Positions 1-64,000 of a stretch of DNA of 64,000 nt are shown here, one piece after another (within the stretch, counting starts at the first letter, position 1; each line of letters opens with the position of its first letter). Location of the stretch: NCBI GenBank assembly GCA_008690995.1, contig VRMN01000002.1:1798001-1862000 (forward strand). Direction: 5' to 3'. The position numbers and the translations under genes were made by a program. This stretch comes from Porphyridium purpureum. Its lineage: Eukaryota; Rhodophyta; Bangiophyceae; Porphyridiales; Porphyridiaceae. The notes beneath the pieces are model-generated. The model saw only the letters and a list, made by a program, of their open reading frames with translations. It searched no databases and had not been told where the DNA came from.

Positions 1-383
1 AGCAACAACAAGGCGCACACACACGCCCCAATCGATACGAACGAAGTTGATATACCCCCGGTTTTAAATGGGCTCTTCAGAATGCGGTCCTTTTTGATAT
101 GGAGCACGTCAGCCTACGAACTGAACCTTTGGTGGTCACACTGTACCGAACGGTTCAGTGAAAAGCGATGAAGCGTGACTGGTAAAAAGGGGGCGCGCGA
201 TGATACGCGTGTGCTTTCATGGCAGCGTGTGTGTGTGCGTGTGTGTTTTGTGATGTGAAGGGGAGAGAGGAGAGGGACAGAGGGAAGGTGGGGTGTACAG
301 TGGTGATGGTGAAGGGGAAAGAGGCGGTAGGTAGTGCGGGAAGGAGGGATGGGGGGGAGAGGAGTCGAAAGGGTGCGGATGGT
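1..383. other. 5' flank of the first gene
   Basis: No convincing coding sequence. It holds a GT-rich tract (about 227-246) and two copies of the CACTGTAC element: 139-148 forward and 295-302 reverse. The first lies in an imperfect inverted repeat, ACTGTACCG (140-148), AA, CGGTTCAGT (151-159). Probable promoter and 5' leader of the gene starting at 443. Confidence 0.5.
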
Positions 384-419
384 GGGTGGGTGGGTGGGTA
401 GGTGGGTAGGTGGGGAGGG
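384..419 (+). repeat. G-quadruplex-forming GGGT tract in a 5' leader
   Basis: Four GGG runs separated by single T residues (384-386, 388-390, 392-394, 396-398) are followed by further G runs at 404-406, 412-415 and 417-419. The G-rich strand is the coding strand of the gene whose ATG is at 443, so the transcript could fold the same structure in its leader. Confidence 0.7.
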
Positions 420-442
420 ATGTTGGGCGCGGAAGAGGTAGC

Positions 443-1126
443 ATGAAGGTGTATGCGTTGGTGGTTGGCGAGAGCAAGAAGCATGAGCTAGAGGTAGGGA
501 CGGCGGAGAGTGCGCCGCGAGTGGATGATGTGCGGAAGCAGGTGTTTGCGTGCGACGCGTTGAAGCTGCGGCCAGATACGCACCATGTGCGGCTCATTGC
601 CGCGGGCCGCGTGCTCAACGACGCGGCGGCGCTTCTCGACTCGGTCGGCGTGAAGGACGGCATGGTCATTCATGTGCAGGTTGCTGACGCAAAGATATTG
701 CGCGACCGAGACGTCCAGGGCGCGGCGGAGAGACATTGCGCCACGACAGGCAGCACCGACAGCGACTCGACCAGTCCTGCGCACCCGCCCGGAATGCATG
801 TTGTTGAAATGGGCGAACTGGGCGGCCAGAGCGACGAAGACATTTCAAACTATAGATTACAGTACATGCTGGAGCTAATGCAGGCCGAGGACGACGAGTC
901 GTTCTTGCTCGAAGACGGCATGCTCGAGGAGCCGGGCGGCTCCTGGATTGATTTCGTGTGGGGTTTCATGATTGGGTTTCTGTTTGGCGTGATCATGATC
1001 ATCCTCGCGCGCGACCAAACGATTCGGCTGTCGCGGATATGGCGCTCTGGCATCTTGTTCGGCGTGTCTGTGAATGTGATTCTCGGGATGTTTATGCTCG
1101 TCGCCGAGAAGCGGCACCGAATCTGA
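443..1126 (+). CDS. Membrane-anchored ubiquitin-like domain protein (DSC3/TMUB-like)
   Basis: A 227-residue protein. Residues 1-82 look like a beta-grasp ubiquitin-like domain: a beta-hairpin start (MKVYALVV), a helix-like 'VDDVRKQVFACDALKLRP', then 'VRLIAAGRVLNDAAALLDSVGVKDGMVIHVQV', written here only as a family pattern of RLI-GR-L-D-L--GV-DG--IHV. A polar linker follows, then two hydrophobic helices at about 169-189 and 203-221 and a basic C-terminal tail. Ubiquitin-like head plus C-terminal membrane pair is the layout of Dsc3 of the Golgi/ER Dsc ubiquitin ligase and of TMUB proteins, so a role in membrane protein quality control is plausible but inferred. ATG 443 is the first ATG in frame. 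It converges with the UROD gene, with about 112 bp between stops. Confidence 0.7.
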   Translation: MKVYALVVGESKKHELEVGTAESAPRVDDVRKQVFACDALKLRPDTHHVRLIAAGRVLNDAAALLDSVGVKDGMVIHVQVADAKILRDRDVQGAAERHCATTGSTDSDSTSPAHPPGMHVVEMGELGGQSDEDISNYRLQYMLELMQAEDDESFLLEDGMLEEPGGSWIDFVWGFMIGFLFGVIMIILARDQTIRLSRIWRSGILFGVSVNVILGMFMLVAEKRHRI

Positions 1127-1238
1127 GCGCCGTCAGACACGCGTCCACTTTTTCTGGCCACATGTGTGAATCTGACTTGATGGAATCTCGACATCCAGAT
1201 GAAAGCGCGTCCTTGTATTTATATATATCTTAAAGCCC

Positions 1239-2450
1239 TTATCTCGCGGCGGCCGGTGCCGCACTTTCCTCGTACAAGTACGCGCGCGCCTGCTCGCAGA
1301 ACAATCCCACGGCACGCTCAGGAGTGCCCTGCACGACGCCATGGCCCACGTTCAAAATATGCCTTCCGGTGCCGGCAGCGCGACACACACGCTGCACCTC
1401 CCGCTTGATGTGGTCGTCCGAGCCGAGCAGCACCAGCGGATCCATATTACCCTGCAACACAGCGTCCTTCCCAAACGTCTTGCGCGCGTCAGCCATGTCG
1501 GTCGCCCAGTCAAGTCCCACGACGTTCACACTGGGTGCCAGCTTTTGAATGAGCTCAAGCTTGCCCGCACCACCGTTTGCGAAGAAAATCAACGGGGTGT
1601 CTAGGTGCCTGCGGCGCGCAATTTCAATGCTGCGCAGAGTGTACGGAAGCGAGAACTCGGCGTACTGCGCGGGCGTCAGGTGATGCGCCCAGCTGTCGAA
1701 AAACTGGAGCACCTCTGCACCAGATTCTATTTGGAAGCATGCATACTCTCCCACCATGTCAGCCAGCTTGTCTAGCAGAGAGTGGAGAATCTGCGGCTCA
1801 GAATACATCATGCGCTTGGTGGCTGGGATTTCCTTCTTGCTGGAGCCTTCAGTTGCATATGCGGCCAATGTCCACGGGCAGCCCACAAAGCCCAACAAAG
1901 TACACGCATCACCGATCTCGCTGCGCAATGCAGAGAGCGTTTCGGCCACAAAGGGCAGCTTGGAGTGCGGATCAAAATCCGAGACGGAGAGCACGCGATC
2001 AACATCGGCCTGTGAACGCAAGGGGCTTTCAAATGTCGGTCCGCGGCCCTTGACAATGTCAAACTCGATACCGATTGCCGGTAATGGCGTCAAGATATCG
2101 GAAAACATGATCACCCCGTCGGTCTGGAACGCGCGCCATGGCTGCAGCGAGAGCTCGATCGCAATCTCGGGGGTCTCAGACCTCTGCCTGAACGGATACT
2201 TATCGCTATACTCGCGGAACGCGCTCATGTACCTGCCGGCTTGCCTCATCAACCACACAGGCGGCCTCGACACCTGATTTCCGCGCGCGCAGTCGAGCAG
2301 AATTTTGCCCTGCCCTTCCGCAACCGGAGCGACGGGCGGGGACGCCGCGCACAGAACGGCGTGCTTCGCAGCTCTTGAGCCGCGCACGACTGTCTGGCGC
2401 CGCTGTAAGCGCAGCTCGCCACCATTCACCACCGGTACAAATGCCTCCAT
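1239..2450 (-). CDS. hemE: Uroporphyrinogen decarboxylase, plastid-targeted
   Basis: Converts uroporphyrinogen III to coproporphyrinogen III in heme and chlorophyll/bilin synthesis. The 403-residue product has the family signature RPPVWLMRQAGRY shortly after an N-terminal extension, the FSDIL segment carrying the catalytic Asp, the second signature (GFVGCPWTLAAY) with the active-site Tyr, and the C-terminal NVGHG motif with the conserved His. The roughly 50-residue leader starts MEAFVPVV and is rich in Arg, Ala and Val, with Phe close to the N-terminus, as red-algal transit peptides often have; plastid import is inferred. ATG 2450 is chosen because the longer frame opens with GTG at 2504. A perfect GTACAGTT-CAT-AACTGTAC palindrome lies about 235 bp upstream. 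Confidence 0.95.
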   Translation of the reverse strand: MEAFVPVVNGGELRLQRRQTVVRGSRAAKHAVLCAASPPVAPVAEGQGKILLDCARGNQVSRPPVWLMRQAGRYMSAFREYSDKYPFRQRSETPEIAIELSLQPWRAFQTDGVIMFSDILTPLPAIGIEFDIVKGRGPTFESPLRSQADVDRVLSVSDFDPHSKLPFVAETLSALRSEIGDACTLLGFVGCPWTLAAYATEGSSKKEIPATKRMMYSEPQILHSLLDKLADMVGEYACFQIESGAEVLQFFDSWAHHLTPAQYAEFSLPYTLRSIEIARRRHLDTPLIFFANGGAGKLELIQKLAPSVNVVGLDWATDMADARKTFGKDAVLQGNMDPLVLLGSDDHIKREVQRVCRAAGTGRHILNVGHGVVQGTPERAVGLFCEQARAYLYEESAAPAAAR

Positions 2451-3264
2451 TGCGTTCCCACCGCTTTCGTTGGAGTGCTCCTCCAGGCACCTGCTTGTCC
2501 GCACGTCACTGCCGACTTCGACACAACGCCAAACACCACCACCACGAACCCACAGCGTGCCAGCTCTCCCACTCGTCGTCTCCCACCCCGGAGCTCGCGC
2601 ACATTTCTAATTTTTCATTCTCCGATTTTATCTCCGGCCGCGGGGCGCGGCGCGTGTTCAGTGCGTCCAGACGTTCAGTTCAAGTACAGTTCATAACTGT
2701 ACGTACGGCGCAGCTTTTTGACGAGGATGCACATCTTCTGCGGGTAGCTTATCTCTGTGACCTGCGCACAGATCGAAGCAGATGTTACGCCGCACGGGTC
2801 CTCGCTGAGGACACCCATCTTGCTTTCTGGCAGCGCATTGTAAACTCGAGTTGGGCCTGCAGACTAGAAACGAAGAAATACAACCATTGCGAGAAAGTTT
2901 GGTAGTCGGTGACGCCCGCAACTGGCTTTCATGAAAACCGTTCTGGATCTTTCGTCACTCCCATATAATGTGAGGGCCTTCTTTCTGCTCGCAGAATTAG
3001 AGCGTAAGACGCTTTATATTATACTGGCGTATTTTGGAGTGGCGTTGTCTAGTCTCTGTTCGCCGCAGATGCAGGAATGATCGTCTCTTTGGGTCACAGG
3101 GCAGACCTGACATTGCAGTCGTTTCAAGCAATAAACCTGAATCTCTCTCCCTCCAAACACGCGCGAACGCTAGCGCAGAAATGTTTGTTTGCATTTTCCT
3201 GACCCATTCAATTTCACAACACGAACGCGCGGCAGGTCGGTCTCAGCGGGGTTATGGGGTCCAC
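2451..3264. other. UROD promoter and GST 3' flank
   Basis: No supported gene. The UROD-proximal part carries the palindrome at 2684-2702. The rest has no conserved coding pattern and probably holds the 3' untranslated region of the GST-like gene. Confidence 0.5.
2684..2702. promoter_or_regulatory. Palindromic GTAC dyad upstream of UROD
   Basis: GTACAGTTCATAACTGTAC is a perfect 8+3+8 inverted repeat of the AACTGTAC element seen upstream of several other genes here. It lies about 235 bp upstream of the UROD start. A dimeric transcription factor site is inferred. Confidence 0.5.
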
Positions 3265-3987
3265 TCATGCCGCGCTCGCGTGGGTGGTGTACTTCGAATT
3301 GTTGAGCACGGCTCGCAGGGACTGCTCGATCTGCCCACCACAGTAAGGCAATGAGCCCTGGCGGTGAGCGAGCGCCACGAGGTTTGGGTTCGTACCGAGT
3401 CGATCGCACAGGGACATGACTCTTGGCATATGTTGCCGCAGTATTGGAGACAGCTGCGGGAGAGCTGCCTGCATGGTGGCAAAGACTGCGTACAGAGTGC
3501 TATCCGCATAGGTGGGGCCCTCCTTGTTCCCGAGGTAGTAGCAGGGCTCAGTTCGGCCGGCGGCCTTTTGCCGAGCAGTGTACTCAAAGATGGCCAGCCA
3601 GCGCAAGAAGCGATCGGAGACGAATGCATCGAACGCATCCTGGGTCCACATCGCCGCGCCACAATCGCAGGTCAGTTCACGAATGAGATCGTTGCCGTTA
3701 TTCACGACCATATCCGCTGTAGCAATGTCGTGATTGTCCGTTGGCATCATGCCGCACTTGCGTGCCAAGTAAGACACGATCGCGGGTGTCTGTGCGATGA
3801 AAAAGCCGTCATCCTCCAAGAGTGGCGGCGCCATAAACAGCGCTTGAGACGCCTGGCTCGGAGGCTGTGCCTTGAGCGCGTACAACTCGGCGCTGGGCAC
3901 CTGCTCATACTGCTCATTTGCCAACTCTAGGAGACACCGAACAAACTGCCCGCGAAAGAGGATGTCGTGGTAGTACAGCTTGTACAT
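3265..3987 (-). CDS. Glutathione S-transferase-like protein
   Basis: A 240-residue two-domain GST-type protein. The start MYKLYYHDILFRGQFVRCLL is a thioredoxin-fold beta-alpha unit. The cis-Pro and glutathione-binding region follows as APPLLEDDGFFIAQTPAIVS, where the PPLLEDDG...QTPAIV pattern matches the usual VP-L-DG--L-ES-AI--YL motif. An all-helical C-terminal domain with 'YADSTLYAVFATM' follows, corresponding to the conserved Asp-capped helix. The usual Ser is replaced by Thr in QTPA, and the N-terminal catalytic Tyr/Ser/Cys is not obvious, so enzyme class and activity are uncertain. ATG 3987 is chosen over an earlier in-frame start because the fold begins there. Divergent from the gene at 4475. 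Confidence 0.8.
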   Translation of the reverse strand: MYKLYYHDILFRGQFVRCLLELANEQYEQVPSAELYALKAQPPSQASQALFMAPPLLEDDGFFIAQTPAIVSYLARKCGMMPTDNHDIATADMVVNNGNDLIRELTCDCGAAMWTQDAFDAFVSDRFLRWLAIFEYTARQKAAGRTEPCYYLGNKEGPTYADSTLYAVFATMQAALPQLSPILRQHMPRVMSLCDRLGTNPNLVALAHRQGSLPYCGGQIEQSLRAVLNNSKYTTHASAA

Positions 3988-4402
3988 GGTCCTGCCGCTG
4001 CTCGCATACGCTGCGCGCGAGGATGCAAGCGAGCCGGTCACCAACACCAAGACATCCAAACACGCAAACACCTAGACAACCGTCTCAGCTCCCAATCCCC
4101 AATTTCGAAATGCGCCATTTCAAAAAACCAAAAAAAAAAACCAAAAACCAAAAACCCTAGTCCCCTTTTCCAAATGGCGGTCATATTGAGAAAAGTGTGT
4201 TTCGTGGTGCTTTTTTGGGTTATAAGAAACGATGTGATCCTACTATGAAAAGTACATCTGACGTCGAATAGAGGGGTTCACTAAGAAAATCACAAAACGA
4301 CCTCATTTTCATAGGATTTGTATATACGAAACCGAAAACGCCAAGTTTTGCGCGCGATTGATGAGCAGAGACGGAGGGAATGGCGGACGCAGTGCGCCGT
4401 GC

Positions 4403-4433
<31 letters not shown>

Positions 4434-4474
4434 GGACGTGTGCGCTTCTTTGTGCTTGTGTAGAGCTAGGCGAG
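3988..4474. other. Divergent intergenic region with a GA microsatellite
   Basis: Contains an A-rich stretch (about 4120-4160) and a pure GA dinucleotide run at 4403-4428 about 45 bp before the ATG at 4475. No gene is seen. It serves two divergent genes. Confidence 0.5.
4403..4428 (+). repeat. (GA)n microsatellite in a 5' leader
   Basis: About 13 GA units directly upstream of the start codon at 4475. A similar run precedes the polyphosphate kinase start at 8363. Confidence 0.85.
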
Positions 4475-5287
4475 ATGGAAATGGGGATGGCGATGGCAAG
4501 GCAAGAGCGCGTGCTGACAGACGTGCAAGGCGTGAGCATCGATAGCGCAAACGACAAGTACCCGCAGCCACACATGCTCCGCTCCGCGCTCGCGGTGCTG
4601 AAGCATGGTGGTGTGCACATGCTCGGCGCGTCCGAGTATGACTGCATGCCGCATGTCGTATACGGGGAAATGCGCCTCTTCTGCGCGGTTTGGTTTCTGC
4701 AGACCGAGCGCACTCGCGAGCTCTTGGCGCTGCATCATGCACTGCGCCCAGGCGACCGGCTCGCGAGCAGCATGAATGTCAATGCTCGTTTCCCACTCGG
4801 CGACTTGGGAAACCGCTCGTGCTTGCACTGGCTGTGCTCCGGAAAAATGCCTTCCGGCTTCAGCTACTCATTGTCCAAGCAGCACGCCGCTTTGTTTGAC
4901 GAGTTGGTGGGCATCGTCGCGTCCGTTCCCGGGGCTGATCTTGTGTCGCCCGACCCGGTGACCGGGCTGTGCCCCATTGTGCTTGCAGCCGAGAACGGAA
5001 TGGAAGGCTCTTTCGCGGTCCTCGTGCACGCAGGTGCCGCGGACTCGATGATTGAGAGGCTCGCCCGGTTTGTGCAGCAGTCATTAGGCGCCCAGGTCAG
5101 CGACACCAGTCGCGGCCTCATGCTGCGCTCGCTCGCCATCCGGTATCGAAAGCTTTCAAGCGACAATCCTTCTGATGGGAGTCCGTACGCACCATGCAAA
5201 AAACGCATTCGCGTCATGCCAGCAAGTGGCGTAGAACACCAGTACCGTCAAGAACTCGAAGTGCTGTCAAAGCAGGACTTCTTTTGA
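4475..5287 (+). CDS. Unknown protein, possible degenerate ankyrin repeats
   Basis: A 270-residue protein not assigned to a family. Two stretches, 'NVNARFPLGDLGNRSCLHWL' and 'DPVTGLCPIVLAAENGMEGS', resemble ankyrin units (N-A--G-T-LH-A and D--G-TPL-LAA-NG), so a small ankyrin-like fold is possible. The C-terminus is basic (KKRIR) then polar. The first ATG after the GA run (4475) is chosen, because the frame upstream reads through the repeat as Arg-Glu. Ankyrin assignment is inference from spacing only. Confidence 0.65.
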   Translation: MEMGMAMARQERVLTDVQGVSIDSANDKYPQPHMLRSALAVLKHGGVHMLGASEYDCMPHVVYGEMRLFCAVWFLQTERTRELLALHHALRPGDRLASSMNVNARFPLGDLGNRSCLHWLCSGKMPSGFSYSLSKQHAALFDELVGIVASVPGADLVSPDPVTGLCPIVLAAENGMEGSFAVLVHAGAADSMIERLARFVQQSLGAQVSDTSRGLMLRSLAIRYRKLSSDNPSDGSPYAPCKKRIRVMPASGVEHQYRQELEVLSKQDFF

Positions 5288-5943
5288 TGTGCAGGCAGAA
5301 TAACTTAAGTGACTCGACGCGCGGCCGCTGGGCTCACAATTTGAACTCTCGTTTGCCTTACGACTGCGCGGTGCCGATGTGAAACCACAAACCGCATCCG
5401 ACGCCAGAGTATGCTGAATGCTTAACAGGATGAATTCGTTGACTCTGTCGACTCTATTTTGTCAGTGGTGTCCGCGCACGATGCTTGGGTTTACAATACC
5501 ATTGCAATATTGTGACTTGAAAGTATCACTGCTCAGAGCAGAAGTCGTTCGATTGGTGATCGATGTGATCAGGTCGAGTTGATGCGGCTTCAGCAACGCT
5601 TTATGCCTACCCCAAGAGCTCTTATCAAGCCGACGGTGATGCGTCGACAACGTAGATGTATTTCGACGCCATTTTACGCCACGCTCGAGCGTGAAGACTT
5701 GGCCTCCTCTCGCTCCACGACGATGCTCGGCAAAAAGGAGTCTTTACACTCGCGAAGCATACGTGTAGCCTTTTGAAGACCTCAGTGAGGCCTTCACGCC
5801 GTCGCATGACCAGAAAATTTTGTCAAAAAGCCCAGTCTCGCTCAATCTTATACGATGTACTTCCAAGCCGAGCCCTGACGCCTTGAAACTGAAGAAAGCG
5901 CGGATATGTAAAACAGCGAAAAGCGGGAAGCAGTCCGTGTACT
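5288..5943. other. Convergent intergenic region
   Basis: About 650 bp between two convergent stops with no supported gene. Presumably the 3' untranslated regions of the unknown gene and the SPX gene. Confidence 0.5.
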
Positions 5944-7068
5944 CTATACACGCCGTAGCACCCGAATGGAGGACGTGTCCTCTACTTCGGCCACAGCGTC
6001 ATCTACAAGCATCCACTTCCGATGAACTTCCGAGCGAGATAACCAATCTTCAAGCTCCTCCTCAACGGTCAAAAGAAAAGCGTCGTACACTGTAAGCTTT
6101 CTTGACGTGCTCATGAACTCTCCAATATTTCGTTCGACAGTTGCACGCACGCCAGCCACCTCCAAGAGTCCGCGGATCGCGGCGTCTTGCGCTGTCTCGC
6201 CAGACTCGAGCTCGACTTTCACCAGAGTCGGTACGCCTTTTGAGTCCTCGTTTAGAATTGTCAGAACAAACAATTCCTGACCAACACGGCGCACTGGGAC
6301 ACACAATGCCTCCTTCTTCATATCCCGCGGGCGCGCGACGTCGTTATTGAGATCGCGATATTGGCGAGGTTGGTATGCTTGAATCGCGACCGCGGCCGGA
6401 ATGGACGGTGTCCGGTGCTTGCCAAAGTCAACCTGATCATCCTCATCGTCCGAGGCACCGGCGAGCAATTCAGCAGGCACTACAACGCTGGACTGGAGTT
6501 CTTTGCGTGCGCGCTGCACGACCAGGCCAATTTTTGTGTGAAACTTTTGGTAGTTGAGCACGTTTGCTGTGTAAAGAGACTGCGTCTCTGCATCCAGTAC
6601 CTTGTCGTGTTTCTTGAGCGACTTGATCGCCGTGGTGTAATTGACGGAGCAAAACTCTTGGAACATGTCCAGATGGTCCTCCATCCGCTCGTACGTCAGC
6701 TTGACAAACGCGCCGCGAGCCTTTTGCTCCTTGAGCTTCTCGAAGAACTCTGCGGATTTTTGCTCGAAGAACGTATTTATCTTGAGCAGTTCCTCGTTGA
6801 GAATCTCGAGAAACTCGAGACTCTCCACAGTCATCTGCGAGACGAGGCTAAGCTTCCACTCCCACCCGGCATGACACGCCAGTCCCTTCATATCAAAGCG
6901 GTTATACTTGAGCTCCGTATCATCGTCAGGCAAGCCCGCGTCGACGCGCGCGCCTTTCTTCCTGTCGACTTCGCTGATCACATACTTTAACCGCTTGTAA
7001 TTGATGTAATACTGAGTCCATGCCGGCGCTTCGTTGGCAACCGCATTCAAATACTTGCCCCACTTCAT
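5944..7068 (-). CDS. SPX domain fused to a degenerate DIPP-type Nudix domain
   Basis: A 374-residue protein starting with a canonical SPX domain (about 1-185): MKWGKYL, then YYINYKRLK (Y21, K25), and a late helix with K149, K152, K153 and K156 in 'KSLKKHDK'. These positions match the inositol-pyrophosphate-binding Tyr/Lys set of known SPX domains. After an acidic linker, residues about 250-374 fit a diphosphoinositol polyphosphate phosphohydrolase-like Nudix fold, with 'LEDW' and 'RKWMLVDDA' near the end. The Nudix box (about 285-307) reads E291 ... R299-G-L-L-E303-V-A-G-V. Two of the canonical REUxEE glutamates are replaced (G300, V304), so hydrolase activity is doubtful. The protein lies head-to-head with PPK1, suggesting phosphate/polyphosphate control. 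SPX is certain; the degraded Nudix call is strong but by eye. Confidence 0.88.
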   Translation of the reverse strand: MKWGKYLNAVANEAPAWTQYYINYKRLKYVISEVDRKKGARVDAGLPDDDTELKYNRFDMKGLACHAGWEWKLSLVSQMTVESLEFLEILNEELLKINTFFEQKSAEFFEKLKEQKARGAFVKLTYERMEDHLDMFQEFCSVNYTTAIKSLKKHDKVLDAETQSLYTANVLNYQKFHTKIGLVVQRARKELQSSVVVPAELLAGASDDEDDQVDFGKHRTPSIPAAVAIQAYQPRQYRDLNNDVARPRDMKKEALCVPVRRVGQELFVLTILNEDSKGVPTLVKVELESGETAQDAAIRGLLEVAGVRATVERNIGEFMSTSRKLTVYDAFLLTVEEELEDWLSRSEVHRKWMLVDDAVAEVEDTSSIRVLRRV

Positions 7069-8311
7069 TTTCCACGGAGCCCCTTCCCTCTGTCACCCCC
7101 TCCTTTCGTCACGCTCGCACAGGGACGCACGAGCACGAAACACCTGCTCTGCTCCGGTCGAGCCTGCTCCCCTGCTCCCCCTCACTTTTCAATAAGCATT
7201 CACGTCCACACACAAACTATCACCACGCACATCCCAATGTCTTCTTCACGCCTCGATGTCCCAACAGACTCTCAGCACGCTCGCGCGATGACGACAAACC
7301 TGGTGATGATCATGGGAGAGCGCCAAGAGGTTCGAAACCGTGAGACAAGGAACTGAATCTTCGCAATGTAAGCTCGAATGGCATGCCATGTGGTGGCAAG
7401 GGCAGCGGCAGTGCCAATGCCGGTGGCACGGCGTGCCGCTCGCGCGACGTTTTCAGTGGCGCGACACGCCGCCGCCTGGCCGCCCAGGCAGAGAATGAGC
7501 TGTATTGGCGAATAGGATCGGCGATGCGCAGTGGCGGATGATACAGCCGCAGGAGAATGTGAGAACTGGCACACGACGCGGGCACGAGGAACTGCAAGTG
7601 CTGTAATGTGGGAATAGAACCGCGTTTGGGGATGCACGCGCAGACACGGCGCGAGTTGCCGGGTTGCATCTTCGTGTATGCTGACCCATCGAGCGATGTA
7701 TATTGACGTAGTGATCTCGACAGCCCAACCCGAAGAACTCTTCCCGGCTTCTCAAGCCAAAAACCCAAAAAAAAAAATAAAATGAGGAAGAGGTTCAGCA
7801 ACCACTAGATGAACAAAAGCCCAGTTGCCACCCCGCCGTTGTACGGCAGTGACTTTTCCTTCACATAGCCGCGACATGATCACGGAGGCAGACAGAAGCA
7901 GGCCGCGCGCCTGAACGGAAGCGCAAGTCCCGTCGCCCTGGATGTCTGCTCGTCATCCTAATTCCCCAATACCACACTTGCCACACCGCAGCAGCGCGTT
8001 CGCGCACGCAAAGCATTCCGTTCAATGCACTGTACCGTATCTCACCGAGCGCTGTACACCGATCTTCTAAAACCCGCCCGAAAAAGGGGGAATCTTTCCA
8101 GATTCGGCGCTATGAGAAATGGCGCTGATTTGCTATATTGTCCTCCGTCGTTCGATGCACGCTGTACACTACTGGCGGGTGCATGTGTACAGTTGGTAGC
8201 ATGGATCAGTATTGAACCGTTAAGACGAACCACCGGAATTTGGAAGGGAAAAGTTGAAGGCCAGGGGGAGGACGGGGATAACGGAGAGAGAGAGTGTGTG
8301 TGTCGGGGGAC

Positions 8312-8354
<43 letters not shown>

Positions 8355-8362
8355 GGGGGAGT
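7069..8362. promoter_or_regulatory. Shared divergent region between SPX-Nudix and PPK1
   Basis: About 1.3 kb with no supported gene; the only long minus-strand frames start at non-ATG codons or lack family resemblance. It contains CACTGTACCG at 8028-8037 (the same ten bases as at 139-148), an inverted CTGTACAC ... GTGTACAG pair at about 8165-8195, and a (GA)n run at 8314-8349 just before the PPK1 start. A candidate bidirectional control region. Confidence 0.5.
8314..8349 (+). repeat. (GA)n microsatellite in the PPK1 leader
   Basis: About 18 GA units ending 13 bp before ATG 8363. The upstream frame only extends the protein with Arg-Glu repeats, so the run is taken as leader. Confidence 0.85.
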
Positions 8363-11362
8363 ATGGGGCCGAATATTCCCGGCGGTGAGGAGGACGAGGG
8401 GATGGGTTTGGGGTCTGTGCGGATCGCGGACTCGCAGTCGGTTTGGAATCTGAGGATGGAGGGGCAGGTGCGCGGGCTGCCGCCCCGCGAGGCGCAGCTG
8501 CATAAGTACAAGGTGTGTCCGCTGGACGCCACCACGCATTACGCGCCGGAAGTCGAGTACGAGCATATGAGTAATATGGAGCTGGCGAAGAGTAAGCTCA
8601 TCTTCACCCAGGAGTTTGGCGAGCTGAGCTTCAACCAGCGCGTGCTGGCCGCCGCGCTCGATCAGGACACGCCGCTGCTCGAGCGGTTCAAGTTCTGCTG
8701 CATCGTGTCTTCCAATCTCGATGAGCACTTTGCCAAGCGATTGGGGAATATTCCAAAGGTGCAGGCCGACGAGGACGACGCGCCGGACACGTCCAAAATG
8801 AAGGCGTCCATTCGGCCGCGGACCGAGTTTGAGGAAAAGTTTAGCGAGGCGGTGACAAGCATTGTGAACATTCAGTACAAGTGCCTCATGCGTGATATTC
8901 TCCCCAAGTTGCAGGAACACGGCGTAAAAATTCTGCGGTACCGCGACTTGGACGACACGCAAAAGGCCGACATGGACGAATACTTTCGCAAGAAACTGTA
9001 CCCTATGATCACGCCCTTATCCGTGGACCAGACGCACCCTTTCCCAATGATCCAGTCGCACGGGATTTACCTCGTGATTGTCGTGCTGAATCCAGAAACG
9101 TCGCGCACGCGCAGGCTCTACTTCCGCATTCCGAATGTGAAACCGCGCGTGCTGCCAGTCGGATCTGATCGGCTGTGCTACCTGCCCATCGAGGAAATCT
9201 GCATCGCCAATGTGGACAAGATCTGCGAAGGCATGGAGCTGCTCAAGGCGTATCCGTTCCGCGTGACGCGTAACGTGAAGCTCGTTATTGACGACACCTT
9301 GTTTGGAGAGTCTGACAATCTGCTGGACTTTGTATGGGAAGAGGTCCACCGACGACGTTCGGCTCCGGCGACGCGCTTGGAAATCACTAAGCAGATGCCT
9401 GCCGACATTCGCAGCCTGCTTGTGCGCGAGCTCTACCTGGATGATACGGACGTGTACACAATCCCAAACAATTTGCTGGGCCTGGCCGACTTTTTCCCGG
9501 TTTCCTTTTCGCCTGTTGCGGAATTGCAGTACCCGCCGCACGTGCCCATGGTGCCGAAGCGTTTGGTCGGGCTCGAGGAGCGTCTGCATGAAGATCCGGG
9601 CAAGATTTTCTCCGTAATCCGCAAAGAAGACCTTCTGGTGGACTATCCGACCATGTCTTTTAACGAGTCGTCGTTGCTCTTTCTGCGCGCTGCCGCGCGC
9701 TGCCCCAAGGTGCGCATGATCAAGTGTGTTCTGTACCGTGGTGGCTCGGACTCACCGCTGGTGGCCAGTCTCATCCGCGCCGCGAAGAACGGAAAGGAGG
9801 TCAGCGTTCTGGTAGAGCTCAAGGCTTCCTTTGACGAGGTGCAGAATTCGACTTATGCCAAGCAGCTCATGGACGCCGGCTGCAATGTATCGTACGGTCT
9901 GGTGGGGCTCAAGACGCATTCAAAAATCATGCTCATCGTGCGCCAGGAGGAGAATGGCTTTCGGCAGTACTGCCAGATCGCCACGGGTAACTTCAATCCG
10001 TCCACGGCGAAAATTTATACCGACTTGGCACTGTTCACGTGTCGCGAGGACATTTGCGCGGATGTGCTTGACCTCTTCAACGCTTTGACGGGATTCAGCC
10101 GCAAGCGGCAGTATCGCCGCCTCCTGGTCGCGCCGGTGAACATGCTCGACTCTTTCATTGAATTGATCGATAACGAAGCCGAGAATGCCCGCAAGGGGCT
10201 ACCCGCGCGGATCATTCTGCAGATCAATGGGCTCACTGAAACTGAGTGCGTGTCACACCTTTATGCAGCCTCGCAGGCTGGCGTGCAGATCGATTTGATC
10301 TGCCGTGGGCTGTGCGCGATTCGACCGGGCCTACCGGGCAAATCGGACAACATTCGGGTCTTTTCGTGGATCGGGCGCTTCCTGCAGCACCGGCGAATCT
10401 TTTACTTTTTAAATGGCGGTCGCGAGAAGTATTTCATCGGGTCGGCTGATTGGCGCAACCGCAACCTTACGGCGCGCGTGGAAGTTATCACGCCCATCGA
10501 TGACGCCAAGATTCAGCGGAAGCTCATGAAGATGATGACGTTCTTTTTGGAGGATGAGTTGAACACGTGGGAAATGGCCAGTGATGGCAAGTATTACCTA
10601 CGCAAGCCCGAGACGATCGACCGCGAATCCGAGGCTTCTTTGATCGGCAAGGCGGGCACCTTGACGGCGCAGGTTCTGATGATCGACAAGGACGAGCAAA
10701 TCGCCAAGTCAGAGGATGTTGCGAACCCGGTTCGAAACACGGGCTGGACCAAGGAATGGACGGTGCAAATCAAGGGTGTGGACATATTTGTTTCGGATAT
10801 CGCTTACGGATGCGTGCCGATTCGCTTTGTAGATGAGCACAAGGTTGACCCAGAGCTTTTGCTTGTTTCGAGCAGCAAGGGAAGCGAGGACTGGTCCTTC
10901 ATGTCAGCGGATGGGAAGGAAAGCGAGACACCCGTAGACGTTTCAAAGCGATGCGCAGCGCAGCGCGGCGGCGTCAAGGGAGGAATCATCGGCAACCTGG
11001 GCTGGTTTCTCAGGGGCAAGGACAGCAAGAAGGCGGTGCAACTGTTTGTGATGGATGCCGAGTCAGAACTCGATATCGAGTGGCCAGAGCAATACGTTCG
11101 TGACCGAAAATGGATCCACCTCAGTGACGCGCAAGTCATGGACGAGCTCTCGTCTGACCCGCTGGTCGAGAGCGTGCTTTCAGCGCTTGACGATTGGGTG
11201 AAGTCGCATGCGAATGCGACGAGTCAGAACGGCGCGGTACCCGTCCCACTAATGGAAGAAGCTGCCCCACCAGTGGAAGAACCCATCGCACCAATGGAAG
11301 AACCCATCGCACCAACGGAAGAACCCATCGCACCAATGGAAGAACCCGTCGCGGAGGAGTAA
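8363..11362 (+). CDS. ppk1: Polyphosphate kinase 1 with C-terminal degenerate Nudix domain
   Basis: A 999-residue protein. Residues about 60-760 are a complete bacterial-type PPK1: 'ELSFNQRVLAAALD' and 'VSSNLDEHFAKRLG' in the N domain, 'VLVELKASFDE' and 'GLKTHSKIMLIV' (H519, the phosphorylated His), 'TGNFNPSTAKIYTD', then 'RFLQHRRIFYF' (H676, second catalytic His) and 'SADWRNRNL'. PPK1 makes polyphosphate reversibly from ATP. Residues about 800-955 add a domain absent from bacterial PPK1. 'LLLVSSSKGSEDWSF' and 'DRKWIHLSDA' match diphosphoinositol polyphosphate phosphohydrolases, but the Nudix box (E855 ... R863-C-A-A-Q-R-G-G-V) lacks all three metal-binding glutamates of REUxEE (now C864, Q867, R868). 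The tail has four EEPIAPM-like repeats. It converges with the permease gene, 68 bp between stops. Confidence 0.93.
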   Translation: MGPNIPGGEEDEGMGLGSVRIADSQSVWNLRMEGQVRGLPPREAQLHKYKVCPLDATTHYAPEVEYEHMSNMELAKSKLIFTQEFGELSFNQRVLAAALDQDTPLLERFKFCCIVSSNLDEHFAKRLGNIPKVQADEDDAPDTSKMKASIRPRTEFEEKFSEAVTSIVNIQYKCLMRDILPKLQEHGVKILRYRDLDDTQKADMDEYFRKKLYPMITPLSVDQTHPFPMIQSHGIYLVIVVLNPETSRTRRLYFRIPNVKPRVLPVGSDRLCYLPIEEICIANVDKICEGMELLKAYPFRVTRNVKLVIDDTLFGESDNLLDFVWEEVHRRRSAPATRLEITKQMPADIRSLLVRELYLDDTDVYTIPNNLLGLADFFPVSFSPVAELQYPPHVPMVPKRLVGLEERLHEDPGKIFSVIRKEDLLVDYPTMSFNESSLLFLRAAARCPKVRMIKCVLYRGGSDSPLVASLIRAAKNGKEVSVLVELKASFDEVQNSTYAKQLMDAGCNVSYGLVGLKTHSKIMLIVRQEENGFRQYCQIATGNFNPSTAKIYTDLALFTCREDICADVLDLFNALTGFSRKRQYRRLLVAPVNMLDSFIELIDNEAENARKGLPARIILQINGLTETECVSHLYAASQAGVQIDLICRGLCAIRPGLPGKSDNIRVFSWIGRFLQHRRIFYFLNGGREKYFIGSADWRNRNLTARVEVITPIDDAKIQRKLMKMMTFFLEDELNTWEMASDGKYYLRKPETIDRESEASLIGKAGTLTAQVLMIDKDEQIAKSEDVANPVRNTGWTKEWTVQIKGVDIFVSDIAYGCVPIRFVDEHKVDPELLLVSSSKGSEDWSFMSADGKESETPVDVSKRCAAQRGGVKGGIIGNLGWFLRGKDSKKAVQLFVMDAESELDIEWPEQYVRDRKWIHLSDAQVMDELSSDPLVESVLSALDDWVKSHANATSQNGAVPVPLMEEAAPPVEEPIAPMEEPIAPTEEPIAPMEEPVAEE
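11270..11352 (+). repeat. 21-bp tandem repeat encoding EEPIAPM units
   Basis: About four 21-bp units at the end of the PPK1 coding region, encoding a Pro/Glu-rich tail. Frame is kept because the unit is a multiple of three. Confidence 0.75.
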
Positions 11363-11430
11363 AGCATCCCGCGTTTTGTATTATTGTTGATTAGTTGTGG
11401 TTCGGATTTGCATGAAGGGCATCCCGGCTT

Positions 11431-12972
11431 TCAGAAAATTCGATGCCAGATGTCGTTAGCCATAATGGATACCGCAACAGCAATCATAAAGGCCAGCGTG
11501 AATTCCCCGCCCGGCACAAGCTCGGGCATCGTTCCTGGGTTACCGACCAAGCTAAGCGAGGCTTCTTCTGCCTCTTCTCGTTTGCGCTGGCGGCGCAGCT
11601 TGCCAACCATGGTCGCAGGTATGATACCAAACAAGACGGTCATTCCAAATGTTCCGGTAAGGTCAATGGCAGAGAAGAACAGATTGGGCGATGTGATTGC
11701 AAAGCCCATCGCGGGAAGCAGTACGGAAAACTGAACCGGCCGAGAAGACAACGCGCTGCGTATCGTTTCGTTTGCGACATTGTTTGATATGTCCTCCAAA
11801 AACTCCGCGATCCCGAATACAAAGCCGATAAAAGAGGTCACTATCGCGATCTCACTAAAAACGGACACCGCTATCCCAACCTGGTCGCCGCTTTTTCGTA
11901 GCAGGGCGAGAGGGTCCAATGTCTCGCCGGAGACCAGGAACTGACTCAAGAAATCTGGAGAGACTGTGCCCAAAATGACTGCATTCCAGACAATAAACAT
12001 GCTCAGGGGCAAAAGCGTACCAAGCACGATCGCGTATCGGACCTTGACCACGTCTCCTTTTAGCTGCGCGCAGATGACCGGTACAATTTGGTGATATACC
12101 AGTGCCACAAGAATCGTGGGCAGTGCTGGGATAACCGCGGCCCAGTTTGTCCCGGCCAAGTAATCCGGATGCACGCCCGGAGACACCAGCGAAACGAGCG
12201 CGATGAACGTCGCCACCAAAACTCCGACGAGGATATTGTTTGTGCTCTCGACTAAGTCTTGATTTGCCACGTATAGGAAACCACCAACGCCAAGCGTGAA
12301 TGCACTTGCGCCTTGCCAGTACGGCGCATGCACGCCCTCTGCCAAGATGCCTCCAGCCTGAGCAATGTACGCGATAAGCAACGCTAACATGATGAACAGG
12401 TAAAACGCGGAGGATATTTTACCACCAATGGAACCCAGAAACAGATCTGTCATGGATAACATGGACACAGATGGCCTCTCGTACTTGCGCATGGTATACA
12501 GGGAAGCCTCCGCGACGAGCAACGCAGCACATGTCATATACATCCAACCTCCAATTAGAGCCGCCGTACTGGGTACAAACCCGGCTCTCCAAGTCACGCT
12601 TGGAAGCGCCAAAACTCCAGCGCCTATCATCGTGCCAGCCACTAGCGAAATCGCCGCAACCAGAGAGGGCTCTGCTTCGGCCTCATCCACCGCAGGTTCA
12701 TCACCTTCAGCGAGGGGCTCACCGTTTTCCGCTGAAACCTTTTCCAGTATCCGCTCCTCCTTCTTATCTTCAATACGCCCACTATTCTTGGGAGCTGCCT
12801 GCCGGACCAGCAGCGACGAGGAGCGTTGTCTCGTACGACGCACTGGGAGCGTGGAAGCCGATTCCACTCCGCGTGGTCGACCACGATACCAACATGTGGC
12901 TCGGTTTGTCAGCCGCCAGGACAGACCGTCAATCAGGCACGTCGGGGCTGTATCCACAATCTGAAACGCCAT
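11431..12972 (-). CDS. Aromatic amino acid (Trp/Tyr) permease family transporter
   Basis: A 513-residue protein with about eleven hydrophobic helices. It opens with an N-terminal extension of about 120 residues rich in Arg and Ser (starting MAFQIVDTAP), then an acidic stretch, then 'GTMIGAGVLALPSVTWRAGF', the unwound first-helix motif of the HAAAP/APC-type tyrosine-tryptophan permeases. 'LVYHQIVPVICAQLKGD' is a further family hallmark. Such carriers move aromatic amino acids with protons; the leader suggests plastid envelope placement (inferred). ATG 12972 is chosen because it opens a transit-like sequence with Phe at position 3; an earlier in-frame start is less likely. AACTGTAC lies about 140 bp upstream. 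Confidence 0.85.
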   Translation of the reverse strand: MAFQIVDTAPTCLIDGLSWRLTNRATCWYRGRPRGVESASTLPVRRTRQRSSSLLVRQAAPKNSGRIEDKKEERILEKVSAENGEPLAEGDEPAVDEAEAEPSLVAAISLVAGTMIGAGVLALPSVTWRAGFVPSTAALIGGWMYMTCAALLVAEASLYTMRKYERPSVSMLSMTDLFLGSIGGKISSAFYLFIMLALLIAYIAQAGGILAEGVHAPYWQGASAFTLGVGGFLYVANQDLVESTNNILVGVLVATFIALVSLVSPGVHPDYLAGTNWAAVIPALPTILVALVYHQIVPVICAQLKGDVVKVRYAIVLGTLLPLSMFIVWNAVILGTVSPDFLSQFLVSGETLDPLALLRKSGDQVGIAVSVFSEIAIVTSFIGFVFGIAEFLEDISNNVANETIRSALSSRPVQFSVLLPAMGFAITSPNLFFSAIDLTGTFGMTVLFGIIPATMVGKLRRQRKREEAEEASLSLVGNPGTMPELVPGGEFTLAFMIAVAVSIMANDIWHRIF

Positions 12973-13152
12973 GTCGTCACGGACAAGATAAGGGCTTGAC
13001 GCACCATTCGTCTTCGACGTTGCTTGCCGCCGCGCGCCTTCCACCTTCCCAAGTGCGGCTGTCCCCCCCTGTTTGTCGCGCAATCTCGTGCACAGAACAA
13101 TTTCGAATTTTTAACTGTACTTCTTCGTTCGCCTACTTTTTGGAGCAGGACG

Positions 13153-14238
13153 TCAGAGCTGATGGCGTGCGTCATCCACTTGGAGAATCAGCCTACCACC
13201 GTGGCGCTCCAAGGCGCTCTCTGCCTGCGTTGGTGACCGGTGGATGACGGCGTGTGGCCACTGCCCAGAGTCATTCTTCCAGCGAACGCCTTTCAGGAAC
13301 AGAGCTTCGCGTGGAGCAGCGGCAGCAAAAGCCACGGCTGCATTGGCTTGACTGCTGCTCTGAGCCTCTATAGTGGGTTCCGCACATTGGATGCGCTTTA
13401 CGGATCCAGTTGGGCTTGACGAATGGAATAGCTCCGACAAAAGGGCGTCATAGGCATCGGCTGCAGGGGAGGGTTGATTTCGATACGACAGAAATGCGTC
13501 GCGGTTCACAAATTGCTCGTTCGCCACTACCGTGCCAGCACCAACGAGTGTTGCAATGGTTCGCAAACGCACATTGTCAACATGGAAACGCGGGCACTGG
13601 ACACGATCAATGCGCGCTAGACGCACCACATATCCTTTTCTCGTGGGCTGTGGCAAAACTCCCAACCTTTGCGATGTTTCTCCCGACGCGGCGTGCAGGT
13701 CTAGCAGTCGTTGCGCCGCGAGTGCGCTGAGGTGGACTATGTTGTCATCCACTGAGCCCGTTGCATCTGCTAGCTTGTGCTTCAAAAAGTGTAGCGAATT
13801 TTCCCCTGCAGGCACATCAAAACACACGTCAAATTCCGGTCCCGGCTTGGCCATGAATGATTCCCACGCGCGCCCAGCCGCTTCCAAGCAAGGATCACGT
13901 GTCAAGCGCACCGCATTGTATCGCTCATCCAGCAAAGAGGTTTTCGCCTGGACGAGGTCGGAGCATACAGCACAGCCAGCGCTTTCAACTGTCGCGGACG
14001 CATCCGAACGCAACGTCGCGCTGATGCGTGTCGCTTCGTGTTTGGCGCTCTGCAGAATCCCGCGGTGCGTTTCTCGACGTACAGTCTGATCCGCCCGCAC
14101 TACTTTTCGTCTCGCCAATGTCCTCTGAGCGCCAGCGGACACCGAGTCGTTGCGCGACGTGCTCGCGACGCCCGCAACGCAGAACGCACCAACATTCACG
14201 GACGTGCCGAATTGCAAGCAAAAGCCCATTTCCGTCAT
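13153..14238 (-). CDS. DUF1826 family protein
   Basis: A 361-residue protein. The C-terminal half fits DUF1826: 'CPRFHVDNVRLRTIATLVG', a later 'ALFLKGVRW' segment, and 'VIHRSPTQA' near the end. The Cys/His-Asp pattern in PRFHVDN could bind metal, but the function is unknown. The N-terminal about 80 residues (from MTEMGFCLQF) look like an organelle presequence. ATG 14238 or 14229 is favoured; the longer frame back to 14469 adds low-complexity, non-conserved sequence. Same strand as its neighbours, 180 bp from the permease start. Confidence 0.75.
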   Translation of the reverse strand: MTEMGFCLQFGTSVNVGAFCVAGVASTSRNDSVSAGAQRTLARRKVVRADQTVRRETHRGILQSAKHEATRISATLRSDASATVESAGCAVCSDLVQAKTSLLDERYNAVRLTRDPCLEAAGRAWESFMAKPGPEFDVCFDVPAGENSLHFLKHKLADATGSVDDNIVHLSALAAQRLLDLHAASGETSQRLGVLPQPTRKGYVVRLARIDRVQCPRFHVDNVRLRTIATLVGAGTVVANEQFVNRDAFLSYRNQPSPAADAYDALLSELFHSSSPTGSVKRIQCAEPTIEAQSSSQANAAVAFAAAAPREALFLKGVRWKNDSGQWPHAVIHRSPTQAESALERHGGRLILQVDDARHQL

Positions 14239-14673
14239 GCCGTGCACGTGAAGTGGACTGAATACCCCGACCAGAACCAGGCAGTTCCTCGCCTGGTGCC
14301 CAGCACGCTTGGTACAAGTAAGCCTGCCTCTCACACTAGCACGGTGAGCTTTGGAGCCTTCGGGCACAACGCTGTTGCTGACCCGGTCGAAATTCTCGCG
14401 GTATTCGAAGTAGGTGTTTAACGTGGAGACATCACAAGGAAAGGACAAGGGCTGTGGACGATCAGTCAATGCGTTCTGGCGCTATGAGCCATGCATTTTT
14501 GTTTCTGTCTGAGTCGTGCGTTGGGCTCTGTCATGGGTCTGACCATGCCAAATAGGGGGGGCTGCAGGCCCTGGCAACATAGACCACAGGAGCAGCACGC
14601 TAGCTGGTTTTCTATGCTCGAAGCGAAACCTTTTACCTCAATAAATGCGCCAGCAAACAATACCAAGGGTTTA
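14239..14673. other. Intergenic region between gamma-COP and DUF1826
   Basis: About 430 bp on the minus-strand tandem array. It should hold the gamma-COP 3' end and the DUF1826 promoter. No gene or motif stands out. Confidence 0.45.
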
Positions 14674-17487
14674 TCACGGAGCTATGCAAGATGCGATGAC
14701 GCTCGACACGGCCTCACTTTCTGACCGGATCAGCAATTGGAGATCCACGCCGCCTTCCGGAACAAGCTGGAACTGAGCTCGCACTAAGGCCTGCTGATTG
14801 GGGACCATGAGTCCTGTCAAGAGAAGCACGTGCTGTTTTGCGCGTTCATTCACACGATCGGTTCCCTCGCACGGCGTCATAGCCAAGAACGAGCTCACTG
14901 CTGCCACTGCTTCGGCAACCGTCTTGTAGTCAGAAAGCGCAAGGTCGTCTTGTACCTCGAACTCGTCCCCAAGCTGTTCCCACGCATTCTTGAAGTTGCT
15001 CGGCAGCTCTCCCGGCGCCGCCATCAAGTCACCGATTGTTATTGCTAGATCATCCACCGCATATTCGTCCTCGTAATCATCATCTGCCGAGAACTCGCCC
15101 GTGTTCGGGTCGGTTTCCATGGGTACATACTTCATGGCACACGTCATGGCGCCATTCATGAACACCTCCCCAGGTGCTTCACAGAACAACACCGTGAAGC
15201 AAGATTCTGGGGTGCCGTACCGCACAATGGGAGCCGAGACATACGCCACCTTGGCAACACCTTCGACGTCTGCAATATCTACCTCCACGCGCACATTGGC
15301 CAGTGAGACCGTGTTCATCGTGTTGACGATTGAAAACTCAAGAATGACTGCTTCGGTGTAGACGTGCTTCACGCAGCGCACCTCGTACTCTGTGTCCTCC
15401 TCAGTTAAATCGATAGGAGGCAAGCAGCTCTTGAATGGCCGGTTCACAAATCCAAGTGCCGCGATTTCCGCCGAGGCGCAAACCTTTGCCGCCGGATCAG
15501 CCGACGATGCCACGCCTCCAGTACCATCACCTGCCCCCGTGTTATCGTCATACGCAGAATGGTCGGCATCCATGGCATCTTCTGCTGCACCTCCGCCATA
15601 CCCTGCGGCAGATTTGCCACCGCCGCTGCCCGCGGTCTTGTACGAGTGCCCCGGTAGTGCTGCCTTGGACACTGCGTTTAAATCAAAAGGCGAGGCGGCG
15701 GTGCCCGCCACCTGCGAGTTGACGTACCTGATCAAGTCTGCCTCGAGATTCTGCACCGGGCAAGGTAGCTTGAACAAAAGATCATACGGCACTGCTGGCT
15801 TCATAGGCGTTTCGCTCACAGGCACCTTGTTCTGCACGGCGCTCATCACATCGTCCAAACCGAGTGCTTTGACGTAGAATGCTGCGCGGTCGCGCACTTC
15901 ATCGTCATTATCCACCAAACTTTGCTGAAGGAGCACCACAACCGAGCGACGCAGCGTTGGGCTGGTGTCAGTCATTGCGAACGAGCAAAGCGCGCTGACC
16001 GCCGCCGCGCGAACCATGGCGTTCTCCAAGATAATGCGATTGAAAATATAACGCACATATTTTCCCGGGTACGGCATCGTCGGTCCGAGCTCGCCCAGCA
16101 GGTACAGCACGCGAGCGCTCAAAGAGGTGTGCTCGCAGTCCTCGATAAACTCACACAGATGACTAAGTGCAATCTCTTTCGATTCCGGAATGCGCGAAAG
16201 AATCGACACATAAGTATTCACGATCGTCTTCTTAAACGCAAAGCCACCTTCCTCGCGCAATGTGCTGCCCAAGAAGTTTAGCAGTGCGTACAGCTTGGAC
16301 GGGAACTTTAGGCAGAGCTGGTGAATGGCGTCCACGACCTTTGTCTTGAACTCGTCGCCAAGCTCCGGCAAAAAGGTCTGGATTTGCTTGAGCAATCGCT
16401 CGATCGAGCTTTCCGATCCCGTGCGCAAGAGCACGGTGATGGCGAGCGTTGCAATCGAACGGTTGGAATCCTGCAACAGCTGCTCCATGTCACCATTCAC
16501 AGGCGCAAGCGCTGCCGGGTGCGTCGCGGCAATGCGATTCAGCAGCCGCATCGCCGAAAAGCGCAGCGTTACCTTCTCCTGTACTAAGAAAAGCTGCATG
16601 ACATTGACCACCGGCTGCAGCTCTATGGAGTTGACTTCGGGAAGTGCCACAATCTGCCTGGCCGCCTCATGCACAACCATATCGCTGCGGTGCCTGAGGC
16701 AAGCCTCGAGAAAGTCAAACAATGCACGAGGCTGGCCTGGCGTGACCGGCACATCACCGCACGCCTTGCCTACCAAACGGAGTAGCATGACGGTGGCCAA
16801 CGGTGTACGCTGGCCGCTGCGCACGAGCTGCTGGATCATTTTGGTCACGGAAAGCTTATCATTTTGCCGAATCATATACATGAGGCATAGGGCGTGATAC
16901 TGCACCATCTTGTTCGGGTGTTCCATGGCCTGCGCAATTTCGTTGACCCAGCGACGAAGCACTTCTCCCTTATTGTCCCTGAGCAAGTACTGCCCAGACG
17001 TGAGTGCGGCCGACGCGACGTAAGGGTTTTTGTCCACAATCTCCTGATTCAGAAAACGCTCGATGGCTTGGATGCTCTGCCCGTCTGTGATGCGACACAG
17101 GACGCGCGTGGCATTGGCGCGCAGCATATCCTCCTTGTTATTGATGTCCTTCATCAGACAGTTTGTCACAATAAACACGCTTTCTTCCGCGGCCGCGGCA
17201 AGCTCCTTGATGGCCAGATACACCAGCCGCCGGAGCGAATGGTCCTGGCTCTGAAACAGCTTGGTGACTCCGAAAAAAACCGTGCCTCCTTCATCGATCG
17301 TCAGCTTCTCTCCCTGCATCACAAGGTATAGCAGGCGGGTCAGTGCTTCTTCGCACTTGGCCGTGTTCAACTTTTGATCATTGAAGACGCGGCATTCCTG
17401 CAGCACCTGTCCCTTCTGAATGCCTTCAAACGGAGACACGTACGTGTAGCCCCACGTATCTTCATCCTTGTACTTCACATCCCCCAT
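14674..17487 (-). CDS. Coatomer subunit gamma (gamma-COP)
   Basis: Subunit of the F-subcomplex of COPI, which coats Golgi-to-ER vesicles. At 937 residues it has the usual family length. It starts with 'DEDTWGYTYVSPFEGIQKG' and 'VLQECRVFND', typical of gamma-COP. An alpha-solenoid of HEAT/ARM repeats covers about 30-540, including 'LLYLVMQGE' and 'NPYVASAALTSG'. A low-complexity Gly/Ala linker (about 600-660) leads to the C-terminal appendage (about 680-937), with the platform-like end. Intronless. ATG 17487 is the natural start. Confidence 0.95.
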   Translation of the reverse strand: MGDVKYKDEDTWGYTYVSPFEGIQKGQVLQECRVFNDQKLNTAKCEEALTRLLYLVMQGEKLTIDEGGTVFFGVTKLFQSQDHSLRRLVYLAIKELAAAAEESVFIVTNCLMKDINNKEDMLRANATRVLCRITDGQSIQAIERFLNQEIVDKNPYVASAALTSGQYLLRDNKGEVLRRWVNEIAQAMEHPNKMVQYHALCLMYMIRQNDKLSVTKMIQQLVRSGQRTPLATVMLLRLVGKACGDVPVTPGQPRALFDFLEACLRHRSDMVVHEAARQIVALPEVNSIELQPVVNVMQLFLVQEKVTLRFSAMRLLNRIAATHPAALAPVNGDMEQLLQDSNRSIATLAITVLLRTGSESSIERLLKQIQTFLPELGDEFKTKVVDAIHQLCLKFPSKLYALLNFLGSTLREEGGFAFKKTIVNTYVSILSRIPESKEIALSHLCEFIEDCEHTSLSARVLYLLGELGPTMPYPGKYVRYIFNRIILENAMVRAAAVSALCSFAMTDTSPTLRRSVVVLLQQSLVDNDDEVRDRAAFYVKALGLDDVMSAVQNKVPVSETPMKPAVPYDLLFKLPCPVQNLEADLIRYVNSQVAGTAASPFDLNAVSKAALPGHSYKTAGSGGGKSAAGYGGGAAEDAMDADHSAYDDNTGAGDGTGGVASSADPAAKVCASAEIAALGFVNRPFKSCLPPIDLTEEDTEYEVRCVKHVYTEAVILEFSIVNTMNTVSLANVRVEVDIADVEGVAKVAYVSAPIVRYGTPESCFTVLFCEAPGEVFMNGAMTCAMKYVPMETDPNTGEFSADDDYEDEYAVDDLAITIGDLMAAPGELPSNFKNAWEQLGDEFEVQDDLALSDYKTVAEAVAAVSSFLAMTPCEGTDRVNERAKQHVLLLTGLMVPNQQALVRAQFQLVPEGGVDLQLLIRSESEAVSSVIASCIAP

Positions 17488-18215
17488 GCTGACGGCCTCG
17501 AAACCCTACACACTTGCCGATCCAACGGGATCGGTCCCCTGATGTAATGTCGGTCACCCTGCTTGTTCGCGATACGCAACAGTTGTATGCTCTTGAGGAG
17601 CGATCTCAACACACCCACGCGGCGTCCAAACAGGAAGATCCGCAGCACACCAAATCACGCAACCTCCCCGAACCCAACTGCAACCCGCAGCCAGTGCGCG
17701 CCTCCCTGTGGTCGCCCCTTCGCGCGCCCCTCCAACCCAACCACCACGCCCTTCCTTTCTCCTTCTCCCCCTTCCCGCCCTTCTTCATCCCCTTTCACTT
17801 TCACAAAGACACGCGTTTCATCCATTGCCACTGTTTTGCCACGAAGCGTCTCTGCTCTACTACAACACCACGGTTTCTATGATGAACCATCTTTCATGCT
17901 AAATTTATGATAAGCACTGAACTTTTAAGTACACGCAATTCTTAAAAAAGACTTTAAAAAATATTTCTCTCTATAAACGCCATGGTTTTATTATGTTTTG
18001 TTCATAGACAACTTTCTGTTCTTGGTTTTTAATGAGTACAGGCGGCGCGTTGTGGCGACTCAGGAAGCAGGAGGAGAGGCTGAGAAAGGGGAAGGAACAA
18101 AGGCGATTCACACCGAGCGCGAGGTTTTGTCTCGGCAAGCGGCGCCGGAAACGCGGAAACAGAATCGTCGCGAGGATAGCGTCTTGCGGCGCGCCCCTGT
18201 TTTTGATCGTCTAGC
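17488..18215. other. Divergent intergenic region
   Basis: No supported gene. AT-rich around 17880-18010, unlike the GC-rich coding regions, and probably contains both promoters. Confidence 0.45.
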
Positions 18216-18812
18216 ATGTATTCGGTGAACGCGTCGGCCGGACTGATGTTCTTCTCGGTCGTCGGGCTCACCGTTGCTCAGTACTTGTTTTACACGTCGG
18301 ATTTCTACGAGAACAAAATTCATCAGCGCGCATCCAGCTACGTACGTTTGAGGTAACTTCTTTCAGGAGATTTTGATCCATTGGATGCTCGTTGACAGAT
18401 GCCTTTCTGAGCGGCTGTGTAAAGGTGTTGAGTCTCGGCAACATGGCTGGCGTGCTCGTGTCGCGACTTTCGTGCGAGGTACCCCTTTTACTCGGAGATG
18501 CAGAGCGATGTATTGCGCTGCGCGGCTAGCATGGCAATGGCCTTGACTGCGTCCCTTTCGTTTTGTGTTCCTGCGATCAGTGGCTGACTGGAATCCCTTG
18601 TTTCTTTCTGGTTCGTGTCTTATGCCCCAATGCCGTAACTGTAATTTCTTCGTTTTGCTGTTCTTTGATGCATCTCGGATGCCATGACTGCCGCTCTCTC
18701 ATGCCTTGTTACTTAATGTATACAGCTCAAGAAGAAGGAGGAAGAGTACCAGACACTCCTCGCGTACCGTGCTAAGCGTGATGGCTTGGCGTCCCTCGTG
18801 CAGGATGAATGA
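18216..18812 (+). CDS. Spliced 70-residue single-pass membrane microprotein
   Basis: Two exons: 18216-18341 (42 codons) and 18726-18812 (28 codons plus stop), joined in phase 0 across a 384-bp GT-AG intron (donor GTACGT, acceptor TATACAG). The product begins MYSVNASAGLMFFSVVG with one hydrophobic helix at about 8-27, then a charged helix containing KKKEEEYQTLLAYRAKRD. The N-terminal part recalls the start of signal peptidase complex subunit 3, but the lumenal domain of that family is missing. An AATAAA lies at 18897-18902. Function unknown; an additional internal exon cannot be excluded. Confidence 0.6.
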
Positions 18813-18935
18813 TGCAAATGGTTGTATAATGGCCGCTCGCAAGCTGCTTTGCGGGCGGATGATGCGTTCGCAGCGCTCATGCAGCGATGAGTTCTGAATA
18901 AAGCCGAGCCACCCGACGCGCACTCACGTCTTGCC

Positions 18936-20870
18936 ATGGTTTTGATCTCGGCGTTCCACTGTACTCGATGTACATTTTACACGCGGAGCTCCAGTGTGTG
19001 TGTAGGCGGCGCGCAGGACCAAGGGACGTGTGCAATGATTATGGAGCACGATCGCCCAGCAAGGCCCCCGCCGCGCCAATGGGGCAGTCAGGCGCTCGCG
19101 GGCTTTCACTCCTCGTCCTTATCGTGCCGGTCTGGAGCGGCTAGAACACAATGCATTGTGCCTTTCTGGATGGCACGTGTCTTGTGCAGAAAGACGGGGA
19201 AAACAACGAGAGCGATAGCCCGAAAGCGGGTTTTATACACGTCAGTCGTCGGGCCGGCATATGATGGGGGCATGAACAGCACATCCTGTGGAGATGCCCA
19301 CGCGCGGAAAAGATTCTCAGTGACCTCTATGGCAGAGCAGAACAACTATCATGACCGGATGCAAGGCGCAGCCACGACCGGGAACGAAAACGACTGCTCG
19401 TCATCGTTCATGCGGCGTCAAGACAGCGCGCAGCCCAGAGCAACTAGTAGGAGATCGTCGATGTCTGGCGCTGCGCAAGCATTCCCGCTACTTGAACCAA
19501 TACCTCTCGATGACTCAATGCGGGAAGCTCTGCAAGGTGCTCTCGAGAGACTATGTGCGGAACAGCCGCTGATGCAGATGCGTATATGGGAGCGACTGAA
19601 CGAGTATGGGAGCGTGGGCGCTGAGTGGCGTCATGTCATCGAGTGCTTGGTCGAATACGAGTTTCGCGGAACCTTGATCGCACGCATCTTGGAGAGGGAG
19701 CCTCAACTGCTTCGCGCTTCTGTTAGAAAGCATATCTTACCCGTGCTTGAATTTTTTAGGCTCGTCTTGTCTCTGCAGCGCCCCGGAATGGCGCAAATAC
19801 TGCGGCATTGTCCCGCGCTTTTGCTTGAGCCGGTCGACAAGATGAAAGTTGTGCTCGCCGTGCTGAAAACGCTCGATTTTCGCGACGAGGATTTGCAATT
19901 CCTCCTAAAAGATTTCCCGAGCCTGTTTTGTGCGAAGCCGGAAGACATGTGCACTTTGATAGAGCTTTTGTGTGGCGAAGAGTTTTCAATGAGTCGGCGC
20001 GAATTGCGCCCCATTGTTCGTCGGGCTCCGTGGATTCTGACTTTGGATCCACACACGCAAGTGATTCCGGGTCTGACCTTTCTGCGCGCATTGGAGTTAC
20101 CTTCTGTGAGAGACGCTGTTCGCATAGGACCGCAACTGCTTCTACCAGAGTCTGTCGACGTGATGACCCGCGTTTATGAATACTTAATGAAGCTGGGCAT
20201 ATCGCAAGCTGGAATCCGTCGCTTGGCGCCATTATATCCGACCATTTTCCTGGCAGATCCAGATCAGGAGCTGGAGCCTGTTATCCAAGTTCTCCGCGGC
20301 ATTGGCTTGTCGCAAGAAGAGTTGTGTCGGGGGATAGTAAGCTTTCCCAACATGTTGATGCTCAGTGTGGAAACCCAGATCATTCCCGTTGTTGAATTTC
20401 TGCGATCCAGAAATGTGCAAAATGTGGCTCGCGTCGTCGCGAAAAATCCAGCTGTATTAACGTACGATGTCACGACTGTGCTTGCGCCAAAGGTAGACTA
20501 CCTTGAGAACAGGCTGGGCCTTTCTTCTTTTGATCTCTTGATCTTTCCGGCGTATTTCTCCTACTCGCTCAGCGATCGGATCGTGCCGCGTACCTTGTTT
20601 CTCAAAAGACTAGGCATTAGTATTGCCGACGCGGGTCTTTCGAACGCCATCTCTTTGACGGACGAGGACTTTTGTCGCTGGACTGCTCGTGTGCCCCGTG
20701 AAGAGTACGACAGCTTTTTGAACTCTGCAGGTCTAATGAGTATGGAGGACTCGAGGCTGTCTCGGAGAGCAGCTCGCCAGCGAAGGCGAAGACGGCGTCA
20801 GCGGTTGTTACGCCACGCAAATTCGAGTTTGAAAGAACATGCGGCTGCAAATAAGACGGGAAGGTCCTAG
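18936..20870 (+). CDS. mTERF domain organellar transcription/translation factor
   Basis: A protein of up to 644 residues. From about 230 to 560 it shows repeated mTERF units, each a three-helix motif with a Pro and Leu pattern, for example 'ILRHCPALLLEPVDKM', 'LLKDFPSLFCAKPEDM', 'VRRAPWILTLDP' and 'GIVSFPNMLMLSVE'. mTERF proteins bind nucleic acid in mitochondria or plastids. The C-terminus is very basic (RRRRRRQR). The true start is uncertain: ATG 18936 precedes a CACTGTAC element at 18957-18964, which elsewhere lies in promoters, so a later ATG such as 19170 (MARVLCRKTGKTTRAIARKR, presequence-like) may be used. Confidence 0.85.
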   Translation: MVLISAFHCTRCTFYTRSSSVCVGGAQDQGTCAMIMEHDRPARPPPRQWGSQALAGFHSSSLSCRSGAARTQCIVPFWMARVLCRKTGKTTRAIARKRVLYTSVVGPAYDGGMNSTSCGDAHARKRFSVTSMAEQNNYHDRMQGAATTGNENDCSSSFMRRQDSAQPRATSRRSSMSGAAQAFPLLEPIPLDDSMREALQGALERLCAEQPLMQMRIWERLNEYGSVGAEWRHVIECLVEYEFRGTLIARILEREPQLLRASVRKHILPVLEFFRLVLSLQRPGMAQILRHCPALLLEPVDKMKVVLAVLKTLDFRDEDLQFLLKDFPSLFCAKPEDMCTLIELLCGEEFSMSRRELRPIVRRAPWILTLDPHTQVIPGLTFLRALELPSVRDAVRIGPQLLLPESVDVMTRVYEYLMKLGISQAGIRRLAPLYPTIFLADPDQELEPVIQVLRGIGLSQEELCRGIVSFPNMLMLSVETQIIPVVEFLRSRNVQNVARVVAKNPAVLTYDVTTVLAPKVDYLENRLGLSSFDLLIFPAYFSYSLSDRIVPRTLFLKRLGISIADAGLSNAISLTDEDFCRWTARVPREEYDSFLNSAGLMSMEDSRLSRRAARQRRRRRRQRLLRHANSSLKEHAAANKTGRS

Positions 20871-21400
20871 TTCGCTTGCGATCATGTCGGCCGCGTGTTT
20901 GGAACTCCTTCTCTTCTGCGGGAAAGGTCTTGTTTCATGGAATGGATGGAAAGCGTCCAGGAAATGGTCAGAAGAGTACTGTGGCTTCGTGCTGAGTTGG
21001 TGGCTTTCCAAGCTCAGCATGCCCTCCGGTGCGCACGGGCCAGACTTGAGGACCCAGGGAGTGCCTCGCGATCGTCAAAGTAAAGCTGGTTAGTTTCAGT
21101 ACTTGTCATGGCCGATACGGCCGGGGACTCTGTATTGTGAAAGAGTTCAAGTTGTGTCTGAATATTTTCGATGAAAGGCGCGCATGCAAGCAAGAGCTTT
21201 TCGTTACTTGGTCGATCTAAGAGTTCGCATGGTCATTATGATGGTCGGTCAAAGGACATCGCGGTTGCGCAGCCGTGTCGCGTGCGGTGCAGCTTTTCAT
21301 GCCGTCCTGCGTGTGATACGCCGCGGAAAGTTCTGTCTGATGATTGTCGTCTGATTAAACTCTTGACGTCCTCTGGACAGCGTGTCCGGACGTGCAACTA
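20871..21400. other. Convergent intergenic region
   Basis: About 530 bp. A short plus-strand frame at 20895-21083 could encode a 62-residue amphipathic peptide, but nothing supports it. Otherwise 3' flanks of the mTERF and SMN genes. Confidence 0.4.
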
Positions 21401-21913
21401 TCACTCACAGAAACGTTCTTCCTTTTCATGAGTTTCAACGTCACGCCTTCCGTCCTCCGTCAATTCCTGCTCCTCGATTGGCGCCTTGCGAGCGGCCGTC
21501 GTCATTGTCTGGGTCGACGGGATCTCCGCAGCTGTCGCTGCGACATGCAAACCCGTGTAATACCCTGCCGAGTAACCCGCTTGATAACCTGTCTGGTACC
21601 ATGAAATCAAAAGTGCGTGCAATTGCGCATAGTCTGTGATTCCATTCAGCGGCGGAGGCGCAGGTATCAGAAGAGCGGGTGAATCATCGCCACACTCTGT
21701 CTTTGCTTCCTGGTGAGAGGCACCTTCCGCCCGTCCGGTTTCCGGGGCCGCTGGGTGGGTGCTTCGAATCTTGTCTGCCTGTTTCTCCGAACGTGCATCT
21801 GCATCGCTATCGGCACGTCTGCTACGCTTTTGCTCATCAGCTGCTGATGCGTATGATGCCAGTGCGTGGTCCCACGCTTCGATCAGTTCCGTGTCGTCCC
21901 ACACTTCATTCAT
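21401..21913 (-). CDS. SMN1: Survival motor neuron (SMN) homologue lacking a Tudor domain
   Basis: A 170-residue protein with both ends of SMN and no middle. Residues 4-21, 'VWDDTELIEAWDHALASY', match the Gemin2-binding helix. Residues 97-121 contain the YG box, 'SWYQTGYQAGYSAGYYTG' (repeated YxxG), which oligomerises SMN; a short Pro run (PAPPP, 84-88) precedes it as in the animal protein. SMN assembles Sm rings on spliceosomal snRNAs. No Tudor domain is present between 22 and 95, a region that is charged and disordered, as in the short fission yeast protein. Downstream of CWC25 on the same strand. Confidence 0.88.
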   Translation of the reverse strand: MNEVWDDTELIEAWDHALASYASAADEQKRSRRADSDADARSEKQADKIRSTHPAAPETGRAEGASHQEAKTECGDDSPALLIPAPPPLNGITDYAQLHALLISWYQTGYQAGYSAGYYTGLHVAATAAEIPSTQTMTTAARKAPIEEQELTEDGRRDVETHEKEERFCE

Positions 21914-22082
21914 TCTTCACTTTCTATAAGTGTCCGTGACGTTGCAGCAAGCTAATGGAGCCCGGATGTGAAAGAGTCTTTATACAATCAGCTATATATT
22001 CAAGTGCCGAAGCCTGTGCATTCCGGAAGTCGGTCTTTTCAACAAAGTCCAAGCCGTGCGTCGCAAAGCCATGGCCAACGCA

Positions 22083-22565
22083 TCACTTGCGAGAAAAGAT
22101 GTCCAGCAACTGGCGGTTATTTGCCTTCAGAAATTGATGACGTTTGCCACCAGGGACCATCAGGCCTTCTTTTCGCTGGCTGCGCCGCTCAAACACCTGC
22201 TGCGCGGTCCTGCGGTTGCGCGGTGTCTGTTCGCAGGGATCCTGCTCCTCCAGCGATGGGTTCGCAAGATTCTGGCAGCGCGAGGTGAGAACACCGCGTT
22301 CGATGCGTACCGCGAAAGCGCCTTGAAAGCCCAGGTTCGAACCCACCGCTCTCCCCGAGATTCCGCCAGAATCTGTGTCGTGCTGCACCAGCAAGACTGT
22401 GTCATTTCTGTCCTCAGGCTCCGTCCCGCTGCTATCCTGGCTGGACGAAAGATTCGAGACTGCAACAAACCGGCGCGCCTTGCGGTCGTCGTCATCGAAC
22501 GTTCCCACGTGCAGCGAGCTGCACCGGTCTTCGTTCAGGCTCCATACAGCAGAAGCTGCCTCCAT
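22083..22565 (-). CDS. Hypothetical protein, doubtful
   Basis: A frame of about 160 residues starting at ATG 22565 (or 22589) lies between SMN and CWC25 on the same strand. It has no recognised domain. The composition is hydrophilic, with an acidic middle and a basic end (RRSQRKEG). The position 170 bp upstream of SMN fits the compact tandem spacing of real genes here, but a longer frame is open on the opposite strand, so it may not be coding. Confidence 0.35.
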   Translation of the reverse strand: MEAASAVWSLNEDRCSSLHVGTFDDDDRKARRFVAVSNLSSSQDSSGTEPEDRNDTVLLVQHDTDSGGISGRAVGSNLGFQGAFAVRIERGVLTSRCQNLANPSLEEQDPCEQTPRNRRTAQQVFERRSQRKEGLMVPGGKRHQFLKANNRQLLDIFSRK

Positions 22566-23010
22566 GTCGATCTCGTCTCGCTTTCTCATTATACGCAGCT
22601 GTCCCCCTTGGCTGTCTTCGCGTCCCTTCCCTTTGTGCCGCTGCTTGAACGATTTAGCGAGTCAACGCTCTCACGTGCGGCATCCCGCCGAGTTTTAGAG
22701 AGCGCGGCAGTTCCAGCAGTCGCTACGAACGTTGCCATCGATGTGTGGTCACTCGTCCACTGCACTGCTCTCATGTTCTCGCTCATAAGCAAATGGCGTG
22801 GAAGCCGAGGAACAAATCGCACATCACTGGAGTCAGATTGCTTCACAACGGTAATTTCTACACGAACGTGCACTGCGTGTGTGAAGTGGAGCATGTTGTA
22901 CTTATTGTTCGGGGTGGATATCAGGCACACACACACACAAACACACGCTCTATCTCTTTATCGCAAATATATCCTTCCGCGTGTAACAGGACTTGGCAGG
23001 TACCATTCAA
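22566..23010. other. Intergenic region with a CA microsatellite
   Basis: About 445 bp with a CA run at about 22926-22947. Likely CWC25 3' flank; no gene seen. Confidence 0.45.
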
Positions 23011-23952
23011 TCACTTGCGCGACTTTTTCTCGCGCCGCCGAGAGCTCCTGCGGTTTCCCGAAGAGGAGGAGCAGGATTTTTTCGAGCGGTTCTTGCTCGT
23101 GCTGCCGTTCCGCTTGCGCTGGCGCTTCCTCTCCCGCATTCCTGATGTATCATCGCTCGAGCTCGAGCTCGAGAAGCGAGCATTGTCGCGAAGACTTTCA
23201 CTGTCGCTGCTGTCGCTCGAGTACTCGCTCGGTCTCGGGCGGCGCCCGAGCGGATCGAGGCTCTTTCTCACCCTGCGCACGTCACCGTTTGCGCGCCGAG
23301 ATGACGTCGAAGCATGCTTGCGTTTTCTCGGATTCAGGTTCTGCGGAAATATGTCCACGGTATCCTCGGCAAGCCCCGAGTTGCACGCGTCAAATTCAGA
23401 GATCGACTCACTGGGACGTGGGATGGTACCCATGGTTACATTTGTCATTACGAGCCGGTCCTCTTCTACCTGCATCATAGACAAGGGATCTTCTCGGACT
23501 TTGGTCGCTGCATCCACGAGCCGAACGTGATCGAAAGGTTCGGCAGTGTTCGGGCTGATCTCATGGCCCAACGACGCACCGCTGGCTGCCGCATCCAGCG
23601 ACACTATCGCGGGCTGCTGAGCCTTGTCACGCGCTGAAAACGAGGCAGCGCGTTTCCCCAGCAAAAGCTCTTCGCGCTCACCGTCCTGTGCGTCTTGCTT
23701 GCCAAACTCATACATCCATTCTAATTGTGTACGGCTCTTAAATGCTGCTGCGGTACGGCTTGCGCCGTTACTTACCTCGGCTCCGATTCTCTGCAAATCC
23801 TCAACGTGGCGCTCATGCTCGATTTGCTTGCGTAGCTCTGCCACGCGCTTTTCCTCGAGCGCATCCCGCTGCTCGGCTTGCCAGACGCGCTCATTGTTCC
23901 TTAGCGTGCGCGTGTGCCACGACTTTTTGTTCAGGAAACTCAGCGCTGACAT
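23011..23952 (-). CDS. CWC25: Pre-mRNA splicing factor CWC25
   Basis: A 313-residue protein with the CIR-N domain at the start: 'FLNKKSWHTRTLRNNERVWQ' is the family hallmark, followed by a charged coiled coil. 'LEWMYEF' at about 77-83 matches the conserved LDWMY motif of CWC25. The C-terminus is an Arg/Ser-rich tail typical of splicing factors. CWC25 joins the spliceosome at the first transesterification step. ATG 23952 is chosen because the CIR-N domain begins there; a frame extending to 24069 adds non-conserved residues. Confidence 0.9.
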   Translation of the reverse strand: MSALSFLNKKSWHTRTLRNNERVWQAEQRDALEEKRVAELRKQIEHERHVEDLQRIGAEVSNGASRTAAAFKSRTQLEWMYEFGKQDAQDGEREELLLGKRAASFSARDKAQQPAIVSLDAAASGASLGHEISPNTAEPFDHVRLVDAATKVREDPLSMMQVEEDRLVMTNVTMGTIPRPSESISEFDACNSGLAEDTVDIFPQNLNPRKRKHASTSSRRANGDVRRVRKSLDPLGRRPRPSEYSSDSSDSESLRDNARFSSSSSSDDTSGMRERKRQRKRNGSTSKNRSKKSCSSSSGNRRSSRRREKKSRK

Positions 23953-25176
23953 CCAGGCGAGTTCGGGGTGGGGCCGGGAACCCTGCGCCTGATCTGCGGC
24001 GAAAGAAAAGCGAACGGCTCCACGCGCCCTTCCGTGCTTGAACAGAACGCCAACGTCCCCCCGAGACACAAGGCGCCGTCACAACTGAGGAACAACGCCA
24101 AACAGAACGTATGCGCGCCGCGCCAGTTCCAACCTCATAAACGAGGGCGCCGCACGCGCGCCACACTTTGAGCAAGTCTGCGACACGCGCCCCGATTCGT
24201 CCGACGTGTCAGATGCGCCGCCCACCCGCCACGGTCACCGCGCAACCCACTTGCGTCGTGTCCGGCTGCGCCTCCTCCCCTTCCGCGCGAGTCTTGGCGC
24301 ATACGTGCGTGCGTGCATGCGAGCGCGGTCGACCGCCTTTCTTCTGTCTCCTATCCCGCTCTCTCTCTCTTCCTCATCAAACGTGAACTGAGTGCCTTTT
24401 TCCTGTCGCTGGTGCCAACGCCGCTTGCCACTCCGTATCACGAACCGCTCTTGTTCACCACACGACGCCCTTCAGTGCACACCGTTTCCGCCACTCCGAG
24501 TGGAACCCGCGCGCGCGTGCTATCAAAAAAGGCCCGTTTCATGATCGCCACGCCGTCCCGCTTACAATCCGCTGTTCATTCGACGCTCTGCCTCCTCCAC
24601 CCGCGCTGGCGAAAAGCCAGCGTGGTGATAGGCTTCAAACACACCACTCGCAACCACCGCACTCGCATCACCAAACGAGCGCGTTTGGTCATAAACATCC
24701 GCCTGTGGGTGCCAACGCGTAACAAACAGAACCCACGCAGAAAAGTCACGCTTAGCTCAAAACGACAATGATGGCGGCTGTACACTACACAGAAATGTCA
24801 GCTGTACTTCAATGGAAGGTTTGCGAAGCAGATGGAGCCTCATTTCGGGCAATTGGCCATTGGCACATTGTCGGCGTGCCGCATGGGGTATGGTTCGGTC
24901 TGATGGTTGGTCGCACACATCGCGCGCGCGTTGGTCGGGCGGTCGTCTGAACGCAATTGGCGCCTCGTTGACGCTCCTTCACGCTTCTTCACGCTTGGTT
25001 TTCTGTGAGCCGTATAAATGACGCACACACCCACACCCACACACACAAAGCTTCGTGCTGTGCTCGCGGTTGCCCGGAGCGGCTACATCAGCTGTGCACA
25101 GACGCATTGGCCCTTCGCGTGTTTCAGCGGAAAGAGGGATAAACAGAGCAAAGCTACGGCCGGGCGGGGATCTGCA
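23953..25176. other. Divergent intergenic region with TATA box
   Basis: About 1.2 kb between divergent genes. GCTGTAC elements occur at about 24778 and 24802, a TATAAA sits at 25013-25018 and is followed by a CA-rich tract (25021-25047). The TATA position supports a start at ATG 25177 rather than at 25018. No other gene is supported. Confidence 0.5.
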
Positions 25177-25992
25177 ATGATGCTCGGCAAGCCGAAAAGC
25201 TTCGCGCGCCCGCGCGCCTCGATTGCGTGGGCAGGTACGATTGTCTTCGTTTGCGTATGCGGCTTCCTGGTGACTCTGGTCCGAAGCGCGCCATTGCCGG
25301 AGAACGGGGCAGAATCGCCTTCTGGTGGTATCACGTGGAGAAACGCAGCCTCCAGAATAGCAGCTCTTCTTGGGATCAAAACGATTCACGGTTACGGAAG
25401 TGAAGAGTTCGGACCGCTGGTTGCTCCCATGGCTGCCTTGCCGCGCAGCGCTGCCCACGCATCATTTTACGCAAAGGACCTATCAGTCATTGGAGGAGTT
25501 GCAGACATGTACACTCGCAGAGCAGTGGAAACGGCTCCTCGTAAGCATTTGCTGGACGATGACCCGCCACGGAAGACGAGGGAAATGACTGTTCAGCGCA
25601 AGTGGCAACCAATCGACTTTGACGGGGTTATTGCTGCCGCCCCTCGCCGACGTCTACTTGCTGAACCGATAACAAACGGCAGCAACGAAACCGGAAGCCG
25701 CAGCCAGCCTCGGCGCGAGATTGAAACGGGTTCCGTGATGTCTCCGGCGCGCAGCCTGGCCGGCTGGGCCGAACGTCCGCAGTCGATGCAGATTCAGTCG
25801 GCTCCTCCGCGAAGCGAGGCGACGCTACTTGTGAATCCCTGGCTCATACTCATGTCGTGCCTTGTGCTGGGGAACACGGGGGGCGTTGTACTTCAAGCCT
25901 TGTCTTTGCGTGCGCAGATCCGCCGGGATTCAGAAATTCTGAAGAGCGCTGACATTTGCAGCTTTCCCACCTCGTCTGTAGGGTATGCATGA
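25177..25992 (+). CDS. Unknown protein with two membrane segments
   Basis: A 271-residue protein beginning MMLGKPKSFARPRASIAWAG. One hydrophobic helix lies at about 17-36 and another near the C-terminus (LLVNPWLILMSCLVLGNTGG, about 222-241). Between them is a polar, Arg-rich region. No family recognised. The N-terminus could be a signal anchor or presequence. An in-frame ATG at 25018 overlaps a TATAAA and is rejected as start. Confidence 0.55.
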   Translation: MMLGKPKSFARPRASIAWAGTIVFVCVCGFLVTLVRSAPLPENGAESPSGGITWRNAASRIAALLGIKTIHGYGSEEFGPLVAPMAALPRSAAHASFYAKDLSVIGGVADMYTRRAVETAPRKHLLDDDPPRKTREMTVQRKWQPIDFDGVIAAAPRRRLLAEPITNGSNETGSRSQPRREIETGSVMSPARSLAGWAERPQSMQIQSAPPRSEATLLVNPWLILMSCLVLGNTGGVVLQALSLRAQIRRDSEILKSADICSFPTSSVGYA

Positions 25993-27012
25993 TTGGAGGA
26001 GCTTACAACAACGTACCCTATGCCAGCGCTACCTTGCCATGCTAGCCCAAAGGGACAAATCGCGTTTGCTCCTGTTGTGGTCAGTTTTCAGTTTCCTTGT
26101 CGCTGTCGTAGAACTTGGAGCGGAACAGAGCGAACGCGTGGTTGCGTCAGCAGCGCCGCTGTCCGTGTTCCGTTCCACGCCCGTAAATGTGTGCGCCGCT
26201 GTCGGAACACGCGGCGGGTGCGTACTTGTTGGTCACGTCGCGGAAACGCGCAGGGTGCACGTCACCACCTAAAAGCCCTAATCGCCCGCACTCTATACTG
26301 AGACGTGCGTTCAGCTAGATCTCTCCACGCGATACACAACCTCGTATCTGAATCTGACTCCACCAACGTCCAACACTCTTCCTACCAGCGCGCGTGGATG
26401 CGTGTTTGCGGGTCAAATTTAGCTAGGTAGCTCGCGCGAAAAGTGCAGTCGGCCGTGGAAGAAATCAAGGACGTTGGAATCGGACGATGCTTCCAGGTCC
26501 GCACGGACTGACTCACCCGCACCAAAAATGCGAGGAGCGAGCGCGGCGGTCTATGCAAACTCTCGCGCTTTCTCATATCGTGTTCCACCCTCCGCGTCAC
26601 CCCGCCATCTCGTGTGTTCTTCGTGCCCTCCGCCGAAGCGACGACTCGACCATTCCTTTCATTTCCTAGCGCCAGCCGTTTTTTTCGGTCATGCTGGTGT
26701 AGTGTTGGATGCATGCATGTCCAGCATATGCATACATACTAGTAGCGCCGCCATTGCACTTGCGTTTATTTTCGTCTTGTTTCTCGGTTTTCTTCTTTTT
26801 CTGTGGCGTTTACCCACAAGAGAGAGAGAGATGCATTGCGGGTATTTAAACGGGCGGGCAAGCATTGCGTCGGAGTGGATGGGGATACCAGCAGAGGAGG
26901 AGGGAGTGAAGGAAGCACGGCAAGGCGGTGAGAGTGAGGGAATGCCGGCCGGCTCGCTTCTTCGACACAGACGGTCCGTCGATGTGTAGCGTGCGCGAGG
27001 CGTGAGGAGAGA
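25993..27012. other. Intergenic region upstream of the NDR-like kinase
   Basis: About 1 kb. A plus-strand frame at 26474-26989 contains a hydrophobic stretch but no family match and reads through a GA-rich tract (26820-26830) close to the kinase start. Treated as promoter and leader. Confidence 0.45.
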
Positions 27013-28986
27013 ATGGGGCTCGTGCATTCTGGCAGGACGCTCGAAGGCGAGCGGAGGAACAGCACGGACGGCTCCGCCGAGAGCGGCGCGGGCGGTGCGT
27101 CGGTATCGTCCGCGAATAGTGGCTCGGTGTGTGGTGCCGCACTGCCAAGTGCAACTTTGCCGATTCCCACCAAGGCGGGCGGTGCAAGATACGACGTGGC
27201 CGCGCGCGCGCGCTCGCTGGGCGATGGCCACGGCAAGGAGCATGAGCCGGCGCCCGATTGTGACGACGAACAAGAGAGCAGCAGCTACATTGAACACGAC
27301 GAGGCGGCTTACTGGGGCGCGTCAATGCAGTCACGGCCGTCGCTGACGAACAGAATCAAAATCCCGGACGTTGAGAGAGCCTCGACCCAGCCGAACGCGG
27401 TGCCGTATGAGACCACCAGTTTGGGTGATGAATCGGGAGTCGCGGCGCCGCGTCACGGCTCGTTCCTGGCAGCTGGCCCAATGCTCGCAGAATGTGTGGG
27501 CTCGGGGCTGACCAGACGATCAAGTTCCAAGGTCGAATTCAGCAAGCGCGTGTTAGAAAACTATTTTGCAGACCTCGGGCGTTGGCAGCGCGAACGCAGA
27601 TTTCGCTTGCAGCAGCACAGAATGCTGCTCTCGCTCGAGGCGGACGAAAATGCCCGGTTCCGCTTAGAGTGTTTATTCCGAGAACAAGAGCGTGAGCTCT
27701 TTTACGAGCAGCGCAAACCAATTGGGCCACAAGACTTCATGAACATATTTGTTGTCGGTCGAGGCTCTTCGGCTGAAGTTTCTGTGGTTCGTTGTTTGCG
27801 AAATGACCGCTTCTATGCGATAAAGAAAATGGCCAAGGCAAGCTTTTGCCGGGGCAAATCGCGCGCCGCGCGCGCGTGGATTGAGCGGCAGGTTCTGTTG
27901 TACTCGGAATCACCATTCCTCGAGCAGTTGCGCTTTTCATTCCAGGACGCCGAGTTTTTGTACCTGGTGCTTGAATTTTCGGCCGGCGGCGACCTCATGT
28001 CCATGCTTATTCGAGAGCACGTTTTGCCCGAGCGCGAGGTCAAGTTTTACGGGGCAGAAATCCTACTAGGAGTTGAGGCTTTGCACAACATGGGCATCAT
28101 CCATCGTGACCTCAAGCCGGACAATATCTTGTTCAGCAACACTGGGCACGCCAAAGTCTGCGATTTTGGACTTTCTAAAAGCGTTTGGCTAGATGACGAC
28201 AGGGGGACGCTAGACAGCTGGCCGACTTCAATTGCGGATGTTCAGGATTTGTCTCAAACAGAGCGCGCGGCGCTGTGGCGCCAATTGGCACGCAAGCAGA
28301 AAATGACAATCCTCGGCACTCCAAACTATTGTGCTCCAGAGGTGCTTGAGGGTGAGTACGATACTTCTGCAGACTGGTTCAGTTTTGGATGTATTTTGTA
28401 CGAGATGCTGGTTGGCTACGCCCCATTTTCGTCGCAAGACGTGGCGAGCACCTGCTTCAAAATTGCGCGTCTAGAGGAGTTTTTCGAAATCCCAGAATCG
28501 GCGGGCTTGAGTGATGAAGCATGTGACCTGCTGTCATTGTTGATCTGCCGGCGCGCGATGCGCTTGAATGCCGCGAGCATACGAGCACATCCTTTCTTTG
28601 CGGGCATCGACTGGGACACTTTGCACTTGAGCGAACCTCCGTTTGTGCCGGAATTGGAGAGTGAGATCGATCTGCGCTACTTTGAAGACTTTCTCGAATC
28701 GAACTCGCAGGCCGCGGGTCCGGACCATGATCAGACAAACTGTCAGTTTTTGTCGCCCCTTAAAAATGCAGCTCTCTACTCTGAGGAGGAAAATGACTTT
28801 TGCACAGTTGCTTCTCGTATCTCGCCGGAGAGTAGCTCGATTGCCTCGCGGAAGAGCTCGCGACTTGTTTTCAGCGACGTAATTACCGATCTGGATGTCT
28901 CCTTTGCGGGCTTTACGTGCAAGAGACTGAACGGGCATTCGGGACGAAGGAAACTGGAGTACAGCATGTTTGATGCAGCGCATTAA
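27013..28986 (+). CDS. NDR/LATS-type AGC protein kinase
   Basis: A 657-residue Ser/Thr kinase. A disordered N-terminus (1-165) is followed by 'VEFSKRVLENYFADLGRW' and an Arg-rich helix (about 174-230), the Mob-binding region of NDR kinases. The kinase domain has GRGSSAEV at 249-256, K271, H364-R-D366, D384-F-G and A441-P-E443. The 57-residue DFG-to-APE span is longer than in most AGC kinases, as in NDR/LATS. 'KMTILGTPNYCAPE' puts a Thr at the NDR activation-loop phosphosite. The tail motif FAGFTCKR (F631, T635) is the hydrophobic-motif phosphosite. NDR kinases act with Mob proteins in morphogenesis and mitotic exit. Confidence 0.92.
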   Translation: MGLVHSGRTLEGERRNSTDGSAESGAGGASVSSANSGSVCGAALPSATLPIPTKAGGARYDVAARARSLGDGHGKEHEPAPDCDDEQESSSYIEHDEAAYWGASMQSRPSLTNRIKIPDVERASTQPNAVPYETTSLGDESGVAAPRHGSFLAAGPMLAECVGSGLTRRSSSKVEFSKRVLENYFADLGRWQRERRFRLQQHRMLLSLEADENARFRLECLFREQERELFYEQRKPIGPQDFMNIFVVGRGSSAEVSVVRCLRNDRFYAIKKMAKASFCRGKSRAARAWIERQVLLYSESPFLEQLRFSFQDAEFLYLVLEFSAGGDLMSMLIREHVLPEREVKFYGAEILLGVEALHNMGIIHRDLKPDNILFSNTGHAKVCDFGLSKSVWLDDDRGTLDSWPTSIADVQDLSQTERAALWRQLARKQKMTILGTPNYCAPEVLEGEYDTSADWFSFGCILYEMLVGYAPFSSQDVASTCFKIARLEEFFEIPESAGLSDEACDLLSLLICRRAMRLNAASIRAHPFFAGIDWDTLHLSEPPFVPELESEIDLRYFEDFLESNSQAAGPDHDQTNCQFLSPLKNAALYSEEENDFCTVASRISPESSSIASRKSSRLVFSDVITDLDVSFAGFTCKRLNGHSGRRKLEYSMFDAAH

Positions 28987-29557
28987 CTTGGATAGGTGTT
29001 TGGCTGCATGACGCGCGCTGGCTGTCCGTTCTCATGTGGCTGGGCGATGCGCTCGACATCATGCGGCTTGTGTACAATGGCAGTTTGATTATAAATATGT
29101 ACGTGTATTTTGTATTAAGATATGCAAAGTGGGCTGAGGCAGAGTCGAGGAAAGTGCGACCAATACGAATTAGGGCCAATCAATCACCGGGTAACACGTG
29201 CGGGATCCGCGTGGTCCCTGCGTGGCCACACAATATCGGCGACCACATCATCACACAATCTGCCGGTCTCACTTTCACGTTTGACGTTAATAAATACGTG
29301 AAAAAATGCCTTGGAAGGAGATAAAGTTGAAGTGTTCACCAGATTTGATCATTTCATTTCCTGGTGGAAGGCGTGGGACGGAGTTGCGTTCGGGAAGACC
29401 TGTTCAAGCTCGTGTTCTTTTAACTGTGCTGAGTCTCCTCGAGCCATTGCGAGCGCTGCGTTTCACCAAGCTCATACGAATCGGGTCTGATCTCACGGCC
29501 TCATTCATTGCGTTCTTTTGTCTCGTTTGACATCACGAATTGGTTTCCCCGCTGCTG
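28987..29557. other. Intergenic region, kinase 3' end and FKBP promoter
   Basis: About 570 bp, AT-rich around 29080-29120. No gene supported. Confidence 0.45.
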
Positions 29558-30070
29558 ATGGCGTTCTCGGCGACTCCCGCTGTCTCTACTGCTGCTGCAG
29601 GAGCAGCAAGCGCGCCGCATACCGTCGTATGTTCCGTCAAACGCGAGGCCGCCGTATCGCGCCGCGCTGCTTTAGCGTCTCTGGGCGCGATCGTCGCGAT
29701 GGCAGGCGCGTCTGGCGCGCCTGCAGGCGAGGAAGAGCAGCTAAAGGTGCTTGAGGATAAAGTGGGTGATGGGCCGCAGCCAAAGCCGAACGATATGCTC
29801 AAAATGCACTACACGCTTTGGCTGAACGACTTCAACGGCAAAAAGATCGACAGTTCGCGCGACCGGGGGAAGCCGTTTCGATTCAAGCTCGGCGCTGGGC
29901 AGGTGATCAAAGGATGGGATATTGGCGTAGCGGATATGAAAGTCGGTGGGAAGCGCAGACTTGTTATTCCTCCCGCGCTTGGGTACGGAGCCAGGGACGT
30001 CGGAGGCGGATTGATCCCGCCGAACTCGACACTTTTCTTTGAGGTTGAACTGTTGGGCATCAACAAGTAG
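29558..30070 (+). CDS. FKBP-type peptidyl-prolyl isomerase, thylakoid lumen
   Basis: A 170-residue protein. The mature part (from about 65) is a single FKBP domain with 'GAGQVIKGWDIGVADMKVGG', 'IPPALGYGARD' and 'IPPNSTLFFEVELL'. It catalyses cis-trans proline isomerisation. The leader is bipartite: a transit-like start MAFSATPAVS with early Phe, then 'VSRRAALASLGAIVAMAGAS', a twin-Arg plus hydrophobic signal ending in small residues, as in Tat-dependent lumenal proteins. ATG 29558 is chosen over 29540 because MAFS begins the transit peptide. Confidence 0.92.
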   Translation: MAFSATPAVSTAAAGAASAPHTVVCSVKREAAVSRRAALASLGAIVAMAGASGAPAGEEEQLKVLEDKVGDGPQPKPNDMLKMHYTLWLNDFNGKKIDSSRDRGKPFRFKLGAGQVIKGWDIGVADMKVGGKRRLVIPPALGYGARDVGGGLIPPNSTLFFEVELLGINK

Positions 30071-31024
30071 GCAACCCGTGGACTACTTTCCGCAAAGTAA
30101 ACCTGGAGTAGAGTTTTGGCGTAGACGAAGACAGCGCTCCGCATGCATCATCACAGACGTCGTCCCATTCTTCGTAGGGAAGGGCAAATTCCGCCCCTAT
30201 TTATTCCGGGAACCAAGGTGTATTCACGATCAGATGTCATCGGAGGAAGGAGAGAACAACGAGAGGCGCTCCGTGAGAGGCTATTGTACACGCAAATATG
30301 TGGCAGATTGCAGATGCGCACAAGTGGGTCGGATGAAGAGCAGCGAAGCCTGAGCCATGAAAGAGCAACGCACGTCGTGCGAAAGCGAGCATGTGCCACA
30401 TGATCTCGAGCACCAACCGTCAGGATCTCTGCGGAATGCCACAAGGACATTCTTAAGCATTTAAAACCACGAAATCGCGTGACCTCTGGCGTCGCATGGC
30501 TGCATACCTCTTCATGAAATAAAGAGACAAGTAGAAAGCTATCACTCCCTCTTCCAGCATGTCTCCGGTCTTCATAGCGCCAGAAGCTGCCACAATTCTT
30601 CCTCGCTCTGACCTACACGGCTCTAATGATTGCGCCGATACCTACTGCTCCATGACTAGGAATCGAAAAGTCATCCAACTCGCTGTGGTCATTCTCGCTC
30701 GTGCCACGGACGAAGTTGATCTCCGTCCAGACAGACAAATACCTCTTCGGTCCGACACGCAAAGACTCAATTAAACGTCGCTCCTGAGAACGAGCTTCTT
30801 TCAGCACCGAGCAGCTCTACTTAGATGCCGTTCGACACCGACTTATTCTACTGTCGTACAATCGTGCTTGCCCGGCGCGCCATACTTACTGCCGAAAGCT
30901 TGGTGGGAATCTGGCGTTGACAATCACTTTTTGGTGCGAAACATCGAAAAGGGACAGGCTGATCTACAGGACGGTTCACACGTCTGTATTTCGGAACGAG
31001 CGAGTAAGTTTCCGGTGCGGCACC
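30071..31024. other. Intergenic region
   Basis: About 950 bp with an AATAAA near 30518 that could serve the FKBP gene. No coding or RNA gene recognised. Confidence 0.4.
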
Positions 31025-31509
31025 ATGGCGGCAATCACCGCGCGCGACTTGAAAATCCAGACCGACGTCGTGCGTCGGCTGTGCAAAGAGCTCGACTCGT
31101 ACAAAAGTGAGCTTCACGCACACGAGGAAAAAGTCAAGCAGCTGAGTGCCGAGGGCGAGGACGAGGCGCGCTTGCGACAGTGGGTAAGTTTCCGTTGGCT
31201 TTCTTTTCTAGATTGTGTGGGGTTTTGTGCCAAGGGCGGAACTGAATATGTGCTTGAGCATGGATATTAACGTTGTTGGCTTTTGTTGTGCTTCATTCTC
31301 GGGATTTTCGGAGATTCTCTTGCCGCCGTTTCAATTTATAGAGTAACGTGATCGAGGAGACACGCAATATGATCCCGAGCACAGAGGCACGGCTCTCGGA
31401 GGCGGTGTCAAAACTTGAGGACACGCTGGCACTGGCACAAACGTCAAGCAGCAGCGAGATGCAGAAGCAAATTGTCGAGACGGAAAATGTCCTGGAGAGA
31501 GCCAAATAA
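31025..31509 (+). CDS. TBCA: Tubulin-folding cofactor A (TBCA), spliced
   Basis: Two exons, 31025-31183 and 31342-31509, joined in phase 0 across a 158-bp intron (donor GTAAGT, acceptor TTATAG). The product is 108 residues, the same as the human protein. It is wholly helical: 'LKIQTDVVRRLCKELDSYKS' matches the first helix, then a Glu/Lys-rich segment, then 'ETRNMIPSTEARLSEAV' with the conserved M-I-P turn. TBCA holds folding beta-tubulin. Neither exon alone is a complete gene. Confidence 0.92.
31184..31341 (+). other. Intron of TBCA
   Basis: 158 bp, GTAAGT donor and TTATAG acceptor, phase 0. Joining the exons gives uninterrupted TBCA similarity. Confidence 0.88.
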
Positions 31510-32612
31510 GCCATGCGCATGGCAAGCACGCGAGGTTGCGGCCTTCCTGCGGAGGGTGCTGTTTACCCAAAAGAGGATTCTTGATGGGTTTGTCATGAAC
31601 AGGAACAAGATCTCGATTGGGTGTGACTAAGAGGAGTCCTAAACTGCCGCAATCTCGCGAACTCATCGGTTTCAAGCAGAAGCGGCTCCCATTGAGGGGC
31701 TGTGAAAGCCTCCATATCTATGCGAGCCACCTGTATCGTGGGAACTTTAGACCAAGTGTGTGCTCAGCTCCGTGTAGTTACACAGTGGTGCTCTCTATTC
31801 ATAATCCGTGCTCAAGACACGCCTTGCTGCTAGCGCGCTGACGGACGTTGTCTTGCTTTGACGAAAAATTATCGCGAATGGTCAATGCCTGGCAGCAATC
31901 TGCGCGCATGCGCGTGTGACCCCTGCTTGGTTCCTCAACGACCCCAACAGGGCACAGCTCCGTGACCGCCCCAGGCTCTGGGAAGTTTGTGGCCGGATAT
32001 CCTGCTGCCCCGTCCACATTTGCGCGCCAGAGTGCTACTTGTGCCAACTCGTTCCAGTGTCGTAGGCTTCTGCGCGACCGGCCGGCACGCCCACTGCCAC
32101 ATAATGGAAGCAGAATTTCGTTTCCATGCTCATTGCTGCGAAGTAGAATCTTCGAAATCAAAGTTTGGCGAATGTCGCACCCACCCACTAACCGCCACCC
32201 GCGCTTGCTGCGCTTTGAGCTACGCCGCGCCGTTTAATATGCTGCTCGTAGAAAGTGGGGATTTTCTCGAGCGACCTGCGTTTGTGGCCAACGCAGTGCC
32301 TTGCACGAGGGGTAGAATTGAAGCTGCGTGCAGACGGAACGGGGAAGGCTTCGACCGATGACGTCGCGATCATGTTGGTGCGGTTGTGCGGCGGGTTTCG
32401 GTGTGTCTCGGGCAGGTGAGGCTGGCGCATCTGGGTTTCCGGTCTGTGCCAAGGCTCTCGTGTCTGTGAGAATTGGAGAAGCATAGACACACGGGACGCG
32501 GCGTAGCCGATCTTGGCGGCTGCCAGATTCGAGCCAGCGATCCAGCACCCACACACACACACAAGGCGCCATTAACGGTGCCGGAAGAGGCCGATTTACA
32601 GAAACGACCCTT
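31510..32612. other. Weakly coding region
   Basis: Short overlapping frames on both strands without recognisable family resemblance. Could hold a spliced gene that I cannot resolve. A CA run lies at about 32551-32563. Confidence 0.35.
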
Positions 32613-33035
32613 CTATTCGTTCTTTACACTTGGAGAGGAAGGCCGCTCTGTCGGACGGAGACTGGAACAGGATTCCAGCAGACGCACCAGCTCCAGGGTT
32701 TCGAGCACAAGTTGGTTACTGGTTCTGTTCTGGTTCTCGTCGCCGACACATCGGGGGAGACTGCCTGCGCGCGCTACAATAGAATCGTCTGTGCAGTGCG
32801 TTCCATAGAGATTCCTTGCGGTGCGCTCTTTCAGAAGCGTGTGCTCGTGACGCGCCTCGCTTCTGGACCGCTTCCGCATAATACTTTGTCTAATCAACTG
32901 CTCGCGCTTGCTCGACGACAGGCTCCACTCTGCGCGCACACGCGGGCGACCCCTGCTCGGCGGCAGCACCGCGCCTGTGGTGCAGATCTCCATGCTTCCC
33001 TCGGAATCTGGCACAGAACTTTCACTGACCTCCAT
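32613..33035 (-). CDS. Hypothetical protein, doubtful
   Basis: A 140-residue frame starting at an ATG (33035) with acidic N-terminus, a basic middle (KREQLIRQSIMRKRSRSEAR) and a Leu-rich end (LVLETLELVRLLES). Composition is protein-like but no family is recognised and no motif supports expression. Confidence 0.35.
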   Translation of the reverse strand: MEVSESSVPDSEGSMEICTTGAVLPPSRGRPRVRAEWSLSSSKREQLIRQSIMRKRSRSEARHEHTLLKERTARNLYGTHCTDDSIVARAGSLPRCVGDENQNRTSNQLVLETLELVRLLESCSSLRPTERPSSPSVKNE

Positions 33036-34268
33036 CCAAACTGTATCCTATTCCTTTTCCCCTTCCAATCCGCGGCGCACGTTTGCTGTGTTCCTTCTTC
33101 TTTCGTGCCAACCTGCGTGCGAGTCGCAGCCCTACTTCTCCACCACACCTGATCATATACCGCTCCACACCGATCCGGCGACCATGAACATGGGCAGCCT
33201 CACCGGGCATCTAATTACACGGGCTCTAATGCAGCGCAAAAAGCAGCCGCGTCATGCGCGGGCACGTTAAGATCTCGCCCGCATTCTCGCACAGAGGCGA
33301 GTTGCATGTGCGCACCGCCACGTCCCCTAGCCGTAGAAACGCGCCGCCTGAGCTCAACGGCTGTACCCCTGTGAGCATGTGCACCAAACCGTAGGGTACA
33401 GCACACGCATCGAGCACCGAGGTGTAACCGCTTTGAACCATTGTCCCGCGATGTAAGCGCCAGGCGGAGCGATTCATGTTTGACGCGGGACAGAAGCACA
33501 CGGCACCCACCGCAATCTCGGCGCCTCAATGTGAGCGGCGCGTTTCGACGTGCGACTCACACACACACCGTCAATCCCGTTCTCGCCAAACCTCGTGCAC
33601 GTAGCTCGTCGCTCCGCTTTGCGTCTTGCCGCTTTGCCGGCGCCGTGCGATCTCTGCACAGGCACGAGAAACCATGCACAGCCTGACCATGTGCGGAAAT
33701 GCGCGCAAGCACCTGCCTCTCCAGGCATATGCGGGTCCGAATATGATCTGCGTAGAGTGGTGATGGAGCCCGCTGATTTGCTAAAGCAGACGCAGGAGGC
33801 CATCAAGGCAAACGAGTATCATGCTGCTCGCATGTGCGCGAGCTGAAAATGTCGCCTGGCACTTCATCCAGTGCTGCAGGCAGCCACGCCCGGCAAACAG
33901 TATCATGTATGCCACAGTTGTCCACGCTGCCATTAGCAGAAGGCCGCATGCGCGTCGCAATTGCTCGCGGCGGACAAGGGACAAATTCTGCCAGACTAGC
34001 CAGTCTTCTCGTGTCTTCAGGAACTATCTGCACCAGTGGAAACAAAGAGCACATACCGTCATGGTCTTTTAATCGTATCCGAGGACACGAATTATGTACT
34101 CGAGCTCGAGCAAGACGAGTCCAAACGCGGGGCGTTGTGTGAGCCTCTGTGAATTTTAAATGTCTCGAAGATTTTTCCAGTTTCTCGTGCATTGGAAAAT
34201 GAACGATGCTTTCTATCCGACCGCGGTTCACGCATTGAAGCATTCGATTGTTTACGCTTCTTCAAGCA
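33036..34268. other. Unresolved region with possible exons
   Basis: Two stretches look protein-like. A minus-strand frame ending near 33226 includes 'YTSVLDACAVPYGLVHML'. A short plus-strand frame from 33763 begins MEPADLLKQTQEAIKANEYH and stops after 28 residues. No consistent splicing pattern was found, so no gene is called. Confidence 0.3.
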
Positions 34269-34670
34269 TCAGCCTTGAGACTTCGGTGCCACCAGTACCG
34301 AAACAAAGATGGCAAAGAAAGCGACCCCAAAAAGGAAATCGCCGGCGCCGTATGTGTTGTAGAACAGCTTGGCGAGTGGGTCTCTGTTCACGAGCGGCGC
34401 CCAGGTTGCTTTGGATCGAAAAGACCTGATCCAGTGCACGAAGTATACGCATTTTTCCAGCGCAAAGACGAGAAAAAGGAATGGTACGTCACGAAAGTTC
34501 CACGCCACCGATAGGTAGGCCGCTCCCCACGCTAGAACAAGCAGGCATCCTTTCCTATCAAACAGAGGGTCGACGCTAAGAACTACGTCGTTCGTAAGCC
34601 CGGAAGTCACAAAGAGAAGACTAAAGTTAAGTGACGATGCGAGAAGTGTTATAATCGTCTGCCAATCCAT
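34269..34670 (-). CDS. Small polytopic membrane protein, unknown
   Basis: A 133-residue protein with three to four hydrophobic helices, including 'CLLVLAWGAAYLSVAW', 'VPFLFLVFALEKCVYFVHW' and 'FLFGVAFFAIFVSVLVA'. A conserved-looking loop between the last two helices contains several charged residues. No family assigned. ATG 34670 is used, since the frame one codon longer opens with GTG. Divergent from the wax-synthase-like gene, 219 bp between starts. Confidence 0.65.
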   Translation of the reverse strand: MDWQTIITLLASSLNFSLLFVTSGLTNDVVLSVDPLFDRKGCLLVLAWGAAYLSVAWNFRDVPFLFLVFALEKCVYFVHWIRSFRSKATWAPLVNRDPLAKLFYNTYGAGDFLFGVAFFAIFVSVLVAPKSQG

Positions 34671-34889
34671 CACTGGTGCAAGTTGGCCCCTCCGCGCTGA
34701 GATGTCGAGAAGCTTCCGCTAAAAGTTCCAGTTATCGTTCTCTCAACTCGTCCGCGTTAAATCGCTGAATGGCCTCCTCCACATCCGGTAGGCCCATTCC
34801 TTCGGATCAACGGGCTTCTGATCTCGCAACGGTCCTGCTCAATTCTGAGGCAAATTTCGAGTCAGCCAAGAACGTTTCCGCAAAAGCTT

Positions 34890-35996
34890 ATGGCGTATGG
34901 ATGGCTCGATGGCGGCGCGCTCGCGGTAGCAGCCTTGATTCTGCAGAGTCTCGCGTACTGTGCAGTCCTCAGGAGCGGCTATAGCAAAGGCCCATGTCTG
35001 GTGGTATGGGCACTGATCAGCGCATGTGGCATACCGCTTCCTCTTGCGATCTTTGATCCAGAGACGCACATAGCTGGTGTTGCTTCAGTGACGGCCGTCG
35101 CTTGCTGGTGGCTTCCGCTTCGTACTTTCGGCGCGGTGTTCGGATATGGGCCGGCGTTTCATGTGATTCATACGAGAGACAAAAACGAGCACGAGATCAA
35201 GTTCTTCGTTCGCTTCGTCCTCGTGCTGATCCTGCCTGTGAACTTCCAGATTGAGCGCAGACATCTGAATGATAAGCTCACGCAGATTCAGTCGCCTTGG
35301 TTTTACTTGAGACAGGCCGTAACGATGCTCCCTTTGGGTACGTATTGCATTCTTGCCTCATCCAAGCTCGAAGATCCTATTTATCCTCCGGTCCTTTTGA
35401 AGATATGTTACGCGCTCATTGTTTTCAGTGCCGCTACTTTCATGTTCGATACCTGTGCGATCGCGTCCATTCTGCTCGCTGGTTTGCCATGCGGCCGCAA
35501 CTTTGACAAGCCTTGGCTCGCGGTATCTTTGCAAGACTTCTGGTCACGGCGATGGAACTTGATGGCAAGTAATAATCTAAGAGACGGTGTATATCTTCCT
35601 TTGATGTCCTTCCTGGTACCGTCTTCGAGTCAGGACAAGAGTTTTGCGATTGCTCAAAAGAGGAAATACGAGCTCGCGCAAGCCGCTGCGGTATTCATGT
35701 CCTTCTTAGCTTCCGGCATGTTTCACGAATTGATCATATACAACATGACGGGCGAAATCCGGGGCGAGTGGCTCCTGTACTTTCCACTACAGGGCATTGC
35801 ATGTCTTTGCGAATACACATTGGCACGCACGTTTCCAGCGCAAGTGGCGAAAATCCCGCTTGCCGTGCGGTGGCTTATAACCATGGGCTTCTTAGTAGCC
35901 ACTTGCGATCTCTTTTATCGCCCCATTCTGCGAGGACATATCAGAGAGCGGTGCTTCGATAACATGCTGCAATGGACGAAACTTCTAACTAGTTGA
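34890..35996 (+). CDS. Wax-synthase-like MBOAT acyltransferase
   Basis: A 368-residue membrane protein with about eight helices. 'LQDFWSRRWNLMASNNLRDG' and 'VYLPL' match the DFW-RRWN motif of plant-type wax synthases and related O-acyltransferases. 'ASGMFHELIIY' contains the MBOAT active-site His (H279). Expected to esterify fatty acyl-CoA to an alcohol or sterol in the ER; the substrate is unknown. Its stop lies 11 bp from the convergent plastid-protein stop. Confidence 0.85.
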   Translation: MAYGWLDGGALAVAALILQSLAYCAVLRSGYSKGPCLVVWALISACGIPLPLAIFDPETHIAGVASVTAVACWWLPLRTFGAVFGYGPAFHVIHTRDKNEHEIKFFVRFVLVLILPVNFQIERRHLNDKLTQIQSPWFYLRQAVTMLPLGTYCILASSKLEDPIYPPVLLKICYALIVFSAATFMFDTCAIASILLAGLPCGRNFDKPWLAVSLQDFWSRRWNLMASNNLRDGVYLPLMSFLVPSSSQDKSFAIAQKRKYELAQAAAVFMSFLASGMFHELIIYNMTGEIRGEWLLYFPLQGIACLCEYTLARTFPAQVAKIPLAVRWLITMGFLVATCDLFYRPILRGHIRERCFDNMLQWTKLLTS

Positions 35997-36007
35997 AACG
36001 TTTATCC

Positions 36008-37333
36008 TTAAACAAGACGTTTACCGTCCTCGTCAAACCCGGCCGGCGGAGTTCCTTTCACCCAAGGCGCTTCGGTTCCCGAAAGCTCTGCCTGCACTTC
36101 CATTTCTTCGAGATCAAAAACCGACACCGAGCGGCGATGGAAAGCGTCGTCCTGGATGTCTCGGAGGGTCTTGTCCTCGAGGTTGAATAGCTTCTTGGCC
36201 ACATCCTCAGCTTCGGCTCCCAGGCTTGACAGCTTCTGCACAAATGCTTCGTCCACATTTCCAAATTCTTCGATCAACTTGCGAAGCGCACGTACAAAAA
36301 GCTTTCCGTCAATTGACGTGCCCGCAGACTCGGTATCTTGACTAATAGCAATCTTCTTCTTCTTCTGCAGAGCGCGGCGCAGCATATTTTGCCTAGCTGT
36401 AGGATCTTCCGTTCGCAGCAGTCGGCGAATAAGTGCCACCTCGGGAGTCAATGCTTGGTCACGAAGCTCTTCGGCACGGTTTTGCAACATTTTGAGCACA
36501 CGCGCCGCATTTTCGTTGCCTGCTTGCTGCGCCTGCTGCAAGTTACCAGCCAGAAGAAGCACAAATGCCTCGTCGACTTCGCCGGCGGAAGAGAGTGTCT
36601 CAAGCGTCTGAAACATGTTATCCGGTGACCCGGCCGTTAAACAGTCCCGCAGGCGCAATGACGCTCGCTCCATGCGATTCCTCATCGCCATCTGAATGGC
36701 CTCGGCCACTTTGATGGCCTCAGCGTCATTCGTCTCTGTCTTCTCTTCAAGTAGTTCCAAAAATTGCATATCAAAAGTGTCGTACAGTTGCGCCACGGCA
36801 GTATCGACCGAATTCTCGGCCTTTGCAATCTCGACCAAGTCCTGGTACTGCTGTTCATATCGCTCCATAATACGGCGCTTCTGCTCCTGTCTCACCTCCT
36901 CCATACTCAATCCTTTGAGAATCTCAGGCGGGATCGCCTTGGACATTTGCTTGATGACGTCATTGATTGCGTCCAGCAAGATGCGGAGCGTCTCGCGCTC
37001 CTCCAAGTCACCCGAGTCTGCGATTTTCTTCTGCACAAAGTTGTAGAAGTCCTCGTCCAGCGAGTTGATGTTATCTTGCACAATTTTCGGAAGAAGGTCT
37101 GGATCAGAGAAGCACATTTCTGCGAGCAGCAATTCGTTCCGATCCGCCGGCTTGATGTCCTTTGCAGAACCAGTACCGCGACCAACGTCCATCTGCATGC
37201 TAATCAAACCCAAGCGCCGCCGCACCCTACTTCCAGCGGCCGCAAGGACGGGAGTGAGCCTACTGGCTGCGCAAGCACGAGCGCCATGCACCGATACCGG
37301 CAAATGCGGCGCGAAACCTACAAACAGCATCAT
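36008..37333 (-). CDS. Plastid-targeted helical protein of unknown function
   Basis: A 441-residue protein. The start MMLFVGFAPHLPVSVHGARA is transit-peptide-like. The rest is almost wholly helical and charged, with 'RETLRILLDAINDVIKQMSK' and 'IPPEILKGLSMEEVRQEQKR' standing out as conserved-looking. The C-terminus ends in a Pro/Gly tail. It resembles uncharacterised plastid proteins of plants and algae, but I cannot name the family with confidence. ATG 37333 is preferred to the longer frame from 37375. Confidence 0.75.
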   Translation of the reverse strand: MMLFVGFAPHLPVSVHGARACAASRLTPVLAAAGSRVRRRLGLISMQMDVGRGTGSAKDIKPADRNELLLAEMCFSDPDLLPKIVQDNINSLDEDFYNFVQKKIADSGDLEERETLRILLDAINDVIKQMSKAIPPEILKGLSMEEVRQEQKRRIMERYEQQYQDLVEIAKAENSVDTAVAQLYDTFDMQFLELLEEKTETNDAEAIKVAEAIQMAMRNRMERASLRLRDCLTAGSPDNMFQTLETLSSAGEVDEAFVLLLAGNLQQAQQAGNENAARVLKMLQNRAEELRDQALTPEVALIRRLLRTEDPTARQNMLRRALQKKKKIAISQDTESAGTSIDGKLFVRALRKLIEEFGNVDEAFVQKLSSLGAEAEDVAKKLFNLEDKTLRDIQDDAFHRRSVSVFDLEEMEVQAELSGTEAPWVKGTPPAGFDEDGKRLV

Positions 37334-38165
37334 CGTGCACCACTCTTCTTTTTCCTCACTTGCATCCACTGCCACAATCCCCGGCCGTTCGACTTATTGC
37401 TTGGGCCGTCAGTTGCTTGACTTTTGCGGTCGCGGAGCAACTTCCGTCCGTCCGGCAGGAAGACCTCTCACACACTTTTCCTCCTCCTCTCTCGCCGTCC
37501 GCGGCCGAATGCCTCGAAAACGCGGAGATACAGACGCTCAAGTGTTATAAAATCAAATTAATTAACAAACATCCTTCAGTAAAAAGGAGGCTATTCTACT
37601 GGACATAAAATTAAATAATTCGGAGCATGCTGTGTCGGACCGACGTCCGTCCGTCTGTCCCGGCGCTTGAAGGCGCGCGCTGGGGAACAGCAGGCCATGG
37701 AGCGTGCAGCGTTGTTGGCAGACATGGACAGAGCAGTGCGTGCCACTTTATGTCATGCGTTCATGAGAGCAAGATGCGCTGTCGAGCGCCAGACCTGATT
37801 CAATGTCTTTTGGGGCATTGTTTGCAGCGAAGGAGAGCAGGCGAATGCTGGCGGTATTGAACGCGAGGACAAAACGACTTGGAGCGCTCGTCATGCGGAG
37901 ATGAGCAGGGTGCCGAGGCTTCTGCGTATAGAGTCAGCGGCATGACGAGATGGAGTCAATCGAACATGGCAACGCGTTGAAGCCTGCAGTGGCATTGGGT
38001 GATGACAATCGCTGACTGCTCTAGTCACTGAACACGCACTGTACTTTCTCGTCGGGGTTTCGGGCGTTCGAGTTGCGGGACGGAGGGCGGAAGATTGGAA
38101 TGGGCTTGATCGACGGCGCGTGTGTCGGAGGAGACTGATGGCGTTGTTTGCCAAGATCTTTCGCC
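37334..38165. other. Divergent intergenic region
   Basis: About 830 bp. AT-rich near 37540-37620. A CACTGTAC element lies at 38037-38044, 122 bp before the next start. No gene supported. Confidence 0.45.
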
Positions 38166-39698
38166 ATGAGATCTGCTCATTACATGCTACTGCGTAGATC
38201 TTACATCGCTGGTAGAAGTGCCCTTTGCTCTGCAGCGCTTGGACGCTTGGGTCCAGGGCGTCAGAACTGCATCTTCGGATCAACTGACCCCGACAAGCTG
38301 GACAAAGTGTGCGGAGCTAAAGCATGGATCGGGTCTACATTTACACGGTATGCTACACTTTCGCCTACCAGGATCATGGACGATGATGAGACTGCCACAG
38401 AAACCCGTCTTGGAGTGGGGGAAATCGTTCCCAGAATGAAGGCCGGAGCGGTGCTGCAGAATCTTGGTGTGTCTCGTGTGATAGGAGGTGGAGAGCAATT
38501 GCAGTTCACGTTTCAGTCAGTGCGGAAAAAGTCGAAAAACGGAATATATCAGACCTTTCGCGCCTTTGTGCCAATCTGTGACAATATAATTGTAGATATC
38601 CGGACAGCGGGAAAGGCGCATTCTGCCTTGGTGAAAATTGAGTTTTGGTCCGACACCGGCATGAGAACTACATTCGCTAATTGGCTTGAACTGGTGCGGA
38701 AGTCCAAGTTGCAGGGCATCATTGAATCAAAAGGCCTCAAATACTTCGCTGGAAGCTTATTGAGCCAAGGCCATAAGTCGGGCCGAGGCCGAGGCAGAGG
38801 CCGAGGCAGAGGCAAGAAAGTGTATACGCCACGGATAGCGCCGATAGAAAAGCCTCCAGGGTACGTACATCGGAAGTACACTTTCGACGAGACAGAGGTC
38901 AAAAAACGCCGGCGTAATCAGCCGGAACCCCCCAAACTTGTCTGTCCTTCATTCGGGCTCTCCGTGGACCTGTTCTCAACAGTGTGTGAGAAGGATCCTC
39001 GCTTTGTTGCCGATCAAAAGGTTGACTTGTCTCCACAAGCTTTTGGTAGCCTCTATCACGTCATTCCAGAGAGACCAAAGATTCTTGACTTTTCAGCAAT
39101 GTCATCGGATGAAGATTGGGGCGGGGATGTCGAGGATGCAGACACTGTAGAAAGCCCAAAGCACAGCGACGTGTTTTCGTACGAAAACTGGGATGATGAC
39201 GAGGAAGCGTCGACTATGCGTATAGCTGCAAGTGTCGACGGGCAATCCGGAGGAGCGGTACTGGATGACGATCAGGCTGAGAATGAGTATCGTGACGCAC
39301 TACTCAGTGAAGATGCGGACGGCCAAGATCGCGAGGAGTTGTCGACAGAAGATGGCTTGGATTGGGATGAAGGTGAGGACCTCTGGGGAGATACAGAGGC
39401 CACGGACGTTCGTGACGGTGATAGCGACAACGAAACCGACAGCGATAGTGACAGCGACAGCGACAGCGATAGCGAAACTGAAAACGACAGTGTCAGCGAC
39501 AAAGACAGCGATAGCGAAACGGACACCGACAATGCCAGCGATAACGACAGCGACGACGACAATGTCAGCGACAAAGACAGCGATAGCGAAACAGACACCG
39601 ACACTGCCAGCGATAACGAGAGCGACGACGACCACGGCGACGAGAATGAGGACGAGGAGGACGAGGAGGACGAGGAGGAAGCGGATAAACGGAATTAA
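38166..39698 (+). CDS. RG- and acidic Ser/Asp-repeat protein
   Basis: A 510-residue protein of unknown family. The first ATG (38166) gives MRSAHYMLLRRSYIAGRSAL, a mitochondrial-presequence-like start; an alternative ATG at 38376 gives MDDDETATETRLGVGEIV. An ordered region of about 120 residues follows, then an RG tract (SGRGRGRGRGRGKK), a basic patch (KKRRR), and a long acidic tail of Asp/Ser/Glu repeats. RG plus acidic tails are typical of RNA-binding or histone/ribosome-assembly proteins; function inferred only weakly. The acidic tail is encoded by repeats. Confidence 0.75.
   Translation: MRSAHYMLLRRSYIAGRSALCSAALGRLGPGRQNCIFGSTDPDKLDKVCGAKAWIGSTFTRYATLSPTRIMDDDETATETRLGVGEIVPRMKAGAVLQNLGVSRVIGGGEQLQFTFQSVRKKSKNGIYQTFRAFVPICDNIIVDIRTAGKAHSALVKIEFWSDTGMRTTFANWLELVRKSKLQGIIESKGLKYFAGSLLSQGHKSGRGRGRGRGRGKKVYTPRIAPIEKPPGYVHRKYTFDETEVKKRRRNQPEPPKLVCPSFGLSVDLFSTVCEKDPRFVADQKVDLSPQAFGSLYHVIPERPKILDFSAMSSDEDWGGDVEDADTVESPKHSDVFSYENWDDDEEASTMRIAASVDGQSGGAVLDDDQAENEYRDALLSEDADGQDREELSTEDGLDWDEGEDLWGDTEATDVRDGDSDNETDSDSDSDSDSDSETENDSVSDKDSDSETDTDNASDNDSDDDNVSDKDSDSETDTDTASDNESDDDHGDENEDEEDEEDEEEADKRN
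39492..39635 (+). repeat. 72-bp tandem duplication in an acidic-tail coding region
   Basis: Units 39492-39563 and 39564-39635 differ at about five of 72 positions, so the duplication is recent. Frame is kept. Smaller GACAGC-type hexamers surround it. Confidence 0.85.
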
Positions 39699-39837
39699 TC
39701 GCGCGCCCACGGTCACTAAAGCCACGCCCGCAAGAACCCACTAAACCTGTACTTCTACTAAACTGCTTGATGTTCGTCCATAGCTGTGCCCAAACGCATG
39801 TGAGGACGAGCGGGAACGCAAAGCTGAGCGCGAAGAG

Positions 39838-41760
39838 ATGCCGAGAAAGAGCGGAAGCGGCGCCACCGGGCGGCGGCAAGGGAGCACGCCGACCGGGGAG
39901 CGCAAGTCGGCCGGGGCTGACGTCAAGGTGCCGAATGAAGAGCAGGAGCTAGAGTATGCAGAAGAGCGGCGCGAACGGACGGTTCTGGAGCGCCGTGTGC
40001 GGCTGTTGAAGCTCGGTATGCACCGGCTGGACGCGCTGGTGCCACTCATTCGCGCAGGCAAGGTATGCAGCGAGCACCCGGAGCTCTGGATGCAAATCTT
40101 AGAGCTTCTGGGGGAGAAGGAGGATGGACTGAATGTTGAGAATGATGCAGCAAAGGACAAAGACGGTGCAGTGACGAATGCACCGTGGCCCGTGGATGAG
40201 ATCATGCAGTGGGCCATCGATGCATGTGACCGAGTGGAAGGGAAGCCACAGAATGAACGGGACGACTTCACGGTAGAGCAGGCGGAAGAGGAGGAAGGCA
40301 GTCGCGTCGAAGCTGATTTCAATGGCACGGCAGAGCGCGTGGAAGAAAATGCGCGAGGCGAAGAACGGGACTCTGATGGCGAAGAACGGGACTCTGACGG
40401 CGAAGATAATGATCACGACGATGGAAAGGAGGAAAGCACGATCGAAAAAGAAGAAGGTTTGAAAGGAAATCAAAGTGACGAATTTCGTGACGCGAAGGAG
40501 GGTCTCGACCGCTCGGACCATCCAACAAGTTTGGGAACTAGACAGGAGGATGCCCACGAAACACCGCGCTCAGCAAAGCAAGAAGAGCTTTTAATCAATT
40601 CGCATGAGCATGGGACACGCCGTGCCGCTAGGAATCGGAACAAGGTCGAGGTAGATGCTTCCCATGAGAAAGTCGTGGAGGGTTCGAATGCGGAGCCTGA
40701 TAAAACATCTGAGCCGCCTCGATCTTCGCGGGGAAGGAAGCGCAAGATTGAAGTTTTTGACGGATCTGACGATGAGATATTGACTCCACATACAGTCAAA
40801 CGTCTCATGATGTCCGGAAGTGCCAGCGCAAACAATTTGGCTCCGACGCCTTCACCGCTACCCTTGGTCTCTCCAACAGATGCCGGGACCTCAGATCGAA
40901 AGACAACGATGCGTGGTAAGCGAGAGTCGTCGCTTCTCGAATCAATTCCAAGCTCTGTCCGCGAGCAATCTGATAGTATAGTCGAATGCTACCGCGTGCT
41001 CAAAACACTTGCAGCGCACAAGCTTGCAATTCCGTTTCGCGAGCCGGTTTCGGAACGCGATGCACCTGATTATTACTCAGTAATCAAGAGTCCCATGGAC
41101 CTTAGGACACTTCGTACCATGCTCGAGAGTGGGAAGATAGAGTCACCGCTCGAATTTCAGAAGAGCTTGGTACAGATCTGCAAGAACGCGATTCAATACA
41201 ACGCGCGCGGTTCGGATCTCGACGAGTTGGCAAAGGAATTCAGGGCTCTCATCCGAGAGCATACGGATCCGCTGGTTGCTCAGTGGAAGAAGCTGTCGAC
41301 AAAGAAAGAGACGGTTGTTTCTCGCGAGGCCACAAGCACAGGTGCTTCTCATGAAAAAGCAGCTAGTGAAAAGGACGAGCCCGCAGTTGTTGTATCTGCT
41401 GGGCGCGGGCGGCCCAGGAAACATCGCCCACCTGTGAACGAGGAGGAACAGGTTGCAGTTGCCGAAGCACAGAGTAGTCCGAATCGTACGGTACGGCGCC
41501 AGACGCAGCTGGATGAACGGGACGAAGATGATGAACAACCTCAAATGCCTCTGGAAGATCCGGTCTCCAAGGGCAAGCGAGACACCCCCTTGCGCAGATT
41601 GATGGGATCATCGAAAGAATCTGAGCCTAAGGGCGCTAAAAGTACAAACTCGGCGTCCAGAAAGGGAAGTCAAGGCACCAAGCTCGCCGCATCGTCTCCT
41701 TCTGAAAAGATTTCGAGGCCTGCACGAGACAAGGGGCCGTCTTTGAAAAAGAAGAAGTAA
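39838..41760 (+). CDS. Bromodomain protein with AT-hook
   Basis: A 640-residue, mostly disordered nuclear protein. The N-terminus has a short helical region (about 30-90), followed by a long acidic segment. A bromodomain lies at about 378-480: 'DAPDYYSVIKSPMDLRTL' and 'AIQYNARGSDLDELA', with N455 as the acetyl-lysine-binding Asn in the YN motif. A 'GRGRPRKHRPP' AT-hook follows, and the C-terminus is lysine-rich. Probably a chromatin reader in an acetyltransferase or remodelling complex (inference). CCTGTACTT lies about 90 bp upstream. Its stop is 45 bp from the convergent BRAP2-like stop. Confidence 0.9.
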   Translation: MPRKSGSGATGRRQGSTPTGERKSAGADVKVPNEEQELEYAEERRERTVLERRVRLLKLGMHRLDALVPLIRAGKVCSEHPELWMQILELLGEKEDGLNVENDAAKDKDGAVTNAPWPVDEIMQWAIDACDRVEGKPQNERDDFTVEQAEEEEGSRVEADFNGTAERVEENARGEERDSDGEERDSDGEDNDHDDGKEESTIEKEEGLKGNQSDEFRDAKEGLDRSDHPTSLGTRQEDAHETPRSAKQEELLINSHEHGTRRAARNRNKVEVDASHEKVVEGSNAEPDKTSEPPRSSRGRKRKIEVFDGSDDEILTPHTVKRLMMSGSASANNLAPTPSPLPLVSPTDAGTSDRKTTMRGKRESSLLESIPSSVREQSDSIVECYRVLKTLAAHKLAIPFREPVSERDAPDYYSVIKSPMDLRTLRTMLESGKIESPLEFQKSLVQICKNAIQYNARGSDLDELAKEFRALIREHTDPLVAQWKKLSTKKETVVSREATSTGASHEKAASEKDEPAVVVSAGRGRPRKHRPPVNEEEQVAVAEAQSSPNRTVRRQTQLDERDEDDEQPQMPLEDPVSKGKRDTPLRRLMGSSKESEPKGAKSTNSASRKGSQGTKLAASSPSEKISRPARDKGPSLKKKK

Positions 41761-41805
41761 GCAGCTCGAAGCGGGCAGGCAGAGGCAGTACTTGGAATTC
41801 CTCTG

Positions 41806-43533
41806 TCATCGGCGTTTCTTTCCAAGCTTACGACGCGTTCGAGGGGACTGGTTTGATGCAATGCCTAGAATCTGGCCACCTGCGAGCTCTGCCAGGGGTG
41901 ACGCAGGCGGATTATCCGTTTGGGATATTGCACCAGGACCAGCGCCCTCCCGCATTTCTCCTGACCCCTGTCTTTGCCCAATCTGTCCATACAGATCAGC
42001 AACCAGGCTCTCCAAAGCGGCCAGCTTCCTAGTCTGCAACTCCAGCTCCGCACCCAGGATTTCAATCATTTCTTGATACTGTGCACAATTCGAATCAATG
42101 GTTTCGCGTAAAGACGCTACACTGCTCATTTCTTTTTCGGCCTTCTTCAGCGCTCCGTCTACCTGACGCTCCAAGTGATCCCCAGTGCGACAGGATGACT
42201 GCAAAGTTGTAACGTTTTCGTCCAAAAGCGTAATCTGCCTAGTAGCCTCCGCCAACTCGTGATCTAGCGAGCTGATCGTGACGGCCGCTTCCTCGACCAC
42301 GCGCGCTCTGAGCTGATCAAAGTACGTGCACTGGCTTTGTAGCTGTGCTTCTTGCATGCTGCTGTACTCCAACCAAAGCGTGTTCTTCTTTGATTCAATG
42401 TGTTCTGCCTGCAAGGGCGACCATCCATCAGCGTCAGTCGACCCCGAGGCGGACACATCGATACTCGCCGTAGAGGTAGCTCCTGCATTGGTACGGTCAT
42501 TTGCCAGCTCAACCAATTTGCCATCCGTCTTGTTTGCTATCAGACGCTGTACAAAGTCGTCACCAACGTAATCCCAGACGCGGCCCGACTGCATGTCCAT
42601 GGCAAAAGTGTGGTCGGTCTCGAGGAAATGGCTCTTAGCATGGCAATTAACAGCTCGTCCGCAGCCGACGTGGCCACAAATAAGGCACATCCACAGACTA
42701 CTCTTGTGGGAGCACTCCATACACGTTTCTGATTCAGGACTGGGCTCGTGTCCAAAACGGCAAACAGGGCAGCAATTGTCGCTCCACTGAGACAGACATA
42801 CAGCGTGCATATGGTGACTACACAAGCTCGTGACGAGCGCATGTGAAGGCAGAGCATTTAAAGGCTCCAGACACACGGGACAAATGTCCTTTTCCTTCGG
42901 CTTCCAAGCTAGATTTAGGTCGATGTGCTGCGTCTCACTTGACGGCGGGTTCGCAGATACGGACGACGAGTCTTTCATGAATTTTGGCAGCGCCTTGTGC
43001 CACGAAGAGGACCCGGAAGCCATTCCAGGAGAACTTCCGAGCCTTGCGCTATCCTGTTCGTCCTCCTCGGCCTCGGGCACTGGCTCGACCGACAGCGTGA
43101 TATCTTGCACGTAAGCAATTCTACAAATCTCGTCCGCAAAGCTGTTGAACCTCTTCCCGGCCAGGGCGCTGACAAACTTGCCCGCATGCGTGAGATTTGC
43201 AAACGTCACCAGCAGCACCATGCGGTTCTGCGCGTCGAGCTCCCTCAGCAGCCTGACATGCAGGACCGTATCATAAAACGGCGCAACCCAGTGGCACACG
43301 TCTGCAGCCGACATGTACAAGGGCACTTTGTTCACGGCTACGACACACACCTGCTTCTTCTCGCCCGCGTCTGCTCGTCCGGCAGCGACAGTAGCCGCAG
43401 CCGAACTGACTCGAATGATGGCGCGCAATCGAGCCAAGCCGTTACCCCACAACACATGCAACATGTCGGTGTTGTCTGGAGCCACGTGCTCGAAGCCTTG
43501 TCCAGTGTTATGGCGCGGCGATGCGGCCGCCAT
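41806..43533 (-). CDS. BRAP2-like RING E3 ubiquitin ligase
   Basis: A 575-residue protein with the BRAP2 domain order. The RRM-like domain is at about 62-150. The RING is at about 218-258: 'DICPVCLEPL', 'CSHHMHAVCLSQW', 'CPVC'. The UBP-type zinc finger is at about 271-335: 'CMECSHKSSLWMCLICGHVG', 'CGRAVNCHAKSHF', 'DHTFAMD'. A long coiled coil is at about 390-510. BRAP2 binds Ras-pathway and nuclear-import proteins in animals; plant homologues (BRIZ) are paired E3 subunits. ATG 43533 is used, since the longer frame opens with GTG. Divergent from the E2 gene, 217 bp between starts. Confidence 0.92.
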   Translation of the reverse strand: MAAASPRHNTGQGFEHVAPDNTDMLHVLWGNGLARLRAIIRVSSAAATVAAGRADAGEKKQVCVVAVNKVPLYMSAADVCHWVAPFYDTVLHVRLLRELDAQNRMVLLVTFANLTHAGKFVSALAGKRFNSFADEICRIAYVQDITLSVEPVPEAEEDEQDSARLGSSPGMASGSSSWHKALPKFMKDSSSVSANPPSSETQHIDLNLAWKPKEKDICPVCLEPLNALPSHALVTSLCSHHMHAVCLSQWSDNCCPVCRFGHEPSPESETCMECSHKSSLWMCLICGHVGCGRAVNCHAKSHFLETDHTFAMDMQSGRVWDYVGDDFVQRLIANKTDGKLVELANDRTNAGATSTASIDVSASGSTDADGWSPLQAEHIESKKNTLWLEYSSMQEAQLQSQCTYFDQLRARVVEEAAVTISSLDHELAEATRQITLLDENVTTLQSSCRTGDHLERQVDGALKKAEKEMSSVASLRETIDSNCAQYQEMIEILGAELELQTRKLAALESLVADLYGQIGQRQGSGEMREGAGPGAISQTDNPPASPLAELAGGQILGIASNQSPRTRRKLGKKRR

Positions 43534-43750
43534 TGCCACGTTATCACCTAATCTCCGGTGGCTTGGTGACTTTCACGCTCCCCATCTGATTCGTGTGCAA
43601 TGGACGTGTCGTTAGCCGTCTTCTACACATGTCACCTAGCCAGCTGGGTCAGCACTAGGAGCGAGGGGTGGAAGACAGCGTTGTGGGCGAAAGAAGGGAG
43701 AGGGGAAGGCGGGCACGGAAAGGAAAGCGAGAACGTGCGGGGAAGACAAG

Positions 43751-44215
43751 ATGATGTCCGGGCGGCTGATGAAAGAGTACCGCGAGCTCCAGAAGGAGGC
43801 CAGCCAGTGTTCGGACCCGGATATTGTACTCACGCCGTCTGAAAACAACTTTACGTCCTGGCGCGGCCGGATTAAAGGTCCTGCCGGTACGCCGTTTGAA
43901 AACGGACACTTTATGCTGGACATTATGATTCCATCCAGTTATCCTATGAGCCCACCGAACATCCGCTTTGCGACGAAAATCTTTCATCCCAACGTGCATG
44001 CGAAGACGGGCGAAATTTGCCTCGATATCCTCAAGACGGCTTGGAGCCCAGCGTGGACGCTGCAGTCAACGTGCCGCGCAATCATAGTTCTTCTTTCCCA
44101 TCCTGAGGCAGACTCGCCGCTAAACTGTGACGCTGGTAACTTGATTCGCGCGGGAGATGCGCGCGGCTTTGGCTCGGTCGCGCGCATGTACACGATGCTA
44201 TACGCAAGCAAATGA
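43751..44215 (+). CDS. PEX4: PEX4-like peroxisomal ubiquitin-conjugating enzyme
   Basis: A 154-residue E2. 'FHPNVHAKTGEICLDILK' carries the HPN motif and the catalytic Cys (C90); 'TAWSPAWTLQ' follows. The C-terminal stretch 'EADSPLNCDAGNLIRAGD' is characteristic of PEX4/UBC21, which monoubiquitinates the import receptor PEX5 at peroxisomes. No membrane anchor is visible, so it would need PEX22. Starts at ATG 43751 or the next codon. Shares a promoter region with a RING E3. Confidence 0.88.
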   Translation: MMSGRLMKEYRELQKEASQCSDPDIVLTPSENNFTSWRGRIKGPAGTPFENGHFMLDIMIPSSYPMSPPNIRFATKIFHPNVHAKTGEICLDILKTAWSPAWTLQSTCRAIIVLLSHPEADSPLNCDAGNLIRAGDARGFGSVARMYTMLYASK

Positions 44216-44301
44216 GAAAAGCTATGCTTTAATATGATAAAGTGACATCTTTCACACGCACCCGGTACTTGTGCGGCACCCTTTCGCACGTGTCTCAGCA
44301 A

Positions 44302-45819
44302 CTATACGGCTAAAGACTTGCCAAACATGCTCCCTTTCTTTTCGCCAATCTTGAAATGTTTGACCTTGTCCGCGTTTTTCTTTTTCAGCGTGGCTACTTC
44401 GTACGCGAGCTCACGCTTCTTCAGTGCGTCTGGAACCTCTTCCGTCGTATGCCCAACGCCAAACTCGAGCGCATATTCCGCATGCACATGTACATAGAAA
44501 CGCAGGTCGCGCATCAGACGTTTCACCGCATTCAGCCACAGCAGATGTACATGTCCATTGTTCGCTGCCGAAGAGTAGTATATTTGAAACTTTTCATAGT
44601 ACGGCCGCAGACTCGAGTCAATGTCGACCACATAATTCAACGGCGTAATGTCTTCGACCACCGGCCACGTCAGAACGCTCACAGCTTCCCTGACGATGCG
44701 CACGTGCTGGTCGCACCGGTCATCCATCGGCGTCTCATCCGCCACTTTCATCACCGCCGAGATCTCATGCATCGTCGGCATGAAGAGCATCTTGAGCTCG
44801 GCCAGAGAGCTGGGCTTTTGCTTGGTTTGAGCCAAGCATATGAGCTTGAATTCCTCCTTGAAAACGTCGTCGATGGATTTCATTTGCTTCCACAACGTGC
44901 CGCCAATAAGCTCCGAGTAGTACATCACACTCTGCAGCGAACCCTCACGAATGAGCACAAAGTCTGCCAGCACATGCGCGTTCTGCACAGACAACGCAGT
45001 GGCTGCTTTGTAGCCTAGCGGAACGGCGCCCTTGGTATAATTCCACTTGAGCCCGGCTCCGTGCTCGCGCATGACGTATTCGGCGAGGATGTTCATAAAG
45101 TCGTTCAAGTGCTGCGAATACTCAGAGTGGATGGGGTCGCACTCGAGCTCAATGTAGCTTGCGAGGATGTTCTCGGTGTAAATGGAAACAATGCGCTTGA
45201 AGTCATTCATGTGCTTGACCGGAGTGGGCGAAATGACCCACAGGAGGGACGATGCCGCCTCTGCGATGGACACGTAGTGATTCAGGTACGGATCTCGCGG
45301 CTTCACGTCGTCCTTGTACTCGACGACTGTGTTAATTGCCGAAATCAGCGGCAGGCATTGTGTCTTGAGATCGTTCATGTCGAGTGGCTTGGGCACGCGG
45401 CTTGCGTACACAATGAGCTCCGCGAGGGCATCGACCGCATCTTCAAAGTCGCTAAAGGCATCCTCGATTAAGTCATTCTTCTTTGCAATGGTGTCGCACA
45501 CGTCCTCGAGCTTCTCCATCGTCGGGCCGACAATCTGCAGAAAGCGCTCGCCGGGGTCGTAATCGACCTCGTCCTGCGCGAGCCTCGTGCGCAGCTGCTT
45601 CTTCTTCCGCGGGAGGAGCTTTGCGAGCTCTTCGAGCCGGTTCATGGACGCGTCCCAGTGGTTCCACAGCGCCTTTGCATTTGCGTGCGAGCGCGCGGCG
45701 ACCTGAAAGCTGCCATCGAGAGTGTCCTTATCCAATCTCTCCTTTGCGATCTCCCCCAGCGACGACACCCCCCATGTTGCCACATGCAGGATCGCGTTGG
45801 TGTCCAATGCCTGACTCAT
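44302..45819 (-). CDS. Tandem CAP-N domain protein without a CARP domain
   Basis: A 505-residue helical protein resembling the N-terminal helical-folded domain of adenylyl-cyclase-associated protein (CAP). The first copy (about 92-265) shows 'SIAEAASSLLWVISPTPVKH', 'YTENILASY' and 'GAGLKWN', matching the LGWV---P-P, YTN-VLKEY and TGL-W patterns of CAP. A second, more diverged copy (about 284-455) contains 'VREAVSVLTWPVV' and 'YYEKFQIYYSSAAN'. The Pro-rich, WH2 and C-terminal CARP parts, which recharge actin, are absent. It may use the cofilin-actin-binding half only; function inferred. CACTGTAC lies about 175 bp upstream in an inverted repeat. Confidence 0.75.
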   Translation of the reverse strand: MSQALDTNAILHVATWGVSSLGEIAKERLDKDTLDGSFQVAARSHANAKALWNHWDASMNRLEELAKLLPRKKKQLRTRLAQDEVDYDPGERFLQIVGPTMEKLEDVCDTIAKKNDLIEDAFSDFEDAVDALAELIVYASRVPKPLDMNDLKTQCLPLISAINTVVEYKDDVKPRDPYLNHYVSIAEAASSLLWVISPTPVKHMNDFKRIVSIYTENILASYIELECDPIHSEYSQHLNDFMNILAEYVMREHGAGLKWNYTKGAVPLGYKAATALSVQNAHVLADFVLIREGSLQSVMYYSELIGGTLWKQMKSIDDVFKEEFKLICLAQTKQKPSSLAELKMLFMPTMHEISAVMKVADETPMDDRCDQHVRIVREAVSVLTWPVVEDITPLNYVVDIDSSLRPYYEKFQIYYSSAANNGHVHLLWLNAVKRLMRDLRFYVHVHAEYALEFGVGHTTEEVPDALKKRELAYEVATLKKKNADKVKHFKIGEKKGSMFGKSLAV

Positions 45820-46792
45820 CCTTCACGCCCCCTCCCCACCCCTCCCCTTCCCTCTTTACCCCCCCCCCAAAACACCTCACACACCTCTTCACCCCCCTTC
45901 CCGCATCCCAATGCTTCCCTTTCGCCCTCATCTTCCCTTTTCAATTTCCACTTGCGCTCCCTGATCAAAAATCCCGGCTTCAACCCTACCCTACACTGTA
46001 CCTCTTGAAATGATGAGGTACACCCGCCGACAGTGTACCTCGGCATCTCTCCGCGTCTTCATTCACTCGACGTCGGGAATCACTCGCTGCATTCACATAT
46101 GGCCATGACTTGCAGCTCGCTCACCTGGAGACAACGCGATGCACGCACGGCCTGCTCCAAGGTGAAGCGGTCAGCCAGCACGTGTATGTGTGTGTGCGTG
46201 TGTGTGTGTTGCCGCGCCCGCAATTGAAACAGCGCTCAGTCGCACGCGAAATGCGCCGCTGTGTACCAGCAACGACGGTTTCTGCGGTCTCGTTCGAGTT
46301 GGTTTGGTTCAAAGCGGTCTCATGCGACCGCACTGGAGCACAGTTCGCGTCAACCAGTACCGATACCGGCTCATGCTTGTCGACCATTCATCTCAACGTT
46401 GGACTGCGGAAGAAAGTATGCGACGCAAAGAAACAAAAAATAGGAAGCAGATGCATGTGTCTTTCGGATGGCTCGCGCGCCAGTGGCCCTGTTGCTTGTT
46501 CACTGGATCGCTCGCTCGCTCTGATCTGTGCGTGAAGAAGTCCGTCAATACGGACCATGCCGGTTTGTATTTCACATACCACGCAGCGTGTGTGTGGTCC
46601 ATGAGCTTCCATGCGCTCACTGCAAAAGAAATGTTCAAGTCAGGACGCTTACCGTGTGTACACCACCACTGTACTTGTGAGATGATCAAAGAGGTTGCGA
46701 CAGAGTGCGTGGGGGGCCAGGGAGAAGGAGAGTCTGTGTGAGAGAGTGTGGCGTCGTGCGCAGTCGTGCTGCGCGTAAGAGTGTGTTTGGTG
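45820..46792. other. Divergent intergenic region
   Basis: About 970 bp. Contains the inverted repeat at 45997-46022, a GT run at about 46185-46211, and CACTGTAC at 46667-46674. A plus-strand frame at 46190-46741 lacks family resemblance and is treated as leader. Confidence 0.45.
45994..46022. promoter_or_regulatory. CACTGTAC element and TGTACCTC/GAGGTACA dyad
   Basis: CACTGTAC (45994-46001) overlaps a perfect inverted repeat, TGTACCTC (45997-46004) and GAGGTACA (46015-46022), 10 bp apart. It lies upstream of the tandem CAP-N gene. Confidence 0.5.
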
Positions 46793-48841
46793 ATGCAGGT
46801 CAGTGCGCGTGATGGTGGCGTTCGGGCATATGGGCGAAAGAGTCCGTCGCGCGCGGCTGCTGCAGTAGTTGGTGTGGCCTTAGTGGTGCTGGCAGCGGCC
46901 GCGGCTGGCTTAGCGTGTGCCAAGGATGATACCGCATTCCGGTATCGCACGTACGCTGAAATAGTGCAGACGCTGCGCAACACGTCCGCCGCGAACCTCG
47001 CGATTCTCAAGCTGGATGACGCGCAGTCGCGGTTTAGAATCGGTACCGCAGGACAGTGTGAAGAGTTTGTGGGCAGTTCGTTCAGTGACGGCGTGACCGA
47101 GCCAGTAGAGTGCAAGCAGTATTATGTCACGTTGACCAATCACGCGACTTGGTCGCAGGATAAGACACGCCCCCAAATGCTGATTTCGGGCGAGTTGCAC
47201 GGGAATGAGAGAGTAGGGCCCCACGTCAGTGTGGAATTGATCCTGATGATGGTCAAGATGTATGCGCTTGGCGAAGGCGAGGACAGCACAGAAGTATCGC
47301 GATGGATACGCTACCTCATCGACCATCGTGTCTTGGTCATCATGCCCATGGCAAACGCCGTGGGATTTGAGATGAATCATCGCGAAGAGGTGCAGGACAA
47401 CGGACACTCCTTTGATCCCAATCGTGATTTTCCCTTTAACCAAAAGACGTCGGCGTGCATGCAGACGTTCGCGGCGCGCGCTATCAACGAGCTCTTTCGA
47501 GCGCACATGTTTCAACTCATGATTACCTTCCACGGCGGCACAAATGTCATCGGGTACGAATGGGGCGACTATGGGCATTGCTCTGAAACCGGGGCGTGCG
47601 AGATGGCGCCCGATCACGCGCTTATGGACGCCATTGGCGCCCGCATGAAGCAGACTGCTGGCCCAGCAGGCACGTACGAGCGTGAATACACCCTGGGTAG
47701 CATGGGCTCCACCGTGTACCCAGTGAACGGGGGCATGGAAGACTGGGCGTACGGCGCAAGCTGGACAGGCGACGAGATCCAGTGCAATCCTGTCGAATCG
47801 TCCAGCACATATGCGCCAAAGAAAACGGCGCGCGATCCAGCTCTGCATCGTTGCGTGACTTACTTGGTAGAGACTGGCGATCAAAAGATCCCTGATGAGG
47901 GTTCACTAGGAACGGCTGATGCAATTTTAGTCAAGGGCGGCACTGGCGACGGCCACATTCCGCGTAACATTCGACTTTCGATCGCGGCCCTGGATGCTCT
48001 GCAGCCCTATGCACGGGTTGTGGGAAGTAACATGGAAGAAATGCTGAACGGACGTGCTGCTAAATTCACGCTGAGAATTGTACCTGGCGGTCTTTTCACT
48101 CTCGACGCTGCGTATTTGCAGTGGAGCACCACTAAGTCGGCCAAGATGGTGCAGTCTGGAGCCACCGATGTTCTGTACAGCGATGAGCGGCTGCAATTTG
48201 TCGGATCGGATGGAAGTGTCTTCCCGCAAAGGGTGCTAGAATTCGATTTCTTTGCTCCTCTGCCTCTCGACTCGCCAATTTATTTTCGGGCTGTTGTTCT
48301 TGCGGACTCGAAACTTGTCAGCAACGACAGCCAGAGCCACTTGGCGGGTGCTCGCTCGAAGGAAGACTGGTCGTTCTCTGCGAACTCATTTGCGGTGCAT
48401 TCTTCTGCTGCATTTGTCTCTGCGACGCACATGATTAGCTTCACGTCCTCGGGTGCCTACCTGATGGAGCAAGTTGCAAGTGATCCAGGCTGGGGTTTTG
48501 ACGGCGACCTGTACGCGAACGATCCGTCCGGGGGTGCTGGCAATGGTGCGCGATGGGCAGGTGTTGACAAGGCGGAAGGTAACGATGACGAGGAAGAGGG
48601 AGATCTGGCAGGAACGTCCGACCCCATGAAGTCTATGACTCACCCACAGCTGCTCAAGCTGTTTGGCATTATTTTCGGGTGCATCGCCGCGGCCGCCCTG
48701 ATCGTTGTCGGTCTCATTTGGGTGCTGCGAACACTCCGCAAACGAGCCGCCGCGGCGCGCGGAGGTGATCGGGCACAAGAAATGGAGACGCTCAGTGCAT
48801 GGGAGTGGAGTGAGGGCTCGAGCGAGAATGAGGAAGTCTGA
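46793..48841 (+). CDS. M14 zinc carboxypeptidase, type I membrane protein
   Basis: A 682-residue protein. A hydrophobic signal (about 20-42) is followed by an M14 domain: 'ISGELHGNERVGPH' provides the zinc ligands H136 and E139, 'MITFHGGTNVIGYEWGDYGH' the third ligand H247, and 'VTYLVETGDQK' the probable catalytic E360. 'PNRDFPFNQ' is another family motif. After a beta-rich region comes a C-terminal transmembrane helix (about 625-648) with a basic stop, then a short acidic cytosolic tail. It should trim C-terminal residues from extracellular or secretory-pathway proteins. ATG 46793 is used because the longer frame opens with GTG. Confidence 0.88.
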   Translation: MQVSARDGGVRAYGRKSPSRAAAAVVGVALVVLAAAAAGLACAKDDTAFRYRTYAEIVQTLRNTSAANLAILKLDDAQSRFRIGTAGQCEEFVGSSFSDGVTEPVECKQYYVTLTNHATWSQDKTRPQMLISGELHGNERVGPHVSVELILMMVKMYALGEGEDSTEVSRWIRYLIDHRVLVIMPMANAVGFEMNHREEVQDNGHSFDPNRDFPFNQKTSACMQTFAARAINELFRAHMFQLMITFHGGTNVIGYEWGDYGHCSETGACEMAPDHALMDAIGARMKQTAGPAGTYEREYTLGSMGSTVYPVNGGMEDWAYGASWTGDEIQCNPVESSSTYAPKKTARDPALHRCVTYLVETGDQKIPDEGSLGTADAILVKGGTGDGHIPRNIRLSIAALDALQPYARVVGSNMEEMLNGRAAKFTLRIVPGGLFTLDAAYLQWSTTKSAKMVQSGATDVLYSDERLQFVGSDGSVFPQRVLEFDFFAPLPLDSPIYFRAVVLADSKLVSNDSQSHLAGARSKEDWSFSANSFAVHSSAAFVSATHMISFTSSGAYLMEQVASDPGWGFDGDLYANDPSGGAGNGARWAGVDKAEGNDDEEEGDLAGTSDPMKSMTHPQLLKLFGIIFGCIAAAALIVVGLIWVLRTLRKRAAAARGGDRAQEMETLSAWEWSEGSSENEEV

Positions 48842-49127
48842 AGCCACGGAGGGCCATCCAAGTTCTGCTGGTTTGATGGGCCATCAAGTGCTACACTTTA
48901 TTCGAGAAGACCCAAGCTATGCTTATCTCGATTCCAATACAAACAAACACTAAAACAAACATTAACAAACAAACACTTCCACCATCGGCATTAAAAAGAA
49001 AACCCCCCAAAAAGAGTCTTTGGTGCATGTGGTCATCCCGTCTACCGCACCCATCGCCATTGTCACTCCAACCACCGACGCAGTCAACCCTCAGCCCACC
49101 AAGAATGTGCCCAGCCAGGCATTCAGC

Positions 49128-51290
49128 TCACTGCGGGAAAGTCTGCGGCATTGATTGGGCCTGACGCTGAGTCTGCGTATCCGAATGGACCTGAGCTTGT
49201 AGATGTGCTTGTGACTGCACAACGGTGTGGGCTTGGACATGGTCAGCCGTGTGATTGTAAGGGAAAAGCGACGCGTCCATCTGCTGGCTCTGGCCTTGAA
49301 CCGGAATAGACACTGCAGCTCCCGACCCCGGAGGCACAGCTACACTGCGACCGTAGGCGTCCGTACTCAGTGGGTAATAATACATCGCCCCATCCTGCAT
49401 GACGGGCACCACCGAATAGCCATGATGCATCGACAAGAAGTTCCCGGGCAGCATCCCAGAGTGGAACTGTGTCGGCGCTGACTCGTACACGATTGCGTGG
49501 CCGGTAATATAGCTATTTCCTGGACCCGCAGAATAGTACGGATTGTACATCTCGTAGCGCAACGCGGTCATCTGATGACTGTCCGCACCAGCCATAGATG
49601 AGGGCCCGGCGCCGCCAGAATGTGGAAAAGAACCCGACGCGGTGTTCAGAGGAACGGATACAGAGACTCCCCTGGCGAGCTGCTGTCGCTGCTGAGCACT
49701 GCCGTGCTCCCCTGGAGCCCGGCGGCTACCACCACTATTGGGTGACCCACTTGTACTGCCATGGTTTCGCTGGCCTGCGCCAGACGCGCGTTCAAGCGAG
49801 GACGGACCCGCATGGTGCGGCAGACCATGCGAAGCGTACGGGTCGATCATCGGCACCGACCGCGACCGCATGCCCATGCCCACCGCTTCCGAAGACATCA
49901 GATTACTCAATCCACCTCCGCTACTCGACTTTTTGTGAGCCTGGCCGACGCGGCGCTCGCTTTCGCGCATCTTCTTGCGCATTGTCTTTTGCTCCAGGTT
50001 GTCAGCCAGGCGCACATTCAGGGGCAGCTGCTTCAAGTCGGCAAAAATTTCTGAGCCGATCATTTCATCAATGGCCTGCAGAGCCTCGCCCACATTCGAG
50101 TATCTCACAAAGCCGCACCCGCGCGACATGCCACGCGCCCGGAGCACCTTCACATCGAGCAACTTGCCAAACTGCCAGAACAAGTCCACCATGCCCAGCT
50201 CATCTACGTGTTTCGGGATCTGTCCGACAAACACCTTTCCGGAGAGTGACGCGGCTGTCTCGGATGCGCTAGACACTAAATCCGACTCGAACTCTTCGTT
50301 CTCGAAGTCGCGAACGAGGGCGAAGAAATGTTCTGGCAGAGCGCGCACGCGATGCACCGTGATGCGCGTGTGCTGGACATCAACCTGCTTGCCATCAAGG
50401 GCCTCCTCCGTGGTCGCGTCCGCATTCTCAGGAACTGCATCCGCGGAAGAAGAAGCAGCACACTCTTTGGCTCGCGAGTATGAGAACTCGTCGCAAACCT
50501 TGTCCACAATTTCGGCGGTCGGAAATGAGCAATAGGCAAACTTGACCACTCTCCTGGCATGCAGAAATGCGCCATTCTGTGACCCTGCCTGTGGCTGGAG
50601 CGTCCTCGGCCGTAGTGCCGATACGGGAACGTCCGACTCGCTTCCAGCTCCCCTACCAGCTGGCTCATCTTCGACGCTACTTGTCTGCCTCGACGACGCC
50701 GGCGTACAGGTTGAAGACGTACGCTCCCAATCGTCCGCCACACTTGGTCCGGCCCTGTCCTGCTCCGCAGATGGGCGACCGCGATCGGCGTGCGAATGCT
50801 GGCAGTGGTGGTGCGGACGATGAGGCGCCGGAGGCGTCGGATGCGGCGGCGCTGGCATTTCGACTGACAAAATCGAGATGTCTGCGGCGTGTCCAAAGGG
50901 ACTCAGCATCGCGTACAACTGTTCCTCGGGATTTGGCCCATCCGGTACATTGCGAATAAACACGCGATGGGCTGACAGATACGACTTTGCAGCACGACGA
51001 TGCACATCCTGATCATGCTGATGCTGCACTTGACTGTGCGCGCTTGCCGACAGAAGCCGCTCCTGGGTTCCGGCAAAACCCGATTCGCCCGAATTTGTCG
51101 TACATGCACTGAGCTGCGGCGACTCTGTCCCGCGCGTCTGCTTGGGCTCCGAGTCGGTTTCGGGCTCCGGAGGATGCGGGTCTTCCTGGGCCTCTGCAAC
51201 GGCGCCATTCTGCTTCTCTTCCGCCGAAACGACGACTTCGGGCATGTCAGCAGCAGCCTGGCTCACGCCATGCTCCTCAGAATGCTGCAT
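49128..51290 (-). CDS. RNA-binding protein with a split first RRM
   Basis: A 720-residue protein. A clear RRM at about 350-430 has RNP2 'KVFVGQIPKH' and RNP1 'RGCGFVRYS'. Upstream, 'HRVFIRNVPDGPNPEEQLYA' starts an RRM-like fold that resumes only after about 100 disordered residues at 'ARRVVKFAYCSFPTAEIVDK', so the first RRM seems split by an insertion. The C-terminal 280 residues are Gly/Ser/Gln/Tyr-rich and prion-like. Layout resembles CELF/Mei2-type mRNA regulators, with the target unknown. Its stop is 286 bp from that of the carboxypeptidase gene. Confidence 0.82.
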   Translation of the reverse strand: MQHSEEHGVSQAAADMPEVVVSAEEKQNGAVAEAQEDPHPPEPETDSEPKQTRGTESPQLSACTTNSGESGFAGTQERLLSASAHSQVQHQHDQDVHRRAAKSYLSAHRVFIRNVPDGPNPEEQLYAMLSPFGHAADISILSVEMPAPPHPTPPAPHRPHHHCQHSHADRGRPSAEQDRAGPSVADDWERTSSTCTPASSRQTSSVEDEPAGRGAGSESDVPVSALRPRTLQPQAGSQNGAFLHARRVVKFAYCSFPTAEIVDKVCDEFSYSRAKECAASSSADAVPENADATTEEALDGKQVDVQHTRITVHRVRALPEHFFALVRDFENEEFESDLVSSASETAASLSGKVFVGQIPKHVDELGMVDLFWQFGKLLDVKVLRARGMSRGCGFVRYSNVGEALQAIDEMIGSEIFADLKQLPLNVRLADNLEQKTMRKKMRESERRVGQAHKKSSSGGGLSNLMSSEAVGMGMRSRSVPMIDPYASHGLPHHAGPSSLERASGAGQRNHGSTSGSPNSGGSRRAPGEHGSAQQRQQLARGVSVSVPLNTASGSFPHSGGAGPSSMAGADSHQMTALRYEMYNPYYSAGPGNSYITGHAIVYESAPTQFHSGMLPGNFLSMHHGYSVVPVMQDGAMYYYPLSTDAYGRSVAVPPGSGAAVSIPVQGQSQQMDASLFPYNHTADHVQAHTVVQSQAHLQAQVHSDTQTQRQAQSMPQTFPQ

Positions 51291-54167
51291 GCTCCGACTC
51301 GCGCGAGCACAAAAAGTCGCGGCACGCCTCGTTCGTCCGAATCGAGCTCTTGAGCAAAGGCCCTAACCGGAAACAAGCAGCACTGCCGCGTCGCTTTCCG
51401 GAGCGGAGAAAGCCCTATGCAGCACACTGCGCGACAGAGCAGGCGAGAGCAATGCGCAGTGCACGAAAGCCACCCTACTCCCGTGACTCACAGCCACGCT
51501 ATGCAGGCTCGTTCTCCTGTTCGGATCTGCGCGTGCTCCTGGCCCCTTGCAAACGTTTCCCAAAACCCCCCTCAGTGCTCTCTCTTTCTCTCCCTCCCTA
51601 GAGCACCAGCGCTCTTTGCAGTCTGTTATCCTTTTTATCCCTGTGCAGATCTGCGGTCGCACGTCCCCGCGTCCTCGTCCCACGCGCGGTCGCCTTTTTA
51701 CGTAGCTCTGGCCGCCGTGATTTTTATACTGCGCCGGACTCGCCGAACTGCGTCGGTCCACAGCGACAGAGCGCCTCACACTCACACAAGAACACACACG
51801 GGAAAAAGCACAATAGGGACGGACACTCACACACACAAGCACAATTGGCACGCGTCCAAACAGGATGCCGCCGAATATCAATCCTCACCGTGTGCCGCGT
51901 GTTCTATCACACACACACACACACACACATACATACATGCACGGCGCCTCTCTTTCTGAAGGGTTGTGCGTGTCTGTGTATGTGGTATGCCCTGTATGTG
52001 TGTGCGCGTGTCTGTCTGTTCTCGACAAACGCGCGCTCGAGACGAGCCGTCGCGCAGCGCACCAACACCACGACCCGAACTCACGTACGAAGCACGAACG
52101 CTCGTGAACGCTGCACCAGAACTGCAGGAAGCAAAGCTCGACGCGTGTAGATGAGCAGCCTCTTGTAATCGAAAGAGTCTCGCGCTGCGCCGGCGACTTG
52201 AGCAACGCGCCCGATTCTTGTACTTGCTACACGCTAGCACGCGCCACGGCTTGCGGAACGTCGGCACAAAGGAGCCTCTGGCAAAGAAGAGCAAAAGCTG
52301 GTGGGACGTGTCCCTTCAAAGCGAGTTGAGAATGCACCACGACTTGAACAAGCACGCGCGCCAACTAGGGGCAGAGGTGCCGCTGCCCACAACACGACGC
52401 ACGCGTTCGAGCAAAGAATCAGCTCCCTGCTCCAAGGGTCGACGGACGGATTTCTGCCAGATCACACCGTGTCAAGTCCGACCCGAGCGATCGCAGTCGA
52501 GGCTCACAAACCACCTAGTTCGAGACGGTTTTCCCCCCGCACCCGCTTTTCCCTCCTTACTCCAGGCGCCACAACACGCGTCTTCGTTCATCCGCGCGGC
52601 ACGCGCAGGGTCAATTCTGTCGTTCAAGCAGCCGGTGGGTGTGTTAGACGTCCATGCACGATGGAAACAATCTTACACCACACAGGTGTCCGCTTTCCCC
52701 CCACACAGGAGCAGACGGTCTCCCCTCTTTTGCTCGGACACAATCAATCGTAGAGAAAGTCCTTGCTGTGGCCTTACCACCAACGGTTGCTGTGTGATTC
52801 TGGAGAGCGGGTCACCCATCGATCCTTTCCGCGATTTTCTCTGATCGAGCACCCTAGTCGAGGCCTGTCACCCGGACTTGCCAAAGTTGATGAGGTTGAC
52901 CTCTTGATTAAGCCTTCGCCGTATCTAAACAAAAAGTCCGTCCCACTCCGCGTCTTGCCCAGGTTCCGCTGACACGTCGTGACGCCAGCGCGCTCCTTGA
53001 AGCCATACACCATTTTGGTTCCAACATTCTGCTTTGTCTGAATGCACTGCTTTTCAATCTCCACACAGAACTATCCGATCTTGACAACTACCTTTTGAGT
53101 GGACCTACACGCCCAGCGCGGGTGCCATCCATGTGCTTCCGAACCCGAGCCCGTTCGCATCGTGAGAATTGTGAAGCACCATGTACGCGGAGTCGATCAC
53201 CTCGACAAGTCATTTCCCCTGACGCGCGGGATAACCTACAGAGGGAATAGTCCACAAGGTCACGGCGCACAAGCACACAGCGGTCGCAGGCGCACGCCAC
53301 AAACATTTCGGCGACCTTCCTAAAAGGGCCTCGCTCCCCGCGGGAGACCGTGATCTTCGGCAACACGCAATGCGATTCTCCACGCCATCGAATCCGTTGG
53401 TTGGCTGCGTGTCTGTCGGTCCCTCTTCTTCTCTGTTCCCCCTCCGACGATGCCGCGCGTGATTCGTCTTTTCCGTCCCCCAATAACGTTCTATTAATAA
53501 AAAGGGCTGATTTTGCCAGAACACTGCGAACGTGTGATTCAAGTGGCGTCGAGCATGGATTGTTGAATGTTGGAGAGGTGCCTCTTCGGATGTGGCTGGA
53601 TGTGCCAGGAGCGGCTGGATGGAAGCGGATTATACAGACACGATGTGTCTGCACATCATTGCTCAGTGTGCATGGACAGTGAGATCAGCAGGGCACGACA
53701 TGTCCAGACTGTGAGAGCATAGTCGTTCCGAGAAGTTCGTCAGTCCGGATACCGAGCATCCCGATCTGCCCGAGCCTGGTCAGAATATAACTCGTGCTTG
53801 AGCCAAAAATAAGCACGACATGTGTTGCGTCCTCTAGTCCGGCTCTCAAGATGGTAGTGTCTGTTTCGCATGTCTTTGACGTTGCCACAGGCAAACTGCA
53901 AGGACAGAAAAGATTGTGATATTTTCACGTATTTTCTGGTGTTTGAACTGTATGCTGAGCGGATCTCTTGTCCTGTCTGTGGTCGAAGCCTTTGCTCTAC
54001 GTATCGTTCCAGTCCGTCAGAGCCTCCTTATTCTGCCCAGGTCAGTTGTGACAAAAGTTTCAACAGTCATTGAAACCGAATTTCAGAAACGGTTCAGGGT
54101 TTCGCGATGTTCGGATTCGCAGATGCGGGTTCGGGTTTCGGCTGGACGATGAACATGTTCTTACGCG
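51291..54167. other. 2.9-kb gap without a recognisable gene
   Basis: The longest stretch without a supported gene. It has a pure CA run (51908-51929), CA/GT-rich flanks (51780-52015), then unique sequence. Frames are short, overlap on both strands and lack conserved motifs. It holds the promoters of the divergent RRM and SEPSECS genes. No tRNA, snRNA, RNase P or SRP RNA could be identified by eye. Confidence 0.45.
51908..51929. repeat. (CA)n microsatellite
   Basis: About 11 CA units inside a wider CA-rich stretch upstream of the RRM protein gene. Confidence 0.85.
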
Positions 54168-55753
54168 ATGGACGACGAATGTTTCAGGCTCATGGGTACG
54201 CTGATAGAGCCGCGGTACGTACAGCAGGCATGCGATGCGCGGCGATCGCATACGCAGAAGTTTCGGACGCTGCTCGCCAACCGACAGCTGCCAGAAACGG
54301 GATGGGATGCGCTCACGCTACGTCTGTTCCTGACAGACGTGGCTGCCATGGATAGCAACCTTTTTGTAGGGAATGTCGGCATGGGCGAGCGTGAAGGGCG
54401 CGTGTTTAGTGACTTGGTGAGGGAACGACATTACGGGTTTGCGCACGGAATCGGCAGGTCTGGCGATATCGGCGCCGTCCAGCCCAAAGCCGCCGGCAGC
54501 TCTCTGGTCTCTGTTCTGGCAAAAATCCTCGCTTTGGTAAGCATACATCTTCTTTGCTCTAAGAGTCTTATGGCGACGCCTCATTTGGCGCGCTCTGTAA
54601 CCGAGGCTTTAATACTCATCCAGTCGCTGACGTGGGTTTCTTCCATGCTCTCACTGCCCATTGACTGCTTTCTTGTTTTCTTCAGCATGCGCTCAGACTG
54701 GCTGGATTTCGTAGCGCCCGCTTTGGTGCGGTCATTCCGCTGGCCACAGGACTTTCTCTTACGTTGGTCTTGTCGGCGCTGCGCGGCGAACGTCCCGGGG
54801 CGACCAAGGTGATTTTCTGTCGTATCGACCAGAAGAGTTGTGTCAAGTCCATTTTGACCGCCGGGTTTGAGCCTCTTGTGATTGATGGTGTGCTCCAGGG
54901 CGACCAGGTTTGTACAAATATGGAAGAAGTATCAAACACAGTGTTGCGGGAAGGGGCCCACACCGTTCTGTGCGTGCTTAGTTGTTCGAGCTGCTTTGCG
55001 CCGCGCGCACCCGACGATGTGGTGGCCATCGCACGTTTTTGTCGCAAAAATAATGTGCCTCATGTGATTAACAATGCGTACGGGGTCCAGTCTCGACGCA
55101 TGATGCATGAGATTGACGTCGCGAGCACTACCGGTCGCGTTGACATAACAGTGCAAAGCACAGACAAGAACTTCATGGTTCCCGTGGGTGGGGCCATTTT
55201 GGCTTCTGCCCATCGCGAGTTGGTCCAACGCGTGCTCGAGACGTATCCAGGCCGAGCGTCTGGATCGCCAAGCCTGGACCTGCTCATGACGCTGCTACAA
55301 CTGGGACAGAACGGGTGGAGGTCATTGCTGGATGAGCGCGAACGCACTTTTGCGCAGCTGCACGCAAGACTCGTGCACTTTGCAGAACGCGTGGGCGAGC
55401 GCGTTCTCGAGTCTCCGCGAAACGACATATCCATTGCCCTCTCGCTCAGCACGTTCGAGACACGGCACGCCGACGTGTGCGAGCTGGGTTCCCAACTATT
55501 CCGCAGGCTCGTTTCTGGTGCTCGTGTGGTGCCACGCACGGAAAAGCAGGCAGCGATCTCGGGCGTGCGCTTTGATGGCGGGTTTGGTGCTCACCACCCG
55601 GCATATCCATCTTCTTTTCTCACAGTGGCTTCTGCCGTTGGCCACACTGACGCCGACATGGACTCCTTCTTCAACAAAATCGAGAAAGTCTTTGCGACGT
55701 CCGGGAGTAAGGATTCGGTGGCAGAGAATACAGGGCGACTTGACATCGAATGA
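54168..55753 (+). CDS. SEPSECS: O-phosphoseryl-tRNA(Sec) selenium transferase, spliced
   Basis: Two exons, 54168-54536 and 54686-55753, joined in phase 0 across a 149-bp intron (GTAAGC ... TTCTTCAG). The product is 478 residues (human about 500). Exon 1 carries 'ACDARRSHTQKF' and 'GEREGRVFSDLVRERHYGF', 'HGIGRSGDIGAVQPKAAGSS'. Exon 2 has 'RIDQKSCVKSILTAGFEPL', 'INNAYGVQS', and 'STDKNFMVPVGGA' with the PLP-binding lysine, K284, the same number as in the human enzyme. 'YPGRASGSPSLD' and 'VSGARVVP' follow. The enzyme converts phosphoseryl-tRNA(Sec) to selenocysteinyl-tRNA(Sec), so this organism should make selenoproteins. Confidence 0.95.
54537..54685 (+). other. Intron of SEPSECS
   Basis: 149 bp with GTAAGC donor and pyrimidine-rich TTCTTCAG acceptor. 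Removing it restores continuous SEPSECS similarity in phase 0. Confidence 0.9.
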
Positions 55754-56123
55754 CTGCGTCTGGACAAACGTCGGACCTGGTTGGAGCAGCTCTTGCGCTT
55801 GTTTCCGCGAGCGCCAGACGTTGTCATCGCGTAGACGACATCATGACATTTTAGCTACAATCATGACATTGGATCTCGGCGATGACAAATCAATCGATTC
55901 CAGAATGACATAAAATTTGAATGTTTGAATTTTGATTTTCACGCGCGCCCGCGAAGTCTGTGCGTGACGCATGTGCTGCTGGACTGGAGAGCGGAAGAAC
56001 TGACGGGAGTCGGAGGAGGCATAGAAGCAAGCGAGTTGCGGATTCGTGACTGTCGAGTGGCGCACGCCGTACCGTTGGCATACTTGTTGGGCGCGGGTTG
56101 TGGGAACTGCAGAGACAAACAGG
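55754..56123. other. Intergenic region between SEPSECS and TBCB
   Basis: 370 bp. A near-duplicate ACAATCATGACATT / TAGCTACAATCATGACATT repeat is visible around 55840-55872. No gene. It would contain any SEPSECS 3' end and the TBCB promoter. Confidence 0.4.
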
Positions 56124-56963
56124 ATGGAGCTGTCGCAGTTGCGTGCTTACGTCGAATTGCCGAACGATGGCCAAAAGGTGGCAAGCGGGACTATGGTGTT
56201 GAACGTGGTCCATGCCAACTTGAAGCAAACGGCGTTTCCTGAAACGCGCTTTGACGCAAGCGACCCGGTGTCGCGTGTGCGGCAAAAGATCTACCAGATG
56301 ACCGGCACGCTGGAGAGCGATATGACACTGACATTCGTCTCGCCAGATGGCCAGACGATCCTGGGCCGAATCGGGCCGAGTGATCCAGGCGCCACGCCGC
56401 TCTGTATGCACGGCGCAGTGAATTATGGCACGCTTCGCGTCGAGGACGCAAATCCGTTTTCCGTGAGCGCAAAGGGGTGGCTTGAAAACACCGCGCTTGT
56501 TGAGAAATTTGAGCTCTCTGAGGAGGCGTACGAAAAACGAGATAACACGTACCGTAAGTACAAGCGCGAGCAGATGGCGAAAGATCCTACCTGGACTTTG
56601 CAGAAGGAAATGATGCGCCGCCAGAACCCCGAGCTCGCAGAAATGTTGGAAGCACGAGAGGAACAGATACTGGCTGTTGCAAAGGTAGGCCAGCGCTGTG
56701 AAGTGAGCCCGGGCGGCCGCCGCGGCGTGGTCAGGTACATCGGTCCTGTTCCTGGCCTTCCTGGCGGGGAAAATCGTGTGTGGATCGGTGTGGAGTATGA
56801 CGAACCGGTCGGCAAGAACGATGGTACACTGAATGGAAAGCGAATCTTTGAGTGTCGCGGCAGATCATTTGGGGCATTCATCAAGCCTGAGCATATCACT
56901 GTAGGTGATCACCTTGTCGAAAGGTCCCTTTCCGACTTGGAAGACGAGGACGAAGAGCTGTAG
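56124..56963 (+). CDS. TBCB: Tubulin-folding cofactor B (TBCB)
   Basis: A 279-residue protein. A ubiquitin-like domain lies at about 24-107, a helical linker at 120-185 ('YEKRDNTYRKYKREQ' is typical), and a CAP-Gly domain at 188-260 with the GKNDG motif at 230-234 and 'RSFGAFIKPEHI'. The C-terminus ends in Asp/Glu then Leu (DEDEEL), close to the acidic terminal motif recognised by CAP-Gly domains. TBCB works with TBCE on alpha-tubulin. ATG 56124 is the start that gives the usual N-terminus; an earlier in-frame ATG adds 26 non-conserved residues. Its stop lies 6 bp from the convergent 2H phosphoesterase stop. Confidence 0.94.
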   Translation: MELSQLRAYVELPNDGQKVASGTMVLNVVHANLKQTAFPETRFDASDPVSRVRQKIYQMTGTLESDMTLTFVSPDGQTILGRIGPSDPGATPLCMHGAVNYGTLRVEDANPFSVSAKGWLENTALVEKFELSEEAYEKRDNTYRKYKREQMAKDPTWTLQKEMMRRQNPELAEMLEAREEQILAVAKVGQRCEVSPGGRRGVVRYIGPVPGLPGGENRVWIGVEYDEPVGKNDGTLNGKRIFECRGRSFGAFIKPEHITVGDHLVERSLSDLEDEDEEL

Positions 56964-56969
56964 TCGATT

Positions 56970-57686
56970 TCAAGCCTGACGTGGGAATATAGGATAAAAT
57001 TCAGCCATGGACGTGTATGTACACACTCGCGGCAACCCGCACTCCAAGCAGCCTGGTTCACCGGTCTTACTGCGAAGCGCCGATTGAAAAATTTCGAGCA
57101 CACGCGCATGCGCGGCTCTATTGCCCTCCACGGCGTGTCGATCGAGGAAATATCCCAGCGTGATGTGCCACTCTTGTGGTTTGAACGACTTTTCTGCACC
57201 CAGGCACGTTCGCTCAAGGTGGCGCAAGGCCTCTTCATCTCGTTCGCTTAAAGTATTGAGTAGCACCAATGAAGCCGTAGGACTGGAACAAACGTGTTCG
57301 GCGGGGACAAATCGGATGGGATTATCATCCGCAAACAAGATAGCAGCAGTCCGCTCTACTGCTAGAAAATGACGAGCTTGTTGTTCTTCATTGTCTCCCA
57401 TCGTGTGCTCGAGACCTGTCAGAGTCACATGCCATGACCTGGGTGGCAGCAAGACCATTGCCTCGTCCACTTGCTTCTCATCCTTGAGCGCTGCAAACAC
57501 CTCATTCGCGAAGGTTTCCCGTACCACGGCCATAATACATGACACGCCGTCCAATGGCACAAAGCTCTTGGTTGCGGTGTCCAACTTTTTCATTGGTTGT
57601 CGCGAGTCGCGAGCCGCTTCACGTGAACGTGTGACTGCGGCGCAGAGTTGTGCCGCGGCATTCGAAATAAGTTCATCCGATGACAT
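56970..57686 (-). CDS. 2H phosphoesterase superfamily protein
   Basis: A 238-residue protein with the two HxT motifs that define the 2H fold: 'SWHVTL' (H86, T88) and 'EWHITLGYF' (H174, T176). These enzymes act on 2',3'-cyclic phosphates or 2',5' linkages in RNA or nucleotides. The size and 'VPLDGVSCIMAVV' beginning suggest the DUF1868-like or LigT-like branches, but the substrate is unknown. No targeting signal is evident. Converges with TBCB at 6 bp. Confidence 0.82.
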   Translation of the reverse strand: MSSDELISNAAAQLCAAVTRSREAARDSRQPMKKLDTATKSFVPLDGVSCIMAVVRETFANEVFAALKDEKQVDEAMVLLPPRSWHVTLTGLEHTMGDNEEQQARHFLAVERTAAILFADDNPIRFVPAEHVCSSPTASLVLLNTLSERDEEALRHLERTCLGAEKSFKPQEWHITLGYFLDRHAVEGNRAAHARVLEIFQSALRSKTGEPGCLECGLPRVCTYTSMAEFYPIFPRQA

Positions 57687-59377
57687 GTGTCAAATGAAAT
57701 ACACACGAGGTGCCACGAGTACAATCACAGAAGAAAAGAGCAGCTGAGTGAAGAGCTAGGTTCTCCTGGTTCTCCTGGTTCTCCGAGTCTGCCCGAAACC
57801 TCCTGAACCAGAGCTCAAGTACTTCCTGAAGTAAGACAAAACTACCGACTCTTTGCTGGCAAAGTTTCTTTTCAGAATCGATTTTTTCTCCCATGATGGC
57901 GAGCTTGTCGGTAATAGATTCCGTTTCCCTCAGAGCAATATCTAAGCACGGGCTCGATGCAGACTTTATTTTCTTACATTCAGTACTTGAAAGCTGTGGA
58001 TGTCCGCACAGCCTCTTCTTTCAAATGCTGCATTGACAAGAAGGACTTGCTCCAGTGGTCCGACTGGGACTAAACCCCGTGCCTTCCGTGTGTTTGTCAA
58101 ACTAGACTGTCCGAGCCTGAATGCTTGTCGTGCACTCACGCGCCACAAGCTCCTAATTTGCGCCCAACTTCATGGTGTACAAACACTTTGGTGTGCCTCC
58201 GAACGACAGGTGCTGTTGCCGGCAGGAACGACGAGTTTTCTTGCTCTACATGATCAGCGACCCTCTGAATCAGGCAGCCTCGATCCAGTATTGCGTGTTG
58301 GACTTTCGCGATGCATTTTAGGTCCTCTGTCGGACATGCGGTTGTTCGCAAAGACCAGCTCTTTCACCTGAGCCAAGGCAAGTCTCTTGGAGCTGTGTGT
58401 TCGTAAGGTTGAGGCGAGCCGGCTTGCACCAAAGGTCAAGCCTCACATCCTCTTTGGAATCTACCGGATCAGAGCTTGGCAGTCCTAATGTTTTAGGACT
58501 GAATGCTGTGTCTGTATTGGGCGTACCTTGCAGTGCGAGCTTGAACCGCCCTTTTTCGGTAATGAACGGTTCGACTACCCGGACGAATGCTTTCTGTCTA
58601 GTCGCCAGGCGCGAAACAAAGACGGACGACAAATGTATCTTCGAGGTGCAAATCTTTCGGAGACCCCATATCGACGGCTTTTCGTCGTGCCGGAAGCTTC
58701 GCGAACAGCTGTTCATGGCTCAGATTCGCGAGCCGCCATCTTCCACTGCGAACCCTGCATGGCGAGCTGCTGCTTTCGAATCCTCTGACCACGTGCGTGA
58801 GTGTATTTTTATCGGCCAGCCGAACCGTGTTAGCGAGCAGAGTTTCGTAGACAGGGCGTCGACAACAGTTCTCCGACATATTGCGTTGCCGTGCCAACGA
58901 CTCTAAATATTCGCTTCGTAAGCAGCTTATATGGGAGACAAATGTGCCATGCAACTTCTGTACTGTCTGCGGAAAATGCAGGGATATGTGCACTTGGATG
59001 AGGTGAACTCTCCAAACGCGTCGGCGATCGGAAACCTGGTCTTCATGTCTGCATTTTTTGCCCCCAGTAGACCGGGTCTTCGGCTTCACACTTGCATGTT
59101 GAGAAAGATAGAGTTGGAGGCAAATGAGCGGAAGCCATTTCGACCAGAAAATGGAGCAGCGACGTCGCTTCCCTGATTTCTTTTCTTTTTTCCCTTCTCT
59201 ACTGATGAATAAGTAACCTCCAAGAACGCACAATCAACCAGACATACCCAAGGCGACCCAGTTCCGCCGAGCTGTTTGCAACTTCACACAGGGAGACATC
59301 AAGAGAGTTCGACGAAAACCGGACGAGATTCTCCAGCCTGGACAGCAGGCACACAAGTAAATGCCCCGAACATGTCT
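57687..59377. other. Unresolved region, possible multi-exon minus-strand gene
   Basis: Several protein-like minus-strand stretches in different frames: 'QKAFVRVVEPFITEKGRFKL' (near 58590), 'IAKVQHAILDRGCLIQRVAD' (near 58290), and 'ARGLVPVGPLEQVLLVNAAF' ending at a stop inside an AATAAA (57966-57972 on the minus strand). Candidate donors include GTGAGT near 58142. I could not derive one consistent splice model, so no CDS is called. The hints at a mitochondrial bS6-like ribosomal protein are weak. Confidence 0.3.
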
Positions 59378-59881
59378 CTACTGCGCCTGGGCCTGCACCT
59401 TGCCACCGCGCGGAGGCAGCCCAAAGTCGACACTGAATGGGATCTTTGCGTCACGGAGCTTGGCCTGTACAGCGAGAGGAGATTCTGGCGTTATGGGACT
59501 TTCCTTAGGATATCCCTCACCGAGCAGGAGCTTCTTCCCTCCAGCATATACATATGCGCGATTGTACTGCGTGCCTTTGAATTCCACCCGCTCAATAGCT
59601 CCGGGCGTCTTGATCATGTTGAGGAATTCCTTCACCGTCAGCGTTCCGTCCGTACTTTCCTGTGCGCGCACGACCTGCGGGATAGCGGCAAGGAAACTTG
59701 CCACCGTCAGCGCCACGAATGCTCGGCGCGACGCGACACTCTGAACCGAATGATCACCACAACTCATGCTCAGATCGCAGCGACGGCCGAGCGGCGCGTG
59801 CGACCTCACGAGACTGCCGTAGCCGGCTTGATTTGCGGCGGCACTCCATGAGCCACTGAAACAAAGAGAGGAACCACCCAT
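59378..59881 (-). CDS. Thylakoid lumenal protein, FtsH-extracellular-domain-like
   Basis: A 167-residue protein starting at ATG 59881. After a transit-like stretch comes 'VASRRAFVALTVASFLAAIP' and 'QVVRAQ', a twin-Arg signal with a likely A-x-A cleavage. The mature about 95 residues read 'LTVKEFLNMIKTPGAIERVE' and 'LRDAKIPFSVDFGLPP', which follow the pattern of the FtsH N-terminal extracytoplasmic domain (Y-S-F---I--G-V--V ... L---GV-F), but no protease part follows. Could be a lumenal partner of thylakoid FtsH or photosystem assembly; inference. Confidence 0.7.
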   Translation of the reverse strand: MGGSSLCFSGSWSAAANQAGYGSLVRSHAPLGRRCDLSMSCGDHSVQSVASRRAFVALTVASFLAAIPQVVRAQESTDGTLTVKEFLNMIKTPGAIERVEFKGTQYNRAYVYAGGKKLLLGEGYPKESPITPESPLAVQAKLRDAKIPFSVDFGLPPRGGKVQAQAQ

Positions 59882-59960
59882 CGCCGTAAAAATGCTCAGA
59901 CACTCCAAACGTCTATTTCTCCGTCGATCTACTCTGACCTACGACCAACAAGTCCTGGCT

Positions 59961-60671
59961 TTATTGTGACTTCTTCGCAAGTTCTCCTGCAGCTGAAACT
60001 GGCGTTGAAGACACGCGACGCGAGTAGGCAATCAAACAGAGCAAGGCAAATGAGTTGAGCATCAGACAGCCGACGGACAGGAAGTCCAGGTTTAGCGGTC
60101 CTTCACCGATGCCACGCATGCGGAGTCCAATCAGCCGATCAAAGAAGTAAATGTAGTATAGCACCACGAGGTAAACGGCGCATGCGGTGGCCAGCGGGCT
60201 GTAGTAAGGCTTGCGTGTGCCGAGATGTGGCCCGAATACGCGCTCGAGAGGTAGCATAACAAAGCACAGCACACCGAGCCCGGCTGCAGCATAGTACGCC
60301 TGATAAGGCACGATACTCCACAGTGGGTGGTGCGAAGTTACCGTGGGGACTACTTTGGGATTGAACACGTTCAGATCGCTCCAAAGGATCGCCAGATGCA
60401 TGAGCTGCCCTGCCAGCGCGAGTACTGCGCCGAGAATCGAGGCCAGGCTGGATGGGGGCATCATGCAGAAAAAGACAAAGAGAAAGAACGACATTCCTCC
60501 TGTGATCCTTGAAGCCACGCGTGCCCATCCGTTGTACTGGTAATGGTCCATTGTCACATCCTTGCGAAAGATAAACACGGCCACAAGCGCAAAGTAGCAC
60601 ATCACCATGCACAACACCCACAAGATCAGCCCTAGCGCAAAGCGCTTTCCCGCGGAGTGAGATACTGCCAT
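59961..60671 (-). CDS. Six-helix membrane protein, unknown
   Basis: A 236-residue protein (MAVSHSAGKRFALGLILW start) with about six hydrophobic helices: near 12-32, 58-78, 80-100, 127-147, 163-183 and 206-226. A conserved-looking loop has 'TSHHPLWSIVPYQAYYA'. No family recognised. The organelle is unclear. ATG 60671 follows the membrane topology; the longer frame begins upstream. Divergent from the USP5-like gene. Confidence 0.65.
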   Translation of the reverse strand: MAVSHSAGKRFALGLILWVLCMVMCYFALVAVFIFRKDVTMDHYQYNGWARVASRITGGMSFFLFVFFCMMPPSSLASILGAVLALAGQLMHLAILWSDLNVFNPKVVPTVTSHHPLWSIVPYQAYYAAAGLGVLCFVMLPLERVFGPHLGTRKPYYSPLATACAVYLVVLYYIYFFDRLIGLRMRGIGEGPLNLDFLSVGCLMLNSFALLCLIAYSRRVSSTPVSAAGELAKKSQ

Positions 60672-60856
60672 CTTGATCAAGGCCAGCACGAAACAAAGAC
60701 GGTACAATCTCGCTCCCGAACCCTGCACACAATCCAACACGTCTTCAGTCCCTCTCCCCTCCCTGTCTTGTTCGTAGACCCGCGAAGCAGAATTGCAAAT
60801 CGTGTCCGACGGAGAAAGAAGCGAGGGGAAGCGGGGAAAACAGAGCTAGAGTCGTC

Positions 60857-63712
60857 ATGGCGGACGCAAATGCTGAGACCGTTTTGACGGAAGCGGTGGT
60901 ACATTTTGTGGCTGAGAATCCCGCGCAGCTGAGAACTGTCCCGGAGCCCCCTTTGCCGACAACAGCATCGGTGCCGTTTGAGTGTGTGTTTTGCTTTGAC
61001 ACACCGTTGTGCGAGACCGGCTTGTACACGTCGCTGCGCAGCTGGCGATCGTACTCTGCCGATCATTTGCAACATGAAAAGGAGAAGCACGGACAGCGTC
61101 TCTTCCTCTTGCAGAAACGGACCCGCGTCCCAAAGGCCCGAAAAGCCGAGAGCGGACCCCAGCAATCTTCGCGTGGTGCAGGGGAGGCGCAATCGCACAA
61201 CCAAGATGTGCTCATGCTCGAGCTTTCACTGGAAGAATCCTACGAGGAGAAGAAAACCCTGAGCTTGGTCATTTTGGACTCCGCCTCTAGTGTGGATGCG
61301 CATGGCATCGCCGCGGGCGCGCTCCAGATTCCATTTCCAACACTTGACGTACATTTAAATGCCCAGGTGGACGGCATCCTCGCGCGATTGGAAGAATCGC
61401 ACAGTCACATGTACGCGAGCTCTGCACCCAGCGACTGGCAGGAGGAGCGCAAGCCGACAAAGTATGCTGAAGCGCTGATTCAGTTGGATGCTGGCGAACG
61501 AAAAATTTCACCGGATCCGGCGTCATGGGCGTGCGAGAAGTGCGGGAATAAGGAAAACTTGTGGCTGAATCTCTCGGATGGCTTCATCGGCTGCGGAAGG
61601 CGAAACTGGGACGGCTCTGGTGGGTGCGGAGCCGCGCTTGTGCATTACGAGGGGACTGGCGGACTGTATCCGCTTGCAGTCAAGCTCGGCACCATTACTG
61701 CGAAAAGTGCAGATGTGTACTCCTACGCACCCGACGAAGATGACATGGTCACTGATGCGGCGCTCGAAGCGCACTTGAACCATTGGGGAATCAACATGTA
61801 CGTGATGACCAAAACGGATAAGAGCATGACGGAGCTCCAGCTCGACCTCAACAAGTCATTTGAGTTTCAACGTATCACCGAGGCAGGCAAGGACCTCGCT
61901 CCGGTTTCTGGAGCTGGGTTGATTGGCCTGGTGAATCTGGGCAATTCGTGCTACCTGAATTCCGTGGTTCAGCTGCTGTGTTGCGCTGTAGAAATTCCGG
62001 AAAAGTACATGATTGCCGCTCCTATAATCTTTCAAAACTACACTCCGCCGCCAGAAACCGATTTTGTGTTGCAGTTTGTGAAGCTTGTGTCGGCAATGTG
62101 GACCGACCGATACCGACTGCCTGGAGTGTCTGATGCAGACATGGATGCAGATGGTCACGACGATGTGTGCGGTGTTTGCAGAGAACCAGGGCAGTTATTG
62201 TGCTGTGATGGATGCCCAAAGACGTCGCATCTGATGTGCGTTCAGCCGAAAATGAGCGCACTTCCAGAAGGCGACTGGTTTTGTGACACGTGTACCGCGG
62301 CGGGCGTGTCTGGTACGGTCGTAAGCAAGAAGCAGCTCGCGCGACTGAATGCGGATGTGGTTCGACCGCACTTGTTCAAGAGGCTTGTGGGGCTGCATAA
62401 TCAATTTGGAACCGCCGAGCAACAGGATGCGCTTGAGTTTTTACAGTTTTTCCTAGAAAAAGTTGTGCGCGCGGAATTCACTTTTCAGCAGCGAGAACAA
62501 ATGGCTTGTATTGATGGGACTGAGCAGCTTTTTACCTTTGAACTCGAAGACCGGTTCCAGTGCCATCAGTCGTCGAAGGTTCGTTATCACACGAGAAAGG
62601 ACAATGTGCTCAGTCTGCAAATTCCACTCGACAAGGCTGTGAACGACTTCCCTGTCGCGGCTCGCAAGAGGCCGAGAGGGTTGACAGACTCAGACGGAGC
62701 TGCAGAAACCGAGGACAATGCGCGTCCTAAAGTGCCTTTTAGTGCATGTGTGGAACAGTTTGAAATGCAGGAAACCATCGCGGACTTTTACTCCTCTGCG
62801 ACCAAATCGAAAGGCCTGGCAACGAAGCAGACGCGATTCAAAAGCTTTCCGCCGTACCTTCTCGTTCACTTGCGTAGGTACTATGTGGCTGAGGACTGGA
62901 CAGCGAAAAAGCTGGATGTTTCTGTGGAACCACCGCGGACGATCAATCTCGAACACCTGCGCTCTGGGGGAGGTGTCCAGCCTGGTGAGGAACTGTTGCC
63001 GGAGGAGAGTGACGGTCCTGCTGGAGCATGCAAAGCTGGTGTTCCGACAGGTGCACCGTCCGCAGCTCTTGAACCAGATCCAAGTATTGTCGCTCAACTC
63101 GTGAGCATGGGATTTTCGGAAAACGGGAGCAAGCGTGCAGCGCTATCAACCAAGAATGCAGACGTCGAGACGTGCACGAACTGGGTGATTGAACACATGG
63201 ATGATCCGGACTTCAATGATCCACCAACTGTACTTACGGGATCCTCTGCTCCAGCTTCTGCGGTATCAGTGTCGGAGCAGCACCCGGCAGTATCTGCTGA
63301 ACATGTGGCCTCGCTCTCAGACATGGGCTTTACGGTAGCGCATGCCTCTGCGGCGCTGGCGCACTGCCAGAATAACCTTGAACGCGCAGCAGACTGGTTG
63401 TTCAATCACGCCGATAACTTGGACGACGCGGTGAAAGAAATCTCGTCACACGTCGAACGGCCCGAGAACGCGGGCGTGTCTGGCGCATCGTCGCACGCTG
63501 CCGGCCGCGCCGCTGTCATCGATGGTGCTGGCAAGTACGAGCTGATCGGGTTCCTGAGCCACATGGGCAGCAACACCAGCTGTGGCCACTACGTCGCTCA
63601 CCTGCGCCGTGACGGCAAGTGGGTTCTCTTCAACGATGAAAAGGTCGCCGTGTCCGAGAACACGCCGTTCGACTCGGGCTACATCTACATGTACAGACGC
63701 ACTGCCCCCTGA
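60857..63712 (+). CDS. USP5/UBP14-type deubiquitinase with an internal PHD finger
   Basis: A 951-residue protein that should disassemble free polyubiquitin. The UBP zinc finger is at about 218-300: 'WACEKCGNKENLWLNLSDGF', 'GCGRRNWDGSGGCGAALVHY'. The catalytic domain starts at 'GLVNLGNSCYLNSVVQLL' (C365) and ends with the His box 'SHMGSNTSCGHYVAHL' (H911). Two UBA domains occupy about 735-870: 'VAQLVSMGFSENGSKRAAL' and 'LSDMGFTVAHASAALAH'. Unusually, residues 438-479 are a complete C4HC3 PHD finger ('CGVCREPGQLLCCDGCPKTS', 'LPEGDWFCDTC') inside the catalytic domain. It is in frame with no splice signal at its edges. Confidence 0.93.
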   Translation: MADANAETVLTEAVVHFVAENPAQLRTVPEPPLPTTASVPFECVFCFDTPLCETGLYTSLRSWRSYSADHLQHEKEKHGQRLFLLQKRTRVPKARKAESGPQQSSRGAGEAQSHNQDVLMLELSLEESYEEKKTLSLVILDSASSVDAHGIAAGALQIPFPTLDVHLNAQVDGILARLEESHSHMYASSAPSDWQEERKPTKYAEALIQLDAGERKISPDPASWACEKCGNKENLWLNLSDGFIGCGRRNWDGSGGCGAALVHYEGTGGLYPLAVKLGTITAKSADVYSYAPDEDDMVTDAALEAHLNHWGINMYVMTKTDKSMTELQLDLNKSFEFQRITEAGKDLAPVSGAGLIGLVNLGNSCYLNSVVQLLCCAVEIPEKYMIAAPIIFQNYTPPPETDFVLQFVKLVSAMWTDRYRLPGVSDADMDADGHDDVCGVCREPGQLLCCDGCPKTSHLMCVQPKMSALPEGDWFCDTCTAAGVSGTVVSKKQLARLNADVVRPHLFKRLVGLHNQFGTAEQQDALEFLQFFLEKVVRAEFTFQQREQMACIDGTEQLFTFELEDRFQCHQSSKVRYHTRKDNVLSLQIPLDKAVNDFPVAARKRPRGLTDSDGAAETEDNARPKVPFSACVEQFEMQETIADFYSSATKSKGLATKQTRFKSFPPYLLVHLRRYYVAEDWTAKKLDVSVEPPRTINLEHLRSGGGVQPGEELLPEESDGPAGACKAGVPTGAPSAALEPDPSIVAQLVSMGFSENGSKRAALSTKNADVETCTNWVIEHMDDPDFNDPPTVLTGSSAPASAVSVSEQHPAVSAEHVASLSDMGFTVAHASAALAHCQNNLERAADWLFNHADNLDDAVKEISSHVERPENAGVSGASSHAAGRAAVIDGAGKYELIGFLSHMGSNTSCGHYVAHLRRDGKWVLFNDEKVAVSENTPFDSGYIYMYRRTAP

Positions 63713-64000
63713 AACCTTCCTCGCGTCTGTCGACACCGTTCCAAACCTGGTTCTCGTGAAAAGGTCAGCTGTCACTGTACCTCACCTTAATTTAGTACAG
63801 TAAATGCACTGTAAGCGCTCAAAAAACCCCAGAAAAGGCGGTTCAAAGTACGGTTTAGCTGTACATTTTCCGCAGGCACGAAAAATTTCGGCCGAGATTT
63901 TCGTGCTCGCGGGGTGGTCGAATGGCTGCGCCGGAAGCGGACGCCCAGGAGCAGCCGCGCACCTAGACACAACAGCGAGCGACTCTGTTTTGTGCGCTGT
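63713..64000. other. Window end, promoter-like
   Basis: CACTGTAC at 63773-63780 and GTACAGT at 63795-63801 form the perfect dyad ACTGTAC-N14-GTACAGT, with a further GCTGTACATTT near 63860. A short frame from ATG 63922 stops after 14 codons. Probably the promoter of a gene beyond the window. Confidence 0.45.

Follow-up and report, generated by a model that had tools for sequence, protein, structure and literature searches.

Two degenerate DIPP-type Nudix domains at the C-termini of divergent SPX and PPK1 genes in a Porphyridium-like red alga

The VTC complex of yeast is an SPX-regulated polyphosphate (polyP) polymerase. In the red alga Cyanidioschyzon merolae, a PPK1 fused to a Nudix hydrolase and the accumulation of polyP are reportedly the subject of a study by Yagisawa et al. 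in 2025, to judge by its title. The C. merolae paper is cited in a review that names red algae among the VTC-less lineages, describes most PPK homologues of eukaryotic genomes as fusions with a DIPP-type Nudix domain, and states that there is as yet no consensus about the polyP polymerases of microalgae (PMC12526157). PPK1 was reported in Porphyra yezoensis and C. merolae in a paper whose main text lacks the word Nudix (PMC3680246). The PPK1–Nudix fusion is an already known kind of protein. In TRPM2, a dead Nudix domain acts as the sensor of ADP-ribose (PMC4974056, excerpt), and nonenzymatic Nudix proteins are listed in PMC5389931 (excerpt).

The genome that carries the locus described here comprises 22.16 Mb in 46 contigs; the window, that is, the whole 64-kb stretch of DNA analysed, is C1:1798001–1862000. 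As in C. merolae, by the title of that study, a red alga has PPK1 joined to Nudix, but the PPK1–Nudix gene of the present locus is head to head with an SPX–Nudix gene. The likeness to yeast VTC would be the coupling of SPX/inositol pyrophosphate (PP-InsP) sensing to polyP synthesis (PMC12526157, excerpt). In VTC, however, SPX is on the polymerase, whereas here SPX sits on a protein apart from PPK1, the candidate polymerase, and no VTC match was found in the genome. DIPP and DDP1 are the closest solved relatives of both C-termini, which keep several phosphate-anchor positions (PMC8064635, excerpt); unlike in those enzymes, the Mg-binding glutamates are lost here and the domains are fused to SPX or PPK1. 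TRPM2 NUDT9-H is likewise a dead Nudix domain fused to another module and acts as a ligand-binding sensor (PMC4974056, excerpt). It differs in Nudix subfamily and ligand, and the sensor role in the present proteins is one that we infer from sequence.

In a preliminary description of this DNA, the two genes were placed head to head across 1.3 kb. The coordinates and the order stand: the SPX–Nudix frame (374 aa, minus strand) runs from 7068 to 5944 and the PPK1–Nudix frame (999 aa, plus strand) from 8363 to 11362, with 1,294 bp from ATG to ATG. For PPK1–Nudix, translation was taken to begin with ATG 8363, whereas a mechanical listing of ORFs has it begin at a GTG, 8294. The genes and their domains are as follows.

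5944–7068, minus strand: SPX–pseudo-Nudix gene, one uninterrupted frame, 374 aa (ORF, Pfam SPX, homologues)
6499–7068, minus strand: SPX domain, residues 1–190 (Pfam and homologue alignment)
5947–6321, minus strand: DIPP-type pseudo-Nudix domain of SPX–Nudix, residues 250–374 (DIPP1 PDB match, tree)
6151–6219, minus strand: degenerate Nudix box KVELESGETAQDAAIRGLLEVAG of SPX–Nudix, with G at DIPP1 E66 and V at E70
8363–11362, plus strand: PPK1–pseudo-Nudix gene, one uninterrupted frame, 999 aa (ORF, Pfam, NCBIfam, PDB match)
8585–10597, plus strand: PPK1 core, residues 75–745 (PDB match, alignment)
10730–11152, plus strand: DIPP-type pseudo-Nudix domain of PPK1, residues 790–930 (PDB match, alignment, tree)
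10910–10975, plus strand: degenerate Nudix box DGKESETPVDVSKRCAAQRGGV of PPK1–Nudix, with C, Q and R at the three catalytic Glu positions

The SPX–Nudix protein scored 44.7 bits against Pfam SPX (cut-off 27.8), which places it in that family, and 20.7 bits against Pfam NUDIX, slightly below the cut-off of 21.1. Its residues 250–361 matched human DIPP1/2/3 among PDB sequences (best E 4.5e-8, DIPP1). A search of 5.8 billion proteins, in which shared 5-residue words are needed for a match, returned six SPX–Nudix proteins at E ≤ 1e-3, the query included. The named sources were Compsopogon caeruleus and Porphyridium aerugineum (taxid 2792); the P. aerugineum protein is the nearest named homologue, with 49% identity in the alignment. 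Three of the five homologues share the start MKWGKYLNAV, and all end within ±3 residues of each other except the shorter-ended P0003. The lysine cluster K149/K152/K153/K156 of the SPX domain is unchanged in all six rows, the window protein among them, and YxxYK of helix alpha1 is present in the four of six rows that have an N-terminus. We take the Lys of helix alpha4 and the Tyr/Lys of helix alpha1 to be the PP-InsP-binding basic cluster of SPX domains. The SPX domain of SPX–Nudix is expected to bind PP-InsPs. No SPX–Nudix protein was found in the literature searched, either by the term 'SPX-Nudix' or among the titles and abstract starts listed, and the SPX–pseudo-Nudix family is apparently undescribed there so far.

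All four Pfam PPK domains are present in the PPK1–Nudix protein. The NCBIfam poly_P_kin score was 652.6 bits against a cut-off of 465.85, and the cut-off of PRK05443.2-2 was also exceeded. H519 and H676, presumably the catalytic-type histidines, are kept in 38/38 aligned rows. Pfam NUDIX had no match in this protein, and its last 250 residues carry no Pfam name; residues 828–924 matched human DIPP1/2/3 among PDB sequences (E 3.6e-4 to 4.8e-3). A DIPP-type Nudix domain had been proposed for both C-termini, and the PDB matches of both confirm it. When the C-terminal region of PPK1 was used alone as the query in a protein search via shared 5-residue words, only the region itself was recovered at E ≤ 0.01; the Nudix domain of the window PPK1 is thus far diverged. 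Searches with the whole PPK1 gave 4,922 matches, and PPK1–Nudix fusions account for 31 among the best 120, the window protein included. Precomputed PF00293 identified 25 of these, and motif or alignment the other six (P0007, P0008, P0009, P0015, P0034, and P0036). The 87 other PPK1 matches of the 120 listed have no PF00293 annotation. By the family profile, P0038 has no Nudix domain, its sequence ending within the PPK core. The red algae Gracilaria domingensis and Agarophyton chilense are the named sources of two of the 31 fusions; judged by similarity, the remaining ones are presumably red algal as well. There is a hint of a Chloroflexota-like origin (donor) of PPK1. The nearest named non-algal PPK1s among the listed matches (P0053, P0057, and P0064) are from Caldilineaceae and other Chloroflexota.

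To compare the catalytic positions, human DIPP1 and two intact-box DIPP-like proteins of the same genome were aligned with the 31 PPK1–Nudix and six SPX–Nudix domains. At E66/E69/E70 of DIPP1, the six SPX–Nudix proteins have GEV, VEA, GEQ, ADV, GDT, and KEV. The PPK1–Nudix proteins have IEK, VEK, or IDK in 27 cases of 31, and CQR (window protein), HVN (P0008), EKE (P0009), and QED (P0010) in the other four. Both E66 and E70 have been replaced in all six SPX–Nudix domains and in 29/31 PPK1–Nudix domains. For PPK1–Nudix alone, E66 is absent from 30/31 and an acid at 70 from 29/31; pooled over both families, the figures are 36/37 and 35/37, and at least one catalytic Glu is missing in 37/37. The intact GX5EX7REUXEEXGU box was found in 0/6 SPX–Nudix and 0/31 PPK1–Nudix domains; in P0009, E66 and E70 are retained, and position 69 is K. 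The two families have in common that R65 and mostly an acid at 69 are retained while 66 and 70 are lost. The pattern R-I/V-x-x-E/D-K is shared by 27 fusions, and P0007 and P0008 deviate from it, having none of the three catalytic Glu. In the same genome, RExxEE is present in the box of 15 of the 21 Pfam-detected Nudix stretches (a plain text scan counts 16/21, one of which, L038, falls off the box).

Some of the phosphate-anchor positions survive. At the PKGG lysine, which we equate with DDP1 Lys63 from the motif and the sequence, K is found in 6/6 SPX–Nudix and 27/31 PPK1–Nudix domains, and the DIPP1 K18 position is K in 5/6 and 27/31. R is found at the DIPP1 R115 position in 0/6 SPX–Nudix and 30/31 PPK1–Nudix domains, and at the R20 position in 0/6 and 0/31. 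SPX–Nudix lacks R115 and R20; therefore, its pocket may not hold PP-InsPs. In DDP1, Glu80 (= DIPP1 Glu66) and Glu84 hold Mg ions, and the Glu80 and Glu83 mutants are inactive or almost so (PMC8064635, excerpt). Glu84 was equated with DIPP1 E70 by offset. In crystals of the E80Q mutant of DDP1, 1-InsP7 was present in a nonproductive pose (PMC8064635, excerpt). Both Nudix domains of the locus look catalytically dead. Lost hydrolysis with retained ligand binding is plausible, given that the DDP1 mutants have little or no activity and that E80Q still gave crystals with 1-InsP7. That both families have lost the Mg-binding glutamates is new relative to the preliminary description and appears to be undescribed in the literature searched. 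The annotation 'Nudix hydrolase' may be wrong for most of the fusions examined.

Our best explanation of the whole, to which we give a probability of roughly 0.46, has three parts. PPK1–Nudix, a bacterial-type PPK1 with a non-hydrolysing DIPP-like Nudix domain, is probably a main polyP synthase. SPX–Nudix would be a separate protein in which a PP-InsP-binding SPX domain is joined to a second non-catalytic DIPP-like domain, and it would report phosphate status to the polyP pathway served by PPK1. The dead DIPP domains of both proteins would still bind DIPP ligands (PP-InsPs and/or polyP) to some degree and, by analogy with TRPM2, would serve as sensors or anchors and not as enzymes. We infer the lack of hydrolysis, the ligand binding, the regulation of PPK1, and the membership in one pathway; the domain content, the loss of catalytic residues, the conservation of the SPX–Nudix pseudo-domain, and the head-to-head position are observed. 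The explanation bears on how PPK1-using, VTC-less eukaryotes regulate polyP synthesis. SPX proteins with a conserved dead DIPP domain, together with a dead DIPP domain on the synthase, offer a testable candidate for a pseudo-Nudix domain as a PP-InsP/polyP receptor.

The genome was surveyed for the genes such a pathway would use. It has one PP_kinase_C locus, that of PPK1, and 0 matches to the VTC catalytic domain PF09359 in a six-frame, exon-wise search. Three PPK2-family loci were found (C43:3191060-3191701, C24:108545-109192, and C13:951868-952491; E 1.3e-53 to 3.0e-40); therefore, polyP kinases other than PPK1–Nudix are possible, and its candidacy as the sole polyP synthase was rejected. 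One PPIP5K match and two IPK-family matches, either of which may be an IP6K, are candidate PP-InsP kinases. The two intact-box Nudix ORFs resemble DIPPs, one of them with a DIPP1 match of E 1.4e-15. The alga thus seems to have what PP-InsP metabolism requires. The preliminary description had suggested that the pair senses phosphate status through PP-InsPs and sets polyP synthesis. The domain identities, the DIPP affinity of both Nudix domains, the lysine cluster, the single PPK1, the lack of a VTC match, and the PPIP5K/IPK matches are in its favour, and the three PPK2-family loci weaken it.

It is quite possible, at somewhat less than even odds, that the two genes are unlinked partners, both fusions being old and independent and the head-to-head position an accident without functional meaning. 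The fusions occur separately in other algae (PPK1–Nudix 31 among the 120 listed; SPX–Nudix six, self included), and divergent order is common, being found in 6 of the 21 neighbouring ORF pairs in the window. A gene number of ~7,600 was estimated by scaling up to the genome from the 64 kb, which hold 22 ORFs with a length of 250 aa or more. At this number, the probability that a named gene pair lies head to head by chance is ~7e-5. Against an accident stands the expectation of only ~0.003 head-to-head pairs for the 45 pairs among 10 phosphate/polyP/PP-InsP genes, a set picked post hoc that excludes the three PPK2 loci, found later. Both figures agree with the earlier judgement that the coincidence is unlikely by chance. 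The linkage of SPX–Nudix and PPK1–Nudix is suggestive but was observed in a single genome.

The region between the genes also bears on their independence, and its features are as follows.

7069–8362, no strand: divergent intergenic region, 1,294 bp
8028–8037, plus strand: CACTGTACCG
8162–8192, no strand: inverted pair CTGTACAC-15 nt-GTGTACAG
8284–8350, plus strand: GA/GT-rich low-complexity stretch, immediately 5' of the PPK1 ATG

CTGTACAC is found at 8052 and 8162 and GTGTACAG at 8185. A plain scan of the intergenic region (7069–8362) found no PHR1-type GNATATNC site. CTGTACAC occurs five times in the window against 1.0 expected, and 0/100 shuffles reach five. For the 22 ORFs, CTGTAC has nine sites upstream (1.02 per kb) versus 12 sites inside (0.33 per kb), and three of the nine upstream sites belong to PPK1. 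All intergenic CTGTAC motifs lie at most 340 bp from the PPK1 ATG and at least 960 bp from the SPX–Nudix ATG. Genome-wide, CTGTACAC-N6..30-GTGTACAG occurs at 29 places, three of which look like copies of others listed, versus 0 for the reversed control pattern. The 15-mer CACTGTACACTACTG occurs at 13 places in the genome (control 0). The inverted CTGTACAC…GTGTACAG pairs often extend to CTGTACACTACT. For 25 inverted pairs (24 stretches), the position was between divergent ORFs in 13; another 10 fell within an ORF, not necessarily a gene, that reaches 150 aa or more.

The proteins flanking the pairs were scanned with Pfam (20 proteins from 25 ORFs of at least 250 aa, with the start within 600 bp of a pair). 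RRM, SAP/FHA, peptidase, lipase, DNA polymerase subunit, glycine cleavage T, and other domains were found, and one protein had a weak triose-phosphate-transporter match. SPX, PPK, and PP-InsP-kinase had no Pfam match in these 20 proteins, three of which were without any match. With 29 places in the genome and unrelated genes beside those examined, the inverted pair was rejected as a regulatory motif specific to SPX–Nudix/PPK1. We regard it as most likely a general promoter element and as a candidate core element of (bidirectional) promoters in the Porphyridium-like alga. The motifs quoted in the preliminary description are present at 8028, 8052, 8162, and 8185; a shared, dedicated promoter is not supported, since all lie on the PPK1 side and the pair is genome-wide. 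A generic promoter motif is what unlinked partners would have.

The two pseudo-domains differ in conservation. Among the four full-length SPX–Nudix proteins, identity is 58–68% in the pseudo-Nudix domain versus 43–59% in SPX, and Nudix is the higher in 6/6 pairs. This conservation argues that the pseudo-domain of SPX–Nudix does something, and it fits a non-catalytic receptor; the comparison with SPX is not a demanding one, SPX domains being generally divergent. In PPK1–Nudix, four pairs among P0012, P0023, P0034, and P0040 have 49–58% identity in Nudix versus 54–67% in the PPK core, so that Nudix is almost as well conserved there. The window PPK1 and its nearest relative, P0008, are 45% identical in Nudix and 81% in the core. 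The corresponding values are 27% and 65% for the window PPK1 against P0009, 24% and 66% against P0010, and 39% and 81% for P0009 against P0010. The PPK1 Nudix domain seems to be under relaxed constraint in the Porphyridium-like group (P0007–P0010), which speaks against tight pairing of the two Nudix domains. This is the main result against the module proposed in the preliminary description.

A somewhat unlikely alternative is that, in the Porphyridium-like group, the Nudix domain of PPK1 is a remnant in decay and that SPX–Nudix took over sensing. It would account for an identity far below that of the core in P0007–P0010 and for a pseudo-domain of SPX–Nudix that is better kept than SPX. P0007 and P0008, without any of the three catalytic Glu, are off the pattern of the 27 other fusions, and P0011, a PPK1 that aligns to 71% of the query with 62% identity, has no Nudix domain detectable by the family profile at E <= 10. 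The PPK1 Nudix domain nonetheless retains an open frame and a sequence match to DIPP, which fits decay poorly.

The preliminary description had left open whether the two Nudix domains are sister copies. That they derive from one ancestral gene split or duplicated at the locus is improbable. The profile–profile scores were 108 for SPX–PPK, slightly above the 100 for SPX–DIPP, but that for PPK–DIPP was higher still (124). The shared box, with R65 and mostly an acid at 69 kept and 66 and 70 lost in both families, would suit a common origin. A Nudix tree was built from 48 of 57 rows; nine divergent Nudix sequences of the same genome were dropped, and the PPK rows P0019, P0032, and P0035 were absent. 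SPX–Nudix and PPK1–Nudix share a branch of support 97/95 with human DIPP1/2 and the two DIPP-like genes of the same genome. SPX–Nudix (100/98) and PPK1–Nudix (85/91) each form a clade, and several rows are long branches. In the free tree, SPX, PPK, and DIPP form a three-way split in which SPX and PPK are not joined; forcing SPX and PPK together was only 0.05 log-likelihood units worse (p-AU 0.44), so a single clade was not rejected. When the Nudix domain of SPX–Nudix was searched against the genome at E <= 0.1, three matches were obtained: itself, an intact DIPP-like gene (E 2e-5), and, less well, PPK1–Nudix (E 2e-3).

A bolder form of our best explanation can be stated, although we regard it as a long shot. 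VTC-less red algae would have rebuilt SPX-gated polyP synthesis from a bacterial-type PPK1. The SPX–pseudo-DIPP protein would read PP-InsPs and switch PPK1 on and off via the paired dead DIPP domains, which would engage each other or the growing polyP chain, and the locus would be a fossil or working form of a split VTC analogue.

That both proteins are working DIPP hydrolases degrading PP-InsPs or polyP beside the synthase is hardly credible: the DIPP affinity by sequence and tree and the title 'Nudix hydrolase' of the C. merolae fusion favour it, but every one of the 37 domains lacks a catalytic Glu, 36 lack E66, whose DDP1 equivalent is required for activity, and RExxEE boxes persist in most Nudix stretches of the same genome.

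Four SPX loci are present in the genome. Two SPX proteins lie tail to tail, ~120 bp apart, at L040:833-2311 (plus) and L040:2433-4250 (minus), that is, C11:412632-416049. Pfam found nothing beyond SPX in these two proteins, and a PDB search with one C-terminus gave no significant match; a cupin/dioxygenase-like nature of their C-termini, a likeness seen by eye, was rejected with no backing from Pfam or PDB. At L009:1252-4005 (plus, C22), SPX is followed by a citrate/sulphate transporter domain (CitMHS, Na_sulph_symp). The SPX and CitMHS-type layout resembles that of yeast low-affinity phosphate transporters. At the C-terminus of PPK1–Nudix (window 11252-11359, plus), there is an acidic tandem repeat of the EEPIAPM type in about four imperfect copies. 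The convergent neighbour of PPK1 (11431-13083, minus) encodes a tryptophan/tyrosine permease family protein (E 7.7e-66).
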